Source: Phycisphaerae bacterium (GTDB taxonomy: Bacteria; Planctomycetota; Phycisphaerae; UBA1845; CAIVHJ01). Taken from it: a stretch of 64,000 nucleotides of DNA. Of the stretch, positions 1 to 64,000 are shown one piece after another. Positions within the stretch are counted from its first letter, which is position 1. Each line of letters opens with the position of its first letter. The stretch spans positions 1 to 64,000 of the forward strand of contig JAJVHX010000015.1 in NCBI GenBank assembly GCA_022072405.1. The letters are read 5' to 3'. Under the pieces are notes generated by a model. The model was not told where the DNA came from. It ran no database searches and saw nothing but the letters and a program-made list of their open reading frames with translations. The position numbers and the translations under genes were made by a program.

Positions 1-442
1 CCACCTGCCGGAGCTGCCGGTCCATAAGCGTCAGGTCGGCCATACGCGGGTGCTGGCGCCGCAATTCCGGACTCTGCCGCTGGCCCATGATATTCTGATC
101 CGGCTGACCCACAAGGCGGCAGCGCGAATGCGCCACTATCGTTACTGGGCGCGGCAGTTGTCGGTATTCGTGCGGTTTATGGATGGGGCTTCGTGGCAGG
201 ATCAGGCTTACCTTGGTCCGGCGCAGGATACTTCGACCATCGTGGAGGCGATCAACCACTTATGGCCGCACTGCCCGACGAATCATAAACCCCTGCAGGT
301 GGGGCTGGCGTTATTTGATCTGGTGACCGAAGCGTCAGCCACCCTGCCGCTGCTGGAGGCCGATCGGCGGCGGACCCGTTTGTGGCAGGCGGTGGAGGCG
401 ATCAACCGGCGTTATGGAACTGGCCTGCCCACTGAAAACTGA
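1..442 (+). CDS. Y-family DNA polymerase (ImuB/UmuC/DinB type), C-terminal part only
   Basis: This open frame enters from the left edge (first full codon at position 2) and stops at 440-442, so only about 146 C-terminal residues are visible. A VGHTRVLAP stretch is followed by a helix-strand region and ends in LWQAVEAINRRYG. That matches the little-finger (DNA-clamp) region of Y-family translesion polymerases, where a K/RSxGHxxVL motif precedes the domain and a closing helix ends in N-RYG. The palm residues that would prove catalysis lie outside the window. The role would be error-prone bypass of DNA lesions. The call comes from pattern memory, and an ImuB-like non-catalytic paralogue is also possible. 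Confidence 0.6.
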   Translation, partial: HLPELPVHKRQVGHTRVLAPQFRTLPLAHDILIRLTHKAAARMRHYRYWARQLSVFVRFMDGASWQDQAYLGPAQDTSTIVEAINHLWPHCPTNHKPLQVGLALFDLVTEASATLPLLEADRRRTRLWQAVEAINRRYGTGLPTEN

Positions 443-452
443 TCCAGGTCTA

Positions 453-473
453 GAGTGATATTTGGTATCACTC
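453..473 (+). terminator. Short hairpin just after the polymerase gene
   Basis: GAGTGATA and TATCACTC form an 8-bp perfect stem around a TTTGG loop, 10 nt after the polymerase stop. It can be extended by TCT/AGA across one A-C mismatch. No clear T-run follows, so it may be a processing or weak termination hairpin rather than a classical intrinsic terminator. Confidence 0.35.
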
Positions 474-479
474 CAGAGC

Positions 480-555
480 TGATTTCAAAATCACCAATTG
501 AGGCTTCACGCGGGCTAAAGTCAGCGGCTCATTGAATTTTGAAGCCGCTTCCTCA
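480..555 (+). repeat. REP-like palindrome, family 1, degenerate copy
   Basis: The core CGCGGGCTAAAGTCAGCGGCTC at 509-530 is followed by ATTGAATTTT and preceded by a TTCAAAATCAC segment. The same order is seen near 16340-16405. The palindromic arms are partly decayed (AGTCAGC instead of AGCCCGC). It is intergenic, between the polymerase and a convergent gene. Confidence 0.6.
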
Positions 556-592
556 CCGGCGAGACTCTGAAAAGATCCCAATACCTCAAAGA

Positions 593-1393
593 TCAGCGAG
601 CGGCTTTTTCGGCTTTCTTCCTGGATTTATTCACCAGCTTCATAAATTTTTTATTGGTTTGCAGGTCCGGAGCCAATTGCACACATTTCTGGAGGATTTC
701 ATTCTGGCGGGGATAATCCTGCAGCGCGTCCAGCGAATCGGCCATGAGCAGATAAACGGATAAATCATCTCCCGCAAGATTCAGACATTTTTCGCAGGTG
801 CTGACGACTTCGGCGTGGCGACCGGCAGATTGATAGATGCGGGCCAGCAGATAGAGAGTCACGGCGGGATCGTCGCTTTCGTCGACCGCTTGTTCCAGAA
901 AGGTGGCGGAATCATTCAGCTCGCCGCATAGTTCACAATGCATGCTCTGGGCCATCAGCAATTCATGACCGGCACCGGCGGCTTCCAGCCGCTGATAGAG
1001 AACCTCGATATCCGCTGCCGCGCTGAGTATGAATAAGCTCTCCACATGGCTGCGAAGAAAGTGGCCGGTGGGTAATTTTTCGGCCTGGCCGGGCAACTGA
1101 AAATGATTCTTACCCGCTTCAACGGCTTGCAGGCAGTGTTCCACGCTTTCGCGCGTCGCAGTCAACACCTTGTCCAGATCGGCGAGGGGGATGCTGCTCG
1201 CGGAGTTGCATTTTTTGCATTCCTTCAAAATGCGGACCGGCTTGCCCTCCGGGATGAGCGGGATGAAGTAAATGTGGCCCCAGCGGCGGCCGTCATAGCT
1301 CTTGAGTTCACCATAATGTCCGCACTTTTCGCACTCGCCGTGGCTGAGGACGACATTCCTGACACCGTACATCCTGGAACCGTAGACGATCAT
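593..1393 (-). CDS. Zinc-ribbon protein with TPR-like C-terminal half
   Basis: This 266-residue protein has two CxxC pairs, C21/C24 and C59/C62, which can form one zinc ribbon around a GRRWGHIYFIPLIP segment. From about residue 150 on, helical repeats with alternating Ala/Leu and a YLLARIYQSAGRHAEV stretch look like tetratricopeptide repeats. No signal peptide is present, so it is probably cytosolic. The stop of the upstream gene is 10 nt away, so the two are probably cotranscribed. The function is unknown; a scaffold or nucleic-acid-associated role would be a guess. Confidence 0.65.
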   Translation of the reverse strand: MIVYGSRMYGVRNVVLSHGECEKCGHYGELKSYDGRRWGHIYFIPLIPEGKPVRILKECKKCNSASSIPLADLDKVLTATRESVEHCLQAVEAGKNHFQLPGQAEKLPTGHFLRSHVESLFILSAAADIEVLYQRLEAAGAGHELLMAQSMHCELCGELNDSATFLEQAVDESDDPAVTLYLLARIYQSAGRHAEVVSTCEKCLNLAGDDLSVYLLMADSLDALQDYPRQNEILQKCVQLAPDLQTNKKFMKLVNKSRKKAEKAAR

Positions 1394-1403
1394 GGTGACT
1401 CCG

Positions 1404-2033
1404 TCAGGCGCCCGCGCGGGCCCGGATCATCATGACAATGCCGACACCCGCTAAAGCCAAACCGCCGCCGATCATTCCCACCAGCTTGCCGCTGCCGGAG
1501 GGTTGGCGGCCATGATGCAAAATCCAGCAGCGATCGAAATTGACATGGGGATAACTTTCTTCGAGCAGCCGGCGCTCCTTGGAATCGAGCGATTCAATTT
1601 CATTGACCACCATCCCCTGAATGGTGGGTTGCTCGCCCAGTAGCATCAGGCCGGCGTCGTTGGAAATTTTTCCCGATTTGACGATCACCTGGATGGGGGG
1701 TTCGGGCAACGATCCGGTCAATTCACCATCCTCCCCGATCATGCTCAATAATTTTTTGTGGAAATCACCGTTCAGCGGAATGGCCGGCACCCAGACGTTG
1801 GTCCACGAACTGCTGGATGAAGATGATTTGCTTTCATAGACAAACTGCTCATCCCACAGGAGGAAGTCAGTCATAATCACATGGGCGTTCTCACCTGGAC
1901 CCTTATCGCTGAGTTCCTGGCAGGTCATGGTCTGGGGTGTTTTGCCGGCGGCCGAGGAAAGACGTGATTCCTGGATGCCGAAATAGATCAAGGCTCCTCC
2001 GCCGATAATCATAGCCAGAGTGAAACGGTTCAT
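1404..2033 (-). CDS. Hypothetical two-TM membrane protein
   Basis: The ATG at 2033 is preferred over a longer frame because AAAGGA lies 8 nt upstream and a hydrophobic helix follows at once (about residues 5-20). A second helix closes the protein (about 185-203) and ends in RARAGA. Between them is a soluble segment of about 165 residues with a serine run and one Cys near each end. The topology, with two helices flanking an exposed domain, resembles bacterial GIDE-type membrane proteins, but no RING-like residues are visible. It is first in a probable two-gene unit with the zinc-ribbon/TPR gene downstream. Confidence 0.55.
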   Translation of the reverse strand: MNRFTLAMIIGGGALIYFGIQESRLSSAAGKTPQTMTCQELSDKGPGENAHVIMTDFLLWDEQFVYESKSSSSSSSWTNVWVPAIPLNGDFHKKLLSMIGEDGELTGSLPEPPIQVIVKSGKISNDAGLMLLGEQPTIQGMVVNEIESLDSKERRLLEESYPHVNFDRCWILHHGRQPSGSGKLVGMIGGGLALAGVGIVMMIRARAGA

Positions 2034-2240
2034 GTGAAATCCTTTTGCAGAGCTGTAGGAAGTGAAAGACGCACTGCTCGAGCGCCGGGTCATTGCACAG
2101 GTGTTATTTTATACGAGGGGGCGGAAATCTATTCAATAGATAGAATGTTAAGATATGCTGAAAGCAAAATTTATACTTATCGTGATCTGCTTAATAATAG
2201 GCAGAATCAGCACAATGGTCGGTACCGGGTGCCGTAGCAA

Positions 2241-3698
2241 TTATGGCTGCCGGCGGAAATTACGCGGTAATAACATGAACAATAACATCAGGCTGAAACC
2301 CGCCAGGGTCGTCCCGGCACCACAACCGCCTCCGCTGCCAGAGTCTGGTTCGGGCTGCGGAGTGGTGTTATCGTTATCGCCCGGCAGGGTGGGCAACGGG
2401 CAGCCCTGGTCATCGACCTTCACGCCCAAGCCCGTGTCGGGGCAGAAATCGTTCTGATTCAATACGCCATCCTCATCGCCATCCAATTGCGGAATATCCT
2501 CTTCGGACGGGGCACAGCCATGCTCATCGATCGGCTGGCCGATCGGGCTGTTGGGACACTGATCCACCGCGTTATTGAAGCCGTCAAAATCAGTATCCAT
2601 CTGGAACACCGCACAGCCGGAGCTGTTGACCGGTTGGCCGATGGGCGTCTCCGGACATTGATCGAGATGGTTCTCCACGCCGTCAGCATCGAGATCGAAG
2701 AAATTGGGATCGCAACCGGTTTCCGGATCGACGTTCTCGTCTGCCGGGGTGTCACCGCATAAATCGACGGCATCACTCACCCCATCCTGGTCGCTGTCGC
2801 GCTGCGAGGGATCACAGCCATTTTCATCCACATTGACCGGGGGAAAGGTCGTATTCGGGCAATCATCGAGGCAGTCAAAGAGGGTGTCGCCGTCGCTGTC
2901 TTCGTCCACTTCACCGCAACCGCAGATGCCCGGATCTGTTTTGAAGGGGTCCGCCGGGCAGCCGTCGAGACAATTCACCAAGCCGTCGCCATCTTCATCT
3001 GCATCATCCACCGCGCAACCGCACAGACCGGGGACGATTTTGTTGGGATTGGTGGGGCACTCGTCGTCGCAATCCGCCACGCCGTCGGTGTCGCTATCCA
3101 CATCGGCTACTCCGCAGCCGCACAGTCCCGGAGTGCTCTTGTCTTCGTCGTCGGGGCAGCCGTCACAGGCATCGCCGAAACCATCTTCATCGCCGTCGGC
3201 CTGGCTGGGATTGGCGAAGGCGGGACAGTTATCCTCCGTATCGGGAATGCCGTCATCGTCGCTATCCGCCGGAGCGAGCACATTCATCGTCACCGCCACC
3301 GCCAGCGGGATCGGCGTAATCGGCACGCCGGTGCAATCAGTGGTAACGTTGATCGTCGCCGTACCCTCCACCGTGGTGTCGCCGTCAATACCGGTGGGAT
3401 TGACGATCACCGCGATCGGAATCTGCAGGACGGCATCATCGCCGGAAGTAGGGTTGGTGGTCAGCCAGGCATCGCCCGTGCTGATGGTAATCGTGTAACT
3501 GCGTCCATTCTGGCCACTGGTACAGCCGGTGTTGAAAGTGACATTCTGAATTGCCGGCGATGTTCCTTCGGGGACGTTATACGTCAGGGTGGTCGGTACC
3601 ACCGATTGAGCCTGGGCCAGAGCGGCGGACCAACTCACGATCAGGGGGGCCAGCCATCCACAGGTACGGCGTTTCTGAAAAAAAATCAATGAAAACAT
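2241..3698 (-). CDS. Secreted thrombospondin type 3 repeat protein with C-terminal sorting anchor
   Basis: This 485-residue protein starts with a basic-hydrophobic signal peptide (to about residue 30, AQAQ-like cleavage). An all-beta N-terminal domain follows (about 31-140). Next come roughly ten Asp-rich calcium-binding TSP3-type repeats of the DxDxDGxxDxxDxCP kind (about 143-445), several closing with GxCGCG cysteines. A GSGGGCGAG linker then leads into a hydrophobic helix and a basic RNFRRQP tail. That tripartite tail resembles MYXO-CTERM/GlyGly-CTERM sorting signals, with the Cys as likely processing site. It is probably a calcium-stiffened cell-surface protein. The upstream region is shared with the divergent gene at 3882. 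Confidence 0.8.
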   Translation of the reverse strand: MFSLIFFQKRRTCGWLAPLIVSWSAALAQAQSVVPTTLTYNVPEGTSPAIQNVTFNTGCTSGQNGRSYTITISTGDAWLTTNPTSGDDAVLQIPIAVIVNPTGIDGDTTVEGTATINVTTDCTGVPITPIPLAVAVTMNVLAPADSDDDGIPDTEDNCPAFANPSQADGDEDGFGDACDGCPDDEDKSTPGLCGCGVADVDSDTDGVADCDDECPTNPNKIVPGLCGCAVDDADEDGDGLVNCLDGCPADPFKTDPGICGCGEVDEDSDGDTLFDCLDDCPNTTFPPVNVDENGCDPSQRDSDQDGVSDAVDLCGDTPADENVDPETGCDPNFFDLDADGVENHLDQCPETPIGQPVNSSGCAVFQMDTDFDGFNNAVDQCPNSPIGQPIDEHGCAPSEEDIPQLDGDEDGVLNQNDFCPDTGLGVKVDDQGCPLPTLPGDNDNTTPQPEPDSGSGGGCGAGTTLAGFSLMLLFMLLPRNFRRQP

Positions 3699-3881
3699 AC
3701 TTCTTCCTCACTCCATCCCGGCAGCATAATCTGTCGATTGATATATCGATGGTATGTTCTTTAGAATGCTAGAGGTGGTCAGGAGTCATGTCAATTAACT
3801 TGAGGAGATTCAGGCTGTTTATGGTCGGGCCAGACGCATTTCCGGTCCGGTAATGACGACTGACAACGGAATAAATATACC

Positions 3882-6032
3882 ATGAAGCCGATGATAATGA
3901 TCAACACCCTATTAGTCGCGGTCATGTGGAGTTTGACGGTTGCTGCTCCACCCGCAGCCGAACAGCCCAAACCACATCGGCAGGTACCTTTTTATCAGCA
4001 AATACCCCAACCCGATCGGGAGATCGCCGCAGAACTGCTGGAAGCGACCTGGGAGACGCTGGGCAGTGATCGTTGGCCTGCGCTGCAGGAGCAAGCAAGG
4101 CAGTTGCTGTTGGCCCGACTGGTGTACGGTCGACCCGATGATGAAAGTTACGTCAGCTATCTCTACTTTTATCTGCTGGCGGACTGGCTGCCTCGATTGG
4201 CGGATTTAGACCTCGAACCGAAGGAGCTGCTCGATTATCAACGCTGGCTGATCCTCCATCCGCAGATCACGGCGCCATTGCTGCTGGCGCTGTCGCCCGA
4301 AGATGACGCGCTGCAGGCGGCGGCCGTTATTCAGGAATTATGTCGGCACAACTCGGATGCGGTGTTGCACTACCCGGAATTGGCGATTGCCGCCGCACTC
4401 GACTATGACCGGCGCGATCGGGATACGGCTCAGCTTACCGCGCAATTCGACTGGTGGACGGGAAAACGACCCTGGGCACTGCCCGTTGAGAAGTTGCCGC
4501 AGGAACTGGCCCGCTACCTCTATCCCAGCGACATCTCCTCGTCTGAGCGTCAGGGGGTTTATGATTTTTATGCCGCGACGACCGACATGAACCAGGTTTA
4601 TCGTGATGTGATCTACGATTTCGACGCCCTGTTGGAAAAGCAGCCGCCGCGCTTAACTGGCAAGCCGCGTTCGATCGAGAACCTGCTGGTTTACGGCAGT
4701 ACCTGTACCGATCAGACCTACGCGGCGGTGCAGGTGGGCCGGGCCAAGGGCTATCCGATGGTGGAGCTGGTGTTTCATGGGCCGGGCGTTGTCGGCCACA
4801 GCTGGGCCGCCCAGTTTCTCGGGCAGAAAGAAGGTCCGCTCTGGAACGCCGTGGGGGCTATTCCCGAAGCCTATCCCTTCGGCTGGACTTTTGATCCCGC
4901 CACCGGCCAGCGTGAAAGTCAGCAGACCCTCGGCTTCCTCGGGGCCTATGTGCAGTCCGCCCCGACCGAGCGCTGGATTAGCCTGGGACTCGCTCGATTG
5001 GCCGACAGGACCGCTGATCTGATAGCGGAAAAGAAGGTCGATTATCCGGCTGAATTGTTCGAGAAATTGCTGAAGCGCCGCGCCCAGCCTCACCACCCGG
5101 ATCAGGATCATCTCGACTATTTCAAACCGCAACCGCAGGCCAAGCTCGAAGGCGAGCGGATTGAGTTTCTACTGCAGCGCAGTTACGAACGCTGTGCGTT
5201 TCAACCCGAGTTGTGGCGCAGCCTGGTGCGTCTGGCCAGGGGGCAACACCTGTCCGCCGCGGCGACGATAAAATTCATTGATCAACTGGCGAAAATGACT
5301 CGCGGCAGTTATCGTGACAAATTATTTTTTGTCCTGCTGGAGATCGCCCCCGCTCTCGATCGACTGGGGCAGGAGCGGTTTCTCGATGCAGCTGCCAATT
5401 GGGTGAACGAGTCTGATATCCGCCGCGCCCCGACGCTGGTGGCGGAGATTTTTCTGCTGGCGGGGGACATCACCCGCCAACGTGGCGACATCGATAAAGC
5501 GATCGAGCTGTATATCCGGGCCATCAGCCTGAAACCGGATTACGGCCCGGTCTCGATTCCCGCCCTCATGCGGTTGCTGCCCTTGCTCAAGGATCGGGCG
5601 GATGAGCTGGGAGTTCGGCGGGAACTGGATCTGCTGCTGGCTGCCAGTAACGATCCGCTGTTTCAATTGCAGTTGCTGCCCGCCACGGTACAGGCCGGCG
5701 ATAAACAGGCAGCCCTGGAGCGGTTGATTACCATCGTTGAGGATGGCGATCCCGAGCAGCGCGGGTATTACACCGCCGCCCGCCAGGCCATTGAGCTGAT
5801 GGTGGAAATGCAGGAAACCGGGTGGGCGTTGTCGGCTGCAAAAAATCTCTACCAGCAGACCCGCAATCATGAGGATGGCCAACGGGTGGTGCGGATCATG
5901 CGGGTGCTGGGACAGAATGAACTGGCGGATCAAGCGGAAAAAGAGGTCGAAGAATTTGAAAAAGAACGTCTCGCGGAGATTGAGCGCCAGGCTGAACTCC
6001 GGCGTCAGGAACTCCGCGAGCGCCATCAATAA
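3882..6032 (+). CDS. Secreted transglutaminase-like/TPR protein
   Basis: This 716-residue protein has an N-terminal signal peptide (cleavage near AAPPA). A central papain-fold triad is readable: C275 in STCTDQTYAA, H306 in VVGHSWAA and D338 in FDPATGQ. The order and spacing match transglutaminase-like (TgpA/YebA type) peptidases. From about residue 430 the chain is helical, with a TPR pair near 525-560 and a charged coiled-coil tail (EKEVEEFEKERLAEIERQAE). It likely acts in the periplasm on peptide or cell-wall substrates. dapF starts 39 nt downstream, so they may be cotranscribed, but a wall-related link is only an inference. Confidence 0.65.
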   Translation: MKPMIMINTLLVAVMWSLTVAAPPAAEQPKPHRQVPFYQQIPQPDREIAAELLEATWETLGSDRWPALQEQARQLLLARLVYGRPDDESYVSYLYFYLLADWLPRLADLDLEPKELLDYQRWLILHPQITAPLLLALSPEDDALQAAAVIQELCRHNSDAVLHYPELAIAAALDYDRRDRDTAQLTAQFDWWTGKRPWALPVEKLPQELARYLYPSDISSSERQGVYDFYAATTDMNQVYRDVIYDFDALLEKQPPRLTGKPRSIENLLVYGSTCTDQTYAAVQVGRAKGYPMVELVFHGPGVVGHSWAAQFLGQKEGPLWNAVGAIPEAYPFGWTFDPATGQRESQQTLGFLGAYVQSAPTERWISLGLARLADRTADLIAEKKVDYPAELFEKLLKRRAQPHHPDQDHLDYFKPQPQAKLEGERIEFLLQRSYERCAFQPELWRSLVRLARGQHLSAAATIKFIDQLAKMTRGSYRDKLFFVLLEIAPALDRLGQERFLDAAANWVNESDIRRAPTLVAEIFLLAGDITRQRGDIDKAIELYIRAISLKPDYGPVSIPALMRLLPLLKDRADELGVRRELDLLLAASNDPLFQLQLLPATVQAGDKQAALERLITIVEDGDPEQRGYYTAARQAIELMVEMQETGWALSAAKNLYQQTRNHEDGQRVVRIMRVLGQNELADQAEKEVEEFEKERLAEIERQAELRRQELRERHQ

Positions 6033-6071
6033 ATAGCGCTACCGGCGCCGGATCAAGAGGATGAGGCGGCG

Positions 6072-6899
6072 ATGAAATTCACCAAGATGCATGGATTGGG
6101 GAACGATTATATCTATGTCAACTGTTTTACCGAGCAGGTGGCTGACCCGCCGGCGCTGGCCCGGGCCATCAGCGATCGTCATCGGGGGGTGGGCAGCGAC
6201 GGGCTGATCATGATCTGCCCCTCGGAGAGCGCCGACGTGCGCATGGAGATGTACAACGCTGATGGTTCGCGCGGGATGATGTGCGGTAACGGCATCCGTT
6301 GCGTGGCGAAATACTGCTATGAGCATGGCCTGTCCCGGAATAACCCGTTGCGCGTGGAGACCGACTCCGGGCTGAAGATGCTGGAACTGACCGTGGAGGC
6401 GGGTCAGGTAACGCAGGTGCGGGTGGATATGGGTGAACCGGTGTTGCGCGCCCAGCGGATTCCGGTGCGTCTGCCGGGCGAGCGGATCATCAATCAGGTG
6501 GTGGAGTTTGGCAAAAAACGGCTGGCGATCACCTGCGTGTCGATGGGTAATCCGCATGTGATCATTTTTACCGAGCAGTTGGCGGAGGTGCCGCTCGCCG
6601 AGCTGGGACCGCAGATTGAACAGGCTCCGCTCTTTCCGGAGCGGATCAATGTGCATTTTGTGGCGGTGCAGTCGCCGCTTGAAGCAACCATGCGCACCTG
6701 GGAACGGGGCAGCGGTATCACCCAGGCCTGCGGCACGGGAGCTTGTGCGGTGCTGGTTGCCGGCGTGGTGAATAAAAAACTGAGTCGCACCGCCACCATC
6801 CATCTGCCCGGAGGCGATCTGCACATCGAATGGGCCGCCGATCAGCATATCTACATGACCGGACCAGCCGTCGAAATCTTCACCGGCGAATGGATATGA
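6072..6899 (+). CDS. dapF: Diaminopimelate epimerase
   Basis: This 275-residue protein opens with MKFTKMHGLGNDY, as expected for DapF. The two catalytic cysteines are present: C71 in MMCGNGIRC and C220 in ACGTGACAV. The family length is about 270-280, so the gene is complete. The enzyme converts LL- to meso-diaminopimelate for lysine and peptidoglycan synthesis in the cytosol. Presence of meso-DAP synthesis fits a wall-bearing planctomycete. The start is supported by GGATGAGGCGGCG just upstream, though the Shine-Dalgarno is weak. Confidence 0.95.
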   Translation: MKFTKMHGLGNDYIYVNCFTEQVADPPALARAISDRHRGVGSDGLIMICPSESADVRMEMYNADGSRGMMCGNGIRCVAKYCYEHGLSRNNPLRVETDSGLKMLELTVEAGQVTQVRVDMGEPVLRAQRIPVRLPGERIINQVVEFGKKRLAITCVSMGNPHVIIFTEQLAEVPLAELGPQIEQAPLFPERINVHFVAVQSPLEATMRTWERGSGITQACGTGACAVLVAGVVNKKLSRTATIHLPGGDLHIEWAADQHIYMTGPAVEIFTGEWI

Positions 6900-6954
6900 A
6901 GCTGAGCATTTTTTATAAATATGAGAATTGGGTATGGGGGCGGCTGCGCCATAG

Positions 6955-7000
6955 GGACGTCGCGCAGGCTGAAGCCCGCGGCTCTTTGAATTTTATACTT
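6955..7000 (+). repeat. REP-like palindrome, family 1
   Basis: CGCGCAGGCTGAAGCCCGCGGCTCTTTGA at 6961-6989 gives a near-palindromic GCAGGCT/AGCCCGC hairpin and is followed by ATTTTATACTTCTACC. It lies between dapF and the decayed membrane gene. Related copies are at 509, 16368, 19904, 28997, 29069 and 47038-47131. Confidence 0.75.
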
Positions 7001-7016
7001 CTACCATGATTGAGTC

Positions 7017-7608
7017 TTGGCTATGGTTCGCACTGCATTTCAACTGGTTCTGGAATCCACCAGTAAATTGACGGTCCGGGGGATATTCTGGCGATCATCA
7101 GTTCTGGGAGTTATTCTGGATATCATTATCATCAGCATACTCGTTGTTCAGGCAGGTCTGGGTTGGCCCTGGGGCGAAGCGTGGTTGCTGATTATCTATC
7201 GGTGGTCTGGTTTTCCTGCCGGGTGGACCGATACTGATCTTCAACTACCGTCATCAACTGGACATGGACTGGCGGGCCTTCTGGGGAGGTGTGGGATTCA
7301 GCTTAGGGGTCACTGGACCTCCGCTGGTCATTACGGTGATTGGAGGCATAATGGAGGATTGGGATATCGAACCTGCGCTGTATCTTATCGGCATGGCCCT
7401 TTGGCTGGCGATTTCGCTGGTCGGTTTTACGGTGATAGGCGGCTTATGGGCCATCGTCGTTGGACGGTGGGCCAGAAAGTTTCCGTCATGAGTGGTCTGG
7501 CAGGATGGCACGCGGTGTGGGTATTGTGGATATTCGCTGATCGCCAACGTCAGCGGTCTCTGTCCGGAATGTGGCCATCGAATTTCCACATTCAGACAAG
7601 CAACGTAG
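7017..7608 (+). pseudogene. Decayed membrane protein with C-terminal zinc ribbon
   Basis: Coding signal is split over two frames. From 7017 (TTG start) a hydrophobic segment ends in EAWLLIIYR near 7197. From 7201 the +1 frame continues naturally as GGLVFLPGGPILIFNY and runs through two more hydrophobic helices to a TGA at 7489-7491. The same frame then reads on as GTRCGYCGYSLIANVSGLCPECGH to a TAG at 7606-7608. That is the double-CxxC ribbon that ends many planctomycete membrane proteins. One frameshift near 7195-7203 and one nonsense codon therefore separate three pieces of what looks like one gene. Alternatives are sequencing error or a separate GTG-started 38-residue ribbon peptide at 7492. 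Confidence 0.5.
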
Positions 7609-7615
7609 GATGATC

Positions 7616-7837
7616 ATGGGTTTATTATCCAAAGCCAATCCCAAGGCGACAGCCAGATCGGTCATAATCCATTCACTTTTCTGGGGCGTGATTGGACTCG
7701 TCTTATGGTTCATCTCGATCGAATATCAATGGCCCTATCCAGAAGTTGCAATCGCAGGATGGCGATCTTTGGTTGGATTCGTTTTGGTATCATCATTTTT
7801 AGGCGGACTGTCGGAATGGCAATATTCTGATGACTAA
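7616..7837 (+). CDS. Small two-TM membrane protein
   Basis: This is a 73-residue protein if translation starts at the ATG at 7616, where TAGGA lies 6 nt upstream (an ATG at 7610 is also possible). Two hydrophobic helices (about residues 14-32 and 46-64) flank a short polar loop. It follows the decayed zinc-ribbon gene by 7 nt and may have been cotranscribed with it. The family is not recognised. Confidence 0.4.
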   Translation: MGLLSKANPKATARSVIIHSLFWGVIGLVLWFISIEYQWPYPEVAIAGWRSLVGFVLVSSFLGGLSEWQYSDD

Positions 7838-7982
7838 CGAGAACCTGGTGCAGTTTTGTATAGGAGCTTGCCTTCCAATCGTATGTGTTGGTCAGCTCAG
7901 GGTGTGCAAGCACATTTCTGAAAGAAGCTGATTACAGTCGACGCTGCGGTCGACGGTTCCATTAATATGACACCACCATATA

Positions 7983-8016
7983 AATAAAAAATCCAGCCGG
8001 TGGAGTTCCGGCTGGA
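7983..8016 (-). terminator. Rho-independent terminator of the 8045-8680 gene
   Basis: TCCAGCCGG (7992-8000) and CCGGCTGGA (8008-8016) form a perfect 9-bp stem around a 7-nt loop. Read on the minus strand it is followed by TTTTTTATT. It lies 28 nt after the stop of the minus-strand gene. Confidence 0.85.
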
Positions 8017-8044
8017 CTAAAACATGACGAACACGGTATACGAA

Positions 8045-8680
8045 TCAGGGGTTCATCATGAAATCGACGAACCACTTCGGGAAGCCGATTTCGAGTTCTT
8101 CCTGCCCCGGCAGAGGCAGCAGGGTCATGGTAGTGACACCTTCTACGGTATCGAAGCCGACGGTATAACGCTGGCTGAGCTCATCCAGCATCTGCGTACC
8201 GTTATCGAGATCAAACACGACGGCCAGTTCTTCCAGCAGATCACTGCTGTTCAATCCATCGAATGAAACCATAAAGGATGTCGTCGTCAGGTATTCCGTC
8301 TGACCCCGTCCAGCAATCAAAATCGGGCCACCATTTCCTTCGCGTTGCTGTGGTTCAGCTGGCTGTGTGGCTGGAACGGGTTTAGGTTCACCCAGCAAGG
8401 CATTCACGCACTTCTGAAAGGCAACTGATTCCGGATCCAGTTTTCCACACATCTTCTCAATCAGCGACGCAGGTATCGTGCGGGTTTCAGTGGTGCCATC
8501 CGGATAAGTTCGAGTGATCGTGACGTTTTCGCCTTCTTTCTTGAACTCGAATTTGACCGTTCCCACCGGGGTTTGAATTTCACCTTTGCCGCTGCCGGGG
8601 CTCGCGCAGCCGTTGCCGCTTAAGCCGAAAATCATCCCGCTGCATAAAACTATAAAACTGAAAAATCTGTACCTGGACAT
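8045..8680 (-). CDS. Hypothetical exported protein
   Basis: The ATG at 8680 is chosen because AGGTGGGG lies just upstream; a GTG three codons earlier is weaker. The N-terminus is a signal peptide (MSRYRFFSFIVLCSG, then GLSGNGCAS), and the Cys could be a lipidation site although the lipobox is not canonical. The mature part has a charged beta-rich region with TxTRTYPDGTTETR and a Pro/Gln linker. A C-terminal domain of about 100 residues has no recognised family. It has its own terminator at 7983-8016, so it is probably monocistronic. Confidence 0.55.
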   Translation of the reverse strand: MSRYRFFSFIVLCSGMIFGLSGNGCASPGSGKGEIQTPVGTVKFEFKKEGENVTITRTYPDGTTETRTIPASLIEKMCGKLDPESVAFQKCVNALLGEPKPVPATQPAEPQQREGNGGPILIAGRGQTEYLTTTSFMVSFDGLNSSDLLEELAVVFDLDNGTQMLDELSQRYTVGFDTVEGVTTMTLLPLPGQEELEIGFPKWFVDFMMNP

Positions 8681-9150
8681 AGACCCCACCTGCTTTCTGA
8701 AATGAAAGTTAAGGACTTGTTCACTAATCCAAATTTTTACGGACCCACACTGATCGCGATTGTTTTAGACCATGGGCAGCGCTGTTTGCCCAAAGTATGC
8801 CATCGGAATGGACGAAGACAAATACAATTAGATGGACTGCAGACGATTTTACAGGTAATTCATGGCAATCTAATAATATGCAATAATATGCAGCCACAGT
8901 CGTCTTCTAGGTCTGCTGGAGAGTTGGCCATGCGAACAGTTCCGGATTGGTCAGGGTGTTTGAATTTTAATCTGTCGCCGGGAACAAGCCGGTTCTTCTA
9001 ATCCGGAAAGTCCGTGTTGAGTTTATATGCTCGATTAGAACTGATCGCCAGTCATTCAGGGGCTGGACGGACCCTGCCTCATTATTAAAATCCAGCTAAC
9101 CAGTTCAGGAGCTGCTTGACTTAGCGAACCATGGCGCTCAAAGATTAATC
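8681..9150. other. Non-coding stretch, no confident gene
   Basis: This AT-rich 470-bp region lies between two divergent genes. A possible 99-codon frame at 8702-9001 has no ribosome site or protein-like composition. A short direct repeat AATAATATGCA occurs twice in tandem around 8872-8892. Otherwise it probably holds promoters for both flanking genes. Confidence 0.5.
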
Positions 9151-9696
9151 ATGCGACGACGATTCTGGAAGCGGTTTTGCTGGGCAGGTGTTACTTTCTC
9201 CCTCGTTGGCTGGTTACTCAGCTACTGGGGATTCGGTCTCATCAATTCGCGCTTTGCCCTGGCTGGTTTTTATGGTTGCCTGCATGGGCGTGATGTCAGC
9301 AAGGGCAATCTTCCATCAAGCGGCGGAGCTGGCGGCGGTGATGCACATGATAATCTTTTTCCATCCGGATCATTTTACCTGTCTCGCAATTTTGATTTAT
9401 ATACAGAATGGTGGCCCAGAATATATCGCGGCGGAGGGGGAGGTTACGGAGGCGGTTCGACAATCAAAGAATTTTATCAACCCTACGGGATCACTTCTTT
9501 TGGCGGAATATGGATTCCCTTCTGGATGCCGGCGTTATTTTTCACCGGCATGCTGTGTTTTCTCTACATTCGTCCATTCTATCATTATCAACGTTACCGT
9601 AACTATGAACGGGGCTTGTGCCCGGAATGCGGTTATGACACGAGAAGCAACCGGATGAAATGCAGTGAATGTGGATACGATTTGATTCCCCAATAA
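9151..9696 (+). CDS. Two-TM membrane protein with C-terminal zinc ribbon
   Basis: This 181-residue protein has a basic N-terminus followed by a hydrophobic helix (about 12-30), a Gly-rich loop (GGAGGG and RGGGGGYGGG), a second helix (about 122-142) and a C-terminal double-CxxC zinc ribbon (CPECGYD, then KCSECGYD). Long helix-loop-helix membrane proteins ending in this ribbon are typical of Planctomycetota; their function is not known to me. The decayed gene at 7017-7608 seems to have had the same plan. Confidence 0.6.
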   Translation: MRRRFWKRFCWAGVTFSLVGWLLSYWGFGLINSRFALAGFYGCLHGRDVSKGNLPSSGGAGGGDAHDNLFPSGSFYLSRNFDLYTEWWPRIYRGGGGGYGGGSTIKEFYQPYGITSFGGIWIPFWMPALFFTGMLCFLYIRPFYHYQRYRNYERGLCPECGYDTRSNRMKCSECGYDLIPQ

Positions 9697-9800
9697 TAGG
9701 TAGAAGATGATTTAACGGGCACATTTCCAGGCACGAAGCATCCCGCGAGGGGCAAATTGGCGGGCTTTGTGGTTTTGTCTGATGCTCATAGAATGGGGTC

Positions 9801-10748
9801 ATGGCGCGGCGGACACCCACACGAAACCGGGCGGAATATCTGTTGTTTCAGGCTTTGCGCCTGGCGATTCAGCTACTGCCGGTCGAGGCCAATTTTTACA
9901 CCTCGCGGGTTCTGGGCTGGCTGTGGGCCCGGATTCTTCCGCAGCATTTCGGTCGGGCGGTGGAGCATCTGACCTGGGCTTTCGGTGCTGAACGAACACC
10001 GGGGGAGATTCGCAGGCTGGCGCTGGCCAGCATGCAGAATTTCATGCTCACCGGCATCGAGCTGATTCAGTCGCCTCGCCTGCTGAATGCCCGCTGCTGG
10101 CCTCGATATGTGCGCCTGCATAATCTGGATGACGCGATTCAGATCTTCATGAAGGGTCGAGGGGCAATACTGGTCACCGGTCATCTGGGCAATTTTGAAT
10201 TGCTGTCGCAGGTCATCGCCTGTTTCGGGGCTAATATTTCTGCCATCATGCGGGCTATCGATAATCCCCTGATCAATGACTGGATGGTGAGAACCCGGGC
10301 CCGGACCGGTGTGGAGCTGATTTACAAGAAAGGGGCGATGGAAGCAGCCGAGGAAGTCCTGACCCGGGGTCATCTACTGGGCTTCATGGCCGATCAGAAC
10401 GCCGGCAGTCGGGGAGTGTTTGTTGATTTTTTTGGCCGACCTGCATCCACTTTCCGTTCCATCGCCTTACTGGCGATAGAATATGAAGTTCCGATTATTG
10501 TCGGCTATTGCCAGCGCGTGGCAGGTGTTTTTCAACATGTCATGGGGTGTGAGCGGATTATCAGGCCGGAAGAGTGGCGTAACCAGTCCGATGCCCTGGT
10601 CTGGATCACCCAAACTTATACAACAGCCATCGAAAATTGTATCCGCCGCCAACCTCAACAGTATTTATGGACCCACCGACGCTGGAAATCACAGCCTCCG
10701 GTTCGGAATGTAACAGCCGGCCCGGTAACTGATGGAAACAGATGTTAA
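9801..10748 (+). CDS. LpxL/LpxM-like lysophospholipid acyltransferase
   Basis: This 315-residue protein has the HX4E acyltransferase motif at H128-E133 (GHLGNFELL) and an N-terminal hydrophobic anchor with LLPVEANFYTSRVLGWLWARILP. A downstream MADQNAGSRGVFVDFFGRP matches the second conserved block of Kdo2-lipid A late acyltransferases. Length and block order agree with the LpxL/HtrB family. It probably transfers a fatty acyl chain to lipid A or a related lipid at the inner membrane. Together with the LptD-like gene at 51549 it suggests an outer membrane containing LPS. Confidence 0.85.
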   Translation: MARRTPTRNRAEYLLFQALRLAIQLLPVEANFYTSRVLGWLWARILPQHFGRAVEHLTWAFGAERTPGEIRRLALASMQNFMLTGIELIQSPRLLNARCWPRYVRLHNLDDAIQIFMKGRGAILVTGHLGNFELLSQVIACFGANISAIMRAIDNPLINDWMVRTRARTGVELIYKKGAMEAAEEVLTRGHLLGFMADQNAGSRGVFVDFFGRPASTFRSIALLAIEYEVPIIVGYCQRVAGVFQHVMGCERIIRPEEWRNQSDALVWITQTYTTAIENCIRRQPQQYLWTHRRWKSQPPVRNVTAGPVTDGNRC

Positions 10749-10771
10749 TACTGATATTACATGCGATGGCG

Positions 10772-10799
10772 TTGACAAGTTACCCGGTCTGACTAGAAT
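10772..10799 (+). promoter_or_regulatory. Sigma70-like promoter of trxA
   Basis: A perfect TTGACA (10772-10777) and TAGAAT (10794-10799, five of six matches) are separated by 16 bp. They lie about 100 nt before the trxA start, leaving a leader of roughly 90 nt with no obvious riboswitch. Confidence 0.7.
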
Positions 10800-10897
10800 C
10801 GTCTGTTAGTCGACAGTTTAGGAAATTCATTGTCAGTTCAAGCAGTACTACTGATTATGCAATTATTTTTTGTGTAATCGGTGCGGAGGGAGAAACG

Positions 10898-11236
10898 ATG
10901 GCGGGCCCAAATACAGTAGAATTTAATGATGCCAATTTTGAAAGTGAAGTATTGCAGTCTCAGCAGCCAGTGCTGGTCGATTTCTGGGCGGAGTGGTGTA
11001 TGCCCTGTAAAGCTCTTGGACCGGTGATCGACGAATTGGCCAAAGACTATACCGGCAAGATCAAGGTGGGCAAGGTGGACACTGATGCCAACAAGGAAGT
11101 GTCGGTGCATTATGGTATCAGTTCAATTCCGACAGTCATTCTCTTCAAGGATGGGCAGATCAAGGATCGTTTTGTCGGGTTGCGGAATAAAAAGGATTTT
11201 GTGGCTGCTTTGGAAAACCTGCTGCAAGCCAAGTAG
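10898..11236 (+). CDS. trxA: Thioredoxin with WCMPC active site
   Basis: This 112-residue single-domain thioredoxin has the redox pair C34-C37 in AEWCMPCKAL and the cis-proline loop GISSIPTVILF, with strand-helix order as in TrxA. The usual Gly of WCGPC is replaced by Met, which can shift redox potential and partner choice. A strong GGAGGGAG ribosome site precedes the ATG. The promoter at 10772 and the terminator at 11273 make it a single-gene unit. The protein reduces disulfides of cytosolic partners. Confidence 0.95.
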   Translation: MAGPNTVEFNDANFESEVLQSQQPVLVDFWAEWCMPCKALGPVIDELAKDYTGKIKVGKVDTDANKEVSVHYGISSIPTVILFKDGQIKDRFVGLRNKKDFVAALENLLQAK

Positions 11237-11272
11237 GCTGGAGTGTTCATCATTGTAAAAATGGAAGCTCGG

Positions 11273-11307
11273 GCATCAGGACTGCTGCGGCGGCTGATGC
11301 TTTTTTT
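11273..11307 (+). terminator. Rho-independent terminator after trxA
   Basis: GCATCAG (11273-11279) pairs with CTGATGC (11294-11300) and seven T residues follow at once. It lies 37 nt after the trxA stop. Confidence 0.85.
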
Positions 11308-11330
11308 ATGCGCAGTGTACTTATGTTCTG

Positions 11331-12218
11331 GTGCGGGAGCAGGCGTTGATGCTGCTGGCGGAAATAACTAACCAACCCGGTCTGGACTTGCTGCTGTTAT
11401 GGCTGGATATCCTGCTGGCGACGGTGGGAGTGCTGCTGCTGGTGAAGTCGGTCATGGTTGGTGATCTGCAGTTCGCTCGACTCAGCGCCTGGACGGAACG
11501 CCCCAATCACCTGTGGCCTGAATGGATTATCGTGCCGCTGCTGCTCTATGTACTACTGCTTCTGTTGCTGCAACCCGTCGAAAAAGAGATAGTGCTATCC
11601 GAGATGAGTATGGAGCAGCAGGGCCGATTTCTGGGTATTGATCTACTCTGCCGGTTGGGTGTGCTGCTGGTGGCAGTGGGTCTTGCTCATCGAAAATTCC
11701 CTGGTGGATGGCGGGCTTTTTTATTTGGCCAGCAACGGCTCAGTCGCCAGGTATGGTATGGTGTACTTGGCCTGGCCATGGCGTTTCCCCTGGTGTGGGG
11801 CGTGTCGGAAATATCGCTGCTGGTCATGCACTGGTGCTCTAAACAGGCCGAATTGCCTGAACATCCCGTCCTGGAATTACTGGGTGATAAGCGGACCCCA
11901 CGATTGATCTGGCTGGCTTTGTGGGGCAGTGCGGTCGTGGTGACGCCGCTGGTCGAAGAAGTTTTTTTCCGCGGCTATTGCCAGACCGGTCTGAATCATC
12001 TCTTTCGACGACCGTGGATCAGTATCACCGTCGTTGCCCTGTTTTTCGGACTGGCCCATGCCCAGCAGCCGCAGGCGGTAGCGCCGCTGATGGTGCTGGG
12101 AGCGGCTTTGGGATATCTTTATGAGCGCTCCGGCGGGTTGCTGGCTTCGGTGGTTCTGCATGTGCTGTTCAATCTTAAGACGATGATCTTTTTCAGCCTC
12201 GGAGCGACCACTAATTGA
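11331..12218 (+). CDS. CPBP-family intramembrane metalloprotease
   Basis: This protein of up to 295 residues has several hydrophobic helices. The three CPBP/Abi motifs are in order: EEVFFRGY (EExxxR), FGLAHAQ (FxxxH) and SVVLHVLFN (HxxxN). They mark the Rce1-type glutamic intramembrane protease fold. The start is uncertain: GTG at 11331, or an ATG at 11349 that loses six residues. tyrS begins 7 nt after the stop, so they probably share a transcript. Substrates cannot be read from context; bacterial members are linked to prenyl- or peptide-processing and bacteriocin self-immunity. Confidence 0.85.
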   Translation: MREQALMLLAEITNQPGLDLLLLWLDILLATVGVLLLVKSVMVGDLQFARLSAWTERPNHLWPEWIIVPLLLYVLLLLLLQPVEKEIVLSEMSMEQQGRFLGIDLLCRLGVLLVAVGLAHRKFPGGWRAFLFGQQRLSRQVWYGVLGLAMAFPLVWGVSEISLLVMHWCSKQAELPEHPVLELLGDKRTPRLIWLALWGSAVVVTPLVEEVFFRGYCQTGLNHLFRRPWISITVVALFFGLAHAQQPQAVAPLMVLGAALGYLYERSGGLLASVVLHVLFNLKTMIFFSLGATTN

Positions 12219-12225
12219 CAGGTGC

Positions 12226-13440
12226 ATGATGAAGAGCGTTGATGAACAGATGGCGGTGCTGTCGCGCGGCTGTGAGGCGATTTACTCGGTGGAGGAGCTG
12301 CGCAGCAGGATCATACAGGCTCAGCAAGCCGGCCGGCCGTTACGCGCCAAACTGGGCATGGACCCCACCGCGCCCGATATTCACCTGGGGCATACGGTGG
12401 TGCTGAGAAAATTGCGACAGTTTCAGGATTTTGGCCACCAGGCGGTGCTGATTATCGGTGATTATACCGCTCGGATCGGTGATCCGACTGGCCGCACCAA
12501 ATCCCGACCCATGCTGGATCAGGCGACGATTGAGAAAAATGCGGAAACCTATTTTCAACAGGCCGGCCGCGTGCTGGACATGCATCCGGAAAAGCTGGAA
12601 ATCCACTACAACAGCGAATGGCTGGCGAAATTTACTTTTGCTGATGTGTTGCGTTTGACCTCCTACAAGAGCGTCCAGGACATGCTGGAGCGGGAGAATT
12701 TCAAGCTCCGCCGCCAGAAAGGTCAGCCGATCTGGATGACGGAAATGCTTTATCCGCTGATGCAGGGGTGGGACAGCGTGTGCATCAAAGCGGATGTGGA
12801 ACTGGGCGGCACGGATCAGACTTTCAATAATCTCGTCGGTCGCGATCTGCAGAAAATGGAAAACCAGCCGCCGCAGATCGTGATGGTCATGCCCATTCTG
12901 GTCGGGCTGGACGGCGTGGAGAAAATGAGCAAATCGCTGGGCAATTACGTGGGGGTGACCGAAGATGCGACCAGCATGTTCGGCAAACTGATGAGCATCC
13001 CCGACGCGTTGATGAAGAATTATTACACGCTGCTGACCGAGGTCGCGGAGTCGGAGTTTACGGCGGAAATTGCCGATCGGCCGCGCGACGCCAAAGTGCG
13101 ACTGGCCAAGTTGATGGTCGCGCAATATCACAGTCCGGCGGCGGCAGAACAAGTTGAACGGGAATTTTTCGCCGCCATGCGCGGTGACCTGCCGGTGGAA
13201 ATGGAGGACCGCGCCATCTCCGCCGCGGAATTGACCGACGGAACCTTGCCGGCTTACAAACTGGCGGTGTTATGCGGATTCGCTGCCACCAACGGTGAAG
13301 CTCGCCGTCTGATCGCCGAAGGGGGAGTTCGCTATAACCAGCAGAAGCTGATCGATCCCCAGGCGATGTTGTCGATCAAATCCGGGGATGTGGTCCAGCG
13401 GGGTAAACGGGTTTTTCTACGTCTGGGTCTGGTTACGTAA
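12226..13440 (+). CDS. tyrS: Tyrosyl-tRNA synthetase
   Basis: This 404-residue class I synthetase has the HIGH-type motif HLGH (53-56) in DIHLGHTVVLRK, GDYTARIGDPTGR and a KMSKS loop exactly at 233-237. A C-terminal S4 RNA-binding domain (about 335-400) ends in GDVVQRGKRVFLRL. Its length and the phrase DPTAPDIHLGH fit the TyrZ-like subgroup. The enzyme charges tRNA-Tyr in the cytosol. It lies 7 nt after the CPBP gene. Confidence 0.95.
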   Translation: MMKSVDEQMAVLSRGCEAIYSVEELRSRIIQAQQAGRPLRAKLGMDPTAPDIHLGHTVVLRKLRQFQDFGHQAVLIIGDYTARIGDPTGRTKSRPMLDQATIEKNAETYFQQAGRVLDMHPEKLEIHYNSEWLAKFTFADVLRLTSYKSVQDMLERENFKLRRQKGQPIWMTEMLYPLMQGWDSVCIKADVELGGTDQTFNNLVGRDLQKMENQPPQIVMVMPILVGLDGVEKMSKSLGNYVGVTEDATSMFGKLMSIPDALMKNYYTLLTEVAESEFTAEIADRPRDAKVRLAKLMVAQYHSPAAAEQVEREFFAAMRGDLPVEMEDRAISAAELTDGTLPAYKLAVLCGFAATNGEARRLIAEGGVRYNQQKLIDPQAMLSIKSGDVVQRGKRVFLRLGLVT

Positions 13441-13486
13441 GCGGTGCTGCTCCGTGACCGCACAGGTAGCCTGTGGGCGGCGATTG

Positions 13487-14074
13487 ATGAAAATTCCCCA
13501 TTTGCCTCAGCCTCAGGATTACATTGGCCTCTATATTTATTATTGGCGTGACTTGGCGCGGGTAGGTTATACCGCCGAGGAAATCGCTTTACTGTTGTCG
13601 TCGCCTCAGGTTTCGGGCGGGCAGGCTTTTGAGATACATCACGCCACGGCGGCGGGGGAATTTGCTTTGCGCGGCGTCACCCATATCGACGTCCAGCAGC
13701 GTGAAGGATTGCGTTTCTGGCAAACATCGATGGCCGCCGCCCAGATCGAGTATCGGCACCTGGTCGAGCTGGCGCTGAAGGTTGCACCGCCGACGGTGGT
13801 CTGGTGGCAGCGCTGGCAGGTGTCTGGTGAAGATTTCCCGGTGGCCAATATCCTGCTCTACACTGCCGTGCATAGTGCGGTTATCAGTCGCTGGCTGGAT
13901 GCGATCGCATTTCGCGGCGGCGTGCAGGTCGAGGGGGGGCAGCGTGTGGTTGAATGGGTCACGCGGCAGACTGAACCCCCCGCAGAACAGATTGCGATTG
14001 CACCGCACGCCCGCTATCATTCCCGCCCATTATCAAAACTGCTCGAAACCCTTCCCCAGCCTTTGCAGCGCTAG
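13487..14074 (+). CDS. Hypothetical protein
   Basis: The ATG at 13487 is chosen because the preceding 33 in-frame codons overlap tyrS and look non-coding. The 195-residue product is soluble, rich in Trp and Tyr (IGLYIYYWRDL; VWWQRWQ), with no signal peptide or metal motif. It follows tyrS by 46 nt on the same strand. I do not recognise the family. Confidence 0.5.
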   Translation: MKIPHLPQPQDYIGLYIYYWRDLARVGYTAEEIALLLSSPQVSGGQAFEIHHATAAGEFALRGVTHIDVQQREGLRFWQTSMAAAQIEYRHLVELALKVAPPTVVWWQRWQVSGEDFPVANILLYTAVHSAVISRWLDAIAFRGGVQVEGGQRVVEWVTRQTEPPAEQIAIAPHARYHSRPLSKLLETLPQPLQR

Positions 14075-14121
14075 CCCACTGGGGTCGGCAGTTGCCACCT
14101 GCTATACTATTAAGTTCTACT

Positions 14122-14262
14122 GCAGTTTAATTTTTTGATGTACGGGGTTGTCGAGTGCCACGGTTACAGCGGTAGTGGCGAAAGTGCACACGGCTCACAG
14201 AGCCGTGGCACACTAAACGGCACATCGTACGGAACCGATCAATTTAAACCGCACTAAACTGC
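14122..14262. repeat. GTGCCACGG hairpin element (family 2), copy A
   Basis: The outer arms are GCAGTTTA (14122-14129) and TAAACTGC (14255-14262). The inner arms are GTGCCACGGTT near 14155 and AGCCGTGGCAC near 14201-14211, with a CACGGCTCACAGAGCCGTG hairpin. Copies B and C (16197, 19773) have the same nested plan, so this looks like a small mobile or repetitive element of about 140 bp sitting just before der. Confidence 0.65.
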
Positions 14263-14284
14263 GCTAGTGGCATAAAGGGTGTTT

Positions 14285-15619
14285 ATGATATTACCCGTGG
14301 TGGCGATTGTTGGTCGGCCCAATGTGGGCAAAAGCTCACTGCTGAACTGTCTCTCCCGGCAGCTGATCGGCATTGTCGATCCCACGCCGGGCGTGACGCG
14401 CGACCGGGTCAGCACCATCTGCCACGTGGATGAGCATTACTTTGAGCTGGTGGATACCGGTGGTTTCGGTATTGAAGATCACGATAATCTGACCGACCAT
14501 GTGGAAGCGCAGATACGCTACGCGATTGTGCAGGCCACATTGGTGCTTTTTGTGGTTGACGCCCGCGAAGGCGTGACCCCGCTGGATACGGAAGTGGCCA
14601 AACTGCTGCGTACGTTTGATCGGCCGGTACTGCTGGTCGCCAACAAAGTGGATGTCGCGCCGCTGGAAGACCAGATCGGCGAGTTTTTCAAGCTGGGTTT
14701 CGGAACCGCTTTGCCGATTTCCGCTCATCAGGGTTATGGCCGGACCGAACTGCTGGAGCGGATTGCCCAGGTGATTGCCCCGCTGGCACCCCAGCAGGTT
14801 CCCGAACCGGTCATGCACATCGCCGTGGTGGGTAAGCGCAACGCCGGTAAAAGCACGCTGATCAACGCCCTGGCTGGCGAGGAGCGGGTAATCGTCAGCG
14901 AAGTGCCCGGCACGACGCGCGACGCTGTGGATGTGCGTATCGAAAAAGACGGACAGACCTATGTTATTATCGATACGGCCGGAGTGCGGAAGAAAAACAA
15001 ACTGGCGGATGATCTCGAATATTACAGTTATGTGCGGGCTCAGCGGGCCATTATTCGGGCGGACGTCGTCCTGCTGCTGATGGATGCGACCGAACCGGTT
15101 GGCCAGGTGGATAAAAAACTGGCGGCGTTCATCTCGGAACATGAGAAACCCTGCGCCTTGGTGGTCAACAAGTGGGATTTAGCCAAAGGGCGGGCCGATA
15201 CCGAGGAGTATGCGGAGTATCTGACCAAGGTGCTGCCGGAGTTTGACTACGCGCCCATTTCGGTGATCACCGCTCAGACCGGTCGCGGGGTATCTGCCAC
15301 CCTCGATCTGGCCAAAACGCTTTTTAATCAGGCTCGTGTGCGGGTGACCACCGGCGAGCTGAATCGCGTGCTGGAAGCGATCATGGCAGAACGCGGCCCG
15401 ATCGGTTCGTCGAGCGGTAAAGCCGTGAAAATCTACTATGCCACGCAGGTCGCAGTACAGCCGCCCACCATTGTCCTTTTTGTCAACGATCCGCAGCGTG
15501 TCCGTGAGGATTACCGGCGGTTCCTGCTCAACCGGATGCGCGATGCATTGCCCTTTGGCGAGATTCCGATAAGATTGGTTTTACGTCCCCGCCGGGAACA
15601 GAGTCTCACGCCTCCATAG
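14285..15619 (+). CDS. der: Ribosome-assembly GTPase Der (EngA)
   Basis: The product has two tandem GTPase domains followed by a KH-like C-terminal domain, which is unique to Der. Domain 1 has the P-loop GRPNVGKS (10-17), DTGG and NKVD; domain 2 has GKRNAGKS near 180, DTAG and NKWD. The ATG at 14285 is preferred over an upstream GTG because AAAGGG lies 5 nt before it. The protein acts in 50S ribosome maturation. The zinc-ribbon gene at 15637 follows by 17 nt. Confidence 0.95.
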   Translation: MILPVVAIVGRPNVGKSSLLNCLSRQLIGIVDPTPGVTRDRVSTICHVDEHYFELVDTGGFGIEDHDNLTDHVEAQIRYAIVQATLVLFVVDAREGVTPLDTEVAKLLRTFDRPVLLVANKVDVAPLEDQIGEFFKLGFGTALPISAHQGYGRTELLERIAQVIAPLAPQQVPEPVMHIAVVGKRNAGKSTLINALAGEERVIVSEVPGTTRDAVDVRIEKDGQTYVIIDTAGVRKKNKLADDLEYYSYVRAQRAIIRADVVLLLMDATEPVGQVDKKLAAFISEHEKPCALVVNKWDLAKGRADTEEYAEYLTKVLPEFDYAPISVITAQTGRGVSATLDLAKTLFNQARVRVTTGELNRVLEAIMAERGPIGSSSGKAVKIYYATQVAVQPPTIVLFVNDPQRVREDYRRFLLNRMRDALPFGEIPIRLVLRPRREQSLTPP

Positions 15620-15636
15620 AGGAGGGTAAATCACCG

Positions 15637-16185
15637 ATGAGCGATTCGATCAAAATCACCTGCGAAAAATGTAATCATGCCATCAAGGCCCCGCGCAGTG
15701 CTGCCGGCCAGCGCGGCAAGTGTCCTCATTGCGGCAGCGATGTGTATGTGCCCACGCCGCCTGAGGAACTGGAGGAAATCGGCATTGCCCCGCTTTCCGA
15801 AAATGAGCTGCAACAGGAACAACGACTGGATCACGAAACGCATCAGATTACGGCGGCCCTGTTGCGGGATCGGAATGAGGCCGCGTCAGAATCAGCCAAA
15901 ACCGGAGCTGCCACAACCCCGGCGCGGGCCGAAGCAGCCCACCCGTCACCGGCTTTGAGCGGAGCCGCGTTGCAGGATGCCATCGTGCAGTATGTTCTGG
16001 CCATCAACCGCTCCGAGCTGGACGAAGCCGAGCAACTGATCCAGATGCTGCGAGCAGGCAAGCATCAGGCAAAAAGTCGCATTCAGCAACTGATGATTGC
16101 CGACCACCCGCCCGAGGCGCTGGCCCAGGTGCCTTCCGGTCTCTATCAGGGTTTTCTGAAAAAACTGCTCAAAGAGCTGGGTTAG
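15637..16185 (+). CDS. Zinc-ribbon hypothetical protein
   Basis: This 182-residue protein starts with a ribbon built from CEKC and CPHC pairs (ITCEKCNHAIKAPRSAAGQRGKCPHCGSDVYVP, about residues 8-42). A charged, Ala-rich linker follows, then a helical C-terminal domain of about 75 residues. N-terminal ribbons of this kind head many planctomycete proteins. An AGGAGGG ribosome site lies upstream and the gene starts 17 nt after der, so cotranscription is likely. The function is unknown. Confidence 0.65.
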   Translation: MSDSIKITCEKCNHAIKAPRSAAGQRGKCPHCGSDVYVPTPPEELEEIGIAPLSENELQQEQRLDHETHQITAALLRDRNEAASESAKTGAATTPARAEAAHPSPALSGAALQDAIVQYVLAINRSELDEAEQLIQMLRAGKHQAKSRIQQLMIADHPPEALAQVPSGLYQGFLKKLLKELG

Positions 16186-16196
16186 TACGGTTCAAT

Positions 16197-16299
16197 TTTA
16201 GTGTGCCTGGTGGCAGCATAAGATGAGTGTGCCACGGCTCTGTGAGCCGTGCGGGATGGCGATCCTCCACCACTGCTGGTACAGCCGTGGCACACTAAA
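16197..16299. repeat. GTGCCACGG hairpin element (family 2), copy B
   Basis: The outer arms TTTTAGTGTGCC (16197-16208) and GGCACACTAAA (16289-16299) are inverted repeats. Inside is a CACGGCTC-TGT-GAGCCGTG hairpin. The inner hairpin is in opposite order to copy A. It lies 12 nt after the zinc-ribbon gene and may also act as a transcript end. Confidence 0.65.
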
Positions 16300-16342
16300 C
16301 TCCCACACCACGGAACGATTAACACGATCCGCTCTAGAAGCA

Positions 16343-16405
16343 GGTTCAAAATCACTCATAAGAGCGTCGCGCAGGCTAAAGCCTGCGGCTCTTTGATTTT
16401 TGAAA
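16343..16405 (+). repeat. REP-like palindrome, family 1
   Basis: The core CGCGCAGGCTAAAGCCTGCGGCTCTTTGA is at 16368-16396, with perfect GCAGGCT/AGCCTGC arms. It is preceded by TTCAAAATCACTCATAAGAGCGT and followed by TTTTTGAAACCACTTC. The flanks match those of the copy at 480-555. Confidence 0.75.
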
Positions 16406-16426
16406 CCACTTCTACTTTATTGCGCG

Positions 16427-18184
16427 TCAGTTGGCATCGGGTGGCGGCTGCAGCGGTTCGTGCGGTTGATGACGTTGCTGCCAGGTGGTCGCCATTCCGG
16501 CCACCAGCTCAAAGGGTATGATCAGTTCACCGGTAATCCAATCATCATTTCGGGTAATACCCACAATCAACGGTGTTTCGAGTGCCGCAGTACGATAAGG
16601 GAATGTTTCAGCCAAGCCCTGGCGGCGCGCCAGCTGCCGACCGACCGCCAGCATTTCGTCCGGTTCGATGGTCAGGCAGAGCGACGGTGGAGCAGAGAGC
16701 AGGGCGACCGCCTGCACATAACCGCTCTGGCGGCCGAGGCTGCTGGCGGGGTCGGCCTGATGGCTCAGAAGCTGGCCCATCTGTCGCGCCTGCCCGCCGA
16801 CGCAAATTGCAATGTGCTGCTGATCAATCGCCACCAGTTGGACAACGCAGTGCGGTCCCCAGGCGGCCCAGTAATTGATCACGCTCACCGGTGGAGCAGC
16901 GACCGGTTGGGAGGCGGCTGCCGGCGGATCGATGGTCAGTTGATCGATCGGTTTATTCAGGATGGAATCAGCGGCAGGGAGATATTGCACTCGACCGATT
17001 AATTTATTGGCCTGCGGTGCGACGAAAAGCTGATCGTTGATCAGGCCTGCTGCGGATTGCAGCTCGGCCAGCCATACGGTCGCATCCGCCACCTGGATCA
17101 CCCCCATCAGGCAAATGGTGCCCTCCGGGCTTTCCGGGATGGCTACCACACCCCACGATCCACCCACCACACCGGAGATCAAGCGGATCAGTTTCTGCCG
17201 CAGGGTCTGCAGAGTGGGAACAGTGGTTGCCGCAGTAACGACGGGTGTGTCGAAGAGGCGATTGAACTCGCCGGCGAGGGCCTGTGCCTGGCTGGCCTGC
17301 CAACGACCAGCCACCGTAAACAGGTAAGGCTGTGTCGGCAGGAGGTTCAACAGCTCGAACTTCTCCGCCGGCGGCAGTTGCAGCAGTGTGTCCCAAACAG
17401 AAGCGGACTGCGGTTGCAGCAGCAGGCGAATCCGCAGCCGGCTGGGATTGAGATCAACGAGCAGCAGCGCGATATCATTCTGCATCAGCCAGGCAGCAGG
17501 TGAACTCAGCAGCGTGTCGTGATTGATAAAGAGTGCGGAAGTATCGAGCGTCGGTTGCAACTGCTCGAGCCATTCCCGGCCGGCGGATGATTGGCGAACC
17601 GCAGCCAGATTCACCCACGCGCTCAGGTCGGCGGTTGTCCATTCCGCCGTTAATTTTACCGGCCAGGATTTGAGCAGACCCTTCTCCGCCTGCAAGTAGC
17701 GGCGGAGTGCTTCCACATTGGAACCCATGGCGACGTATTGATCACATTGTGCGACCCAGGTGGGACCCCAACTCAGAGTGGTCTGCCAGATCTGTTCGTC
17801 GATCGCGGTGGCTTGGTGCGCTGTTCGCCATTGCGCGAATTCGCGACAGGGGAAGAGCAGAATCGCCGATGGGCCTATTTGATCCACTGTGTCGGCTGGT
17901 TGAAAAACAATATAGAACCGACCCCCCAGATCGATGTGATCACCCAGTTGCAGGCGGGTCTGGAGTAACTCCTGCAGCCGGAAAACCGGCACCTGCAATT
18001 GCTGTATCCAGACCGCCAGCTTTTCATCCAGCTGGGCCAGTTGTTGCACCTGCACCACTGCCCAGGCGTCTGCGGGCAGAATATTATCCGATGGGGTATT
18101 TTGGGCGGTAACGGCGGCTGGCAGTCCCAGTAGTACCATCAGAGCTACGTTCATTGACCTGCTTCGTTTCAGCAGTGCGTTCAT
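16427..18184 (-). CDS. Hypothetical exported protein (large, planctomycete type)
   Basis: This 585-residue protein has an N-terminal signal peptide (to about residue 28, AAVTAQ). The mature chain has alternating Trp/Gln/Leu-rich segments, and a NILPADAWAVVQVQQLAQLDEKL opening resembles secreted planctomycete proteins of the DUF3352-like kind. A Pro/Ala linker lies around residue 410. No enzymatic motif is visible and the C-terminus is Pro-rich. It is divergent from larE, with a short shared upstream region. Its role is unknown. Confidence 0.55.
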   Translation of the reverse strand: MNALLKRSRSMNVALMVLLGLPAAVTAQNTPSDNILPADAWAVVQVQQLAQLDEKLAVWIQQLQVPVFRLQELLQTRLQLGDHIDLGGRFYIVFQPADTVDQIGPSAILLFPCREFAQWRTAHQATAIDEQIWQTTLSWGPTWVAQCDQYVAMGSNVEALRRYLQAEKGLLKSWPVKLTAEWTTADLSAWVNLAAVRQSSAGREWLEQLQPTLDTSALFINHDTLLSSPAAWLMQNDIALLLVDLNPSRLRIRLLLQPQSASVWDTLLQLPPAEKFELLNLLPTQPYLFTVAGRWQASQAQALAGEFNRLFDTPVVTAATTVPTLQTLRQKLIRLISGVVGGSWGVVAIPESPEGTICLMGVIQVADATVWLAELQSAAGLINDQLFVAPQANKLIGRVQYLPAADSILNKPIDQLTIDPPAAASQPVAAPPVSVINYWAAWGPHCVVQLVAIDQQHIAICVGGQARQMGQLLSHQADPASSLGRQSGYVQAVALLSAPPSLCLTIEPDEMLAVGRQLARRQGLAETFPYRTAALETPLIVGITRNDDWITGELIIPFELVAGMATTWQQRHQPHEPLQPPPDAN

Positions 18185-18299
18185 TACCGTGATTCTCCTA
18201 CCTGGGGCTGGAATTCACCTCCGCCATTGTCTCAAAGAACGAGGTCTCCTACAATCTAAGCAATCGATCGAATCAATCACAGGCCCCAGGACCACCCCC

Positions 18300-19145
18300 A
18301 TGCTGGACGAAAGGCTGCAGGTGAAGTATAGCCGGATGCAATCACTCCTGCGCGAGCTGGAGAGTGTGGTGGTGGCCTTTTCCGGCGGGGTGGATTCGGC
18401 AGTAGTGCTGAAGGTGGCGGTGGATGTACTGGGGCGGGAGCGGGTTCTGGCGGTCACCAGTCGCAGCTCCAGCGTGGCCCAATCGGAATTGGACGATGCT
18501 CGGCGGGTGGTGCAGTGGGTCGGGGTGGCCCATGAGCTGATCGAGACGAAGGAATTTGCGGACGAAAACTACCTGGCCAATCCAACCAACCGCTGCTATT
18601 ACTGCAAAACCGCACTTTACGATCAGATGCAATCTTATCTGCGCAGGGGTCGGTATCGAACGCTGGTGAATGGCACCAACGCGGATGATCTCGGAGACTG
18701 GCGACCGGGTTTGCTGGCGGCCAGCGAACGGGCGGTGCGTGCCCCGCTGGCGGAGTCGGGCATGACCAAGGCGGAGGTTCGGCAACTCGCTGCGGCGCTG
18801 AATCTGTCGCTGCATGACAAACCGGCCAGCCCCTGCCTTTCCAGCCGGGTGCAATATGGCGAACGCATCACGCCCGCCAAACTATCTCGCATCGAACAGG
18901 CGGAGCAGGTATTACGCGCCTACGGTTTTCGGGAATGTCGAGTTCGCCATCATGACCAGCTGGCCCGGATTGAAGTCGCCGCCGGGGAAGTGGGTCGATT
19001 GCTGCAACCGGAGTTACGACAGACGATTGACGCCGCATTGCGGGAGCTGGGCTATCAATATGTGACGGTCGATCTGCGCGGATTTCGCAGCGGCAGTATG
19101 AATGAATCGGTGGCCCTGACGATCTCCAGCACCAGCCGAACCTGA
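18300..19145 (+). CDS. larE: LarE-type ATP-dependent sacrificial sulfur transferase
   Basis: The ATG at 18300 begins MLDERLQVKY; the longer frame upstream is not protein-like. The product has the PP-loop SGGVDS near residue 25 and a length near 280, fitting LarE. This enzyme adds sulfur to a pyridine dinucleotide while building the nickel-pincer cofactor of lactate racemase. Cysteines in NRCYYCKTALY and PASPCLSSR give a three-Cys set, which I associate with the [4Fe-4S] type rather than the single sacrificial-Cys type. No larA, larB or larC is visible nearby, so the pathway link is by family only. Confidence 0.85.
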   Translation: MLDERLQVKYSRMQSLLRELESVVVAFSGGVDSAVVLKVAVDVLGRERVLAVTSRSSSVAQSELDDARRVVQWVGVAHELIETKEFADENYLANPTNRCYYCKTALYDQMQSYLRRGRYRTLVNGTNADDLGDWRPGLLAASERAVRAPLAESGMTKAEVRQLAAALNLSLHDKPASPCLSSRVQYGERITPAKLSRIEQAEQVLRAYGFRECRVRHHDQLARIEVAAGEVGRLLQPELRQTIDAALRELGYQYVTVDLRGFRSGSMNESVALTISSTSRT

Positions 19146-19146
19146 A

Positions 19147-19171
19147 GCCCTCGAATTTGAGGGCGTCTTTT
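19147..19171 (+). terminator. Rho-independent terminator after larE
   Basis: GCCCTC (19147-19152) and GAGGGC (19159-19164) form a 6-bp stem followed by GTCTTTT. It starts 2 nt after the larE stop. Confidence 0.55.
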
Positions 19172-19228
19172 GATACGATGAAACAGCAAGGACGACCCTA
19201 ACCCATTACGGCAGTTGTGAGTCACGTT

Positions 19229-19621
19229 ATGGCAACCAGTAAGGCGGAAGGTGACAAGGTCAAGGTCAAGTGCGGTTGCGGGGCGGTGCTGATGGCTCCC
19301 AAGAAGGCCATCGGCAAAAAGGTCAAATGCCCCAAGTGCAAGAAAGTGCTGACCGTGCCCGACCCCGGTTCCACCGTGGACCGCATGATCTATTCGCTGG
19401 GTGACGAGGAGTACAACCGCCCACCGCTGGAAGAACAGCCGCCTCCGCCTCCGCCGGTGGTCACGCCTCATGGCACCAAGCTCTGCCCGCGCTGTAATGC
19501 CGAACTGGCCGCCGTCGCCGTCTTCTGCGTCAAATGCGGTTATCATCTGGAGACGGGACTGGCCGTCGGCGGCGCCACCAAAAGAGAAAGTTTCTTTTCA
19601 AAAATCTTCAAGAAAAAGTAA
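19229..19621 (+). CDS. Double zinc-ribbon protein with proline linker
   Basis: The 130-residue product (ATG at 19229; an in-frame GTG at 19217 is also possible) has a ribbon KCGCG...KCPKCKK (about residues 14-36), a PPPPPPP linker and a second ribbon CPRCNAEL...FCVKCGYHLE. A basic FFSKIFKKK tail ends it. It has no signal peptide or membrane segment. A linked ribbon pair plus basic tail could bind nucleic acid or membrane, but this is not shown. It is probably a separate unit after the larE terminator. Confidence 0.65.
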   Translation: MATSKAEGDKVKVKCGCGAVLMAPKKAIGKKVKCPKCKKVLTVPDPGSTVDRMIYSLGDEEYNRPPLEEQPPPPPPVVTPHGTKLCPRCNAELAAVAVFCVKCGYHLETGLAVGGATKRESFFSKIFKKK

Positions 19622-19752
19622 GCTGCGGACCTCTGCCAACTTCTCTCATCACGCCTCCGTTATTTTGCCGATATCACCTGGGCAGCGGGTGGGGTTCGGG
19701 CGCGGATAATTCACTCTCCCGGCTGCCGGTCATTGCTGAATTGAATATTGAG

Positions 19753-19768
19753 GTGATTTCAAAATCAC
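19753..19768. repeat. Short palindrome GTGATTTCAAAATCAC
   Basis: GTGATTT and AAATCAC are 7-bp inverted arms. The same TTCAAAATCAC segment precedes the REP-like copies at 480 and 16343, but here it sits beside a family 2 element. It may be a modular piece shared by both repeat types. Confidence 0.4.
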
Positions 19769-19772
19769 ATAT

Positions 19773-19899
19773 TAGCGCGGATTTAGTTTTTATGTATAGG
19801 GTCGTCGAGGTGCCACGGTTTCATCAGTAGTGGCCAAAGATCACACGACTCATAGAGCCGTGGCACACCGGACGGAACCGTTAAAGTTAAATCGCGCTA
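19773..19899. repeat. GTGCCACGG hairpin element (family 2), copy C
   Basis: The outer inverted arms are TAGCGCGGATTTA (19773-19785) and TAAATCGCGCTA (19888-19899), differing by one base insertion. The inside holds GTGCCACGG near 19811 and GAGCCGTGGCAC near 19856. The size is 127 bp. It is intergenic between two zinc-ribbon genes. Confidence 0.65.
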
Positions 19900-19903
19900 G
19901 CCA

Positions 19904-19929
19904 CGCGCGGGCTGAAGCCCGCGGCTCTT
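19904..19929 (+). repeat. REP-like palindrome, family 1
   Basis: CGCGCGGGCTGAAGCCCGCGGCTCTT has perfect GCGGGCT/AGCCCGC arms. It lies 4 nt after family 2 copy C, so two repeat types are stacked. Confidence 0.75.
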
Positions 19930-19985
19930 ACCATATGGTGGCGTGCTGGGTTATTTCAGATCGCCGGGCGATCAGGAAGTGAGCT

Positions 19986-20171
19986 ATGACACCGACCCAA
20001 ACGGAAGTAGCGGTACGCTGTTTTTGCGGAAATCGATTAAGCTTTGCCAAAGCCACCCGCAAACAGGTGATCTGCGAAAAATGTCATCAACCCTTGCCCA
20101 TGAAGGCCATCCGTCAGGCGCTGGCGGTGACGGCTGAGGCGAAGACGCGCAAGCCCCTGCTCACCGTTTGA
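19986..20171 (+). CDS. Small zinc-ribbon protein
   Basis: This 61-residue protein has a CFCG pair (C12, C14) and a CEKC pair (C29, C32), so one CxC/CxxC zinc ribbon fills half the chain. The C-terminal part is a short basic helix. The CxC knuckle matches that of the 19229 gene, so the two may belong to one planctomycete family. It is convergent with glgP, only 27 nt apart. Confidence 0.5.
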   Translation: MTPTQTEVAVRCFCGNRLSFAKATRKQVICEKCHQPLPMKAIRQALAVTAEAKTRKPLLTV

Positions 20172-20198
20172 AGCCACTCATCAGTGCCGCAGCATGAA

Positions 20199-22688
20199 TT
20201 AATGGGGTATTTCGCCGTCCAGCGGGAGCGGCGACACCTGCCAGATTTTTTCGGCATACTCGCGAATGGCGCGATCGCTGGAAAAATAACCCATGTGAGC
20301 GATGTTCTTAATGGTGGCCCGGGTCCAGGCGTCTGGTTTCTGCCACAAGGTATCAACGCGCTGCTGTGCTTCCAAATAGGATTCGATATCGGCCATCAGC
20401 AGGTAATGATCGCGATCATGCGTCAACCAGTTGAAGACCGGGCGGTGCAAGTCGGGCTGGCCTCGATTGAATTCGCCGTCGCGAATGGCGTCAAGGGCTT
20501 TGCGCACGGCTGAGTTGGCGCTGTACAGATGCCACGGGTCATGGCACAGCCGCCGCTGGGCCACCTCTTCTGCCGTTAATCCGAACAGGAAAAAGTTATC
20601 CGCTCCGACGCGCTCACGGATTTCGATATTGGCTCCGTCGAGTGTACCGATAGTCAGCGCTCCATTGAGAGCGAATTTCATGTTGCTGGTTCCGGACGCT
20701 TCCATGCCGGCGGTGGAGATCTGCTGCGACAGGTCGGCGGCCGGGACAATCATCTCTGCCAGGGAGACGCGATAGTTGGGCAGAAAAGCGACGCGGAGCT
20801 GATCGCGCATGCGCGGATCAGCATTGATGGTATGGGCGACGTCGTTGATCAGCTTGATGATCAGTTTGGCCTGGCTGTAGGCTGGGGCGCTCTTGCCCCC
20901 GAAAATCACCACGCGCGGCGGCAGGGTGATCTGTTCATCGCGCAGCCGGTGGTAACGGATGATCACCTGCAGTATGTTCAACAATTGACGCTTATATTCA
21001 TGAATGCGTTTGACCTGCACATCAAAGAGGAAATCAGCCGGAGCCCGGATGGCCAGTTTGCGGCCGATCCAATCCGCCAGTCGCTGCTTGTTGCTGCGTT
21101 TGATTTCCTGACATTCCTGATGGAAATCAGTATCGTCGGCGAAGTGTTCCAGTTTCTGCAGTTGGTCCAGATCCGCGGGCCAGTCGCGACCGATCCGCCG
21201 GGTGATGGCCTCGGCCAGCAGGGGATTGCAGGCCAGCAGCCAACGCCGCGGGGTAACGCCGTTGGTGACGTTGTTGAATTTCACTGGCCAGAGATCGGCA
21301 AAATCAGGCACCAGTCGGCTGCGCAGCAGTTCGCTGTGTAACGCCGCTACTCCATTAACGTTTCGACTGCCGCAGATGGCCAGATTGGCCATCCGCACCC
21401 CTTTCTGCGGTGTTTCCTGAATCAGCGACAGACGTTGGACGCGGCCGAGGTTGCCCGGCCAGCGCCCTTCGACTTGTTGTAGAAAACGACGGTTGATTTC
21501 GAAGATGATTTCCAGATGGCGGGGCAGAACACGGCCGAAGATGTGCAGCGGCCAGACTTCCAACGCTTCCGGCAGCAGGGTGTGGTTGGTATAGCCGAAA
21601 GTCGCCGTGGTGATTTCCCAGGCCCGTTCCCATTCCAAGCCGCGCTCATCGACAAAAATACGCATTAATTCCGCAATGGCTATCGAGGGGTGAGTGTCGT
21701 TCAGTTGAATCACCGCTTTGTCCGGCAATGCCTCCATCGTCTCATGATGTTTTTCGTAGCGGCGGAGAATATCATAAAGTGTGCAGGCGACGAAGAAATA
21801 TTGCTGGACCAGGCGCAGTTCACGATTGCGTTCCACCTGATCGCTGGGGTAGAGCACCTTGGAGATGGTTTCGGTGAGGGCCTGCTTCTGGACGGCTTCG
21901 ATATAGCCACCGCGATTAAACGCCGCCAGATCGAACGATTCACTGGCTTTGGCGCTCCACAGGCGGAGCATATTGACGGTCGGCGTGCCGTATCCGGGGA
22001 CAGGTATATCGTAGGGTACACCCATCACAATCTGATAACCCAGCCAGGCGGGTCGATAGCGGCCGCCGGCATCCTGCCGGGGTTCCACATAACCGAAAAG
22101 CCGCACCGGGCAGGAAAATTCCGGCCGGACCACTTCCCAGGGGGTGCCATAGCGCAACCAGTAATCCGGTCGCTCCATCTGCCAGCCGTTAACCATCTCC
22201 TGATCGAAAATGCCATATTCATAGCGGATGCCATAACCAAAAGCAGGGTAGTTGAGCGTAGCCAGTGAATCGAGATAACAGGCGGCCAACCGCCCCAGTC
22301 CGCCGTTGCCCAGTCCGGCATCCGGCTCCAGCTCGCAGATTTCATCGATACTTAAACCCAATTCCGCCAGTTTACGGCGGCAGTCATCATACAAGCCGAG
22401 GTTGACCAGATTGGCCCGCAGCAACTGCCCCAGCATGTACTCCATCGATAGATAATAGACCCGCTTGGCGACTGCTCGGGTATGAGCCAGTTGCGTGGTG
22501 ATCTGGCGCTCGAAGAGCAGGTCGCGCACAGCTGTTGCCAGGCTGACGTAACGATCATAGGAGGTCGCGTAGGCCCAGTCTTTGGCCTGGGTGTATTTGA
22601 GATGTTCCAGAAATCGCTCAACCAGCCAGTCGAGCGTCGGATTGGAATTTTGTGGAGTGCGGGTCACCGGGGCTTTGGCAGGGCTCAT
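20199..22688 (-). CDS. glgP: Glycogen/starch phosphorylase
   Basis: This 829-residue protein is full length for the family. It contains GNGGLGRLAACYLDS, the active-site block NDTHPSIAIAELMR and the PLP-binding block SNMKFALNGALTIGTLDGANIE, whose Lys carries the cofactor. It releases glucose-1-phosphate from alpha-1,4-glucans. The N-terminal extension is short, with no sign of an allosteric AMP helix. No other glycogen genes are adjacent. Confidence 0.97.
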   Translation of the reverse strand: MSPAKAPVTRTPQNSNPTLDWLVERFLEHLKYTQAKDWAYATSYDRYVSLATAVRDLLFERQITTQLAHTRAVAKRVYYLSMEYMLGQLLRANLVNLGLYDDCRRKLAELGLSIDEICELEPDAGLGNGGLGRLAACYLDSLATLNYPAFGYGIRYEYGIFDQEMVNGWQMERPDYWLRYGTPWEVVRPEFSCPVRLFGYVEPRQDAGGRYRPAWLGYQIVMGVPYDIPVPGYGTPTVNMLRLWSAKASESFDLAAFNRGGYIEAVQKQALTETISKVLYPSDQVERNRELRLVQQYFFVACTLYDILRRYEKHHETMEALPDKAVIQLNDTHPSIAIAELMRIFVDERGLEWERAWEITTATFGYTNHTLLPEALEVWPLHIFGRVLPRHLEIIFEINRRFLQQVEGRWPGNLGRVQRLSLIQETPQKGVRMANLAICGSRNVNGVAALHSELLRSRLVPDFADLWPVKFNNVTNGVTPRRWLLACNPLLAEAITRRIGRDWPADLDQLQKLEHFADDTDFHQECQEIKRSNKQRLADWIGRKLAIRAPADFLFDVQVKRIHEYKRQLLNILQVIIRYHRLRDEQITLPPRVVIFGGKSAPAYSQAKLIIKLINDVAHTINADPRMRDQLRVAFLPNYRVSLAEMIVPAADLSQQISTAGMEASGTSNMKFALNGALTIGTLDGANIEIRERVGADNFFLFGLTAEEVAQRRLCHDPWHLYSANSAVRKALDAIRDGEFNRGQPDLHRPVFNWLTHDRDHYLLMADIESYLEAQQRVDTLWQKPDAWTRATIKNIAHMGYFSSDRAIREYAEKIWQVSPLPLDGEIPH

Positions 22689-22914
22689 GGGGTTATCTCC
22701 GTAGCGGATATTTTATCCGAAACATTTCCGGCGGCTACTGGTGATTTTTTGCGTTTGCTGCGGACCATTAAAAGTGGATGTGAAAGGAAATCGGAGCCTA
22801 CATCATCTACTGGATAAGAATATTATTTTAATCAGGCGGGCGCCCACGAGGCCTCCGGCGTATATTGCGCAGGGCGGTTTCAGCTTTTTGGAAAAATGAT
22901 CCGAAATCAATATT

Positions 22915-24738
22915 ATGAAGCGTAATCGACAGGCATCAACCGGACCACTACCGCAATTACGTCAGGCGATGGCGGACCATCAGTCGGGTCGTCTGGAAAG
23001 TGCCGAACAGGCTTATCGGAAAGTGCTGCAGGCTGATCCGCGCCAACCGGATGCACTGCAGCTTTTCGGTATTCTGATGGAGCAGCGGGGTGAGTCTCTG
23101 GAAGCGGAACGACTGATGCGCGCGTCGTTGCAGGTTCAGCCGGCCCAGCCGGTGGTGTGGAGCAATCTGGCCCATCTGCTCTGGAAGCTGGATCGGCTGG
23201 AGGAGGCGGAAGAGTGTACACGGCGGGCACTGGAACTCGATCCATGCCAGGCAGCAGCTTATCTGCACCTGGGTAATATTTTCGCGCGCCGGGCTACGCA
23301 GGATCAGAATCTGCTGCTGCCGGGGTTGCCGCCACCGCCCGATTGGCCGACGGCTGGCCGGCTGGCTCCGGAGATCAAAGAACCTTGTTCCTGCCGGGAA
23401 TTAGCTCGACGAGCCTATCAACGGACCATCGATCTGCAACCCCGACAAGCAGATGCCCATAACAACCTCGGCAATATTTATCATCAGCTCCATCAATCCG
23501 AAGAGGCGATCGCTCATTATCGGCAGGCCCTGCAACTGCAGCCGCGTTATCTGGAAGCCGGGCTTAATCTGGCCAAGGCGCTGGAAGATCTGGGTCGACT
23601 GGCGGAGGCGGAGCAGTTGCTACAGCAATTACGTTCTCAGTATCCGGCGAATACCATCCTGCTGCGGCAACTGAGTCACCTGCGACGGATCGTGCCGGCT
23701 GATGGGTTGCTGGAACCGATGGAACGGATGTGGGCTGATAGTAATTTGAATACGACGGCCCGGATGCACCTGGGTTTTGCTCTGGGCAAAGTACAGGATG
23801 ATCTGGGTAACACGATTGCGGCGTTTGAATATTATTCTGTCGCGAATCGACTGAAACGCAGCAGCTATACGTTTCAACTGAGTGACGCCGACGCCTATTT
23901 ATCGACACTGCAACAGGCCTTTGTGAATTTCTATAAGAACCATTCATCGCGGCAACCGGCCCCGTTGCCTGTGCAAGAGACGATCTCGGCATCGGACCCT
24001 CCTGTGATACCGGTTTTTATCATCGGCATGCCGCGCTCGGGTACGACCCTCGTGGAACAGATTCTGGCGGCTCATTCACAAGTGGCTGCCGGCGGAGAGT
24101 TGGATCACTTGCGGCAGGTGTGCATCGAAGGGGTGCGACGGCTGACGGGGCAATCTCTGCCCCAGGCTTTGGGACGGCTGACGCCGGAACAGTTCACGTT
24201 ACTGCGTGAAGCTTACCTGCAGTTGCTGCACCACCACGCCGCCGGACGACGTTATGTCACGGATAAATTACCGGGCAATTTCCAGTTCGCCGGGCTGATA
24301 CCGGTTCTGTTTCCGGAAGCCCGCATCATCCACTGTCAGCGTGATCCGCTGGACACCTGCTGGTCCATTTATAAAAACTACTTTACCGGTTATCAGCCTT
24401 TTGCCTATGACCTGGCGGAGCTGGGGGGATTTTATGGTTTATACAGACGACTGATGCGCTTCTGGAAAGACCAGTTCGGTGATTTGATCCATGAAATCTC
24501 CTATGAGCAACTGACCGTTGATCAGGAAGCCCAGACCCGCCGCCTGCTGGACTTTTGCGGATTGAACTGGGAAGACTCCTGTCTGCAGTTTCATCAGGCC
24601 CGGACCGTGGTCAGGACGGCGAGCAGTGCCCAGGTTCGCCAGCCGCTCTATCGCACTTCCGTGGCGGCTTGGCAGCGCTACGCTGGACATCTGGGTGAGC
24701 TGATTCAAGCCCTGCCCATTGAGCTGCGCTCGCAGTGA
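22915..24738 (+). CDS. TPR-repeat sulfotransferase
   Basis: This 607-residue protein has an N-terminal half with TPR repeats (about 15-235, with AEQAYRKVLQADPRQPDAL and AHNNLGNIYHQLHQSEEAI). The C-terminal half is a sulfotransferase domain with a 5'-phosphosulfate loop IIGMPRSGTTLVEQIL near residue 372 and a 3'-phosphate region HCQRDPLDTCWSIY near 470. The fusion is known from proteins related to tyrosylprotein sulfotransferase. It would transfer sulfate from PAPS to a peptide or glycan. There is no signal peptide. It stands alone, with no PAPS-synthesis genes near. Confidence 0.85.
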   Translation: MKRNRQASTGPLPQLRQAMADHQSGRLESAEQAYRKVLQADPRQPDALQLFGILMEQRGESLEAERLMRASLQVQPAQPVVWSNLAHLLWKLDRLEEAEECTRRALELDPCQAAAYLHLGNIFARRATQDQNLLLPGLPPPPDWPTAGRLAPEIKEPCSCRELARRAYQRTIDLQPRQADAHNNLGNIYHQLHQSEEAIAHYRQALQLQPRYLEAGLNLAKALEDLGRLAEAEQLLQQLRSQYPANTILLRQLSHLRRIVPADGLLEPMERMWADSNLNTTARMHLGFALGKVQDDLGNTIAAFEYYSVANRLKRSSYTFQLSDADAYLSTLQQAFVNFYKNHSSRQPAPLPVQETISASDPPVIPVFIIGMPRSGTTLVEQILAAHSQVAAGGELDHLRQVCIEGVRRLTGQSLPQALGRLTPEQFTLLREAYLQLLHHHAAGRRYVTDKLPGNFQFAGLIPVLFPEARIIHCQRDPLDTCWSIYKNYFTGYQPFAYDLAELGGFYGLYRRLMRFWKDQFGDLIHEISYEQLTVDQEAQTRRLLDFCGLNWEDSCLQFHQARTVVRTASSAQVRQPLYRTSVAAWQRYAGHLGELIQALPIELRSQ

Positions 24739-24808
24739 TACACTATCATCCTATTCGCCAGTCGCTATTTGCCACTGACCCCGCTCGTTGCTAAAGTATC
24801 GGCCTCTT

Positions 24809-25816
24809 ATGCACGCATCTCGACGATTACTCTTGCTGTTGCTGATCCAGGTGGTGCTGTGTGGCGGCTGCCTGGGTGATATACGACTGCTGCACTATCG
24901 CAATGACGAACTGCTGGCTAATTATCGCTACCGGCTGGGTGAACAATACCTCACCATCGACGGCTTGCAATATTGTTATCAAGAAATGGGCAGCGGGCCG
25001 ACCTTGCTGATCATCCCCGGACTGGGCACTTCTGTTGATTTCTGGCAGATGAACATTCCGGTGTGGGCCATGCAGTTTCATGTGGTTGCGGTGGATCTGC
25101 CGGGTTTCGGAAAATCAGACAAACCCGATGTGGACTATGAACTCGACTGGCTGTGTGATCGGTTAATTGATTTTATGGATGCCAAGGGGCTGAAGCGGGT
25201 CAATGTTCTGGGCGGATCAATGGGTGGCCACCTGGCGCTGATGCTGGCCATCGATCATCCGCAACGGATCGATAAGGTAATAATGATGGGGGCGACGGGG
25301 GCCTGGGCGTCACCCTCCTGGCCGGTAGATCTCGCCATCCGGCTGCTGTGGAACGAATGGATGGTAGCCGATTTCATGCAGGAGCGCTGGCCGGAAATAT
25401 TCGCGAAGATGTTCAAGCATGAAAACAATGTGTCTCGGCAACTCTTTCGTTACCAGATGGCATTGCGGGCTGGAGACGGAACCTATGATGCCGAGGGTCG
25501 GGCCTCGGCCCGGGCCTTGCGGAGCATCTTCTACACCACCCGCCGCCATGAACTGGATCGGTTGCAGGCGCCGCTGTTGCTGGTGTGGGGGGCTGAGGAC
25601 GAAATTCACCCGCTGGATGATGCCCAATATATCCGTGAACATGTCGAACAATCGCGGCTGGTGGTGGTCACCGACAGCGGCCATGAAGTCATGATTGAAC
25701 AGCCTGCCATTTTCAACCACCTGATCGAGACTTTTCTGCTGGAAGGACTCGGAAAGGTGTCTGACAACTATAGCGAAGCCACTATCGCCAACGCCCGATC
25801 CGCTCTGTTGCCATAA
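24809..25816 (+). CDS. Alpha/beta hydrolase, exported or lipidated
   Basis: The ATG at 24809 gives a clean signal peptide (MHASRRLLLLLLIQVVLCGGC) with a possible but atypical lipobox. The core has the oxyanion stretch LLIIPGLGTSVDFW, the nucleophile S137 in GGSMGG, an acid in GAEDEIHPLD and a His in DSGHEVM. That completes a catalytic triad. It looks like an esterase or C-C hydrolase of the MhpC/BphD type fold; the substrate is unknown. It is 70 nt after the sulfotransferase on the same strand. Confidence 0.8.
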   Translation: MHASRRLLLLLLIQVVLCGGCLGDIRLLHYRNDELLANYRYRLGEQYLTIDGLQYCYQEMGSGPTLLIIPGLGTSVDFWQMNIPVWAMQFHVVAVDLPGFGKSDKPDVDYELDWLCDRLIDFMDAKGLKRVNVLGGSMGGHLALMLAIDHPQRIDKVIMMGATGAWASPSWPVDLAIRLLWNEWMVADFMQERWPEIFAKMFKHENNVSRQLFRYQMALRAGDGTYDAEGRASARALRSIFYTTRRHELDRLQAPLLLVWGAEDEIHPLDDAQYIREHVEQSRLVVVTDSGHEVMIEQPAIFNHLIETFLLEGLGKVSDNYSEATIANARSALLP

Positions 25817-25830
25817 TCCGTATTAACCCA

Positions 25831-26400
25831 TTATCGGCGCGCGGCGGCCTTTTTCTTGCGGATCGAGGTCGAACGGGGGGCTTTCCGGACCACTTTCCGG
25901 GCAGTTGTTTTTTGGCGCGAACTCCGGGAGGCGGGTTTTTTGCTCCTCATCGCCAGTATCCATTCGTAACCGGCAATAAATTCCTTGACCGGAGCCTTGG
26001 CGACGGCCTCGCCGATCAGCTCCAGCGGCAGATCCTCCAGTTTTTTGAAGCGAATACAGGCTTTACCAGCATCCAGTTTTTTACCGCTCCGGCGATATTC
26101 CGCATCGAACCAATCCTTCAGACCCGGTTCCATATAGAGGTGGCATAGATAAACCGCCATGTGGTTCTTCTGCGAAGCTAATCCGGCGAAGGGCAGCGGC
26201 TGTTGGGGGTCGCAATGATACCCCGGCGGATAGAGTGTATGGGGCACATAATATCCAATCATGCCATACTGCATGCCCTCCTCGAAACCCCTGGGCAGAT
26301 GTTTGAGGATTACCCGTCGAACTTTTTCCAGCGCCAGGCGGCGATCATCCGGCAGGGCAGCCAGATATTCTGTAACACTCCGTGCGGTTTTGTTGGTCAT
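25831..26400 (-). CDS. DUF1801-family protein, last gene of the TPP-riboswitch operon
   Basis: Start: the ATG at 26400, with GGAG 9 nt upstream; an ATG at 26436 overlapping the previous stop is an alternative. The residues GFEEGMQYGMIGYYVPHTLYPPGY match the YdhG/DUF1801 signature, followed by a Lys/Arg-rich tail of about 35 residues that ends in KKKAAARR. DUF1801 proteins have a compact fold related to frataxin-like domains and unclear function. The basic tail could bind nucleic acid. It is the last of a co-directional run starting at 32892. Confidence 0.75.
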   Translation of the reverse strand: MTNKTARSVTEYLAALPDDRRLALEKVRRVILKHLPRGFEEGMQYGMIGYYVPHTLYPPGYHCDPQQPLPFAGLASQKNHMAVYLCHLYMEPGLKDWFDAEYRRSGKKLDAGKACIRFKKLEDLPLELIGEAVAKAPVKEFIAGYEWILAMRSKKPASRSSRQKTTARKVVRKAPRSTSIRKKKAAARR

Positions 26401-26435
26401 CGATGGATGCTCCAGTGCGGCGAATTGGAGGGACA

Positions 26436-26915
26436 CTAAAACACGCGCGGTTTGCCCAGCAGAGTCCGATTGACGGTCAGCTGGCCAAAATGCCAGTAGG
26501 GATGCGCGGCCAACAGCGCCACCAGCGTCCCGATGGTTGGAAACATTTTGGAGCCGGTCGGATTGGGTTGCCCAAAACTTTCCTCGGTCAGATTCTGAAT
26601 ACAGGTGATGGCGCGTTCATTGGTCGTAGTAAAATGTTTCCAGGCCTGCTCCATCGTCATACCATCATCTTTCAGGCATTTACTATTGCCGCCGAATTGA
26701 TCATGCAGTTCCTGGGGCAGCTTCATCCCCTGACCATCCAGCGTCCCGGCCATTTGATCTGCGCTCACCGCCAGATGCGTCAGAATCCAGCAGACATGGT
26801 TACCCGTGCTGCCCGGTTGAAAATGAGCGTCTTCCTCCGAAAAATCCTTGATAAAATTTTCGAATAATTCCTGGGCGGTTTTAAGCTGATAAACCAGCGC
26901 ATCTTTGGAATTCAT
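26436..26915 (-). CDS. DinB/YfiT-like metal-dependent protein (copy 4)
   Basis: The 159-residue four-helix-bundle protein has the DinB-type metal ligands: H in WILTHLA (helix 2) and a HPYWHFGQL motif near the end (HxxxH, then Q). AAAGGAG lies 7 nt before the ATG. DinB-superfamily members bind Ni or Zn, and several (BstA, YfiT, MDMPI) use low-molecular-weight thiols in S-transfer or isomerisation. The substrate here is unknown. It overlaps or abuts the DUF1801 gene and follows the TPR gene by 178 nt, the largest gap in the run. Confidence 0.85.
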   Translation of the reverse strand: MNSKDALVYQLKTAQELFENFIKDFSEEDAHFQPGSTGNHVCWILTHLAVSADQMAGTLDGQGMKLPQELHDQFGGNSKCLKDDGMTMEQAWKHFTTTNERAITCIQNLTEESFGQPNPTGSKMFPTIGTLVALLAAHPYWHFGQLTVNRTLLGKPRVF

Positions 26916-27093
26916 AATGGCTCCTTTGTGAATGTGAAGAAATTGATGGGGGATTATAGCTCAAGGGATTTACTCGATCGACAGGGAAAAAATTGTGTTT
27001 CTCGATCACCGAGGTATATGCTGAAGGTATGTGGAGTTACCCAAACCCTCAACGATAGCTTCTGTCATTTTGCGGACAGTTGGACCAGCCAGT

Positions 27094-27495
27094 TTAATCA
27101 GGGCTGGAGCGCCTCCGCAGCAACTCCAGATTCTGGGCAATTCGATTTTTATCCGACTCGGTGATGAAGGACTGGTTCAGCAGATGTTCATAAAGTTCTA
27201 TGCTCTGTGATACCTGCCCTTGTTGGGCGAGATAGGCTGCTTTTTGCTCCGCCACGTAATAATGAAAATAATGGCCTTCCATTTCGATGCCATGATCATA
27301 CCATTGCAGGGCGGTGGTGGCATCGCCCATTTTATCACAAACCACCGCAATGTTATAACTCATCAACGATTTATCGATGTCGGAGATATCGCTTTGCAAC
27401 AGAGCCTGCAAAATATTGATAGCGGCGGAGAAATCACCCACCTCAACAAACCTGGCCGCCTGGTTGGCCTGTTCGACATATTGCTGGTAGTCCAT
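27094..27495 (-). CDS. Small TPR protein downstream of thiC
   Basis: This 133-residue protein starts MDYQQYVEQANQAARFVEVGDFSAAINILQALLQ and has about three TPR-like helix pairs (YNIAVVCDKMGDATTALQWYDHGIEMEG). There is no signal peptide and no enzymatic motif, so it is probably an adaptor. It starts 65 nt after the thiC stop on the same strand, so probably in the same transcript. Its partner is unknown. Confidence 0.65.
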   Translation of the reverse strand: MDYQQYVEQANQAARFVEVGDFSAAINILQALLQSDISDIDKSLMSYNIAVVCDKMGDATTALQWYDHGIEMEGHYFHYYVAEQKAAYLAQQGQVSQSIELYEHLLNQSFITESDKNRIAQNLELLRRRSSPD

Positions 27496-27560
27496 CTGGG
27501 GTCATTCCTATGCATAATTAGATCATTGATTGTTCTGCTCAACTTCTTATCTTCCTCGAA

Positions 27561-29237
27561 TTAACTGCGTCCGACATGCACCTGCACATACTCCTGCTGA
27601 GTGTGTTGAGCGACAGTTTCGTCGGCGATGTTGTCCGAGTGGCAGGCGTGCTTTTTCCCGCGCTGGGCCAGAAACGCGGACTGTTCCGGCGAGAGTCCCG
27701 GTGATTTCATGGCCGTTTTGGTCGGCTGAAAGGCGTCCATCTTGCCGCTGGCCCAGTCGGTGATCTCCTTGCTGATGCGCATGCTGCACCAGTCGTGACC
27801 GCACATGGCGCAGAAATCAGTGTCGACTTCCAGGTCCTCATCATGCAAGGCTCGCGCCGTTTCACCATCGAAGGCGATCTCGAATTGTTTAGGCCAATTC
27901 AGTGCTGCCCGGGCCCGACTCATATCGTTATCCCATTCGACGGCGTGCTGGATTCCGCGGGCGATATCTCCGGCGTGAGCGGCGATCTTGTAGGCGATGC
28001 AACCCTGTTTCACGTCGTCAGCTTTGGGCAAGCCGACATGCTCTTTCGGGGTGACGTAGCAAAGCATGGCGGCGCCGGCGCGGGCCGCTTCGGTGGCTCC
28101 GATGCAACTGGTGATGTGGTCGTAACCGGGAAACACATCGGTGACCAGCGGGCCAAGCACGTAAAACGGCGCGTCGTCACAGAGGCGCTGCTGCACCTGC
28201 ATGTTCCAGGCGATCTCGTTGAGCGGCACGTGGCCTGGCCCTTCCACCATGACCTGCACGCCCATCTCGCGGGCCCGATGCACCAGCTCGCCCAGCACTT
28301 CCAGTTCGGCGATCTGGGCAGCGTCTCCGGCATCGGCCAGGCAGCCCGGCCGTACGCCGTCGCCCAGCGAATAGGTCACGTCATATTCCCGCATGATGGC
28401 ACTGATCTCGTCGAACAGGTCATACATCGGGTTTTCCTTGTTATGGTGGATCATCCACTTGGCCAGCAGCGATCCGCCGCGCGACACCAGCCCGGTGAGG
28501 CGTTTTTTGATCAGATGCAGGTTTTCCCTTTTCAGGCCGGCGTGGATGGTGAAGTAATCGACACCTTGCTGAGCCTGTAACTCGACTTCACGCAGGATGT
28601 CGTCATAGCTGAGGTCTTCGATGCTCTTATCGATGATCATGCTGTAGATCGGTACCGTGCCGATGGGGATGGTACTGTGGTCGATGATGGCTTGGCGGCA
28701 TTCGCGCAGATGGCCGCCGGTGGAAAGGTCCATCAGCGTATCGGCGCCATATTTCTGGGCCCAGCGCAGTTTGTCGACTTCTTCTGCCAGTGAACTGCTT
28801 ACCGGGCTGGCGCCGATATTGGCGTTGATCTTGGTGGTAATCATCCGGCCAATCCCCATCGGATCAAGTCGTTTGGGGGCGTTCTCGCCTTTCATGAATT
28901 TGATATCTGAAATTTCAGACCAGCGCTGGGCCACCGTCTGATTGACCCAGAAGCGCGCATGCAACCGCGCTCCAGGGTGACCGGCAGTTGTTGGATTGAA
29001 AGAGCCACCGGCTTTAGCCGGCGCGAATTGGTTAGCAGTTGGAGCTTCCGATAGGGGCGATGATCCAAGCGGGTTACAACCCGCGGCTCCTTGCCGGTGG
29101 CGAATATTCGCCGGGATCACCAGTCGCCCACGGGCCACCTCGTCGCGAATAAATTCCGGTGTCACGCATTCGCGCGTCGCCACTCGCCGCATCTCCGCCG
29201 TGATCTTACCCTGCTTCGCCGACTCATATTGCGTCAT
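27561..29237 (-). CDS. thiC: Phosphomethylpyrimidine synthase ThiC with in-frame insert
   Basis: ThiC is the radical-SAM enzyme that makes the pyrimidine (HMP-P) half of thiamine from AIR. The ATG at 29237 is chosen because AAGGA lies 7 nt before it. The C-terminal cluster motif is CAMCGHDWCSM (CX2CX4C), and DLSTGGH, GTVPIY and NANIG are present. After IPANIRH (residue 47 or so) an extra segment of about 74 residues appears before LDPMGIGRMITTKINANIG. Part of its DNA is a pair of inverted REP-like repeats (see 28997-29093). The insert lies near the N-terminus, before the conserved barrel, so activity may be kept. It is the eighth gene of the riboswitch-led run, 3.65 kb from the riboswitch. 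Confidence 0.95.
   Translation of the reverse strand: MTQYESAKQGKITAEMRRVATRECVTPEFIRDEVARGRLVIPANIRHRQGAAGCNPLGSSPLSEAPTANQFAPAKAGGSFNPTTAGHPGARLHARFWVNQTVAQRWSEISDIKFMKGENAPKRLDPMGIGRMITTKINANIGASPVSSSLAEEVDKLRWAQKYGADTLMDLSTGGHLRECRQAIIDHSTIPIGTVPIYSMIIDKSIEDLSYDDILREVELQAQQGVDYFTIHAGLKRENLHLIKKRLTGLVSRGGSLLAKWMIHHNKENPMYDLFDEISAIMREYDVTYSLGDGVRPGCLADAGDAAQIAELEVLGELVHRAREMGVQVMVEGPGHVPLNEIAWNMQVQQRLCDDAPFYVLGPLVTDVFPGYDHITSCIGATEAARAGAAMLCYVTPKEHVGLPKADDVKQGCIAYKIAAHAGDIARGIQHAVEWDNDMSRARAALNWPKQFEIAFDGETARALHDEDLEVDTDFCAMCGHDWCSMRISKEITDWASGKMDAFQPTKTAMKSPGLSPEQSAFLAQRGKKHACHSDNIADETVAQHTQQEYVQVHVGRS
28997..29093. repeat. Inverted pair of REP-like palindromes inside thiC (REPIN-like)
   Basis: On the plus strand one copy (28997-29025) reads GAGCCACCGGCTTTAGCCGGCGCG, that is, family 1 in reverse orientation. 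The other (29069-29093) reads GCGGGTTACAACCCGCGGCTCCTTG in forward orientation. About 43 bp separate them. Both are read through in frame by thiC. Elsewhere in the window this repeat is only intergenic. Confidence 0.8.
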
Positions 29238-29321
29238 GTTCATTTCCTTGCTTCATCAAATGTGTGGGTCAGCCCATCCTGCCTGGAATTGGTCAATTAC
29301 CCGTTCTCATCGAAAAAAGAT

Positions 29322-29783
29322 CTATCCCTTTTTAGCCATCGCCTGCATCCGTTTGTCCATCTGCTCAGCAGACACATCTTCGATATGGGTGGCCAGAGTC
29401 CACTTGTGGCCGAAGGGATCGAGAAGTGTTCCCGAGCGATCACCGTAAAATTGAACTTGAACTGGCTTCAGTTCCCGTGCCCCGGCGGCGAGTGCCTTCT
29501 TAAATTGCGCGTCAACATCCGGCACATAGATCAGCAAACCAACCGACGTACCGCCAAAATGGGTCGGGCTGTAAATCTCCATGTTGGGAAATTCGTCGGC
29601 CAGCATGATCACGGAATCCCCGATGCAGATTTCCGCATGCTGAACCTGGCCTTCGGCTCCGGGCATCCGAAATTTCTCGCGGGCTCCGAAGGCACTTTGA
29701 TAGAATTCGATCGCCTGGGCCGCTCCCTTGATAATCAAATACGGGGTCACCGAATGATATTCTTTGGGCTGGTACTCCACCAT
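29322..29783 (-). CDS. VOC-superfamily protein, PhnB/YdcA-like
   Basis: The ATG at 29783 has AGGAGGA 8 nt upstream and gives 153 residues. The sequence VTPYLIIKGAAQAIEFYQSAFGA and LLDPFGHKWTLATHIED is the PhnB-type vicinal-oxygen-chelate fold (two beta-alpha-beta-beta-beta modules), with HAEICIGDSVIMLADE in the middle. VOC proteins bind a divalent metal and act in glyoxalase-type isomerisation, ring cleavage or resistance. The usual metal Glu/His set is only partly visible. thiC starts 84 nt later. Confidence 0.85.
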   Translation of the reverse strand: MVEYQPKEYHSVTPYLIIKGAAQAIEFYQSAFGAREKFRMPGAEGQVQHAEICIGDSVIMLADEFPNMEIYSPTHFGGTSVGLLIYVPDVDAQFKKALAAGARELKPVQVQFYGDRSGTLLDPFGHKWTLATHIEDVSAEQMDKRMQAMAKKG

Positions 29784-29881
29784 ACGCAGTTCCTCCTCAG
29801 GATGATAAATGCAGGTTTTGCTACTCAATTGTTTTTATTGTTGAAGGTCCCAAAGCGCTGTCCTGTCGTGATGATTATTAT

Positions 29882-30538
29882 TCACGCATCGAGTTCATAG
29901 GCGGTCTGAACCCATTTTAAGACCATAGGGTCAATCTCACCCGCCGAGGTGATGGCAAAGCGATGAGTAATGCGATCGCCCTTGGCTGCTCCGCCGGTGT
30001 CGATCAGCCGATCCGGTATTTTCCGGTTCGCCGGCAGTCCCTTGAGGCACAATCCGAAATCGATCCGCGTGCGGGTCGTTGGTTTGATCTGCGCGATGAC
30101 ATGCTGGCGGAAAATCGGCACCATGGTCTGACAGGGGCAGATCTGAATATCTTTTCCCAGGCTTCGACACAAATCGATGAGGGCATCATGCACCGGCCGC
30201 AAAACGGTCCTGGCCCCGCCATACAGAGTATCAACATACGTTTCGGCCATCCGCAGATATTCATCCGGATCGGTGTAATCGGACGATTTCCCGGTCGCTT
30301 CATCAACCAGCCAGCGCGAATAATTGGTTCCGAGTTCATACTCCTTCTTGAGCCAGTCCCGCCGCGCTGCGTCCGACTTGGGCCCCTGAGTCTTAATCAG
30401 CTTTACCCATTCCTCCAGGGAACGACCGGTACGCTCTTTCAAGGAGGATATTCGTTTTTGCGCCATCGCAATGCTGGGATGGGGACTATAAATTGATTTT
30501 TTCGCTTTAGATTTACCCGGCATTTTCCAACTCACCAT
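29882..30538 (-). CDS. DUF4287/DUF5655 protein
   Basis: This 218-residue protein has a DUF4287-like N-terminal half (KRISSLKERTGRSLEEWVKLIKTQG...WLKKEYELGTNYSRWLV), where a short helical SPxxWxxL pattern is typical. The C-terminal half is DUF5655-like (DTLYGGARTVLRPVHDALIDLCRSLGKDIQICPCQTMVP). Such proteins commonly accompany DUF1801, DinB and VOC genes in bacteria; their function is not established. It starts 3 nt after the next upstream gene in the run, so translation is probably coupled. Whether the start is 30538 or the ATG at 30523 is not clear. Confidence 0.75.
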   Translation of the reverse strand: MVSWKMPGKSKAKKSIYSPHPSIAMAQKRISSLKERTGRSLEEWVKLIKTQGPKSDAARRDWLKKEYELGTNYSRWLVDEATGKSSDYTDPDEYLRMAETYVDTLYGGARTVLRPVHDALIDLCRSLGKDIQICPCQTMVPIFRQHVIAQIKPTTRTRIDFGLCLKGLPANRKIPDRLIDTGGAAKGDRITHRFAITSAGEIDPMVLKWVQTAYELDA

Positions 30539-30541
30539 AAT

Positions 30542-30904
30542 TTATTGGTTAGGCGTGGCCGATTTCCACAAGCCGATGGTATTGCCGGCGGGGTCTTCAA
30601 ACCAGGCGAACGCGCCTACCTCACCGACCTGCTGCGGGGGTATGAGGGTCCGGCCACCGGATTTATTGATCTGGTCCAGATAATTTTGCAGGTCATCCAC
30701 CTGAATATATATGTTGACGTACTTATGAGGTTCATGTCCCAGCGCATTAAAATGGCCATTAATGCCGGTCTCCGCACCGGTCGTGATCATGGCGGAAGTG
30801 GGGCCATAAGCTTCACTTCGCCAATTAAAAACAGCGCTGTAAAACTCCTTCGTTTTATGCAGATCCTGGCAGCCGATTTCAAAATGAACTACCGGGTTTC
30901 CCAT
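30542..30904 (-). CDS. VOC-superfamily (glyoxalase-like) protein
   Basis: The ATG at 30904 is chosen because AAAGGAG lies 8 nt before it; the longer frame to 30937 only overlaps the upstream stop. The 120-residue chain has VHFEIGCQDLHKTKEFYSAVFNW at its start and AWFEDPAGNTIGLWK at its end, the two halves of a VOC fold. A central YIQVDDLQNYLDQINKSGG helix lies between. His near the start and Glu near the end are plausible metal ligands. It is 3 nt from the DUF4287 gene. Confidence 0.85.
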   Translation of the reverse strand: MGNPVVHFEIGCQDLHKTKEFYSAVFNWRSEAYGPTSAMITTGAETGINGHFNALGHEPHKYVNIYIQVDDLQNYLDQINKSGGRTLIPPQQVGEVGAFAWFEDPAGNTIGLWKSATPNQ

Positions 30905-30936
30905 TATTTGCTCCTTTGAAAATAGGTGGCGGACCA

Positions 30937-31341
30937 TTAGTCATGGTCTTCCTGGCAGGTCGGGGCATCGTCGGTCGGCTGGCCGAAGGTCAGCAGGTAA
31001 CCGTTGTTGTCCTGCACCGCGATTTCCTTCATCTGGTAAAAATAAACTTCCGGCCCTTCAATAATAGCGACCTGATCTTTCAAATGATTGTAAATCTCCA
31101 TGACATCATCAGTGCGAAAATACAGGCGGCCAGTCATGATCGGTTCGGCGGGCCGGTTTTTCTCCGATTGGGTGGTAAACATGATGCTGATTTGATCACG
31201 CGCCAAGTCACACCAGCAGGGGGCCTCTGCCGGCCAGGAACTGTGCAGACGAAATCCAAGAACCTCGGTATAAAATCGAATCGTACCAGCCATGTCGTTG
31301 GTCTTGAGCATGGGCGACATTTCCACCAGTTGAGCATTCAT
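30937..31341 (-). CDS. VOC-superfamily (bleomycin-resistance/glyoxalase-like) protein
   Basis: This 134-residue protein has MLKTNDMAGTIRFYTEVLGFRL and YFRTDDVMEIYNHLKDQ, typical of the fosfomycin/bleomycin-resistance branch of the VOC fold. It ends in a Cys/His/Asp-rich tail (CQEDHD). It follows the third DinB gene by 4 nt, so translation is probably coupled. The substrate is unknown. Confidence 0.85.
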   Translation of the reverse strand: MNAQLVEMSPMLKTNDMAGTIRFYTEVLGFRLHSSWPAEAPCWCDLARDQISIMFTTQSEKNRPAEPIMTGRLYFRTDDVMEIYNHLKDQVAIIEGPEVYFYQMKEIAVQDNNGYLLTFGQPTDDAPTCQEDHD

Positions 31342-31345
31342 ACGG

Positions 31346-31876
31346 CTAACTCCTCGCGCCTGCTATTCTGGCCAGTTCCACCATCCGGGCCAGATGATAA
31401 TCGTCGTGGTCCGCGGTAAAAACACACATATCCACCAGTCGCATCGGAATCTGCAAGCGCGGATGTTGTGCCGTCCTGGCCAGCAACGACTCGTCCAGCG
31501 CTTCCAGCCTCCGAACCATGGTCAAGCGTTGGCGTGTAAAGGCTGACAATAGAACCGAAACGGAAACAGCATGATGATCCGCCTGATGCGTAGCCCGGTT
31601 GGTCACATCCGCAGCGCGCAGGGTGGTCAGCCCAGCCTGATAATCGTCGATGCGGCCATCATGTAAACGATCCAGATCAAGCAGGTGGCCGATGTTTTCC
31701 TGGATCGACCAGGTTCCCTCCCGTTCCCGCCGTTGCAATATTTCCACGGGCCACTGCTTCAATAAATATTCAATCCGCGCCGGCGTGCCGCGCAAACGCT
31801 CCAGCACCTCGGGATAAATCCCGACCGGAAACTGAAAATTCCACCGTCGTTCAAACCACGGTACTCGCGCCGACAT
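31346..31876 (-). CDS. DinB-like metal-dependent protein (copy 3)
   Basis: This 176-residue protein has the DinB bundle with WSIQENIGHLLDLDRLHD (helix 2, H ligand) and TADHDDYHLARM (HxxxH) at the end. The pattern before helix 2, REREGTWSIQENIGHL, is the class with a W-x4-[IV]-x-H motif. It lies 13 nt after the second DinB gene and 4 nt before the VOC gene. The N-terminus MSARVPWFERRW is distinct from the other copies, so this is not a recent duplicate. Confidence 0.85.
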   Translation of the reverse strand: MSARVPWFERRWNFQFPVGIYPEVLERLRGTPARIEYLLKQWPVEILQRREREGTWSIQENIGHLLDLDRLHDGRIDDYQAGLTTLRAADVTNRATHQADHHAVSVSVLLSAFTRQRLTMVRRLEALDESLLARTAQHPRLQIPMRLVDMCVFTADHDDYHLARMVELARIAGARS

Positions 31877-31889
31877 GGGCTGATCCTTA

Positions 31890-32390
31890 TCAATGAAGTG
31901 GTTGGCGGACCCGCATCATATAATCCAGTTCGACCAGGCCGACGCCGAGCCGCCGCAGCATATTGACAATCTGGGCGCGGTGGTGGATGGAGTGAATGAT
32001 CATCTGCATCACCATATCTTTCGGCGTTGTCTGGAAGAGAGAGCCCCGGGAATCCCGATACCGTATAGTAGCCTGCATATTCCCGAATCCGGTGGTTTCG
32101 ATCCGTTGTCGTCGTCGTATGGCCAGCGCTTCGAACTGTTGTTGTAGCGCGTTGATCGGGGTCGGCAGATCTTCGCTCGGCCAGGGGGTTTCTGTTTCGC
32201 CTTGCCAACGTTTCAGCCAGACCGCTTCTCCGTTATACAGGTGGAGGATGGTCTGGCGCAGTGTGCCCATGCCGATTTCGAAGGGTTGATCCAGCTGTGC
32301 GGCGCTCAGGTGCGTTGCTGCGGCGAGCACCTGGAGGTTGGCCCAGTCGCTGTAATCCAACAGTCCGTGCAGAACGTGCAGCTCACTCAT
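31890..32390 (-). CDS. DinB-like metal-dependent protein (copy 2)
   Basis: This 166-residue protein has a DinB-type helix 2 LRQTILHLYNGE and a C-terminal IIHSIHHRAQIVNMLRR, carrying the HxxxH pair before a Q. An Arg cluster IRRRQRIETTG lies in the middle. Its ATG overlaps the previous stop by 8 nt, which favours translational coupling to the riboswitch-controlled first gene. The substrate is unknown. Confidence 0.85.
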   Translation of the reverse strand: MSELHVLHGLLDYSDWANLQVLAAATHLSAAQLDQPFEIGMGTLRQTILHLYNGEAVWLKRWQGETETPWPSEDLPTPINALQQQFEALAIRRRQRIETTGFGNMQATIRYRDSRGSLFQTTPKDMVMQMIIHSIHHRAQIVNMLRRLGVGLVELDYMMRVRQPLH

Positions 32391-32892
32391 GATCTTTTCT
32401 CCTGTTGAGTCGTGCTTTCATCTGGCGGATTTGCCCGGCGTGGTATACATCGTGGCTGGCGACACCGCTGATCAGCATGAACCAGGTGACCTTTGAACCT
32501 GGAGGATGTTGTGGTAATTTTCGTTCATCAAAATTCCGCACCGCTTCGCGCAGTTGCTGGTGCTGCGTTTCCAACAATTGAAGATAGCTTCGCCAATCAG
32601 CGGCGGGCAGGGGATCAGGTTGTTTGAACCAGTTACTGCCTTTGAGCGGAAATGAACCGCGATTCGCACCCGTCACTTTCCGCCGGATGGCATATTTCCA
32701 ATAAGCACAATGGAGGCAGAGTTCGGCGATGGTATGCGGCGAGGCGGGTGTGATCCGGCTGGCGTTCACCGCATTCACGCCCCCCAGTGCATGGCGCAGA
32801 TTGGGACCATGCCACGAAGCCTGGTCGTAAGATCGATCGAGTAGCTCCACCAGCCAGGTAATTGTATCGTGGGTTGAAGATCGGGCGGACAT
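32383..32892 (-). CDS. DinB-like metal-dependent protein (copy 1), first gene after TPP riboswitch
   Basis: This 169-residue protein has HTIAELCLHCAYWKYAI (helix 2) and VASHDVYHAGQIRQMK (HxxxHxGQ), the DinB_2/YfiT ligand set. Its ATG is the last element of the TPP riboswitch: the conserved GCGGAGGGA core contains the Shine-Dalgarno GGAGGG 5 nt before the start codon, and P1 includes the first base of the ATG. Translation of this gene should therefore fall when TPP is bound. The role is unknown. A link to thiamine salvage, damage control or precursor detoxification is inference from the regulator alone. Confidence 0.9.
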   Translation of the reverse strand: MSARSSTHDTITWLVELLDRSYDQASWHGPNLRHALGGVNAVNASRITPASPHTIAELCLHCAYWKYAIRRKVTGANRGSFPLKGSNWFKQPDPLPAADWRSYLQLLETQHQQLREAVRNFDERKLPQHPPGSKVTWFMLISGVASHDVYHAGQIRQMKARLNRRKDHE

Positions 32893-32987
32893 CGCTTCCC
32901 TCCGCAGTCTGTTCCCCGGAGGAACAGGAGCTGATCAGGTTCCAAGGGTGTGTTCTCAGTCCCAAATCCGTGGGACACCCCTAGCGA
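32892..32987 (-). promoter_or_regulatory. TPP (thiamine pyrophosphate) riboswitch
   Basis: Read on the minus strand, the element contains in order: P1 strand TCGCT (32987-32983), AGGGGTGT for P2, a TCCCA/TGGGA P3 hairpin, CTGAGA, ACACACCCTT, then GAACCTGATC, and finally GCGGAGGGA with P1 strand AGCGA (32896-32892). All core positions of the thi-box are present. P5 is extended by an extra CTGTTCC/GGAACAG hairpin, and the usual UAAU in that loop is missing. There is no terminator between aptamer and ATG, so control is probably translational. Confidence 0.93.
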
Positions 32988-33003
32988 ATGTTTGGATTCT
33001 TAT

Positions 33004-33032
33004 GTTGTAGCGTCAGGTTCCGATAAGGTCAA
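33004..33032 (-). promoter_or_regulatory. Sigma70-like promoter of the riboswitch operon
   Basis: Read on the minus strand, TTGACC (33032-33027) and TACAAC (33009-33004) are separated by exactly 17 bp. Transcription would then start near 32997, just before the riboswitch P1 at 32987. Confidence 0.55.
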
Positions 33033-33249
33033 TTGTGACAGGGCAGATATTGGCGGAGTGGTCAGCGGACTGAAATTGTCGGATTGAATAATGATCCGCC
33101 TGCAGCCGTAACAAATCATACCACCTGATATAACAGCCGATGAATACAGCAGTTTAACAGATCGATTGTGGCGACAGGCAGGCGGTCCACTACAGATCGA
33201 ATATCGCTGCTGCTGCCTCCGCCAGTATGGCCTTCGGCGAGGTGTTATT

Positions 33250-34200
33250 ATGGTCAATGCGGAATTGATGGAAGCGATCAAGCGCAGTGGAGCAGTCCCC
33301 TCCATGCCCCAGGTGGTCATGCGCTTTCTGGAAATCATTCAGGATCCGGAGTTTCAATACGATGATCTGGTCGCCGTGCTTTCAACCGACCCGGGAACCG
33401 CGTCCGAAGTGTTGCGCATGTCCAATTCCGCGTTGTTCGGTGTGGCCCGCAAGATCACCTCGTTGAAACAAGCCATGACCCTATTGGGTCCGCGGCGGGT
33501 GCGTTCGCTGGTGCTGGGCCGATATATGGTTGAAGCGATCGGGGCCCGCGGCCTCGGTTCGCTCGATGAAAATTATTTCTGGCGGCGTTCGCTCGCCTGT
33601 GCCGTGGTGACTACCCGTTTTGCCGATCTGCAAGCCCCCAACTACCGCGAAGAGGCCTTCATCGCCGCGTTGCTGGCGGATATCGGTATCGTCATTCTGG
33701 CTGAGGAGTTGCCCAGCGAGTATCAGCCGATTATTCAGCTTTTTGCCCCGATGGGCGAAGCGAATCTCGCTCTGCTCGAAAAGGAGGCGCTGGGAATTAC
33801 CCACGGTGAAGTGTCGGCGGCGGTATTGGAACATTGGCAACTGCCCGAAATCATCTGCGAAGCGGTGGCCCGCCATCAACTGGATATCACTGCCGCCACC
33901 GAACCAACCCATCTGGCCCGCATCATCAACGCCGCCGATCAGATCTCCAAGTTGCTGTGTGAAAGTCCTGACAGCCAGACCCTGGTGCAGGATTGCCAGC
34001 GAGCCTTGAGCATGATCAATCTCGACCTGGCTACATTATGCGAGATTCTGGATCAGGTGGAAATCGATGTGACCGAATTTGCCAGCCTGCTGCATATCCC
34101 GATCGTGCCCAGCAGTACCTATCAGCTGATTCGCAAAGCCATCAACGACGCCCTGGCGCCATCAGCGGTGTACATCGCACCGACGGTCGCCCCTAACTAG
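33250..34200 (+). CDS. HDOD-domain protein
   Basis: The ATG at 33250 has GAGGTG 7 nt upstream. The 316-residue product has the HDOD hallmark: LPxxxL-like PSMPQVVMRFLEI, IIQDPEFQYDDLVAVLSTDP, ASEVLRMSNSALFG and the helix MTLLGPRRVRSLVL, then a C-terminal HD-related segment with HGEVSAAVLEHWQLPEIICEAVARHQ. HDOD proteins are regulatory relatives of HD phosphohydrolases with signalling roles. No sensor or output domain is fused. It is divergent from the riboswitch operon. Confidence 0.9.
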   Translation: MVNAELMEAIKRSGAVPSMPQVVMRFLEIIQDPEFQYDDLVAVLSTDPGTASEVLRMSNSALFGVARKITSLKQAMTLLGPRRVRSLVLGRYMVEAIGARGLGSLDENYFWRRSLACAVVTTRFADLQAPNYREEAFIAALLADIGIVILAEELPSEYQPIIQLFAPMGEANLALLEKEALGITHGEVSAAVLEHWQLPEIICEAVARHQLDITAATEPTHLARIINAADQISKLLCESPDSQTLVQDCQRALSMINLDLATLCEILDQVEIDVTEFASLLHIPIVPSSTYQLIRKAINDALAPSAVYIAPTVAPN

Positions 34201-34223
34201 TGGCCCGTTAAGTAAATTTTCAC

Positions 34224-35501
34224 TTAAGGGAGCGGTGGATTGACGGTCAGGGGTACACTTTCCGCCAACCCGACGAAAGTGACCAGCGGAATTTTCTGGA
34301 TGATGCGCTCGACCTCCTCCATATTATCTTCGGGGTTGAGTAATCGATGAAATTGGCTGCGATTGAGATGATTGGAGTAAACCGCTCGGAGAGTGGTTCC
34401 TGCCGGCGGCTGGCTCAGTAATTCCAGGCCGGGTATCTGGGCCAGATCAGCCAGCGTTGTTCGGAATATCACTTTTTCTTCCAGCGGTGCCAGCAGCTGA
34501 AATTGATCCCACTGCACCGCACCCGCATCCGGAAAAGGTTGGGTGACGCGCTGCTGACCGGCGGATGATTCCACTTCCCAGCTCAACCGGGCATGCTTGG
34601 TGAGTCCGCTGCCGCCCAGGTTCAGATTGACTCCGCAGGGGCGATCATAACGATTAACCAGCACCACTTCCCATTGTTCAGCCTTACGGCGTAGTTCACA
34701 GGCGATCATGTCAGAGCCTTGACCCAGGCCAGCCGGTGCGGAGGAGGTTATCTCGACCGTAACCGCAGCACTGCGGATCAGGCCGACCAGCCGTTCGACC
34801 ATTTGTGGATCATCCCATTCCGGTACATAGAGAAATTGCAGGGTATAACGACCCGCTTGCAACATGCGCACCCGGGCGAAGCCGCGATTGAATTCCTGCA
34901 GCTCCAGCGTGAATTCACTGCCCGGTGGCAGGGTACTGGTCGGAGCAGTATATGCCCGCGCTTCAATGGCTTGTTCAATCGCCGCCGTACCGCCATATTC
35001 ATCCACGATCAGTTCGCGTGGCTGGCCGTCCGGACCGCTTACCTGAACAAAATCGAGTGCGTCGAGCATGTTACCCACCTGCACCGCCAGCGGATTCTGA
35101 TCCAGTACCTGCCGATCGGTGGTGAAGAAGGGCAGCAGTACCGGGTGGCTGGTGGGGTTACGAAAAGTCACGACGAGGGTGATCGGCTGATCCCATGCCG
35201 CAGTCGCCGGACGAACCGCCAGTTCGACGGTAGCCCCCACCAGGTAGAGTTTTTGTATCCGCTCCAGTAACCGTCGGGCCCGCAGAGCCGCTTCGTAATC
35301 ACCGCTGACAGGTAATTGTTCCAACGCCTGTAACGCCGCCGGACCGGCAGCGTAGAGCTGCTCGACCGCCTGCTGTCGTCGTTCGAATTGCGGGTCACCG
35401 AGCTGTTCCAGCAGGGCCTGCAACTTCGCCGGAGCCAGTTCCACCGGCTGTGATTCCTGTTGCAGTCCCAGCAGGCTAAATATCATGATCACGGTTAACA
35501 T
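34224..35501 (-). CDS. Hypothetical exported protein with HEAT-like N-terminus
   Basis: The 425-residue product begins with a short hydrophobic stretch (MLTVIMIFSLLGL), then HEAT/ARM-like helices (AKLQALLEQLGDPQFERRQQAVEQLYAAGPAAL) of the kind often fused to planctomycete secreted proteins. From about residue 90 it is beta-rich with Ig-like character (ITLVVTFRNPTSHPVLLPFF). It is convergent with the HDOD gene, and a TTAAGT/ACTTAA palindrome lies between. No catalytic residues are recognised. The start is uncertain because the signal is short. Confidence 0.5.
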   Translation of the reverse strand: MLTVIMIFSLLGLQQESQPVELAPAKLQALLEQLGDPQFERRQQAVEQLYAAGPAALQALEQLPVSGDYEAALRARRLLERIQKLYLVGATVELAVRPATAAWDQPITLVVTFRNPTSHPVLLPFFTTDRQVLDQNPLAVQVGNMLDALDFVQVSGPDGQPRELIVDEYGGTAAIEQAIEARAYTAPTSTLPPGSEFTLELQEFNRGFARVRMLQAGRYTLQFLYVPEWDDPQMVERLVGLIRSAAVTVEITSSAPAGLGQGSDMIACELRRKAEQWEVVLVNRYDRPCGVNLNLGGSGLTKHARLSWEVESSAGQQRVTQPFPDAGAVQWDQFQLLAPLEEKVIFRTTLADLAQIPGLELLSQPPAGTTLRAVYSNHLNRSQFHRLLNPEDNMEEVERIIQKIPLVTFVGLAESVPLTVNPPLP

Positions 35502-35877
35502 GGCGATGCTCCGGGTTGCATCGTGGGTATTACGTCGGTTGAGTTGCAGGAATTCTGCATTTACTGCTCCTATGCCTGATACTCGCGTTGCAGGATATCG
35601 TTCGCTGCTCCACTGTGCAAATGGCTACAGGGCAGCGCTTCGTTGAAGTACCGTACCCGATGGAGATAAACGCCGGGTCGATCCAAGTTGATTCATAAGC
35701 TCACACCACCACCGGCCTTGATGGCTTTCATCCCATTCGTCGAACCGGACCCGCAGTGATAGACTTCTTCAAGGGAGAACAGTGATTGCATCGATTCGCC
35801 AGGTTCCGTAAGCTAAACAGGACTGGCCCGTTAATCTGCCCCGCGCTGGTCGGTGGGGATCTTATTCGGTAAGTATT
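35502..35877. other. Intergenic region, no gene seen
   Basis: 376 bp lies between the exported gene and the divergent pseudopilin gene. No frame has a ribosome site and protein-like composition. No repeat of families 1 or 2 is present. Confidence 0.5.
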
Positions 35878-36771
35878 ATGACAGCCTGGCCCCATCATTC
35901 GACTCGTCGAGCCGTAACCCTCCTGGAACTGGCCATCGGAGTGCTGATCGTGGTCGGGTTGATGCTGCTGATCATTCCTCTGCTCCGTGGTCAGGTGCAG
36001 TCGGCCCGGGCGGTACGCTGCCAGGAACACCTCTCGCTGATCTATCGCGGTTTGCTCCTGTACAAGGATAACAATGACGGCTGGTGGCCGGAGCAGCGCA
36101 TGACGACCCAGGCTGGCTGGGTGCGCGACCAGAATAACTGGATTGAACTGGTGGCGGATAATCAATACGTGGGCAGCGTAGCCTCCTTCACCTGTCCCAG
36201 CGATCCGACCGCCCCGAGCCTGCAAAGTAATCTGACGCGTGATTTTCTCCGCTATCAGATTTCCCACGCCCCCAGCTTTGGCTTGAACCAGCTGACCTGG
36301 CGGGAATATGGTGTACCGCTGGCTCTGGATCCTGGTGAGCGGCGGCAACCCTCGCGCAAATCCAATACCATTCTGCTGGCCGATCTGGGGCCTGATCTGC
36401 TGCGGAGTGAACTGCCCGAAAACGAACTGGACCGCTGGGAACGCTTGCGCGAGGTGCGTGATGCCGGACGGCTGGTGGCGGATGATGGCTTTCGCATAGG
36501 CCAGGTTTTTCCCACCCGCACCTGGCTGACCCCGCGCCATCACGGGGCCATCAATCTGCTGGCCATGGGCGGCCACATTCAGGCGACGCATCAGACCAGC
36601 AACATGGTGATCCGCTGGCCTGAAAAATATTATGATGATTGCGCCACCGGTGATTGCACGTTCTGCAATGTCTTTCGCGCTCCGCATTATGATTTTTCGG
36701 CCAGTGCTCTTTACTGGTGGAGCGGGCCTTATTATTCCACCACCACCGCCCCTGTGGAGCCGACATGGTAA
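35878..36771 (+). CDS. Prepilin-type (pseudopilin) protein
   Basis: The 297-residue product starts with a short basic leader (HHSTRRA), then VTLLELAIGVLIVVGLML, a type IV prepilin hydrophobic helix with the conserved Glu five residues after the presumed cut. The peptidase site is A/V rather than G/F. The C-terminal half has a signature like H-x9-DG (GAINLLAMGGHIQATH), as in planctomycete DUF1559-type secretion proteins. It would be processed by prepilin peptidase and inserted in the inner membrane. The following gene overlaps its stop. Confidence 0.8.
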   Translation: MTAWPHHSTRRAVTLLELAIGVLIVVGLMLLIIPLLRGQVQSARAVRCQEHLSLIYRGLLLYKDNNDGWWPEQRMTTQAGWVRDQNNWIELVADNQYVGSVASFTCPSDPTAPSLQSNLTRDFLRYQISHAPSFGLNQLTWREYGVPLALDPGERRQPSRKSNTILLADLGPDLLRSELPENELDRWERLREVRDAGRLVADDGFRIGQVFPTRTWLTPRHHGAINLLAMGGHIQATHQTSNMVIRWPEKYYDDCATGDCTFCNVFRAPHYDFSASALYWWSGPYYSTTTAPVEPTW

Positions 36772-37283
36772 AAGTGCGGATCATGGATCATGATCGCCGA
36801 CGGGAAATCAGCATCGGGGTGGTGCTGGGTGCGGTGGTCGTATTTTACGTCGGCTGGTGGTTGTGGACGGATCGGCCGCAATGGCCTATTGCTGAGCGGC
36901 AGCTGTCGGAGATCACGGTGATCTATCAATGTGATCAGGGCCACCGGTTTCCGGGAGCGTTAAGTGAAATTTCGCAAGCGTGCCGGGTGACAGGTTGCGG
37001 GTCGCGGGCCTGGCCGATCTGGACGATGCAATGTTCGCGGCATGGCCCGCTGCTGATGCAGCTGCGTTACGGATATCCGCCGAACAGCCATCAGTTGAAA
37101 ATCATCTCCGCCCGTCCGCCGCTGGGCAGCTGGAAAAAAGTGCAGCAAACCATCACATGTCCCTGGTGCGAACGCATGCTTACCCCTGAAACAATCCTCT
37201 TCACTCCACCCCCAAACTTTTCGAACGCTCCGCCGGTTTCCACTGCCGCTTCCGCACCTGCCGCTCAGTCGGCTGGTGAATAA
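36765..37283 (+). CDS. Membrane-anchored protein with Cys/His pairs
   Basis: The ATG at 36765 overlaps the TAA of the pseudopilin gene, so the two are translationally coupled. The product has one N-terminal membrane helix (GVVLGAVVVFYVGWWLW) and then a soluble segment with possible metal sites: YQCDQGHRFPG, CRVTGCG, MQCSRHG and CPWCERM. Eight Cys/His positions suggest one or two zinc sites outside the membrane. The tail is Ala/Pro-rich. It could be an accessory factor for pseudopilin assembly, by context only. Confidence 0.6.
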   Translation: MVKVRIMDHDRRREISIGVVLGAVVVFYVGWWLWTDRPQWPIAERQLSEITVIYQCDQGHRFPGALSEISQACRVTGCGSRAWPIWTMQCSRHGPLLMQLRYGYPPNSHQLKIISARPPLGSWKKVQQTITCPWCERMLTPETILFTPPPNFSNAPPVSTAASAPAAQSAGE

Positions 37284-37320
37284 AAAAACAGCAAGCCGGA
37301 AATGAATCCGACTCGCTGTT
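37282..37320 (-). terminator. Rho-independent terminator of the histone gene
   Basis: Read on the minus strand, AACAGCGAGTCGGA (37320-37307) pairs along 14 bp, with two GU wobbles, with TCCGGCTTGCTGTT (37300-37287). A TTTTTTT run follows. It lies 48 nt after the histone-like gene's stop and is among the strongest terminators in the window. Confidence 0.9.
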
Positions 37321-37367
37321 ATTGTCTCCAGACGGTAGGCACGCAGACCGTACGCCGTGGCGCGACG

Positions 37368-37583
37368 TTACAGATCCTGAGCCTTGAGGGTCTTGCGACC
37401 ATTGGCCTTGGTCCGACCGGCCGCGGCGTCCAGCATGCAATAAACCTGCTCGGACAGAGCGCCGACGGCTTCAGCCGAGGTGTTCATATCCTTGGCTTTG
37501 ATATAAGCCTTGACCTTGCTCGCCACCACCAGCACTTCGCGCGACTTCTTGCTGCCACCACTATTCATCTTCTTCTTGGCCAT
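37368..37583 (-). CDS. Bacterial histone-fold protein (Bd0055/HBb-like)
   Basis: The 71-residue protein has a lysine-rich tail (MAKKKMNSGGSKKSR) and then a minimal histone-fold pattern: VLVVASKVKAYIKAKDM for helix 1, TSAEAVGALSEQVYCMLDAAAGRTKA for helix 2 and NGRKTLKAQDL for helix 3. The closing N-x-R-K-T-x-x-x-x-D-L is the loop-helix signature shared with the Bdellovibrio histone and related planctomycete proteins. Such proteins coat or bend DNA as dimers. AAGGAG lies 9 nt before the ATG and a strong terminator follows, so it is monocistronic. Confidence 0.8.
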   Translation of the reverse strand: MAKKKMNSGGSKKSREVLVVASKVKAYIKAKDMNTSAEAVGALSEQVYCMLDAAAGRTKANGRKTLKAQDL

Positions 37584-38009
37584 GAGTTCTTGCTCCTTAC
37601 TGACTGAAAGATGTGTTCGCCTCTCTCAAGCCCGAAAAGCGTTAATCGATGTTTCCGGGCTTATTCCGGCCAGAATATTAGTCCTTCGCTTTCATTCTGG
37701 CAAGAGAGAAACTTCACGAAACCGGCAAAATCTCGCTGCTCTGGCGACAGAAGCAGCTCCTGTTCATGTGGCTGACCCCGGCGAAATATATTCTGCCGAC
37801 CAGCCGCATGGCGTACATGATGGGGGTTTTCGTTGCGGAATCGTATCAGCATCACTGAACAAGACATCGTTATTCAACCGGTCAGTTCGACGTGATGTCC
37901 AATGGTAAAATTGCTCTATATTGGTCTGAAATCAGCATTTTCGGCGATTTAACCCCCTGTGAATCCGTTACAGGATAAAGTGACCCGGTGGTCACAACAG
38001 CACGGTGAT
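37584..38009. other. Intergenic region with a hairpin, no confident gene
   Basis: AAGCCCG (37628-37634) and CGGGCTT (37656-37662) form a 7-bp stem in what would be the histone mRNA leader on the minus strand. A 68-codon minus-strand frame at 37661-37867 lacks a clear ribosome site and family. Otherwise the 426 bp seems non-coding. Confidence 0.45.
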
Positions 38010-38678
38010 TTAACTTCGATGTGCTGGTGGCCAGCCATATTGCCCGATCAATTTTACGAAGCGGCAGCCGATCAGAGGGATTTCGCGACACGCCTGGGAT
38101 TGTTTTTCCACGAGGATCAATTGCTGTTCCTCCCAGCCGCCAACCGGGATTATCATTCGTCCACTGTTCGCCAGTTGAGCCAGCAGGGGAGCGGGTATGC
38201 GAGGTGCGGCAGCGGTGACGATAATCCGATCAAAAGGGGCGTGCTCCTCCCAGCCGCAGCTGCCATCACCCACCGCGAAAAAAATATTCGGCAGGTGCAG
38301 TTTCCGCAATCGCTGCTGCGCCAGCGATGAGAGATCCGCCTGCGCATCCATACTGTAAACCTGGCGGGCCAGACAGGCGAGAATGGCGGTCTGATAGCCG
38401 GAACCGGTGCCGATCTCCAGCACGCGATGTTCCGGGGCGAGCTGCAACTGTTCGCTCATATAGGCCACAATATAGGGTTGGCTGATGGTCTGGCCGCACT
38501 CGATGGGCAGGGCCCGATCTTCATAAGCGTTGTTCTGCAATTCTTCGGGCACAAACCATTCACGCGGAATCTGCAGCAGCGCGTCAAGGACCGCCGGTTG
38601 GCGCACACCGCGCGATTCCAGTTGCGTGCGGATCATCTGTTGTCTCTCCGCCAGACGTGATGTATCGTGAGCCACCAT
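38010..38678 (-). CDS. pcm: Protein-L-isoaspartate O-methyltransferase
   Basis: The core is RxxMIRTQLESRGVRQPAVLDAL, IPREWFVPEE, ALPIECGQTISQPYIVAYM and the SAM motif VLEIGTGSGYQTA, all Pcm landmarks. The enzyme methylates isoaspartyl residues as a first repair step of aged proteins, using SAM. The ATG at 38678 is chosen from the usual N-terminal length; an ATG at 38717 would overlap the divergent gene by 41 nt. With 38678 the two opposite start codons share the CCATGG palindrome at 38675-38680. Confidence 0.93.
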   Translation of the reverse strand: MVAHDTSRLAERQQMIRTQLESRGVRQPAVLDALLQIPREWFVPEELQNNAYEDRALPIECGQTISQPYIVAYMSEQLQLAPEHRVLEIGTGSGYQTAILACLARQVYSMDAQADLSSLAQQRLRKLHLPNIFFAVGDGSCGWEEHAPFDRIIVTAAAPRIPAPLLAQLANSGRMIIPVGGWEEQQLILVEKQSQACREIPLIGCRFVKLIGQYGWPPAHRS

Positions 38679-39462
38679 GGAGACCACGATTGTAACGTTG
38701 CTGACTGATTTTGGCACGGCGGATCATTATGTCGCCGTCGTCAAAGGGGTGATTCTGCAACGCGCGCCACAAGTGCAGATCGTGGATATCAGCCACCAGG
38801 TACCGCGACATGACATCCCCGCCGGGGCTTATCTCCTCGCCCAGGTGATGCCCTATTTTCCCGCGGGGACGATTCATCTCGCGGTGGTTGATCCGGGGGT
38901 GGGTTCTGATCGGCGGCTGTTGGCGGGGCGATGGGGCGAGCAGATCATTCTCGCCCCCGATAACGGATTGGTCAGTTTCGTCCATGAAGATTATCCGTTG
39001 CAGGAATTGTATGAGATCACCGACCCGGAATTATTTCTGCCCAGTCCGTCATCGACGTTTCATGGCCGTGATCAACTCGCTCCGACGGCGGCTTATCTTG
39101 TTCGGGGCGGAGCTTTGTCGAGTGTGGGTCCAGCCCGTGAACAGCCTCTGATCCTGCACCAGGCTCGACCGCAGCATGAGCACCGGAACCTGGTCGGTCA
39201 GATACTCTATATTGATGTTTTTGGCGATCTCGTTACCAACCTGCGCCAGGAATGGTTTGAGCCGGCAGCCCGCTACACGGTGCAGGTGGGGGATCACCCG
39301 ATCGGGCCATTGCAGCGGACTTTTACCGATGTCTCACCGCAGGCCCTGGTCGCCTACCTGGGCAGCAGTCGCCGGCTGGAGGTTGCCAGGAATCAGGGTT
39401 CCGCTGCTGAATATCTGGGTGCGGAGGTCGGCGACGCCATTCAGGTTTTACGGCAGGATTGA
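38677..39462 (+). CDS. SAM hydroxide adenosyltransferase (DUF62 family)
   Basis: This 261-residue protein begins VTLLTDFGTADHYVAVVKGVI and has DISHQVPRHDI, VDPGVGSDRR and APDNGLVSF. These are the conserved blocks of the fluorinase/chlorinase-related family, which includes SAM hydrolases. Typical members split SAM to adenosine and methionine with water as nucleophile. It is divergent from pcm, with start codons overlapping at CCATGG, so both SAM-using genes share one small control region. The cellular role of the SAM hydrolase is unclear. Confidence 0.9.
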   Translation: METTIVTLLTDFGTADHYVAVVKGVILQRAPQVQIVDISHQVPRHDIPAGAYLLAQVMPYFPAGTIHLAVVDPGVGSDRRLLAGRWGEQIILAPDNGLVSFVHEDYPLQELYEITDPELFLPSPSSTFHGRDQLAPTAAYLVRGGALSSVGPAREQPLILHQARPQHEHRNLVGQILYIDVFGDLVTNLRQEWFEPAARYTVQVGDHPIGPLQRTFTDVSPQALVAYLGSSRRLEVARNQGSAAEYLGAEVGDAIQVLRQD

Positions 39463-39731
39463 GAGCAACTAAAAGAACCGCTCGTGGCCGCGACGCCCAC
39501 CGCCAGTCAGCAGGCCGAGGAGTGAGAAGGAGTAAATGTTGGAGACATTGATGACCACGAGCGACGCTGGCCGGCGATGCTGACGATGGGCGTCCTGCGG
39601 TTGCGGCCGGCGGGTTCGCCGGCTTTGTTGCGACTCCTCAACCCTGTTTCCAAAATGGCCTCGTCGTCGCGTCGCGCTGCCGAACCCGCCGGCGAGCAAC
39701 GCGGCTCACGATGGGTTCTTTTAGGTGCTCT
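39462..39731. mobile_element. MITE-like element, about 270 bp
   Basis: Terminal inverted repeats of about 31 bp: the left end starts AGAGCAACTAAAAGAACC (39462) and the right end, as reverse complement, reads AGAGCACCTAAAAGAACC (39731). They differ at a few positions over the full arm. The inside is GC-rich with further palindromes (CCGGCGGGTTCGCCGG) and no convincing gene. The left end overlaps the last base of the SAM hydroxide adenosyltransferase stop codon. No transposase is visible, and a target-site duplication cannot be told apart from the repeat ends. Confidence 0.6.
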
Positions 39732-39796
39732 AAGTATCCCGCATTTTTTTTTAGTTACTCCTTCCCCTCCATTGATCCGCGCTAGAATAGTGCTTT

Positions 39797-40549
39797 ATGT
39801 CGGAACAACCCTCATTAACGATGAATCCGGTCGCTGACCATGTCGAGAATCGGCGGCACTATCGGTATTACGACTGGTTGATGGCGGCGTTTGTCACGGT
39901 GCTGCTCTGCTCGAACATGATCGGCCCGGGCAAGAGCTGCCAGATCAACCTCTGGGGATATGCACTGATTTTCGGCGCCGGTAATCTCTTTTTTCCGATC
40001 AGTTATATTTTCGGCGACGTGCTGACCGAGGTTTATGGTTACGCCCGCACCCGCAAGGTGATCTGGGCAGGCTTCATCTCCATGTTCTTCTATGTGCTGA
40101 TGAGCCAGGTGGTGCTGCGCATGCCCATGAATCCCGCTGAACCGTACAACAACCAGTTGCAACCGGCCCTGGAAGTGGTCTTCGGCAACGGCTGGCGGAT
40201 TGTACTGGCATCGATCCTGGCTTTCTGGGTGGGTGATTTTGCCAATTCCTTTGTGCTGGCCAAAATGAAGATACTGACGCGCGGCCGCTGGTTGTGGACC
40301 CGCACCATCGGTTCGACGCTGGTCGGTCAGGCGGTCGACAGCTTCATCTTTTATCCACTGGCCTTCTGGGGTATCTGGAATAGCGAGACGATGATTAAAG
40401 TGGTCACTTTCAACATCGGTTTCAAAGTCATGGTGGAAGTGGTGATGACGCCGGTCACCTATCTGGTGGTCGGCTGGCTCAAACGGGTGGAGAACGAAGA
40501 TTACTATGATACCCGGACCCGCTTCACACCATTTTCAATGCAGGATTAA
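39797..40549 (+). CDS. yhhQ: Queuosine precursor transporter (YhhQ/QueT-like)
   Basis: This 250-residue protein has six or so hydrophobic helices. The family stretches ANLFFPISYIFGDVLTEVYGY-like (here GNLFFPISYIFGDVLTEVYGY), FVLAKMK and GSTLVGQAVDSFIFYPLAF are all present. The protein imports preQ0/preQ1 or queuine-type precursors for tRNA queuosine. No preQ1 riboswitch motif was seen in the short leader. The MITE-like element lies about 65 nt upstream. Confidence 0.93.
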   Translation: MSEQPSLTMNPVADHVENRRHYRYYDWLMAAFVTVLLCSNMIGPGKSCQINLWGYALIFGAGNLFFPISYIFGDVLTEVYGYARTRKVIWAGFISMFFYVLMSQVVLRMPMNPAEPYNNQLQPALEVVFGNGWRIVLASILAFWVGDFANSFVLAKMKILTRGRWLWTRTIGSTLVGQAVDSFIFYPLAFWGIWNSETMIKVVTFNIGFKVMVEVVMTPVTYLVVGWLKRVENEDYYDTRTRFTPFSMQD

Positions 40550-40575
40550 ATATTACTTTAATGGAGGAAATAGTC

Positions 40576-41562
40576 ATGCGTGCTGCAGTTGTTCCCGCCG
40601 CCGGTCAGCGTTGGCAGATTCAGGAAGTGCCCACGCCGCAACCCGGTCCCAATCAGGTATTAATTCGCATCCGGGCCAGTGGTATCTGTTACACCGATGT
40701 GCATCAGACCCATGGCCACATTCCCGGCGTGTTTCCGCGCGTATTGGGCCATGAGCCTGTCGGGGAAATCACCGCCCTCGGTACCGGTGTGACCAGCCGC
40801 AAGGTGGGTGATCGTGTCGGTGTGCCCTGGGTGCAGCGCGGCTGCGGTCATTGTGAATGGTGTCTGCGCGGCCGGCCGTTGTTCTGCGCCGAGAGTGTCG
40901 GCACCAGCATGACCAGCGCCGGCGGCCACGCCGAATATATGCTCGCCTACGCCGACGCCACCATGCCTATTCCTGAAGGTCTGCCGTATGAACAGGCGGC
41001 CCCGATCTTCTGTGCCGGATATACCGTCTGGTCCGGATTGCGCTGGGCGGATCCGCAACCGGGTCAGCGCGTGGCCGTGCTGGGCATCGGCGGATTGGGT
41101 CACCTGGCGGTGCAGTATGCCAAAGCCGCCGGTTTTGAAACCATCGCCGTCACCCGTTCCGATGACAAAGACAAATTGATCCGCCAGCTCGGGGCCGATC
41201 ATATCGTGCGGGATGGCTCCGGGCTGCTCAAAGCTGGCGGGGCGGATGTGGTGTTGGCCACCGGCAACAGTGTCGATGCCATGGCTGACAGCGTCCAGGG
41301 CATCCGGCCCGACGGCAAGCTGGTGGTCATGGGTTTTGAGGATAAACCGCTGGCGATCGCTCCGGTTGATTTTATTATGAAGCGCTTACGGGTGATCGGC
41401 AGTCAGCAGAATCATCCGCAATATCTCTACGAAGCGCTCCACCTGGCGGCTTCCGGTAAGGTGAAGGTACACACTGAAACCTATAAATTTGACGAGGTGC
41501 ATCGGGCCTATGAGCGGGTGGAGCATGGCCAGGCCCGCTTCCGCGCCGTGCTGACGTTTTAA
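40576..41562 (+). CDS. Zinc-dependent alcohol dehydrogenase
   Basis: The ATG at 40576 has GGAGG 8 nt upstream. The 328-residue MDR enzyme has the catalytic-zinc ligands C in SGICYTDVH, H-E in GHEP and C in IFCAGYT. The structural-zinc lobe has four Cys (CGHCEWCLRGRPLFC), and the NAD(P) fold has GIGGLG. The opening MRAAVVPAAG and the phrase PWVQRGCGHC are close to AdhP/AdhA-type enzymes. It oxidises alcohols or reduces aldehydes in the cytosol. It is 26 nt after yhhQ, a probable cotranscript. Confidence 0.93.
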   Translation: MRAAVVPAAGQRWQIQEVPTPQPGPNQVLIRIRASGICYTDVHQTHGHIPGVFPRVLGHEPVGEITALGTGVTSRKVGDRVGVPWVQRGCGHCEWCLRGRPLFCAESVGTSMTSAGGHAEYMLAYADATMPIPEGLPYEQAAPIFCAGYTVWSGLRWADPQPGQRVAVLGIGGLGHLAVQYAKAAGFETIAVTRSDDKDKLIRQLGADHIVRDGSGLLKAGGADVVLATGNSVDAMADSVQGIRPDGKLVVMGFEDKPLAIAPVDFIMKRLRVIGSQQNHPQYLYEALHLAASGKVKVHTETYKFDEVHRAYERVEHGQARFRAVLTF

Positions 41563-42010
41563 TGGGTTCAGAGCGTGTGTGAGAAGCCCTCTTGAATCCA
41601 ATTACTGTCGATGAATCATGTAGGGGATCAGTACGCAACGGATGAGAGTGGTGCGGTGGTGGGGATAGGAATTGTCGTCCCGGTGCCACTGTTGACGAAG
41701 TCTGCTGGCGATGGTTCTCCGACCAGCGGCTGGTCAACCCTACACCAGGCTTTGGTCAGTCGTTGACCAGCGGCTGGTCAATCGTTCAGCAGCTCCTGCT
41801 CCGGCACTGCTCCGCGTCGGGTCGCTGTCGCATAATTCATAACTCGGCCACCGATCGCTGAACCTGATCTGGGTAGCGGGCGCGAGGAAATTGGCCGATA
41901 CAGGCTAATTCCTTCCCGCGCCTTCACGGGAACCTTTTCACACACTTTCTCAGGATTGCTGATTAAAAGAAATAGCATCCGGATATAACCAGAAATATCA
42001 TCAAAAAGAA
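41563..42010. other. Intergenic region with two copies of a 17-bp palindrome
   Basis: GACCAGCGGCTGGTCAA occurs at 41721-41737 and again at 41765-41781, centre to centre 44 bp, each a 7+1+7 palindrome. This looks like a pair of operator sites or a small repeat. No convincing gene is present in the stretch; a 66-codon minus-strand frame at 41778-41978 has no support. Confidence 0.5.
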
Positions 42011-42034
42011 AGCACCCGGTTCAAACCGGGTGCT
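42011..42034 (-). terminator. Rho-independent terminator after the chemoreceptor gene
   Basis: AGCACCCGGTT and AACCGGGTGCT form an 11-bp perfect stem. On the minus strand TTTCTTTTT follows; on the plus strand ATTTTTCTTT follows, so it may act both ways. It lies 40 nt after the chemoreceptor stop. Confidence 0.85.
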
Positions 42035-42073
42035 ATTTTTCTTTAACGTCTAGCGACTAACGACTAACGACTA

Positions 42074-44554
42074 TTAAAACTCACTGAGCTTGCTGGTGTC
42101 GCCCATATCCATGAAGTTATCCAGTTCCGCCTTGCTGGGGGTAACAACCTTGGCGGGTTTGGTCGCAGCCGGTATGCGAGCGGGCGTTTTCACCACCACC
42201 GGAGTGGACTTGGATTTTTTCACCGGTTCTGCTTTCTTGCTGGAGGAGCGATAAGAATTCGACTGGCTGCCGCCGACCAGGGCCACCAGTTCGCCGATCA
42301 AACTTTTGACGGTCATGGACTGGGCGGAGAGTTCTTCGCTGGCGCTGGCGGTTTCTTCAGCACCGGCGGCGTTCTGCTGGGTGACTTTGTCCATCTGGCT
42401 GACCGCCGCGTTGATCTGCTCGACGCCCTGGGCCTGTTCATCAGTGGCCCGGCTGATGCTGGCGATCAGTTCGGAGACTTTGGTGGCGTCGCTCACGATG
42501 GTGCTGAGGGCTTTGCCCACTTCGTCGGCGACTGTGGAACCCTGCTGGGCCCGAGACACGGAATCTTCGATCAGCGTGGTGGTTTCGCGGGCGGCCTGGG
42601 CGGCGCGCTGCGCAAGATTGCGCACTTCGTCTGCCACCACCGCGAAGCCCTTGCCATGTTCGCCGGCCCGGGCGGCTTCCACCGCCGCATTCAGCGCCAG
42701 CAGATTGGTCTGAAAGGCGATTTCCTCGATGACCTTGATGATCTTGCTGATCTTGTCTGACGATTCGTTGATGGCGCTCATGGCCTGTTGAAGTTCCTGC
42801 ATGGTGCGGTCACCATTGTTGGCCGCGTCGCGGGCTTTGCTGCTCAGCTCGTTGGCTTCTTTGGCGTTACCCGCGTTGGTGCGGGTCATCGCGGACATCT
42901 CTTCCAGGGCGCTGCTGGTCTCTTCCAGACTCGAAGCCTGCTCACTGGCACTGCTGGCTAATACCTGGCTGGCTGAAGAAACCTGCCCAGCAGCATCGTT
43001 CACCTGGTTGGCGCCTTCATCCAGCGACGATGCAACACGGAGGAGGAAGCGTACGACCGAGCGGATAATCATCCAGGCGACAATTGTGCTGGTGATTACT
43101 GCAAGGATGCTCAGCAGAGTGATGCCCCAGCGCGATGTACTGGAAGTAGCAGTAATATGCTCATTATGTTCCTGAGTAGCCTTATGAATGATTTCGCCCA
43201 TCTCTGTCAATAATTTTTGGACTTCTTGCAGCGCTGGTTCCGACTTGGTGGCGAAAATCTGGCTGGCCGTTTCGGTTGAGTCCACCAGTTTTGATTCGGC
43301 TGCGATCGCTTGATTGATTTGCTCAGTGTAGCGGTTCAAATCCGGCTGCAACTGGTCCTGAAAGATATCCAATGCTTCGTTGATCTGACGCTCAGTGACC
43401 AGCGATTCTATCTGGCCGATCAAGGCATGAAATTGCTCGTGAGGCTTACGGCTGGCTTCCAGTGCAGTATTCAATTCAGGAAATACCGCACATAGTTGAA
43501 TTGTTGCGGGGTCATTTAAATACTTGGTGAAACTGCAGGTGGCTAGATCCTTTTCCTCCACATGCAATGCATAGGGCCGGCCTTCGGCAAAATCGCTTAA
43601 ACGAGCTAACAAAGCCGTATTATTATCGTCGATGAAAACGCCAGTTCCTACAATCCAGTTCCAGGGGCGATAGAGTCGGACATAAGAAATTTTAGGGGTT
43701 AACTCGTTCGTGCCTGGCTTCGGCCAATAATAAACCACGTAACCTTCCTCATGATCCGCACAAACCTTGGCCATTTCGATAAACAATTTTTTGCCTTTGG
43801 GGTCGCTGTGCTGACTAAGATCAGTTCCATCCATTTCCGGTTTGAAGGGATGCATGATCATATAGGGACGTGTGTCATTCACCCAGACATAATCCTGGTT
43901 CTCAGGACCATAGCGCATACTCTTCAAAACCTTCAGTGCTTGTGCTTGACGCTCTTCGAGATTAGTTAATGAACTGTCTTCATCGGCGGCTTGTATCACC
44001 GATATGGCCTGATCCACGACACTCCGCACGCGCATCTGGAAGCTGTTGATAGTACCTTCCACCAGCAGCGAATTGGCGCATTTCCCGGTACATAATATAT
44101 GGTTATTGACGTGGGAAACTAGTGTTTCCAATAATCCGTAATGTTTGCGATGAAGGGTCTCTTTGATCTCGATCGCCGACTGATGGAGTTGTGTGTGTGC
44201 AGCTTCGATGGCGACAAGAGGTGCTTTCAGTTCGGGTAACAGCTCCTCGGCAGCTCGACGCTGGTCGCCGTAATACCATTCACCGAACTTGCATTTGTGC
44301 GGATCCGTTTGGACATCCAGTGTTTTAAGGCTTTCGTCCGTCAAATAGCGATTGACTGTTTTCGCCCATTTGAGATGATCTACTTCTCTCTGAGTGATTT
44401 CGCCGCGCAGGGTATTACAAGTCAAAGCTTCCTGTAAGTTGCCATCGACATTGGTAAAACCGAAAATGGCCCACCCTCCGGTGATCATCAGAGCGAGGAT
44501 GACGAGTGAAAACCCAAATCCGATTCTCTTGCCAATGGTCCATTGCGCTGCCAT
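42074..44554 (-). CDS. Methyl-accepting chemotaxis protein with periplasmic CZB and Cache domains
   Basis: This 826-residue receptor has TM1 at about 10-32. A CZB-like zinc-binding module is next (about 50-140, with [16 protein letters not shown] and [12 protein letters not shown] and C ligands). A single Cache domain follows (about 185-310, with [15 protein letters not shown] and [13 protein letters not shown]) and then a second partial CZB-like segment with [10 protein letters not shown]2 lies near 475-500. The C-terminal MCP signalling hairpin has [19 protein letters not shown]. It probably senses a small ligand or zinc and signals to CheA. No che genes are near. Confidence 0.9.
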
Positions 44555-44827
44555 GTTCGATTCTCCGAATGTCGAAGAGGCTAATCTGCATGGGGTACGT
44601 AATCAGACTGATCGTACTCCAATTACTTACTCAGCATCGGCTATTCCCAAGATCAGATTAATTAGGAGCGTGGTCGTTATTTTTGATGACATAACGATAT
44701 AGAAGCAGCAGGGAACTTAGCGCTGTGAATCGGGCCGGCGTTTTTTGTTATCATGTTTATTGGATTTATTGGACATTGAGGAGTTGCGTGAATTCATATA
44801 TGTCATCCATGACGGAGAGGAATGGGT

Positions 44828-45670
44828 ATGATCGACGACCACTCAAACCACCTGATTTATTCCCCCGGATTTTATCGCCTGAAAACAACGCGCTACGGGA
44901 CCATGCTGTATAACATCCACGACCAATATGTCGGCCGGTCGTTGGATCTTTACGGTGAATTTTCAGAAGAGGAGGCCGCAGTCCTGCAGCGGCTGATTCA
45001 GCCGGGATGGGTCGTACTCGATGTGGGCGCCAACCTTGGTGCGCATACCGTGATGTTTGCCCAGCGGGTCGGTCCCGGCGGATTTGTGCTGGCCTGGGAG
45101 CCGCAGCGGATCGTCTTTCAGATGCTCTGCGCCAACCTGGCCTTGAATAGTCTTATGAACGTCAATGCCCTGCCGGTGGCCGCCGGCGCGGAGGTGGGTA
45201 CGGCCTTTATCCCGCCCATCAATTATGGCGCGACCGGCAACTTCGGGGGCTTGTCCCTGGAGGAGTTCAACCAAGGGGAGGCGGTGCAGGTCTTGACCAT
45301 CGATCACCTCAAACTCCCGCGCTGCGGCCTGATCAAAGTCGATGTCGAGGGGATGGAGCTGGCGGTGCTCCAGGGTGCAGCGGAGACGATCCGGCGGTTA
45401 CGGCCGATCCTCTATGTCGAGAATGATCGACTCCCCAAATCAGCCGCACTCCTCGCTCACCTGGAATCACTCCAATATGAATCGTACTGGCATCTGCCGC
45501 CCTTATTCAACGAGAATAATTACTTCAACAACCCGGAGAATGTTTTTTCCAGGATTGTTTCCTGCAACCTGCTATGCATGCCGGCAGAACGGAAAATCAC
45601 CATCGAAGGGCTGGCCCGGGTGCAGGGAATAGAGGATCACCCTCACCGCAAAGGATCAAAGGAAAATTAA
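44828..45670 (+). CDS. FkbM-family methyltransferase
   Basis: The ATG at 44828 has GGAGAGG 7 nt upstream (an earlier ATG at 44822 is too close to it). The product has the SAM-binding motif VVLDVGANLGAHTVMFA and ends its catalytic part with KVDVEGMELAVLQGA, the FkbM hallmark. FkbM enzymes O-methylate sugars or other small molecules. It stands alone and is convergent with dprA; the substrate is unknown. Confidence 0.9.
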   Translation: MIDDHSNHLIYSPGFYRLKTTRYGTMLYNIHDQYVGRSLDLYGEFSEEEAAVLQRLIQPGWVVLDVGANLGAHTVMFAQRVGPGGFVLAWEPQRIVFQMLCANLALNSLMNVNALPVAAGAEVGTAFIPPINYGATGNFGGLSLEEFNQGEAVQVLTIDHLKLPRCGLIKVDVEGMELAVLQGAAETIRRLRPILYVENDRLPKSAALLAHLESLQYESYWHLPPLFNENNYFNNPENVFSRIVSCNLLCMPAERKITIEGLARVQGIEDHPHRKGSKEN

Positions 45671-45821
45671 ATCAGGGTAATGGTTTTGTTTCACCGAGCC
45701 GTGACCGTCAGGGTGCGGTCTTCATGCTGGTGTGATCACATATCAGTCAAATTTTACCAGTACCAGACATTGCCGGTACCAAAATTGGGTGCGAATGGAG
45801 ATTCCTGCTACCAGGGGCAAA

Positions 45822-46964
45822 TTATTTGTGCAGTCGGGCATAGCGTTGGCCGGGAAGCTGCTCGATCAAGCCTTTCATCTGCAGCATGACCAGCAGATGA
45901 GAGAGGCGTTCGGGGGCCAGGCGGGTTTTAATCACTATCGCGGGCAGATCAAGATCACCATCAGCCAGAACACCGAGCAATTGCTGTTCCTCATCAGACA
46001 GTTGATTCTGCAACTGATCGAAGAGGGTTTCGTTCCGCTGGGTGAAATTGTGTTGCAATTCCGGTTGGGCATGGCCCAGTTCTTCGAGCAGGTCTTTAAG
46101 CGAAAGGACCATTTTGGCCTGCTGTCTCTGAATCAGCCGATTGGCACCGAATGACGCTGGACTATCCACCCGACCCGGCAGGGCGAATACTTCGCGGTTG
46201 TATTCTGTTGCGGCATCAGCGGTGAGCAGTGCACCGCTGCGCAAGGCAGCTTCAATGACCAGCGTGCCCAGCGACAATCCCGCGATGATTCGATTACGGG
46301 CAGGAAAATTCTGCGGATCAGGCGGTCGGCCGATCGGTAATTCACTGACGATGGCTCCACCCGCGTCAACAATCTGGTCGGCCAATTCGCGATTCTCATG
46401 CTCCGCGAGGAATTGCATCCCACAACCGATTACCGCCACCGTTCGCCCCTTGACGGCCAGTGCGCCGCGATGGGCCTGGGCATCCACTCCGCGCGCCAAT
46501 CCCGACACCACCGTCATCCCGCACCGCGCTACTTCCATCGCCCACTGATAGGCCTGCTCGTTGCCATAGTGGCTCGCTCGACGCGGCCCGACGATCGCCA
46601 GCGCCATATTATCCGCCGGCAGCAATCGCCCCCGCACGTACAGACAGATCGGGGCATCGGGAATCTCTCTGAGCAGCCGGGGATACTCGTCATCATCCTG
46701 GCAGATGATCTGGAGTTGGTATCGAGCAGCCCGTTCCAGCTCCTGCTCGATTTCCTGAAGGCCGTGGTGGGCTTGCAGCGTACTGCTGATCTTGTCACCA
46801 ATGCCGTGCAAATGTTGCCACTGGGCGGGAGTGGCATCGAAAACTTTTTCCACGGAACCGAAATGATCCAGCAATTGCCGAAACCGTCGGGGTCCGATAC
46901 CCGACACCAGGTGCAGGCGCAGATGTTGTTTCGCAGCAGCGCTGGCTTTGGCGGGTAAAGACAT
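45822..46964 (-). CDS. dprA: DNA-processing protein DprA
   Basis: This 380-residue protein has an N-terminal SAM-like/HhH region (LVSGIGPRRFRQLLDHFG). The Rossmann core reads AIVGPRRASHYGNEQAYQWA, TVVSGLARGVDAQAHRGAL and AVIGCGM, followed by SELPIGRPPDPQNFPARNRIIAGLS and a C-terminal winged-helix segment. DprA loads RecA onto incoming single-stranded DNA in natural transformation, and the family is also widespread in non-competent bacteria. No other com genes are in view. Confidence 0.95.
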   Translation of the reverse strand: MSLPAKASAAAKQHLRLHLVSGIGPRRFRQLLDHFGSVEKVFDATPAQWQHLHGIGDKISSTLQAHHGLQEIEQELERAARYQLQIICQDDDEYPRLLREIPDAPICLYVRGRLLPADNMALAIVGPRRASHYGNEQAYQWAMEVARCGMTVVSGLARGVDAQAHRGALAVKGRTVAVIGCGMQFLAEHENRELADQIVDAGGAIVSELPIGRPPDPQNFPARNRIIAGLSLGTLVIEAALRSGALLTADAATEYNREVFALPGRVDSPASFGANRLIQRQQAKMVLSLKDLLEELGHAQPELQHNFTQRNETLFDQLQNQLSDEEQQLLGVLADGDLDLPAIVIKTRLAPERLSHLLVMLQMKGLIEQLPGQRYARLHK

Positions 46965-47037
46965 CGGCTGTTCCTCTGAACCCGAATCAGGTTAACAGGA
47001 TATTGCTTAATTACCAGTACTTCCACATGTAGTTAAC

Positions 47038-47131
47038 GAGCCGCGGGCTTTAGCCCGCGCGAAGTCTCAACGCGCAGGCTTTAGCCCGCGCGCGGTCACA
47101 ACGTATGGGCTCAAGCCCGCTGCTCCTTGAA
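47038..47131. repeat. Three tandem REP-like palindromes, family 1
   Basis: Copy 1 (47038-47061) is in reverse orientation, GAGCCGCGGGCTTTAGCCCGCGCG. Copy 2 (47071-47094) is symmetrical, CGCGCAGGCTTTAGCCCGCGCGCG. Copy 3 (47103-47131) is forward, ATGGGCTCAAGCCCGCTGCTCCTTGA. They sit between dprA and pheS, in the divergent control region, and copies 1 and 3 form an inverted pair like the one inside thiC. Confidence 0.8.
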
Positions 47132-47195
47132 GAAATGAAATAACATGGGTTTAGGTTCTATTCAAATTTTAAGGATTTCAGGTACACTAGCACCC

Positions 47196-48257
47196 ATGAA
47201 TATGGACGAACTGCAGAAAATAATTGATGACATTCGGGCGGAGGTGCGCGAGCAAATTGCGCAACTGGGTTCACTGGAAGAACTCAAGCAGTTCGAAGCC
47301 CGGATCACCGGCAAAAAAGGCCGGCTGGGTGAACTACTCAGTTCGATTGGGAAGGTGGCCAAAGAGCAGCGCGCGGCGCTGGGCGGTTTACTCAACAGCG
47401 CCAAGCAGGAAGTGCAAAGCGGTATCGATGAGATGCGCGAGCGCCTGCAACAGGCCGAACATCACGCTGAGCAGCAGGCCGACGTGGGGCTGGACCTGAC
47501 CCTGCCCGGGCGGGTATTACGACCGGGGGGCGTCCATCCGGTCACAGCGGTGCAGTGGGAGGTGGAGGCAATTTTCGAACGCCTGGGTTTCACCATCGAA
47601 GCCGGACCGGAACTGGAAAGCGATCATTACAATTTTGAAGCGCTGAATATTCCCGCCTGGCATCCGGCGCGCGATATGCAGGATACCTTCTGGCTGACCA
47701 ATGGCTACCTGCTGCGGACCCACACATCACCGGTCCAGGTGCGGTCGATGGAGAAGTTCGGTCCGCCGTTGCGCTGCATCGTACCCGGGCGCTGTTTTCG
47801 CTATGAAACGATCGATGCCTCGCACGAGAACACTTTTTTCCAGTGCGAAGGATTGATGATTGATCGAGGGATCAGCGTCGCCAATCTGATCGCGGTGATG
47901 AAGCTGCTGCTGCGTGAAGTTTTTCATCGCGACGTGCGTATTCGCCTGCGGCCTGGCTACTTCCCGTTTGTCGAGCCGGGTTTTGAGCTGGATATGAACT
48001 GTGCCATCTGCAACGGATCGGGCTGCCCGACCTGCAAGCGCAGCGGATGGGTGGAGATCATGCCCTGCGGCATGGTGCATCCCAATGTGCTGCGGCACGG
48101 TGGTATCGATCCCGCCGAGTGGACCGGCTTCGCATTTGGACTGGGTCTGACCCGGCTGGCGATGATGAAATATGGCATCAGCGATATACGCGTCATGAAC
48201 TCCGGCGATTTACGCGGCTTGCAACCTTATGAGCGCTTGGGCAGTTTTGCACTTTAA
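47196..48257 (+). CDS. pheS: Phenylalanyl-tRNA synthetase alpha subunit
   Basis: The start at 47196 ([10 protein letters not shown]) is preferred over the longer frame, which reaches back into the repeat region; an ATG at 47202 is also possible. The N-terminal coiled-coil (to about 85) is followed by the class II catalytic core with [43 protein letters not shown] and the closing [18 protein letters not shown]. It carries the aminoacylation site. A CxxC-type Cys cluster [12 protein letters not shown] lies near the end, unusual but common in some bacterial PheS. pheT follows 11 nt later. Confidence 0.96.
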
Positions 48258-48268
48258 GGATTAACCCG

Positions 48269-50395
48269 TTGTTTGTCTCTCTGCATTGGCTTCGTGACTT
48301 TATCGATTTGCCGTCCGATCTGGATGTGCATGAATTGGCGCAACGGTTCACCACCACTTGCGCCGAAGTGGAGGAAGTCCGCCATCTACAGCCGGGCGAC
48401 ACCACCCCCGCAGAAATGGCCTGCGTGGTCGAAGACTGGATCATCGAGATTGACAACAAATCGATCACGCACCGGCCGGACCTGTGGGGCCACTATGGAA
48501 TCGCCCGTGAAGTGGCGGCTCTGTTGCAGTTACCGCTCAAGCCCCTGCCGATCATCTCGCCGACCGAACTGGCCGATGAGCAACTCCCGCTGATTCCCAT
48601 TACCATTGATGATCCACAAGCCTGCCCGCGGTATACGGGCATCCTGCTGAGTGGAGTTCGCTCGCAGCCGTCGCCGGCGCTGATGCAATGTCGTCTGTCA
48701 CATGTCGGGATGCGGCCGATCAACGCCCTGGTTGATCTGACCAACTATATCATGGCGGAGATCGGTCAGCCGATGCACGCTTTCGATGGCGACCGGGTGC
48801 AGCAGATCGAAGTCGGTTTCGCCCAGGCCGGGGCGACGTTTTATACGCTCGATGGCCAGCAACGACGCCTGCCCGCCGGAGCGCTGATGATTCAATCGGG
48901 GCGTAAGCCTGTGGCCCTGGCCGGTATCATGGGCGGGCTGGAGTCGGAAGTCACCTCCACGACCGACAAATTACTGCTGGAAAGCGCCAATTTCGATCCG
49001 GCTACGATCCGGCGTTGTGCCACGGCGTTGGGCCATCGCACCGAAGCCAGCGCCCGCTTTGAAAAAGCGCTCGACCCCGCCTGGACGGTACTGGGTATCG
49101 CCCGTTTTCTCCAGCTGGCCCGGCAGCAGTTCCCTGATCTGCAACTGTGTTCGCAACTGAGTGATTGCTATCCGCATCCCGCCGAGCCGCGCACCATCGT
49201 CCTGCGGCCGGATTATGTCTCGCGCTTCATCGGGCGAAATATCTCACTCAATCAGATCATGGAGATTCTGCAGGCGCTGGAATTCAAACTCGAAGATCAT
49301 GACGAGGGCGTACGGGTACAGGTGCCGGGGTTCCGGGCCACCAAGGATATCCGCATCGAAGAGGATCTGATCGAGGAGATCGCCCGTTTCGTCGGCTACA
49401 ATAATATTGATCCGATTCTGCCCCAGGCGACCATTCGCCACTTCCCGGTCAATCGCCAGCAGCGACTCGAAAAGCGCACGCTGCAGTTGTTCTGCGGGAC
49501 AGAGGGCTTTTTCGAGGTGCAGGATTATCTCTGGTATCACCGTTCCTGGCTGGCGCAGCTCGGTTACGATCCGGGCGACAGCGTCACCTTACGCAATCCA
49601 GCCGCAGCGGATCAAGACGCTTTGCGTAAAAGTGTCATTCCGGGTTTGCTGGCGGCGGCCCAGTTGAATCGGCGGGAGTTGCCCAACCTGCAGTTGTGCA
49701 CCATCGGCACGGTTTTCCCGAATACCCAGACCAGCACGCAGGCGACCGATCTGCAGGAGCGTCATCTGGGTCTATTGGCCATGCGTCGCGGCAAAAAGGC
49801 GGATGATGTCCTGCTGGTGGATTTGAAAAACAGCCTCAGCAAGTGGGCCTTGGAGCTTATTGGCTTGGCTCCCGGTTATGCACCGGCAGCAGCCCACCTG
49901 CCTTGGGAAAATGGTCGGCGGTGTGCGGAGATTCGTTTAACGGATCAAATCATAGGCCGGCTCGCCACCGTGCCACTGGAACTGCGACGTCGCATCGATG
50001 AACATTTCACCGCCTGGAGCGTGGTCGTCGCGGAACTGAATTTGTCCGCACTGGTTGACGTGGTTCGCACTGAAAACCGATTGCCGGCGATCCCGCAATT
50101 CCCGGAGGTGGAGCTGGATTTTTCAGTGCTGGCGGCAGCGGGGCGGAGCTGGCTGAGTCTGACTCCGCAACTGGCGGAATTTCGCCATCCCCTGTTGCGA
50201 CGGTTGATGCTGGTGGATAGTTATCAGGGGGGCAATCTGCCGCCCGGAATGCGCAGCCTGCTGCTGCGGGTGCGGCTGGGCAATCCGCGACGCACCCTGG
50301 TGGAAGATGATCTTCGCGAATTTCGTACCGCCTTCGAACAACACCTGCAGCAACTCCAGTTGACGCTGCGTAGCGTGAAGGATGATGGGGTATGA
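48269..50395 (+). CDS. pheT: Phenylalanyl-tRNA synthetase beta subunit lacking the OB-fold domain
   Basis: This 708-residue protein starts at TTG 48269 with AAGGA about 8 nt upstream. The first 40 residues ([11 protein letters not shown]) match PheT, but the OB-fold tRNA-binding (EMAP-like) domain that should follow, about 100 residues, is absent. The chain goes straight from [10 protein letters not shown] to [21 protein letters not shown], the beginning of the B3/B4 region. B3/B4 editing, B5 and the C-terminal FDX-ACB domain (ending near LRSVKDDGV) are present. The length is 85-90 residues below typical PheT, as expected. The start of the next gene overlaps the stop by 4 nt. Confidence 0.93.
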
Positions 50396-51375
50396 CGAGG
50401 CGGAAATATTTTCACCTCGGTTTGATGGCCATGGGGTTGATGCTGACGGGCCTGCTCAGCGGCTGCACCTTGCTGAAACCCGACCCCGCCGGTGAAATCA
50501 TCAAACGCACCGAGCCATTGGATGGCCGGAGATATGATCTCTATCTGCCCCTGGGCTATTCCGCTGAGCGCACCTACGGATTGCTGGTGTTGTGTCCTGA
50601 TGGCTTGTGGGAGTCGTCAGCCTCGGTGCTGGCTGATTACGCCAAACTGGCTGATGACCAGAGCTGGATCATGATCAGCGCTCCGTTGCAGGGGACCGCT
50701 GACTGGCCACCAAGTCCCGAACAGCAACAGCAACGTCAGGAGGCCGACGAAACGCTACTGCTCTCTGCCATCGCCCATGTGCAGGCCGGTTACCCGATCG
50801 ATGACCAGCAGATTTTCATCAGCGGTAATCTCTCCGGGACCCGCAGTGCTCTCTTCATCGGATTACGCCGACCGGAATTGTTCCGGGCCGTGGCCCTGCG
50901 CCAACCACGCTTTGATTCCAACTACATTCAGCCCGCCAAACCCTTCATCGACCCCTACCAGCGGGTGCTGGTAGTCGCAGGGATGGCCGATCTGGCCCGC
51001 GATCAGGCGTTACGTTGTATCGAGTGGCTGAATGAAGCCGATGTCGCCGTCAGTGTGGTGCACACCGCCGCCAGTGCTGATCGCCAGCCCGACATGGTCC
51101 GCCGCTTTTTCAGTGAATGTCTCCGCAAACATCCCCGGCTATTGGTGCAGGCTTTTCGAACGGGCAGCTCGCGCACCATCCGCTTCCAGTTGCAGACTTC
51201 GCTGCGGGACATCGAGCGTTACAGCTGGGATTTCGGTGATAAATCGCCGACCGACACAACCCCCAGCCCCGAGCATCGCTATACCGCGCCGGGCGAATAC
51301 ACCATCCGCCTGCAGGTACATTCCGCCGACCAGCAGACCCATGAGCGCACCATCCGCCTGAGCATCACTGAATAG
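50392..51375 (+). CDS. Lipoprotein with hydrolase-like and PKD domains
   Basis: The ATG overlaps the pheT stop (ATGA). The N-terminus is a clean lipoprotein signal with lipobox LLSGC at residues 21-25. The first domain is alpha/beta-hydrolase-like ([20 protein letters not shown], as in esterase D or depolymerase folds). The expected nucleophile elbow GxSxG appears as SGNLSGT, so it may be inactive. A PKD-type domain ends it ([31 protein letters not shown]). It should be anchored in a membrane with the soluble part outside the cytosol. The tie to pheST is positional only. Confidence 0.7.
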
Positions 51376-51505
51376 TCCCTGGCCGGAAGGTTGATGCAAA
51401 ATGACCGTTAGGTAGCGGTTTACACCATCTTGAACTCGTCGTAAATATTAGAAAATACAGTACCGATCAGCGCGTGGTGGACGGGGGCATTGAATTCATT
51501 TCGCA

Positions 51506-51546
51506 GGGTGCGCTACGGTTCTGTGAGTCGTGCCGGGTGGTGATTG
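51506..51546 (+). repeat. GTGCCACGG hairpin element (family 2), degenerate partial copy
   Basis: GCTACGGTTCTGTGAGTCGTGCCGG resembles the core of copy B (GCCACGGCTCTGTGAGCCGTGCGGG) with three or so changes. It lies at the 3' end of the LptD-like gene's transcript, close to its stop. Confidence 0.45.
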
Positions 51547-51548
51547 AT

Positions 51549-54410
51549 TCATTCTGTTTTGATGGCGGTGGAGTCGGCCAGGCCGGTGTAACGCTTGCTG
51601 CCGATGGCTAGATTGCTGAATCCTTCGGGCCAGAGTGAAACGCTGCCGGTGATGTTGTCTTCAATCTCATCCACGGCCAGCGTCATGGCCAGGTACCAGC
51701 GCGGAAACTTTCGCAGCCAGGTGATGTCAAACTGCTCCAACGTCCCCCGATCAAGATCATGGTAGGTCCGCATGGCCAGAGCATGCTTTTCGCTGATGCG
51801 ATAATTGAAGCCATATCCGAACAGATGCGATTCCGTCTCGCCGATCAGCCGCCAGCCGATAAAGTAGGAAAATCGCGGTGTGCGTTCCACGGCATAGGAG
51901 ATGTTGGCAATGTCGAGATTGCCCTTGTCGAGATTGAAATTGGCATCACTGAGAATGGCGGTGGTGTCGCCGATTCGCCAGTTCAACTGCCCGGCGACAT
52001 AGTTGGAAGTGATGCTCTCTTCCGGCCGGGTCGGGGAAGCATAGCCGTTGGTGAATTCATCCACCTGGGGGTTATTAAAAAATCCGGCTTCCAGATCGAG
52101 TGTCAGCCAGTCCACCACGCGCGGATTATCCGCCGGGCCACGCTTGGTCTGCCAGCGCTGCCGCAAGCCGAAACTCACTCCGCTGAAGCCATCCACCTGT
52201 TCCACCCCCGGGTCGAAGGGAAACAGATCACGACTGTCGCGCATGCTGCCCGCCAGCCAGCTGATCATGTCCAGCTTGATCAGGTGGCGCAGGCCGTTCA
52301 GATCAAGCAGCTGCGACTGCACCTCTTCATACACCCGTTGCAGGTACATGCTGCCGCGCACTCCGCCGCTACCCATCAGGCGGTCGTGGCCGTTGTCATA
52401 CGGAGCGTCATCCCACCAGCCGGCTCGGCCGGAGGTGAACGGCACCAGCTTCAGCGGCCCCAGCAGAAAGGGCAGCGTCACTTCCTGCCGGGTGTCCCCA
52501 CGAAACACCACGCCGCTCTTCACATCGTTATTGATGCCATTACGCTCTTCGATGAACAGCCGTCGCTCATCCGGCTGATAGCGCAAAGCGCCCAGCCGAT
52601 TGGCGCTATAGAAATCGAGCGGGCCGAGCGGTTCGGCGATCAGGCGGAAACTGGCTTCGGGCAGGCGGTCGGTCTGGGTCAGCCAGTCCATGAGCCGGGC
52701 CTGCGTGACCAGTTGCAAAGCCCAGTTGTCACGCTGCTTTTTCAGTTTGAAATAAGTTTCCTGATCCTTGTCCTCGTCGAATTCCTGTTCGAAGTATTCC
52801 TCCAGAAAATTTTCATCGCTGATGTAGGAGCCTTCGAGAGTCAGTTCCCAATCATCGGGAAGGAACTGGCGGTGGCGCCAGGTGGCCCGGCCGCGATTGG
52901 GATGATAGATGGTGTTGTCGCGGAACGGCCCGACGCTGTCCTCGTCGCCCCAGTCATTGATAAAATAGCCGCGAAACAGTCCGTACGATTTATCAAATTC
53001 GTATTCCAGGTTTTCACCCACGCCGATTCCGCGTTCGCTGTAGAAATCCAGAAAGAGCGTCGCATCCTTGAAACCTTCCGGTTTCTGCAGCCCGAAGAAG
53101 CCGAACGCATCCCAGCTGGTCTCCACCGAAGCACCGAAGTCACCGTCATAATTAGCGCGCAGACCTTTGAAGGAGCTTTCACCCTCGTTGAAATTGCCGC
53201 TCGACCAGGGCCAATAGGCAATTGGCCAGCCTTCGACGTTATAAGTGGCGTGGGCGATGCTGAACGCTCCCGCCCGGCTGCCGCTGACCCCTTCAACGTC
53301 GCTGGGGGCGGTTTCGGTGAAGATATAGAGTTGTTCGGCCCCGATGTGGAAGTGGGGCGTGTAAAACTCGCTGGTGGTGATCTTCGCTTTTTTAGCGGAA
53401 AATTCCGTGCGGGATAGCTGTCGAGCCTCCGCTGCCCGCACATAAAGCGGAATATCGCGGGCCGGCAGAGGAAAGCTCATGACCGGGTCGATGATCAACG
53501 CTTTTTCATTCTGCAGGTCGTAGTATATTTTCTCCGCCCGGACCATCTGCTGGCCGCGCGTCAGCACCACGTCACCTTCCAGGTAGATGCTCTTGAGTTG
53601 TTCCGGAGCGAAGTCGGAGCGCGGCTCGGCGCCGGTCGGCTGGGTCGCCGGGGCGGTCAGATCTTCAGCGAAAAGCACTGCATTATCAGCACGGATTTCG
53701 AGAAAATCGGCAGCGGTACTTTCGCCCTGCGAAAAATAGACCGGCCCGCTGACCACCGCGACGGTTTCACCTTCCATCGTCACTGTTTCCAGATTGGCCC
53801 AGCGAAAGCTGCGCGGGGGCGGCGGTTCAGCCGGTGGAGCAAAATCGATGGTCGGCAGGGGGCTGACGGACCGCTCGGGCAGATTGTGTTCCTGCCAGGC
53901 GGTGCGGACTTTGAGGGCATCTTGGTAGAGCGTGGATTCGCTGTCGGCAGCCAGCGCTTTGCGATCAGCAGCCAGATGGATTTTTCCGAAGGTCGCCACC
54001 GAACCGAAGAGCGCCGACCCCGTCATGCTGGCCCCGCCCGGATCTTCAATGGCGGCCCGCTGCCAAAGAAAAATTTCGAGATATTGATAGGGACGCTCTT
54101 CGTGTTGGCGGACCGACAACCAGACCACCGCTTCATCAGCCCGCAGCGTACGGCTGCCCAGTTCCAGCCGGAATTCTCCGACGGCTTTGATCACCGCCGT
54201 GCCGTCTGCTTCATTCCATAGCCACACCCAGTCGGCGGAAATCTGGCCATCGGAGGTGCTGATCCCCGCCGGGGTGAGGGGGATATTTACTTCGTCGCCC
54301 AGGGGGACCGGCTGCCCGAGTGCCGGCAGGCTCAGACCGCAAACCAGTAGCAGCGCCGCCCCCAATATCCGGAGTGTACGATTCGTCTGATGTAGCCCGC
54401 CGATCGGCAA
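51549..54410 (-). CDS. LptD-like outer-membrane LPS assembly protein
   Basis: The 953-residue product has a signal peptide (to about residue 33, ALGQP). An OstA/LptA-like periplasmic region follows (about 90-330, with YLEGDVVLTRGQQMVRAEKIYYD and KAKITTSEFYTPHFHIGAEQLYIF). A long C-terminal part is rich in aromatic-ending beta strands (YFINDWGDEDSVGPFRDNTIYHPNRG; SYFIGWRLIGETESHLFGYGFNYRISEK) that would form a barrel. This matches LptD. It is longer than many bacterial LptD proteins and has no obvious LptE gene beside it. It supports an LPS-type outer membrane. Confidence 0.75.
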   Translation of the reverse strand: MPIGGLHQTNRTLRILGAALLLVCGLSLPALGQPVPLGDEVNIPLTPAGISTSDGQISADWVWLWNEADGTAVIKAVGEFRLELGSRTLRADEAVVWLSVRQHEERPYQYLEIFLWQRAAIEDPGGASMTGSALFGSVATFGKIHLAADRKALAADSESTLYQDALKVRTAWQEHNLPERSVSPLPTIDFAPPAEPPPPRSFRWANLETVTMEGETVAVVSGPVYFSQGESTAADFLEIRADNAVLFAEDLTAPATQPTGAEPRSDFAPEQLKSIYLEGDVVLTRGQQMVRAEKIYYDLQNEKALIIDPVMSFPLPARDIPLYVRAAEARQLSRTEFSAKKAKITTSEFYTPHFHIGAEQLYIFTETAPSDVEGVSGSRAGAFSIAHATYNVEGWPIAYWPWSSGNFNEGESSFKGLRANYDGDFGASVETSWDAFGFFGLQKPEGFKDATLFLDFYSERGIGVGENLEYEFDKSYGLFRGYFINDWGDEDSVGPFRDNTIYHPNRGRATWRHRQFLPDDWELTLEGSYISDENFLEEYFEQEFDEDKDQETYFKLKKQRDNWALQLVTQARLMDWLTQTDRLPEASFRLIAEPLGPLDFYSANRLGALRYQPDERRLFIEERNGINNDVKSGVVFRGDTRQEVTLPFLLGPLKLVPFTSGRAGWWDDAPYDNGHDRLMGSGGVRGSMYLQRVYEEVQSQLLDLNGLRHLIKLDMISWLAGSMRDSRDLFPFDPGVEQVDGFSGVSFGLRQRWQTKRGPADNPRVVDWLTLDLEAGFFNNPQVDEFTNGYASPTRPEESITSNYVAGQLNWRIGDTTAILSDANFNLDKGNLDIANISYAVERTPRFSYFIGWRLIGETESHLFGYGFNYRISEKHALAMRTYHDLDRGTLEQFDITWLRKFPRWYLAMTLAVDEIEDNITGSVSLWPEGFSNLAIGSKRYTGLADSTAIKTE

Positions 54411-54564
54411 TGGTTTATCCGTTCACGAAAAATATGGACTGGTCCTGCGGAAATGCTCAACTCGTCCGGGCCGTCCAAACCGCGCCATGTGCAGGAGTTA
54501 CCGCGTCGCTAGTATAGACGTGCTGTCTGCCAAGTCAATGCAACCGCTGGTCAGCGCCCGATGA

Positions 54565-54596
54565 TAAAAAAAGCACCCGGAACTGGCCGGGTGCTT
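54565..54596 (-). terminator. Rho-independent terminator of the HtrA gene
   Basis: AAGCACCCGG (54571-54580) and CCGGGTGCTT (54587-54596) make a 10-bp stem around AACTGG. On the minus strand it is followed by TTTTTTTATC. It lies 33 nt after the HtrA stop. Confidence 0.9.
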
Positions 54597-54629
54597 GCAG
54601 GTCCATACACTGGAATTTAAGCCAAGGCG

Positions 54630-56168
54630 TCAATGAGCGCTTTGCAGGCGGAGATGGCGGCTGCCCTGGGCGCTGCGTAAGCGCAGATCGAGACCTTTGG
54701 CGGGATCCGATTTTTCCAGTTCGGCTTTGGCCTGTTCAGCGGTTTGCACCGGGTTGCCATTGATGGCTACCAGCACTTCGCCCGGTTTGACTCCCAGTTG
54801 TTCCGCCGTACTGCCTGCTTCCACGCCGGTGACCACCGCGCCCTGATCGGTCACCTGCTCCAGATGATATTCCCTGACCAGTTGAGGACTCAGGGTCTCC
54901 AGCCGTAATCCCAGCGTGTCGATATGGGTCACTTCCGCCTCGGGGTTGGGGGCATCTTTGTATTCGGGACGATAGAGTCCAGGCCGGGTGGAGAAATTTT
55001 CCGGCTGGCGGCCGACCACCAGTTGCAGACTGACCATCTTCTTGTCCCGCCACACGTCAAATACAATCGTTGCCCCTGGCGGAGTGTAGGCGACGATATC
55101 AATCAATTGGCTGCTGGTCTGCATCGGCTCGCCGTTGAGATTGGTCAACACGTCATTGGCTTTGATACCGGCTTCCTCCGCCGGACTTCCTGAAATAACA
55201 CGACTGACCACCACGCCGTAGAGTTTGTCCCAGTCTACTTTTTTGGCGTCTTCCGGTCGATCCTTGGCGCTGGCGATCTCCACTCCGAGATACCCGCGAA
55301 CCACTTTCTCGCCCTTCAGCAGGGTGGGCAGAATTTTCTTGATCCGTGAACTGGGCACCGCGAAACCGATACCGCTGAATCCGCCGCTGTTGGTCTGCAT
55401 GGCGGTGTTGATGCCCACAATCTCCGCCCGCATATTGACCATCGGGCCGCCGCTGTTGCCTGGAATGATCACCGCATCGGTCTGAATAAAGCCTTCGTAA
55501 TCAATAATGCCCAGTTGCGAACGATTCAGCGCCGAAACGATTCCCTGACTCACCGTGCCGTCCAGTCCGGAGGGATTGCCGATGGTCATCACCGGATCGC
55601 CCACTTCCAGTTGGTCGCTGTCGCCCAGTGGTAGCGCGACCAGGTTGTCAGCAGGTATCTGAATGACGGCGATATCGGTGGGCGGATCGTTACCGATCAG
55701 TTTGCCATCATAGCGCCGGCCATCGGGCAGCCGAACCTCGATTTTTTCCGCATCACCGGCGACATGATTATTGGTCAGGATATAGCCCTGTTCCGCGTCG
55801 ATGATAACGCCGCTGCCCAGACCCATGCGCGGACCCTGGGGGTTCTGAAATTGGCGTTCAAAATAGCGCCGCCATTCTTCCGGCAGATTTTCCATATCCA
55901 TTTCGCCATGGGGATTGGCTGTTGCCGCCGAGGTGGTCATGATATGCACGACCGTCGGCAAAGCCCGTCGGACCACCAGCCGATTCACCTTGGCCAGCTC
56001 GGCCAGTTGATCGCTGGTGGGCAGTTGATCATCAACCGCTTGCAGGACGGCTTGTTCGATGGCGAAGGCCAGCCGCCCCGCCAGGTTGAACTGCCAGGCT
56101 ACCAGCGCCGCACAGCCGACTAAGATCAGCGTCGTTCCCCAATATTTTTTTCTCGCCGCACCAGCCAT
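54630..56168 (-). CDS. HtrA/DegP-type periplasmic serine protease
   Basis: The ATG at 56168 has AAGGAG 7 nt upstream; the 12 codons before it are not used. The 512-residue product has an N-terminal membrane anchor or signal (GTTLILVGCAALVAWQFN), a trypsin-like domain with His in TNNHVAG, Asp in PPTDIAVIQ and Ser in IPGNSGGP, and two PDZ domains (about 300-390 and 425-500). It degrades or refolds damaged envelope proteins. The usual NPGNSGG is IPGNSGG here. It ends in a strong terminator, so it forms a single unit. Confidence 0.92.
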   Translation of the reverse strand: MAGAARKKYWGTTLILVGCAALVAWQFNLAGRLAFAIEQAVLQAVDDQLPTSDQLAELAKVNRLVVRRALPTVVHIMTTSAATANPHGEMDMENLPEEWRRYFERQFQNPQGPRMGLGSGVIIDAEQGYILTNNHVAGDAEKIEVRLPDGRRYDGKLIGNDPPTDIAVIQIPADNLVALPLGDSDQLEVGDPVMTIGNPSGLDGTVSQGIVSALNRSQLGIIDYEGFIQTDAVIIPGNSGGPMVNMRAEIVGINTAMQTNSGGFSGIGFAVPSSRIKKILPTLLKGEKVVRGYLGVEIASAKDRPEDAKKVDWDKLYGVVVSRVISGSPAEEAGIKANDVLTNLNGEPMQTSSQLIDIVAYTPPGATIVFDVWRDKKMVSLQLVVGRQPENFSTRPGLYRPEYKDAPNPEAEVTHIDTLGLRLETLSPQLVREYHLEQVTDQGAVVTGVEAGSTAEQLGVKPGEVLVAINGNPVQTAEQAKAELEKSDPAKGLDLRLRSAQGSRHLRLQSAH

Positions 56169-56266
56169 GGACAACTCCTTCTGCTCAATCTCTCCTGGGT
56201 TCAACAGTCCGCCAGTTTATTCAGACAGTGGATTATATGGACGATTGTCCCACAGGGATCATTTCG

Positions 56267-57133
56267 TCATCCGGAAGTTGACGACGATAGCCGATCCTTC
56301 AACCGCAGCCATTCCTCGGCGGCCATGGGGGTCGAATGAGCCGGTCCGGGAAAAGTACCGCCGACGACTTCCTGCCGAAAACTCTTAAAGGCCTGTACCA
56401 TAATGGGATGGAGTTCGGTATATCGTTTGGCGGCCTTCGGAGGGTGGCCAGCCTGGAAGCCCAGAATATCATGCAGGACCAAAACCTGTCCATCGCACGC
56501 TGGTCCGGCAGCGATGCCGATCACCGGTAGTTCGGACTGCTCAGTAATAATGCGGGCCACCTCGTCGGGTACCCCCTCGAGCAGCAGCAGACTGGCTCCT
56601 GCTTTCTCCATCTGGCGAGCGTCTTCAATCAAACGCTGGGCACACTCGGCGCTCTTACCCTGTTTGATATAGCCGCCCATCTGGTGGATCGATTGCGGTT
56701 TCAGTCCGAGGTGGGCACAGACCGGAATCGTCGCGCGGGTCAGCGCCGCCACCAGATCAGCCAGTCGCCGATCCACCTCCACCTTGACTGCGTCGCAACC
56801 GGCCTCGGCCATGAACCGCCCGGCATTATGTATCGCTTCGGGGATGGAAGCTTGATAGGAGAGATAAGGCATGTCGCCCAGCAGAAAGGCTTGTGGAGCG
56901 CCGCGTCGTACCGCCGCTGTGATCGTGACCATCATCTCCATAGTGGCCGGCAGAGTCGAGGAATGGCCCAGGCAGACTTCCGCGTAGGTATCCCCCGCCA
57001 GGATCGTATCGATCCCGGCAGCGCTGAGCAGCTGGGCGGTGGGATAGTCGTAGCAGGTCAGCATGGCGAATTTTTCATCCGCCGACTTGCGTTTCCGTAG
57101 TGTATGGATGGTAATTTTATCGCTGGTGCTCAT
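56267..57133 (-). CDS. panB: 3-methyl-2-oxobutanoate hydroxymethyltransferase
   Basis: This 288-residue protein has the PanB barrel with FAMLTCYDYPTAQLLSAAGID, GDTYAEVCLGHSSTLPATMEMM, LLGDMPYLSYQ and PVCAHLGLKPQSIH. The metal-binding Asp of GDT corresponds to GDS of most members. The enzyme adds a hydroxymethyl group from methylene-THF to ketoisovalerate, the first step of pantothenate and CoA synthesis. It is divergent from lon. No panC or panE is adjacent. Confidence 0.96.
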   Translation of the reverse strand: MSTSDKITIHTLRKRKSADEKFAMLTCYDYPTAQLLSAAGIDTILAGDTYAEVCLGHSSTLPATMEMMVTITAAVRRGAPQAFLLGDMPYLSYQASIPEAIHNAGRFMAEAGCDAVKVEVDRRLADLVAALTRATIPVCAHLGLKPQSIHQMGGYIKQGKSAECAQRLIEDARQMEKAGASLLLLEGVPDEVARIITEQSELPVIGIAAGPACDGQVLVLHDILGFQAGHPPKAAKRYTELHPIMVQAFKSFRQEVVGGTFPGPAHSTPMAAEEWLRLKDRLSSSTSG

Positions 57134-57243
57134 CTTTCATCTGCCGTCATGAACATAATTTTCGCATTTCGGTTGCACGCATATAAATGCTACCTCCGAT
57201 ATGATAAGGTATTATACTCGGTGTGGCTTGAAAAGGCGCGGTG

Positions 57244-59652
57244 ATGGATACAGTTCTGGAACATTCCGACGAGTCCCTGCAGGCGGAGCTGGCGCGAATT
57301 CCTGAGGAATTGCCGCTGCTGCCGATTCGCAACGAGGTCTGCTTTCCGGGCACGATCATGCCCCTTACCGTGGCCCGGGACAAATCGCGCCTGCTGGTGG
57401 AGGCGGCACTGACCGGTGACAAGCTGATCGGCGTCGTCGCCCAGCGCCATGCCAAGACCGAAGACCCCACACTCGATGATCTCTACCGGGTCGGTACGGT
57501 GGCCCACATCGTTAAATTGATCCGTATGCCCGATCAGAGTGAAACGCTGGTGGTGCGCGGCATGGTGCGCTTTGGCATCGAGAACTTAACAACGATTGAT
57601 CCTTACTGGCGGGGCCGAGTTCACATCCGGCCGGACCACTCACCCGTCACCACCGAGATCGAAGCGCTGATGCTCAATGTCCGGCAGGTGGCGGATGATA
57701 TTATCGAGCGGTCGCAGAATGTTCCCGAAGAAGCGCAGTTGATGCTGAACAGCATTGCCGAACCCGGCCCATTGGCGGATTTTCTAGCTGCTAATCTCTC
57801 CCTCGGCCTGGTGCACAAGCAGGAGTTTCTGGAAACGTTCGATGTCGTCAGTCGGCTGGTCAAGGTTAACACCGCGCTGGCGGCCCAACTGGATTTGCTG
57901 CAGTTATCCGAAAAACTGCAGAATCAGGTCAAAGGGCAGATCGACAAATCCAATCGGGAGTATTACCTGCGTGAACAACTCAAAGCCATACGCACCGAGT
58001 TGGGCATGGATAAGGGATATTCGAGTGAGCTGCGCAAACTGGAAGAAAAACTCCGCGCGGCTCATTTACCTGTCGAGGTGGATTCCGAAGCCCAGCGCGA
58101 ACTGGAACGGCTGAGCAATATTTCCGAAGCATCACCGGAGTATTCGGTCACACTCGATTACCTCTATTGGATCGCCGCGCTGCCCTGGGCGGTGAGCACG
58201 GTTGATGAGTTGGATCTGGATCGGGCAGCGGCGGTGCTGGATGCGGATCATTATGGCCTGGAGAAGGTCAAGAAGCGCATTCTTGAATTCCTGGCGGTGC
58301 ACCAGTTGAATCCACAGGGTAAAGGGCCAATCCTCTGTCTGGCCGGTCCGCCCGGAGTGGGCAAGACTTCGCTCGGCCAGAGTATCGCCCGGGCGCTGAA
58401 TCGCAAATTCATCCGCATGTCGCTGGGCGGTACACGCGACGAAGCCGACATTCGCGGCCATCGCCGCACTTATATCGGGGCGATACCCGGCCGCATTTTG
58501 CAGGAGTTACGCAAGGCGGGGGCGAATAATCCCGTATTCATGCTCGATGAGGTGGACAAGATCGGACAGGATTTCCGAGGTGATCCCGCTGCCGCATTGC
58601 TGGAAGTGCTGGACCCGCAGCAGAATTTTTCATTCACCGATCATTACCTGGGCGTGCCTTTTGATCTATCCCAGGTGATGTTCATCTGCACCGCCAATGA
58701 CATGGAATCGATCATCCCGGCGCTGCAGGATCGCATGGAGGTGATCTATCTCAACGGCTATACCGCTGCTGAAAAATTAGTCATTGCCCGCCAGTATCTG
58801 GTGCCGCGCCAACTCCGCGAAACCGGGTTGAGCAGTCGGACCATCAAGTTTACCGATCCGGCGTTACGTAAGATTATAGAAAGTTATACGCGCGAGGCAG
58901 GTGTCCGCCAGCTGGAACGGCAGATCGGAGCCATTTGTCGAGCGGCTGCCGCGCTCTATCTGCGCAAGAAATCGAAACAATTCTCCATCAAGCCGGTGGA
59001 GCTGGATGATTATCTCGGCCCGCCGCGCCATGAATCGGAAGTGGCCTTGCGTACCAGTAAACCTGGCGTGGTTACCGCTCTTGCTTATACGCCTGTGGGC
59101 GGCGAGCTATTGTTTGTCGAAGCCACCCGCATGCCCGGGGACGGCAACCTGATTCTCACCGGCCAGGTCGGCTCCGTGATGAAGGAGTCGGCCCATGCTG
59201 GTTTCTCTTTGATTCGCAGTCGTGGCGCTGATTTCGGTATCAGCGAAGAACAACTCAGCCAGACGGATATTCATATCCACGTACCGGCTGGTGCTATTCC
59301 CAAGGATGGCCCGTCTGCCGGTGTCGCGATGTTCCTCGCCATGGTCTCCATTTTGACCGGAAAAGTGGTGCGGCCCGATATCGCCCTGACTGGTGAAATT
59401 ACCCTGCGAGGATTGGTGCTTCCCGTTGGTGGTATCAAGGATAAAATTCTCGCCGCCCATCGGGCTGGAATCGCCCGGATTCTGTTACCTAAACGGAATG
59501 AGATTGATTTACTGGAATTGCCTGCCGACGTCCGCCGTGAGTTAAAATTTATCCCCATGTCTGACATCGACGAAGCCTTAAGCGAAGCTTTTTTGCCATT
59601 CGTGAAAACCCGTACAAAGAAGAATCAACAGAAGCTAAGCAAGCGTAAATAA
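57244..59652 (+). CDS. lon: ATP-dependent protease Lon
   Basis: The ATG at 57244 has AAGG upstream (a GTG immediately before is an alternative). The 802-residue product has the N-terminal LON substrate-binding domain (LPLLPIRNEVCFPGTIMPL), the AAA+ module with Walker A GPPGVGKT near 373, and the C-terminal serine-lysine protease domain with S in KDGPSAGVAMF and K in GGIKDKILAAHRAG. It degrades misfolded and regulatory proteins. Two tandem STAS genes follow 113 nt later. The upstream region has TATTATACT, a possible -10, just before the start. Confidence 0.97.
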   Translation: MDTVLEHSDESLQAELARIPEELPLLPIRNEVCFPGTIMPLTVARDKSRLLVEAALTGDKLIGVVAQRHAKTEDPTLDDLYRVGTVAHIVKLIRMPDQSETLVVRGMVRFGIENLTTIDPYWRGRVHIRPDHSPVTTEIEALMLNVRQVADDIIERSQNVPEEAQLMLNSIAEPGPLADFLAANLSLGLVHKQEFLETFDVVSRLVKVNTALAAQLDLLQLSEKLQNQVKGQIDKSNREYYLREQLKAIRTELGMDKGYSSELRKLEEKLRAAHLPVEVDSEAQRELERLSNISEASPEYSVTLDYLYWIAALPWAVSTVDELDLDRAAAVLDADHYGLEKVKKRILEFLAVHQLNPQGKGPILCLAGPPGVGKTSLGQSIARALNRKFIRMSLGGTRDEADIRGHRRTYIGAIPGRILQELRKAGANNPVFMLDEVDKIGQDFRGDPAAALLEVLDPQQNFSFTDHYLGVPFDLSQVMFICTANDMESIIPALQDRMEVIYLNGYTAAEKLVIARQYLVPRQLRETGLSSRTIKFTDPALRKIIESYTREAGVRQLERQIGAICRAAAALYLRKKSKQFSIKPVELDDYLGPPRHESEVALRTSKPGVVTALAYTPVGGELLFVEATRMPGDGNLILTGQVGSVMKESAHAGFSLIRSRGADFGISEEQLSQTDIHIHVPAGAIPKDGPSAGVAMFLAMVSILTGKVVRPDIALTGEITLRGLVLPVGGIKDKILAAHRAGIARILLPKRNEIDLLELPADVRRELKFIPMSDIDEALSEAFLPFVKTRTKKNQQKLSKRK

Positions 59653-59765
59653 TTATTAATGAATAATTTATAATGTTTTTTGTCGGTTCCTATAATTAAT
59701 CATGATCTGGTTTTTTCTCGACGACTCCTGCCCGACGATGTTAAACTATAATTCTGTTCGTAAGT

Positions 59766-60164
59766 GTGGTTGATCTCGAATGGTCGGTTATTGGAGTGGA
59801 CCGTTTGACCCCATCATGTTTGCAGGTCGAACGAATTAACGAAATAGCCGTAGTACGGTTCCGTGACCAGACCATAACCGTTACAACCATGATTACCCAG
59901 GTCGCGAAAGAATTGAATGACCTGGCTGTTCGACCGGAATATAATAAATTGATACTCGATTTTAATCAGGTCAATTTTCTTTCTTCGTCGGCGGTCGGTG
60001 CCTTGGTGCAATTTCGAAAGCAGGCCATTACGGCGGAGCGACAAGTCGTGTTGTGTGGTCTGGATGAACAGTTGCGTAAAATTTTCAAAGTAACCACGCT
60101 GGATCGATTATTTACCATTGTGGATACCGTACAGGAAGCCAAGGACGTTTCAAGCGAAGCGTAG
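59766..60164 (+). CDS. STAS-domain anti-sigma-factor antagonist-like protein (copy 1)
   Basis: This 132-residue protein has the single-domain STAS fold: IAVVRFRDQTITVTTMITQVAKELNDLA, KLILDFNQVNFLSSSAVGALVQF and CGLDEQLRKIFKVTTLDRLFTI. Ser in the NFLSSSAVGAL loop is the usual phosphorylation site of SpoIIAA/RsbV proteins. The GTG at 59766 is used, and a start further in is possible. It may relieve an anti-sigma factor or switch protein, but no kinase or phosphatase lies near. Confidence 0.85.
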   Translation: MVDLEWSVIGVDRLTPSCLQVERINEIAVVRFRDQTITVTTMITQVAKELNDLAVRPEYNKLILDFNQVNFLSSSAVGALVQFRKQAITAERQVVLCGLDEQLRKIFKVTTLDRLFTIVDTVQEAKDVSSEA

Positions 60165-60193
60165 TGGTGGTTATTTAGACAGGAGATTGGGCC

Positions 60194-60592
60194 ATGACGC
60201 CAATGACGGCAACGCATTTAATGGATATTCAGCATGACGGCAATCTGCTGATCGTCGCGCTACGCCATCCGGTCAATGATCTGGCCCATCTGGAAGACCT
60301 CGAAGATGCCCTCCGCTCGCTGCTCTCCCTCCACGAACAACGCATGATTCTGATCGATTTCGCCGAAGTGAATCTGGTAGTCAGTCGGCTGATTAACTCG
60401 CTGTTGCTGCTGGTTAAGCGCGTCCGGGCGGAAGGCGGCCAGGTCCATCTGTGTAATCTCGACACCAAAGTAGAGCGCGTCTTCAAGACCATGAAACTGG
60501 ACCGTGTATTTGATATATATCTTACCCGCGAAGAGGGAGTCGCCACCATGCGAGCCCTCGACAATCAATATCGGATGGCTCAATTCGCATAG
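60194..60592 (+). CDS. STAS-domain protein (copy 2), without conserved phospho-site
   Basis: This 132-residue second STAS protein starts 29 nt after copy 1, so it is almost certainly cotranscribed. It has LLIVALRHPVNDLAHLEDLEDAL, LIDFAEVNLVVSRLINSLLLL and HLCNLDTKVERVFKTMKLDRVFDIY. The loop reads NLVVSRLIN, with a single Ser where copy 1 has SSSAVG, so switching by phosphorylation is less certain. A tandem pair could form a heterodimer or act on two partners. Confidence 0.8.
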   Translation: MTPMTATHLMDIQHDGNLLIVALRHPVNDLAHLEDLEDALRSLLSLHEQRMILIDFAEVNLVVSRLINSLLLLVKRVRAEGGQVHLCNLDTKVERVFKTMKLDRVFDIYLTREEGVATMRALDNQYRMAQFA

Positions 60593-60667
60593 AACAACCG
60601 TATCTTCGACTTATATTGCTGATCTGAATTTACGTAGTCCGGGTATCAAGCCTGGAAAGGGCGGGTT

Positions 60668-61996
60668 CTATCCTTTGATCACCCAGTTGACGAGTTCGCC
60701 GATTTTGGGGGCTTTGCCCTGGCTGAGAATACCGATGCGGAAAACCCGTCCGGCGATCATCACCGCCAGCACCGTACTGATCAGCACCAGCAGGATTCCG
60801 ACGATCGGTTCCCAGATGGGCAAGCCGCTGCTGGCGGAGATGCGTAGCAGCATCAGCATCGGCGTTGCCGGCGGAAAGAGCGACAAATAACGGGAAAAAT
60901 CACTGAGCGGATCACGCAGCACCACCACCCAGATCATCAGCGGCATAACCAGCAACAGCATGATCGGCATCATGTAGGCCTGGGCTTCCTTGATATCCGT
61001 GCAGGCAGCTCCGACGGCGATAAAGATCGAACCGAAGAACAACACCGCCAATATCTGAAAAGCGATAAACCAGGCGATGAGATGAACGGGTAGCAGATGG
61101 GCATATCCATTTTGCCTGGCGATCATATAACCGCCAAACAGATAAACACTCACCAGCGTCAATGAAATGCCCACGTTGCCCAGCAGCTTGCCGAGCATGA
61201 TGTGGAAGGGGCTGGCGCTGCCCAGCAGCACTTCGGCGATGCGCTGCTGTTTTTCCTCGATCACGCTGCTGAGCATCGGCTGGGCCCCCATCATGATGGC
61301 CATGAACATCAGCATCATAATGCCCATCGGCACGAAAAAATTGATCATCCGATTAGAGCTGGTGGGGGCTTGCGACCCGCCGGGCGCGGCGTTGGTGAGC
61401 AGATTCATGGATTCGACATTGATCGGGCTGAGTGCGATCGTCGCCAGTTGCGGATCCACGCCATGGCTGCGCAGCCGCTGGGCCGGAATGATCATCGCCA
61501 GCGATGATTCCAGCCAATGAGGTAATTCGAAATAAACCAGATTTTCTGCATAATAGCGGATGGGTGGGGCGGCGGGGGCGGAAGTCGTCTCCCAGGGTGC
61601 CGAGCCATGCAGTGCTTCCGCGTCGATTTCCATAAAGGCGAAGATGTCATGTTTACGCACCCGCTCAGAGAGTTGCAGGCGCAGGGCATCATCGACCGGC
61701 TGGTTTTCATTCGCTTGCAGAATATAGCGCGGCTCTTTCTGTGCTTTGGTGTCCGGATCGAAGATGGCGTAGGTATTGCGTGCCTGGGCAGCCTCCAGCA
61801 GCTGGGGCAGCAGCACGCCCGTATGATCGATCACCACCACGCGCCGATCCGTCACATCCACCTGATCACGCATCATCACCTGGGCAACGATGCCGCCGCC
61901 CATGAACACCGGCATAATCACCAGTGAAATCAGAAACGCCTTGGTGCGGACCATCGCCCGATATTCCCGTAGCGCAATGACCAGTGCTTTAGACAT
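60668..61996 (-). CDS. ABC transporter permease (NatB-type)
   Basis: This 442-residue protein opens with a cytosolic SKALVIALREYRAMVRTKAFL segment and has a first TM helix. A large external loop follows (about 40-210), then five or six TM helices (MGIMMLMFMAIMMGAQPML and others) with a membrane linker IEEKQQRIAEVLLGSASPFHIMLGKLLGNV. This is the ABC-2/NatB architecture. The start overlaps the ATPase gene by 8 nt, so they are coupled. It would export sodium ions or a hydrophobic substrate. Confidence 0.88.
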   Translation of the reverse strand: MSKALVIALREYRAMVRTKAFLISLVIMPVFMGGGIVAQVMMRDQVDVTDRRVVVIDHTGVLLPQLLEAAQARNTYAIFDPDTKAQKEPRYILQANENQPVDDALRLQLSERVRKHDIFAFMEIDAEALHGSAPWETTSAPAAPPIRYYAENLVYFELPHWLESSLAMIIPAQRLRSHGVDPQLATIALSPINVESMNLLTNAAPGGSQAPTSSNRMINFFVPMGIMMLMFMAIMMGAQPMLSSVIEEKQQRIAEVLLGSASPFHIMLGKLLGNVGISLTLVSVYLFGGYMIARQNGYAHLLPVHLIAWFIAFQILAVLFFGSIFIAVGAACTDIKEAQAYMMPIMLLLVMPLMIWVVVLRDPLSDFSRYLSLFPPATPMLMLLRISASSGLPIWEPIVGILLVLISTVLAVMIAGRVFRIGILSQGKAPKIGELVNWVIKG

Positions 61997-62912
61997 GCTG
62001 GGCCTCCGTACTGTGCTGAACAGCCGGACCGGCGATTCGTATGAAAATGTCGTGTAAGCTTGGCCGGGCGATCTCGAAGTGATGCACGCGGGTGTGACTG
62101 ATCAGTTGTTGCAGAATTTGCTGTGGATCGGAATCGGGACGGATGCGCAGTTCCTGGTATTGGCCGTAATCGTTGACTTTATCGACGCCGGGCAGATTAT
62201 TGATCAGCAGCCCATTGGCATCGGTGCGGATGCGTATGGTGTCCTGGCCGTATTGCTGCTGAATGCTTTCCAGCGTGCCGTCCAGCACCTTTTGCCCGCG
62301 AAATATCATGCCGATGCGGTCGCACATCCGTTCCGCAACATCCATATCATGAGTGGAAAAAATAATGGTGGTGCCCTGGCGGCGTTGTTCGAGGATGGCG
62401 TCTCTGAGCACTTCCATATTAACCGGGTCCAGCCCGCTGAACGGCTCATCGAGAATCAGCAGTTGCGGCCGGGCGATGACCGCGGCGATGAACTGAATTT
62501 TCTGCGACATGCCCTTGGAGAGCGTCTCCACTTTTTTATTGGCGTAATGGCTCAGTTCGAAGCGTTGCAGCCAGCGGTCTGCTTCCGGTCCGGCTTGGCG
62601 GTTGCTCTTGAGGGCGGCATGAAACAGCAGCAGTTCGCGAATCTGCATTTTGCGGTACAGGCCGCGCTCTTCCGGCAGATAGCCGATCCGATCATCCGCC
62701 GCGGCCCCGTGATCACGGCCCAGGACTTCAACCCGCCCCGCGTCAGGATAAAAAATCCGCAGGATCAGCCGCAACGTCGTGGTCTTGCCCGATCCGTTAG
62801 GACCGATGAATCCGAAGATCGTCTCCGGCGGAATCGTCAAATCCAGCCGCTCCACCGCCGTCACCTTGCGAAAACGCTTGGTGACCTCCTGTAATCGTAT
62901 CGTTGCCTCCAT
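61989..62912 (-). CDS. ABC transporter ATPase (NatA-type)
   Basis: This 307-residue protein has Walker A GPNGSGKT (37-44), signature LSKGMSQKIQF and Walker B LLILDEPFSGLDP, then a C-terminal extension with TIRIRTDANGLLINNLPGVD, as in NatA- or drug-type exporters. It powers the permease encoded downstream. The signature SKGMSQK differs from the usual SGGQ, as in NatA proteins. It is divergent from rlmN. Confidence 0.92.
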   Translation of the reverse strand: MEATIRLQEVTKRFRKVTAVERLDLTIPPETIFGFIGPNGSGKTTTLRLILRIFYPDAGRVEVLGRDHGAAADDRIGYLPEERGLYRKMQIRELLLFHAALKSNRQAGPEADRWLQRFELSHYANKKVETLSKGMSQKIQFIAAVIARPQLLILDEPFSGLDPVNMEVLRDAILEQRRQGTTIIFSTHDMDVAERMCDRIGMIFRGQKVLDGTLESIQQQYGQDTIRIRTDANGLLINNLPGVDKVNDYGQYQELRIRPDSDPQQILQQLISHTRVHHFEIARPSLHDIFIRIAGPAVQHSTEAQHV

Positions 62913-63110
62913 CGCGGGTATCCCTCTCAGCGTGTCGATTGTACACTATAATCGTTCCGAGCACAGACAGCCCATAGGTTGAGATAAGGGAACAGGCCCC
63001 AGGCAACAGGAACCGGGTGGAGACCTATCAGTTGCTTGTTATCTTTATCAGAACCGCAGTCGCCGGCGAACGGCAGGGAAAAAACCAACCCAAATTCGAG
63101 TAATCAGGTG

Positions 63111-64000
63111 ATGCACGATGACCACACCATATTAGGCTGGTCGGCAGATCAGTGGCCGACTTTGCTGGCTCAACTGCTGGGCACTGCTCCACCGGCTTTC
63201 CGGGTGAAACAACTGCAACAGTGGATCTACCAGCATAAAATCGCCGACTTCGCCGAGATGACCAATCTGCCCGCCGACTGGCGCATCCGCCTGGCGCAGC
63301 AAGCTAACCTCACTCAGGCGACGGTGGTGGCGGATCAATCGGCTTCCGATCAGACCCGCAAACTGTTGCTGCAATGGCTTGACGGGGCGACCAGTGAATG
63401 TGTGCTGATTCCCGATGGCGAGCGACGGACTGCCTGTATCTCATCGCAGGTGGGTTGCCCGGTGAAGTGTGCGTTCTGCGCCAGCGGGGTGGACGGCTTA
63501 CAGCGAAATCTTACTGCGGCGCAGATCGTCGAGCAGGCCTGGCGACTGGCGACCATCTCTCAGCAGCAGGGGGGGCGATTGTCGAACATCGTCTTCATGG
63601 GGCTGGGTGAGCCGCTGGCTAATTATACGGCGGTGCTCGCGGCGCTGCGGATTATCAATGCCGAGTGGGGGCTGGGTATCGGCGCCCGCCACATCACCAT
63701 CAGCACCGTCGGCCTGCCTTCGCAGATGCGCCGCCTCGCCGAGGAGGATTTACAAGTCACGCTGGCGCTCTCGCTGCATGCCCCCGACGACGAACTGCGT
63801 AAACAACTCATCCCCTGGGCCGAGCGGGTGACCATCGCCGAACTGATCGACGCCGGCTGTTATTATTTCGAGCGCACCGGCCGCGAGATCACGCTGGAGT
63901 ATATTCTGCTGGAGGGGGTCAATAATCACGTGGAACAGGCTCGCCAGCTCGCCCGCATCACCCGCCAGATGCGCAGCAACGTCAACCTGATCGCCTACAA
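63111..64000 (+). CDS. rlmN: 23S rRNA/tRNA adenine-C2 methyltransferase, 5' part
   Basis: The gene runs off the right edge after about 296 codons. The ATG at 63111 is in frame with the radical-SAM core; CAGGTG precedes it. The radical-SAM cluster is C116, C120, C123 in CPVKCAFC, and the characteristic N-terminal FRVKQLQQWIYQHKI region and IVFMGLGEPLANY follow. RlmN methylates A2503 of 23S rRNA and A37 of some tRNAs. The later catalytic Cys lies beyond the window. Confidence 0.93.
   Translation, partial: MHDDHTILGWSADQWPTLLAQLLGTAPPAFRVKQLQQWIYQHKIADFAEMTNLPADWRIRLAQQANLTQATVVADQSASDQTRKLLLQWLDGATSECVLIPDGERRTACISSQVGCPVKCAFCASGVDGLQRNLTAAQIVEQAWRLATISQQQGGRLSNIVFMGLGEPLANYTAVLAALRIINAEWGLGIGARHITISTVGLPSQMRRLAEEDLQVTLALSLHAPDDELRKQLIPWAERVTIAELIDAGCYYFERTGREITLEYILLEGVNNHVEQARQLARITRQMRSNVNLIAY

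What the first reader, a model, noticed from the sequence alone, without database searches (positions are those of the whole stretch)
32892..32987. TPP riboswitch drives a DinB/VOC operon instead of sitting directly on thiC
The minus strand shows the full thi-box core (GGGGTGT, CTGAGA, ACACACCC, GAACCTGATC, GCGGAGGGA) with P1, P2 and P3 all pairing. It is followed at once by a DinB-type gene, and thiC is eighth in the run, about 3.65 kb away. TPP riboswitches normally control thiamine synthesis or transport genes, so DinB and VOC enzymes as first targets would be a new regulon content as far as I know. Either these genes act in thiamine metabolism (salvage, repair, detoxification), or a block of genes was inserted between a riboswitch and its thiC.
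Basis: partly seen in the sequence, partly recalled or inferred. Interest (0 to 1): 0.9.

Follow-up and report, generated by a model that had tools for sequence, protein, structure and literature searches.

The report
Thiamine riboswitch controlling DinB before thiC
In this bacterium the RNA switch that senses vitamin B1 carries the start of a gene for an unassigned metal-binding protein (DinB type) placed ahead of the vitamin B1 gene thiC, and because this pairing recurs in many relatives it points to a possible unrecognised helper in making vitamin B1.

Summary
A full-length TPP aptamer lies at 32880-32992(-): 53.0 bits, E 1.9e-9, just under Rfam's cut-off of 54.3, the only one found in the genome. 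The DinB1 start codon (32892) overlaps aptamer helix P1 and its ribosome-binding site lies in the aptamer, so DinB1, not thiC, carries the switch; thiC is eighth, 3.65 kb on. Nearest named relatives are Phycisphaerae/Planctomycetota. DinB lies between TPP and thiC in 10 of 51 TPP+thiC loci of the order, 3 of 16 of another family and two further families. Of 82 listed DinB2-like domains in 53 genomes with a located TPP site, 34 lie within 6 kb of it (about 0.2 expected), all 34 on its strand. Most thiC-linked DinBs fall in three clades. VOC/DUF4287 genes are unshared, apparently a local insertion. 39 of 51 loci have no DinB between; two hold DinB stubs. Best reading: a recurrent DinB-thiC association under TPP-controlled translation, thiC reached by read-through or coupling. 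Function of DinB, TPP binding and transcription are untested.

The parts
32880..32992 (-). TPP riboswitch aptamer (RF00059)
   Evidence: cmscan 53.0 bits, E 1.9e-9, full model; only hit in own genome
32890..32903 (-). GGAGGG (ribosome-binding site), P1 3' strand AGCGA and ATG of DinB1, inside the aptamer match
   Evidence: sequence read against the structure line; relatives' cores
32383..32892 (-). DinB1 (clade B)
   Evidence: PF12867 E 1.7e-8; tree
31890..32390 (-). DinB2 (clade C), overlaps DinB1 by 8 nt; conserved H50, H133, H137
   Evidence: PF05163 E 2.8e-17; alignments A1, A2; AF2 model pLDDT 92.3
31346..31876 (-). DinB3 (outside clades A-C)
   Evidence: PF12867 E 2.6e-11; tree
30937..31341 (-). 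VOC1, glyoxalase-like
   Evidence: PF00903 E 8.1e-13
30542..30901 (-). VOC2, glyoxalase-like (ORF can start at 30937)
   Evidence: PF00903 E 5.5e-11
29882..30523 (-). DUF4287 + DUF5655 protein (ORF can start at 30538)
   Evidence: PF14117 E 2.4e-11, PF18899 E 1.2e-13
29322..29783 (-). VOC3
   Evidence: PF00903 E 2.7e-11
27561..29243 (-). thiC, phosphomethylpyrimidine synthase
   Evidence: PF01964 E 1.6e-180; NF009895 618 bits vs cut-off 410
27094..27495 (-). small TPR-like protein behind thiC
   Evidence: TPR matches, all below Pfam cut-offs
26436..26915 (-). DinB4 (outside clades A-C)
   Evidence: PF12867 E 7.9e-13; tree
25831..26400 (-). DUF1801 protein
   Evidence: PF08818 E 6.7e-17

Best explanation
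A TPP riboswitch that acts on translation controls a DinB-thiC operon. Shown by sequence: the aptamer, with the DinB1 ribosome-binding site at P4 and the start codon at P1. Inferred: when TPP binds, P1 and P4 lock and the ribosome cannot start DinB1; overlapping or closely spaced genes then pass the OFF state down the mRNA by coupling or loss of untranslated mRNA, reaching thiC as the eighth gene. Shown by comparison: DinB genes of certain clades stand at thiC, on its strand, in several Phycisphaerae-like families, in some as the first gene after the switch and joined to thiC by overlapping stop and start codons. Inferred: this DinB (three-histidine, thiol-transferase/hydrolase-like fold) is an accessory or damage-control enzyme of the ThiC (pyrimidine) branch, wanted when ThiC is made. 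The VOC and DUF4287 genes of this window are a later local insertion that the relay arrangement tolerates.
For: Aptamer 53.0 bits. A start codon within 15 nt of the core is the published criterion for direct translational control (PMC2258182, passages). ATG 0-9 nt after the core: f8 11 of 13, f2 7 of 14 (12 with a recognised core), f1 2 of 2 (window corrected by eye, the script had mis-set its core), against f7 2 of 19 and f6 0 of 4. DinB between TPP and thiC: 10 of 51 order loci, 3 of 16 in f13, and G159 (f22) and G271 (f10), fetched because one search showed DinB there. f13 DinB-thiC junctions: ATGA in G172 and 5 nt in G118, offset -4 in G202, as an ATGA overlap gives. 34 of 82 DinB2-like domains within 6 kb of TPP, 34 of 34 same strand, 25 of 53 genomes (places). 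22 of 22 DinB domains found in 80 named thiC loci, in 12 of the loci, are upstream and on thiC's strand. Own genome: 7 DinB_2 places; the four window DinBs all pass that threshold, so 4 of 7 by inference (the capped list shows two of the four). Tree clades A, B, C. DinB stubs behind the switch in G016 and G021, in ORFs of 45 and 56 aa. Histidines invariant.
Against: 39 of 51 order loci have no DinB, whole or stub, between TPP and thiC. In G106, G108, G111 and G100 DinB lies upstream of the switch, as in several f24 and f10 genomes, where it is not under that switch; G104 is alike if its very weak TPP hit (26.3 bits, E 0.53) is real. 48 of 82 DinB2-like domains are not near TPP, and 7 of 9 further DinB loci fetched had no thiC in the stretch. 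Other gene types also sit between switch and thiC, which fits hitchhiking. Gaps of 98 and 78 nt before VOC3 and thiC leave room for other control. No expression data. I know of no thiamine reaction for DinB; BshC is absent in 35 of 35 genomes, so the known bacillithiol chemistry is unlikely.
Confidence: 0.55

Rival explanations
1. Hitchhiking: the stretch between the switch and thiC is a tolerant landing site, because any translated and coupled ORF preserves control of thiC; DinB genes are common cargo without a role in thiamine metabolism.
For: Diverse cargo in the same place: nucleotidyltransferase/HEPN-like pairs in G002, G013, G029, methyltransferases in G105 and G113, cupins in G097 and G064, a hydrolase-like and a transposase-like ORF in G111 (only the G105 methyltransferase and the G064 cupin were typed by Pfam, the rest read by eye). 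Short leader ORFs ending on the next start codon (7 of 16 ATG-started leaders of the order, the G105 neighbour) would provide the tolerance. Own VOC/DUF4287 block is unshared.
Against: DinB recurs far above its genome density (34 of 82 vs about 0.2 expected, though related genomes are counted as independent and no control family was run), on the same strand in 34 of 34, mostly in specific clades, and also upstream of the switch next to thiC, where the relay gives no advantage.
Confidence: 0.28
2. Split control: the riboswitch now governs only the DinB/VOC genes, while thiC has acquired its own promoter behind VOC3.
For: 98- and 78-nt gaps before VOC3 and thiC; a translational OFF switch should act weakly over 3.65 kb (inference).
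Against: Promoter-like sites are not above chance, and the only minus-strand one between 32.9 and 29.2 kb lies inside DinB3 (sigma-70 consensus only). In G172, G202 and G118 DinB is directly joined to thiC.
Confidence: 0.12
3. The aptamer is a decayed remnant without function.
For: Score under the gathering cut-off; folding energy like shuffles.
Against: Full-length match with core motifs and start-codon geometry kept; 58 of 66 TPP-bearing genomes of the order also score under the cut-off, and their sites mostly stand before thiC.
Confidence: 0.05

Closest known systems
TPP riboswitch (THI element, RF00059)
   Same: Aptamer of full model length, core motifs, translational placement; thiC in the same run.
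   Different: First gene is DinB. In a survey of 249 genomes TPP regulons were described by thiamine synthesis and transport categories, and its main text does not contain 'Planctomyc' (PMC3766115, passages).
M. tuberculosis ppe2 B12 riboswitch with uORF relay (AUGA overlap)
   Same: Switch controls a first ORF whose stop overlaps the next start, described as a relay (PMC11260477, passages); the same layout is read here with short leaders in G002, G013, G017, G113, G105, G080, G023.
   Different: Other ligand and phylum; here sequence evidence only, and in the window the first ORF is DinB itself.
DinB/YfiT (S-transferase-like) superfamily
   Same: Pfam DinB/DinB_2; three conserved histidines, as in BstA (PMC5815605, passages); DinB2 model resembles YizA 2qe9 and YfiT 1rxq.
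   Different: Low identity (15-18% to the best five fold matches); no bshC in 35 of 35 genomes; located at thiC.
ThiD2-ThiE thiamine pathway
   Same: ThiD2 in 27 of 29 genomes and TMP-TENI (ThiE) in 29 of 29 at E<=1e-3, 28 over cut-off.
   Different: DinB is no replacement for the kinase, since ThiD2 is present. ThiD2's substrate restriction is from PMC12345177 (passages).

Membership tests
TPP riboswitch RF00059 | covariance match over the whole aptamer | tested here: met
   53.0 bits, E 1.9e-9, positions 1-105
TPP riboswitch RF00059 | score at or above curated gathering cut-off (54.3) | tested here: not met
   53.0 bits; a curator's threshold, also missed by 58 of 66 TPP-bearing genomes of the order
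TPP riboswitch RF00059 | binds TPP | not testable with these tools
   needs in-line probing
TPP riboswitch RF00059 | direct translational control: start codon within 15 nt of aptamer core | tested here: met
   DinB1 ATG overlaps P1; criterion from PMC2258182
thiamine biosynthesis regulon | regulated run contains a thiamine gene | tested here: met
   thiC eighth, same strand
thiamine biosynthesis regulon | all genes of the run transcribed together | not testable with these tools
   only spacing and no above-chance terminators
DinB/STL superfamily | Pfam DinB or DinB_2 above cut-off | tested here: met
   DinB1-4 all above the PF12867 cut-off
DinB/STL superfamily | three metal-site histidines and four-helix bundle | tested here: met
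   tested for DinB2 only: H50, H133, H137 invariant; fold match 2qe9 E 3e-5, 1rxq E 7.6e-5
bacillithiol/mycothiol S-transferases | NCBIfam transferase models above cut-off | tested here: not met
   best 25.1 bits vs cut-off 160 (DinB3)
bacillithiol/mycothiol S-transferases | host makes bacillithiol (BshC) | tested here: not met
   0 of 35 genomes, own genome among them; mycothiol genes not searched

The most novel reading that the evidence does not exclude
DinB2-type proteins are a dedicated, undescribed component of the ThiC branch of thiamine synthesis in Phycisphaerae, repressed by TPP together with ThiC; TPP-DinB-thiC is the older arrangement, and in several lineages DinB has decayed to a leader peptide that only relays riboswitch control to thiC.
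Probability: 0.35. Interest if true: 0.8.

Novelty: new variant of a known kind. Interest (0 to 1): 0.6.

Why it matters
TPP riboswitch regulons are described as sets of synthesis and transport genes. A switch whose own ribosome-binding site belongs to DinB, repeated across several families, makes a large superfamily of mostly unassigned metalloproteins testable in one defined pathway, and offers a simple reason (translational relay) why genes can accumulate between a riboswitch and its classical target.

Tried and rejected
Missing-enzyme idea: canonical ThiD (PF08543) reached strong scores only in G002 and G017 of 29 genomes, which suggested that DinB might replace it; rejected because ThiD2 is present in 27 of 29. 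TenA replacement: PF03070 absent in 32 of 32 genomes, with and without DinB at thiC, so it does not discriminate. Bacillithiol co-substrate: BshC 0 of 35. Whole block conserved: the VOC, DUF4287, TPR and DUF1801 proteins of the window have no match at E <= 1e-3 in 60 stretches from relatives except one VOC2-like ORF (E 6e-4) in G009, upstream of its weak TPP hit. DinB at thiC in other groups: the 12 of 80 named loci with DinB all have planctomycete-type record titles; none of the loci titled otherwise (Deltaproteobacteria, Myxococcales, Acidobacteriota and so on) had one, but only the 80 best thiC loci were looked at.

Literature: searches (open-licence PMC only). 'TPP riboswitch' with 'DinB' gave 2 papers, and in the passages shown DinB is unrelated in both; 'TPP riboswitch' with 'Planctomycetota' gave 0. 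Passages were also seen of PMC2258182, PMC12345177, PMC5815605, PMC6336425, PMC3766115 and PMC11260477; the other papers were seen as listings only.

Limits: TPP searches over more than 40 genomes use stricter filters and can miss weak sites (one search gave two weak hits, 29.3 bits E 0.1 and 26.3 bits E 0.53, that one search had not). Searches list about 150 rows each, so one search covers only listed places; it counts domains, so a two-domain DinB counts twice; TPP places were entered by hand and 42 genomes without a listed TPP place were left out. The chance figure assumes uniform placement in 4.5 Mb and treats related genomes as independent. No control family with a similar genome count was tested at thiC. 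Labels f1, f2 and so on are the tool's anonymous families. In one search the script mis-set the core in the window, G047 and G048; the window was corrected by eye, the other two have no ATG there. Of 20 stretches fetched, 19 were analysed (L320 was not). An earlier count gave about 25 domains in 13 loci; the recount is 22 in 12.

Full report
What is there. A cmscan of 32500-33300 finds one RNA family, the TPP aptamer, at 32880-32992 on the minus strand with 53.0 bits and E 1.9e-9 over the whole model. It misses the gathering score of 54.3 bits, which is why the gathering search of the window listed nothing. It is the only TPP match in the 3.57 Mb genome. In the same order 66 of 114 genomes have a TPP match at E <= 1e-3 but only 8 are over the cut-off, so a slightly low score is normal there. 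The lone-sequence folding energy does not differ from shuffles (z -0.31). ORFs and Pfam give DinB1, DinB2, DinB3, VOC1, VOC2, DUF4287/5655, VOC3, ThiC, a TPR-like protein, DinB4, DUF1801. thiC is eighth; from the DinB1 ATG at 32892 to its start at 29243 is 3.65 kb.

How the switch meets its gene. Read against the structure line, the 3' end of the aptamer is CUG-CG-GAGG-GA-AGCGA, followed by UG. The last A of the P1 strand is the A of the DinB1 AUG; the GGAGGG that would serve as ribosome-binding site spans the P4 strand GAGG with one base on either side. A start codon within 15 nt of the core is the published criterion for direct control of translation initiation (PMC2258182, passages only). 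That TPP binding closes this site is inference. DinB1 and DinB2 overlap by 8 nt, the next four junctions are 13 nt or less, and 98 and 78 nt precede VOC3 and thiC. Terminator- and promoter-like sites are at chance level. So the first six genes look coupled; for thiC read-through is plausible but unproven.

Relatives. The nearest thiC loci with names are mostly from Phycisphaerae and Planctomycetota MAGs (some record titles name other groups). I took 60 stretches around TPP and thiC sites of the order and scanned them with the window proteins and a DinB profile. Of 51 loci (window included) with both a TPP site and thiC, 10 have DinB between them: G000, G002, G003, G013, G017, G027, G064, G102, G103, G113, from families f1, f2, f7 and f8 (recount); in these ten the first gene that I recognised behind the switch on its strand is DinB. 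Two more, G016 and G021, have DinB stubs there (ORFs of 45 and 56 aa). The other 39 have none. DinB lies upstream of the switch in G106, G108, G111 and G100, upstream of a doubtful TPP hit (E 0.53) in G104, right before thiC without a detected TPP in G008 and G025, and behind thiC in G069 and G070. VOC, DUF4287, TPR and DUF1801 relatives were not seen there, apart from one weak VOC-like ORF in G009.

Beyond the order. Of 40 TPP loci from other families, 16 are of family f13, and three of these (G118, G172, G202) are TPP-DinB-thiC with DinB starting at the switch; in G312 (f24) and G338 (f10) DinB-like ORFs lie upstream of the switch. The DinB stop overlaps the thiC start by ATGA in G172, the offset is -4 in G202, and 5 nt separate them in G118. 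G202 matches the named record JAICIO010000147 in coordinates, contig length and TPP score, 72.9 bits. A profile of seven DinB2-like domains was run over 397 genomes of the class. Of the 150 domain places listed, 82 are in the 53 genomes whose TPP place was listed; 34 of 82 lie within 6 kb of TPP, where about 0.2 would be expected, all 34 on the same strand, in 25 genomes of families f1, f2, f8, f10, f13, f22, f24; 48 are elsewhere. Fetching some of these showed TPP-DinB-thiC in G159 (f22) and G271 (f10), DinB-TPP-thiC close together in G369, G286, G352, and DinB further upstream in G405, G391, G254, G395, G268; of nine fetched DinB loci with no TPP site entered on that contig, two (G007, G018) have DinB before thiC and seven show no thiC in the stretch. 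In 80 named thiC loci with up to 10 kb on each side, 22 DinB domains were found in 12 loci, all upstream and on thiC's strand. The 41 genomes hold 0-14 DinB_2 places each. The own genome has seven; since all four window DinBs pass the same threshold, four of the seven should be at this locus, although the capped list shows only two of the four.

Are they the same DinBs? A tree of 114 DinB domains, 55 from thiC/TPP loci and 59 chosen as background, puts most thiC-linked ones in three clades: A (G003, G102, G104, G108, G111, G113, G026 and two named loci), B (window DinB1, G013, G064, G104, G098, G100) and C (window DinB2, other single domains and tandem double DinBs), with the f13 proteins next to C. 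Some background proteins fall inside or at the base of these clades (G097, G099, G100, G058, G107, G110); window DinB3 and DinB4, the genes behind thiC in G069/G070 and one from G338 fall outside. So there are a few recurrent partners, not a random sample of DinBs, but the linkage has been broken or never formed in several genomes (for example G107 against its genus mate G108).

A translational relay. In families f1, f2 and f8 an ATG stands 0-9 nt behind the aptamer core in 2 of 2, 7 of 14 and 11 of 13 loci, against 2 of 19 in f7 and 0 of 4 in f6 (window corrected by eye because the script mis-set its core). That ATG opens DinB itself (window, G103, in frame in G064), another gene, or a short leader. 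Of 16 ATG-started leaders under 100 aa in the order, seven end on the start codon of the next ORF: DinB in G002, G013, G017, G113, a methyltransferase in G105, thiC in G080, and an upstream start in frame with thiC in G023; in G026 the overlap is 14 nt, in G016 the leader is the DinB stub and stops one base before a possible thiC start, and the other seven show no such junction with a recognised gene. A riboswitch-uORF relay over an AUGA overlap has been shown for a B12 switch in M. tuberculosis (PMC11260477, passages). Here it is sequence evidence only. It would explain why whole genes can enter between switch and thiC without uncoupling them.

What DinB might do. The window DinB2 model (pLDDT 92.3) resembles YizA and YfiT (weak sequence matches to the same two) and keeps the three histidines that are the likely metal site of BstA (PMC5815605, passages). 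NCBIfam thiol-transferase models match only weakly and bshC is absent in 35 of 35 genomes, so the co-substrate is unknown. The hosts have ThiC (41 of 41), ThiE-type (29 of 29) and mostly ThiD2 (27 of 29), and no TenA (0 of 32). I therefore favour an accessory or damage-control role for the ThiC branch, as inference. The main rival is hitchhiking in a tolerant spot, supported by the other cargo seen there.

Verdict. The aptamer and gene order are as reported. The new point is that DinB at TPP-thiC is a recurrent association in several families of the class, not a curiosity of one genome, while the VOC block looks local. The searches of open literature that I made found no description of it, which is limited to what that library holds.

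Noticed in passing
window 28960-29110 (-), inside thiC: The ThiC stretch from IPANxxH to INANIG is very variable in length among the relatives printed (28 to 143 residues; 102 in the window); in the window the extra DNA is repeat-like and palindromic (GCCGGCTAAAGCCGGTGGCTC), with weak partial matches at 6960, 16367 and 47063 (best E 0.002).
   Followed up: partly
L163 (G002), L177 (G013), L158 (G029), between TPP and thiC: Nucleotidyltransferase-like and HEPN-like ORF pairs (read by eye) recur between the switch and thiC, in two families.
   Followed up: no
own genome C3:71909-72853 (-): ThiD2 and ThiE domains adjacent, each in a 347-aa open frame; canonical ThiD strong only in G002 and G017 of 29 genomes.
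   Followed up: partly
L279, L281, L282, L283 (f21) and L287, L292, L300 (f19): Here the TPP switch stands before what look like thiF-thiG-thiH type ORFs instead of thiC (read by eye).
   Followed up: no
L144 (G108), L142 (G097), L168 (G098): Other ORFs lie behind the switch: a 124-aa protein at a riboswitch-proximal ATG in G108 (DUF4406, below Pfam cut-off), cupin-like and phosphoesterase-like ORFs by eye, so the site accepts several gene types.
   Followed up: partly
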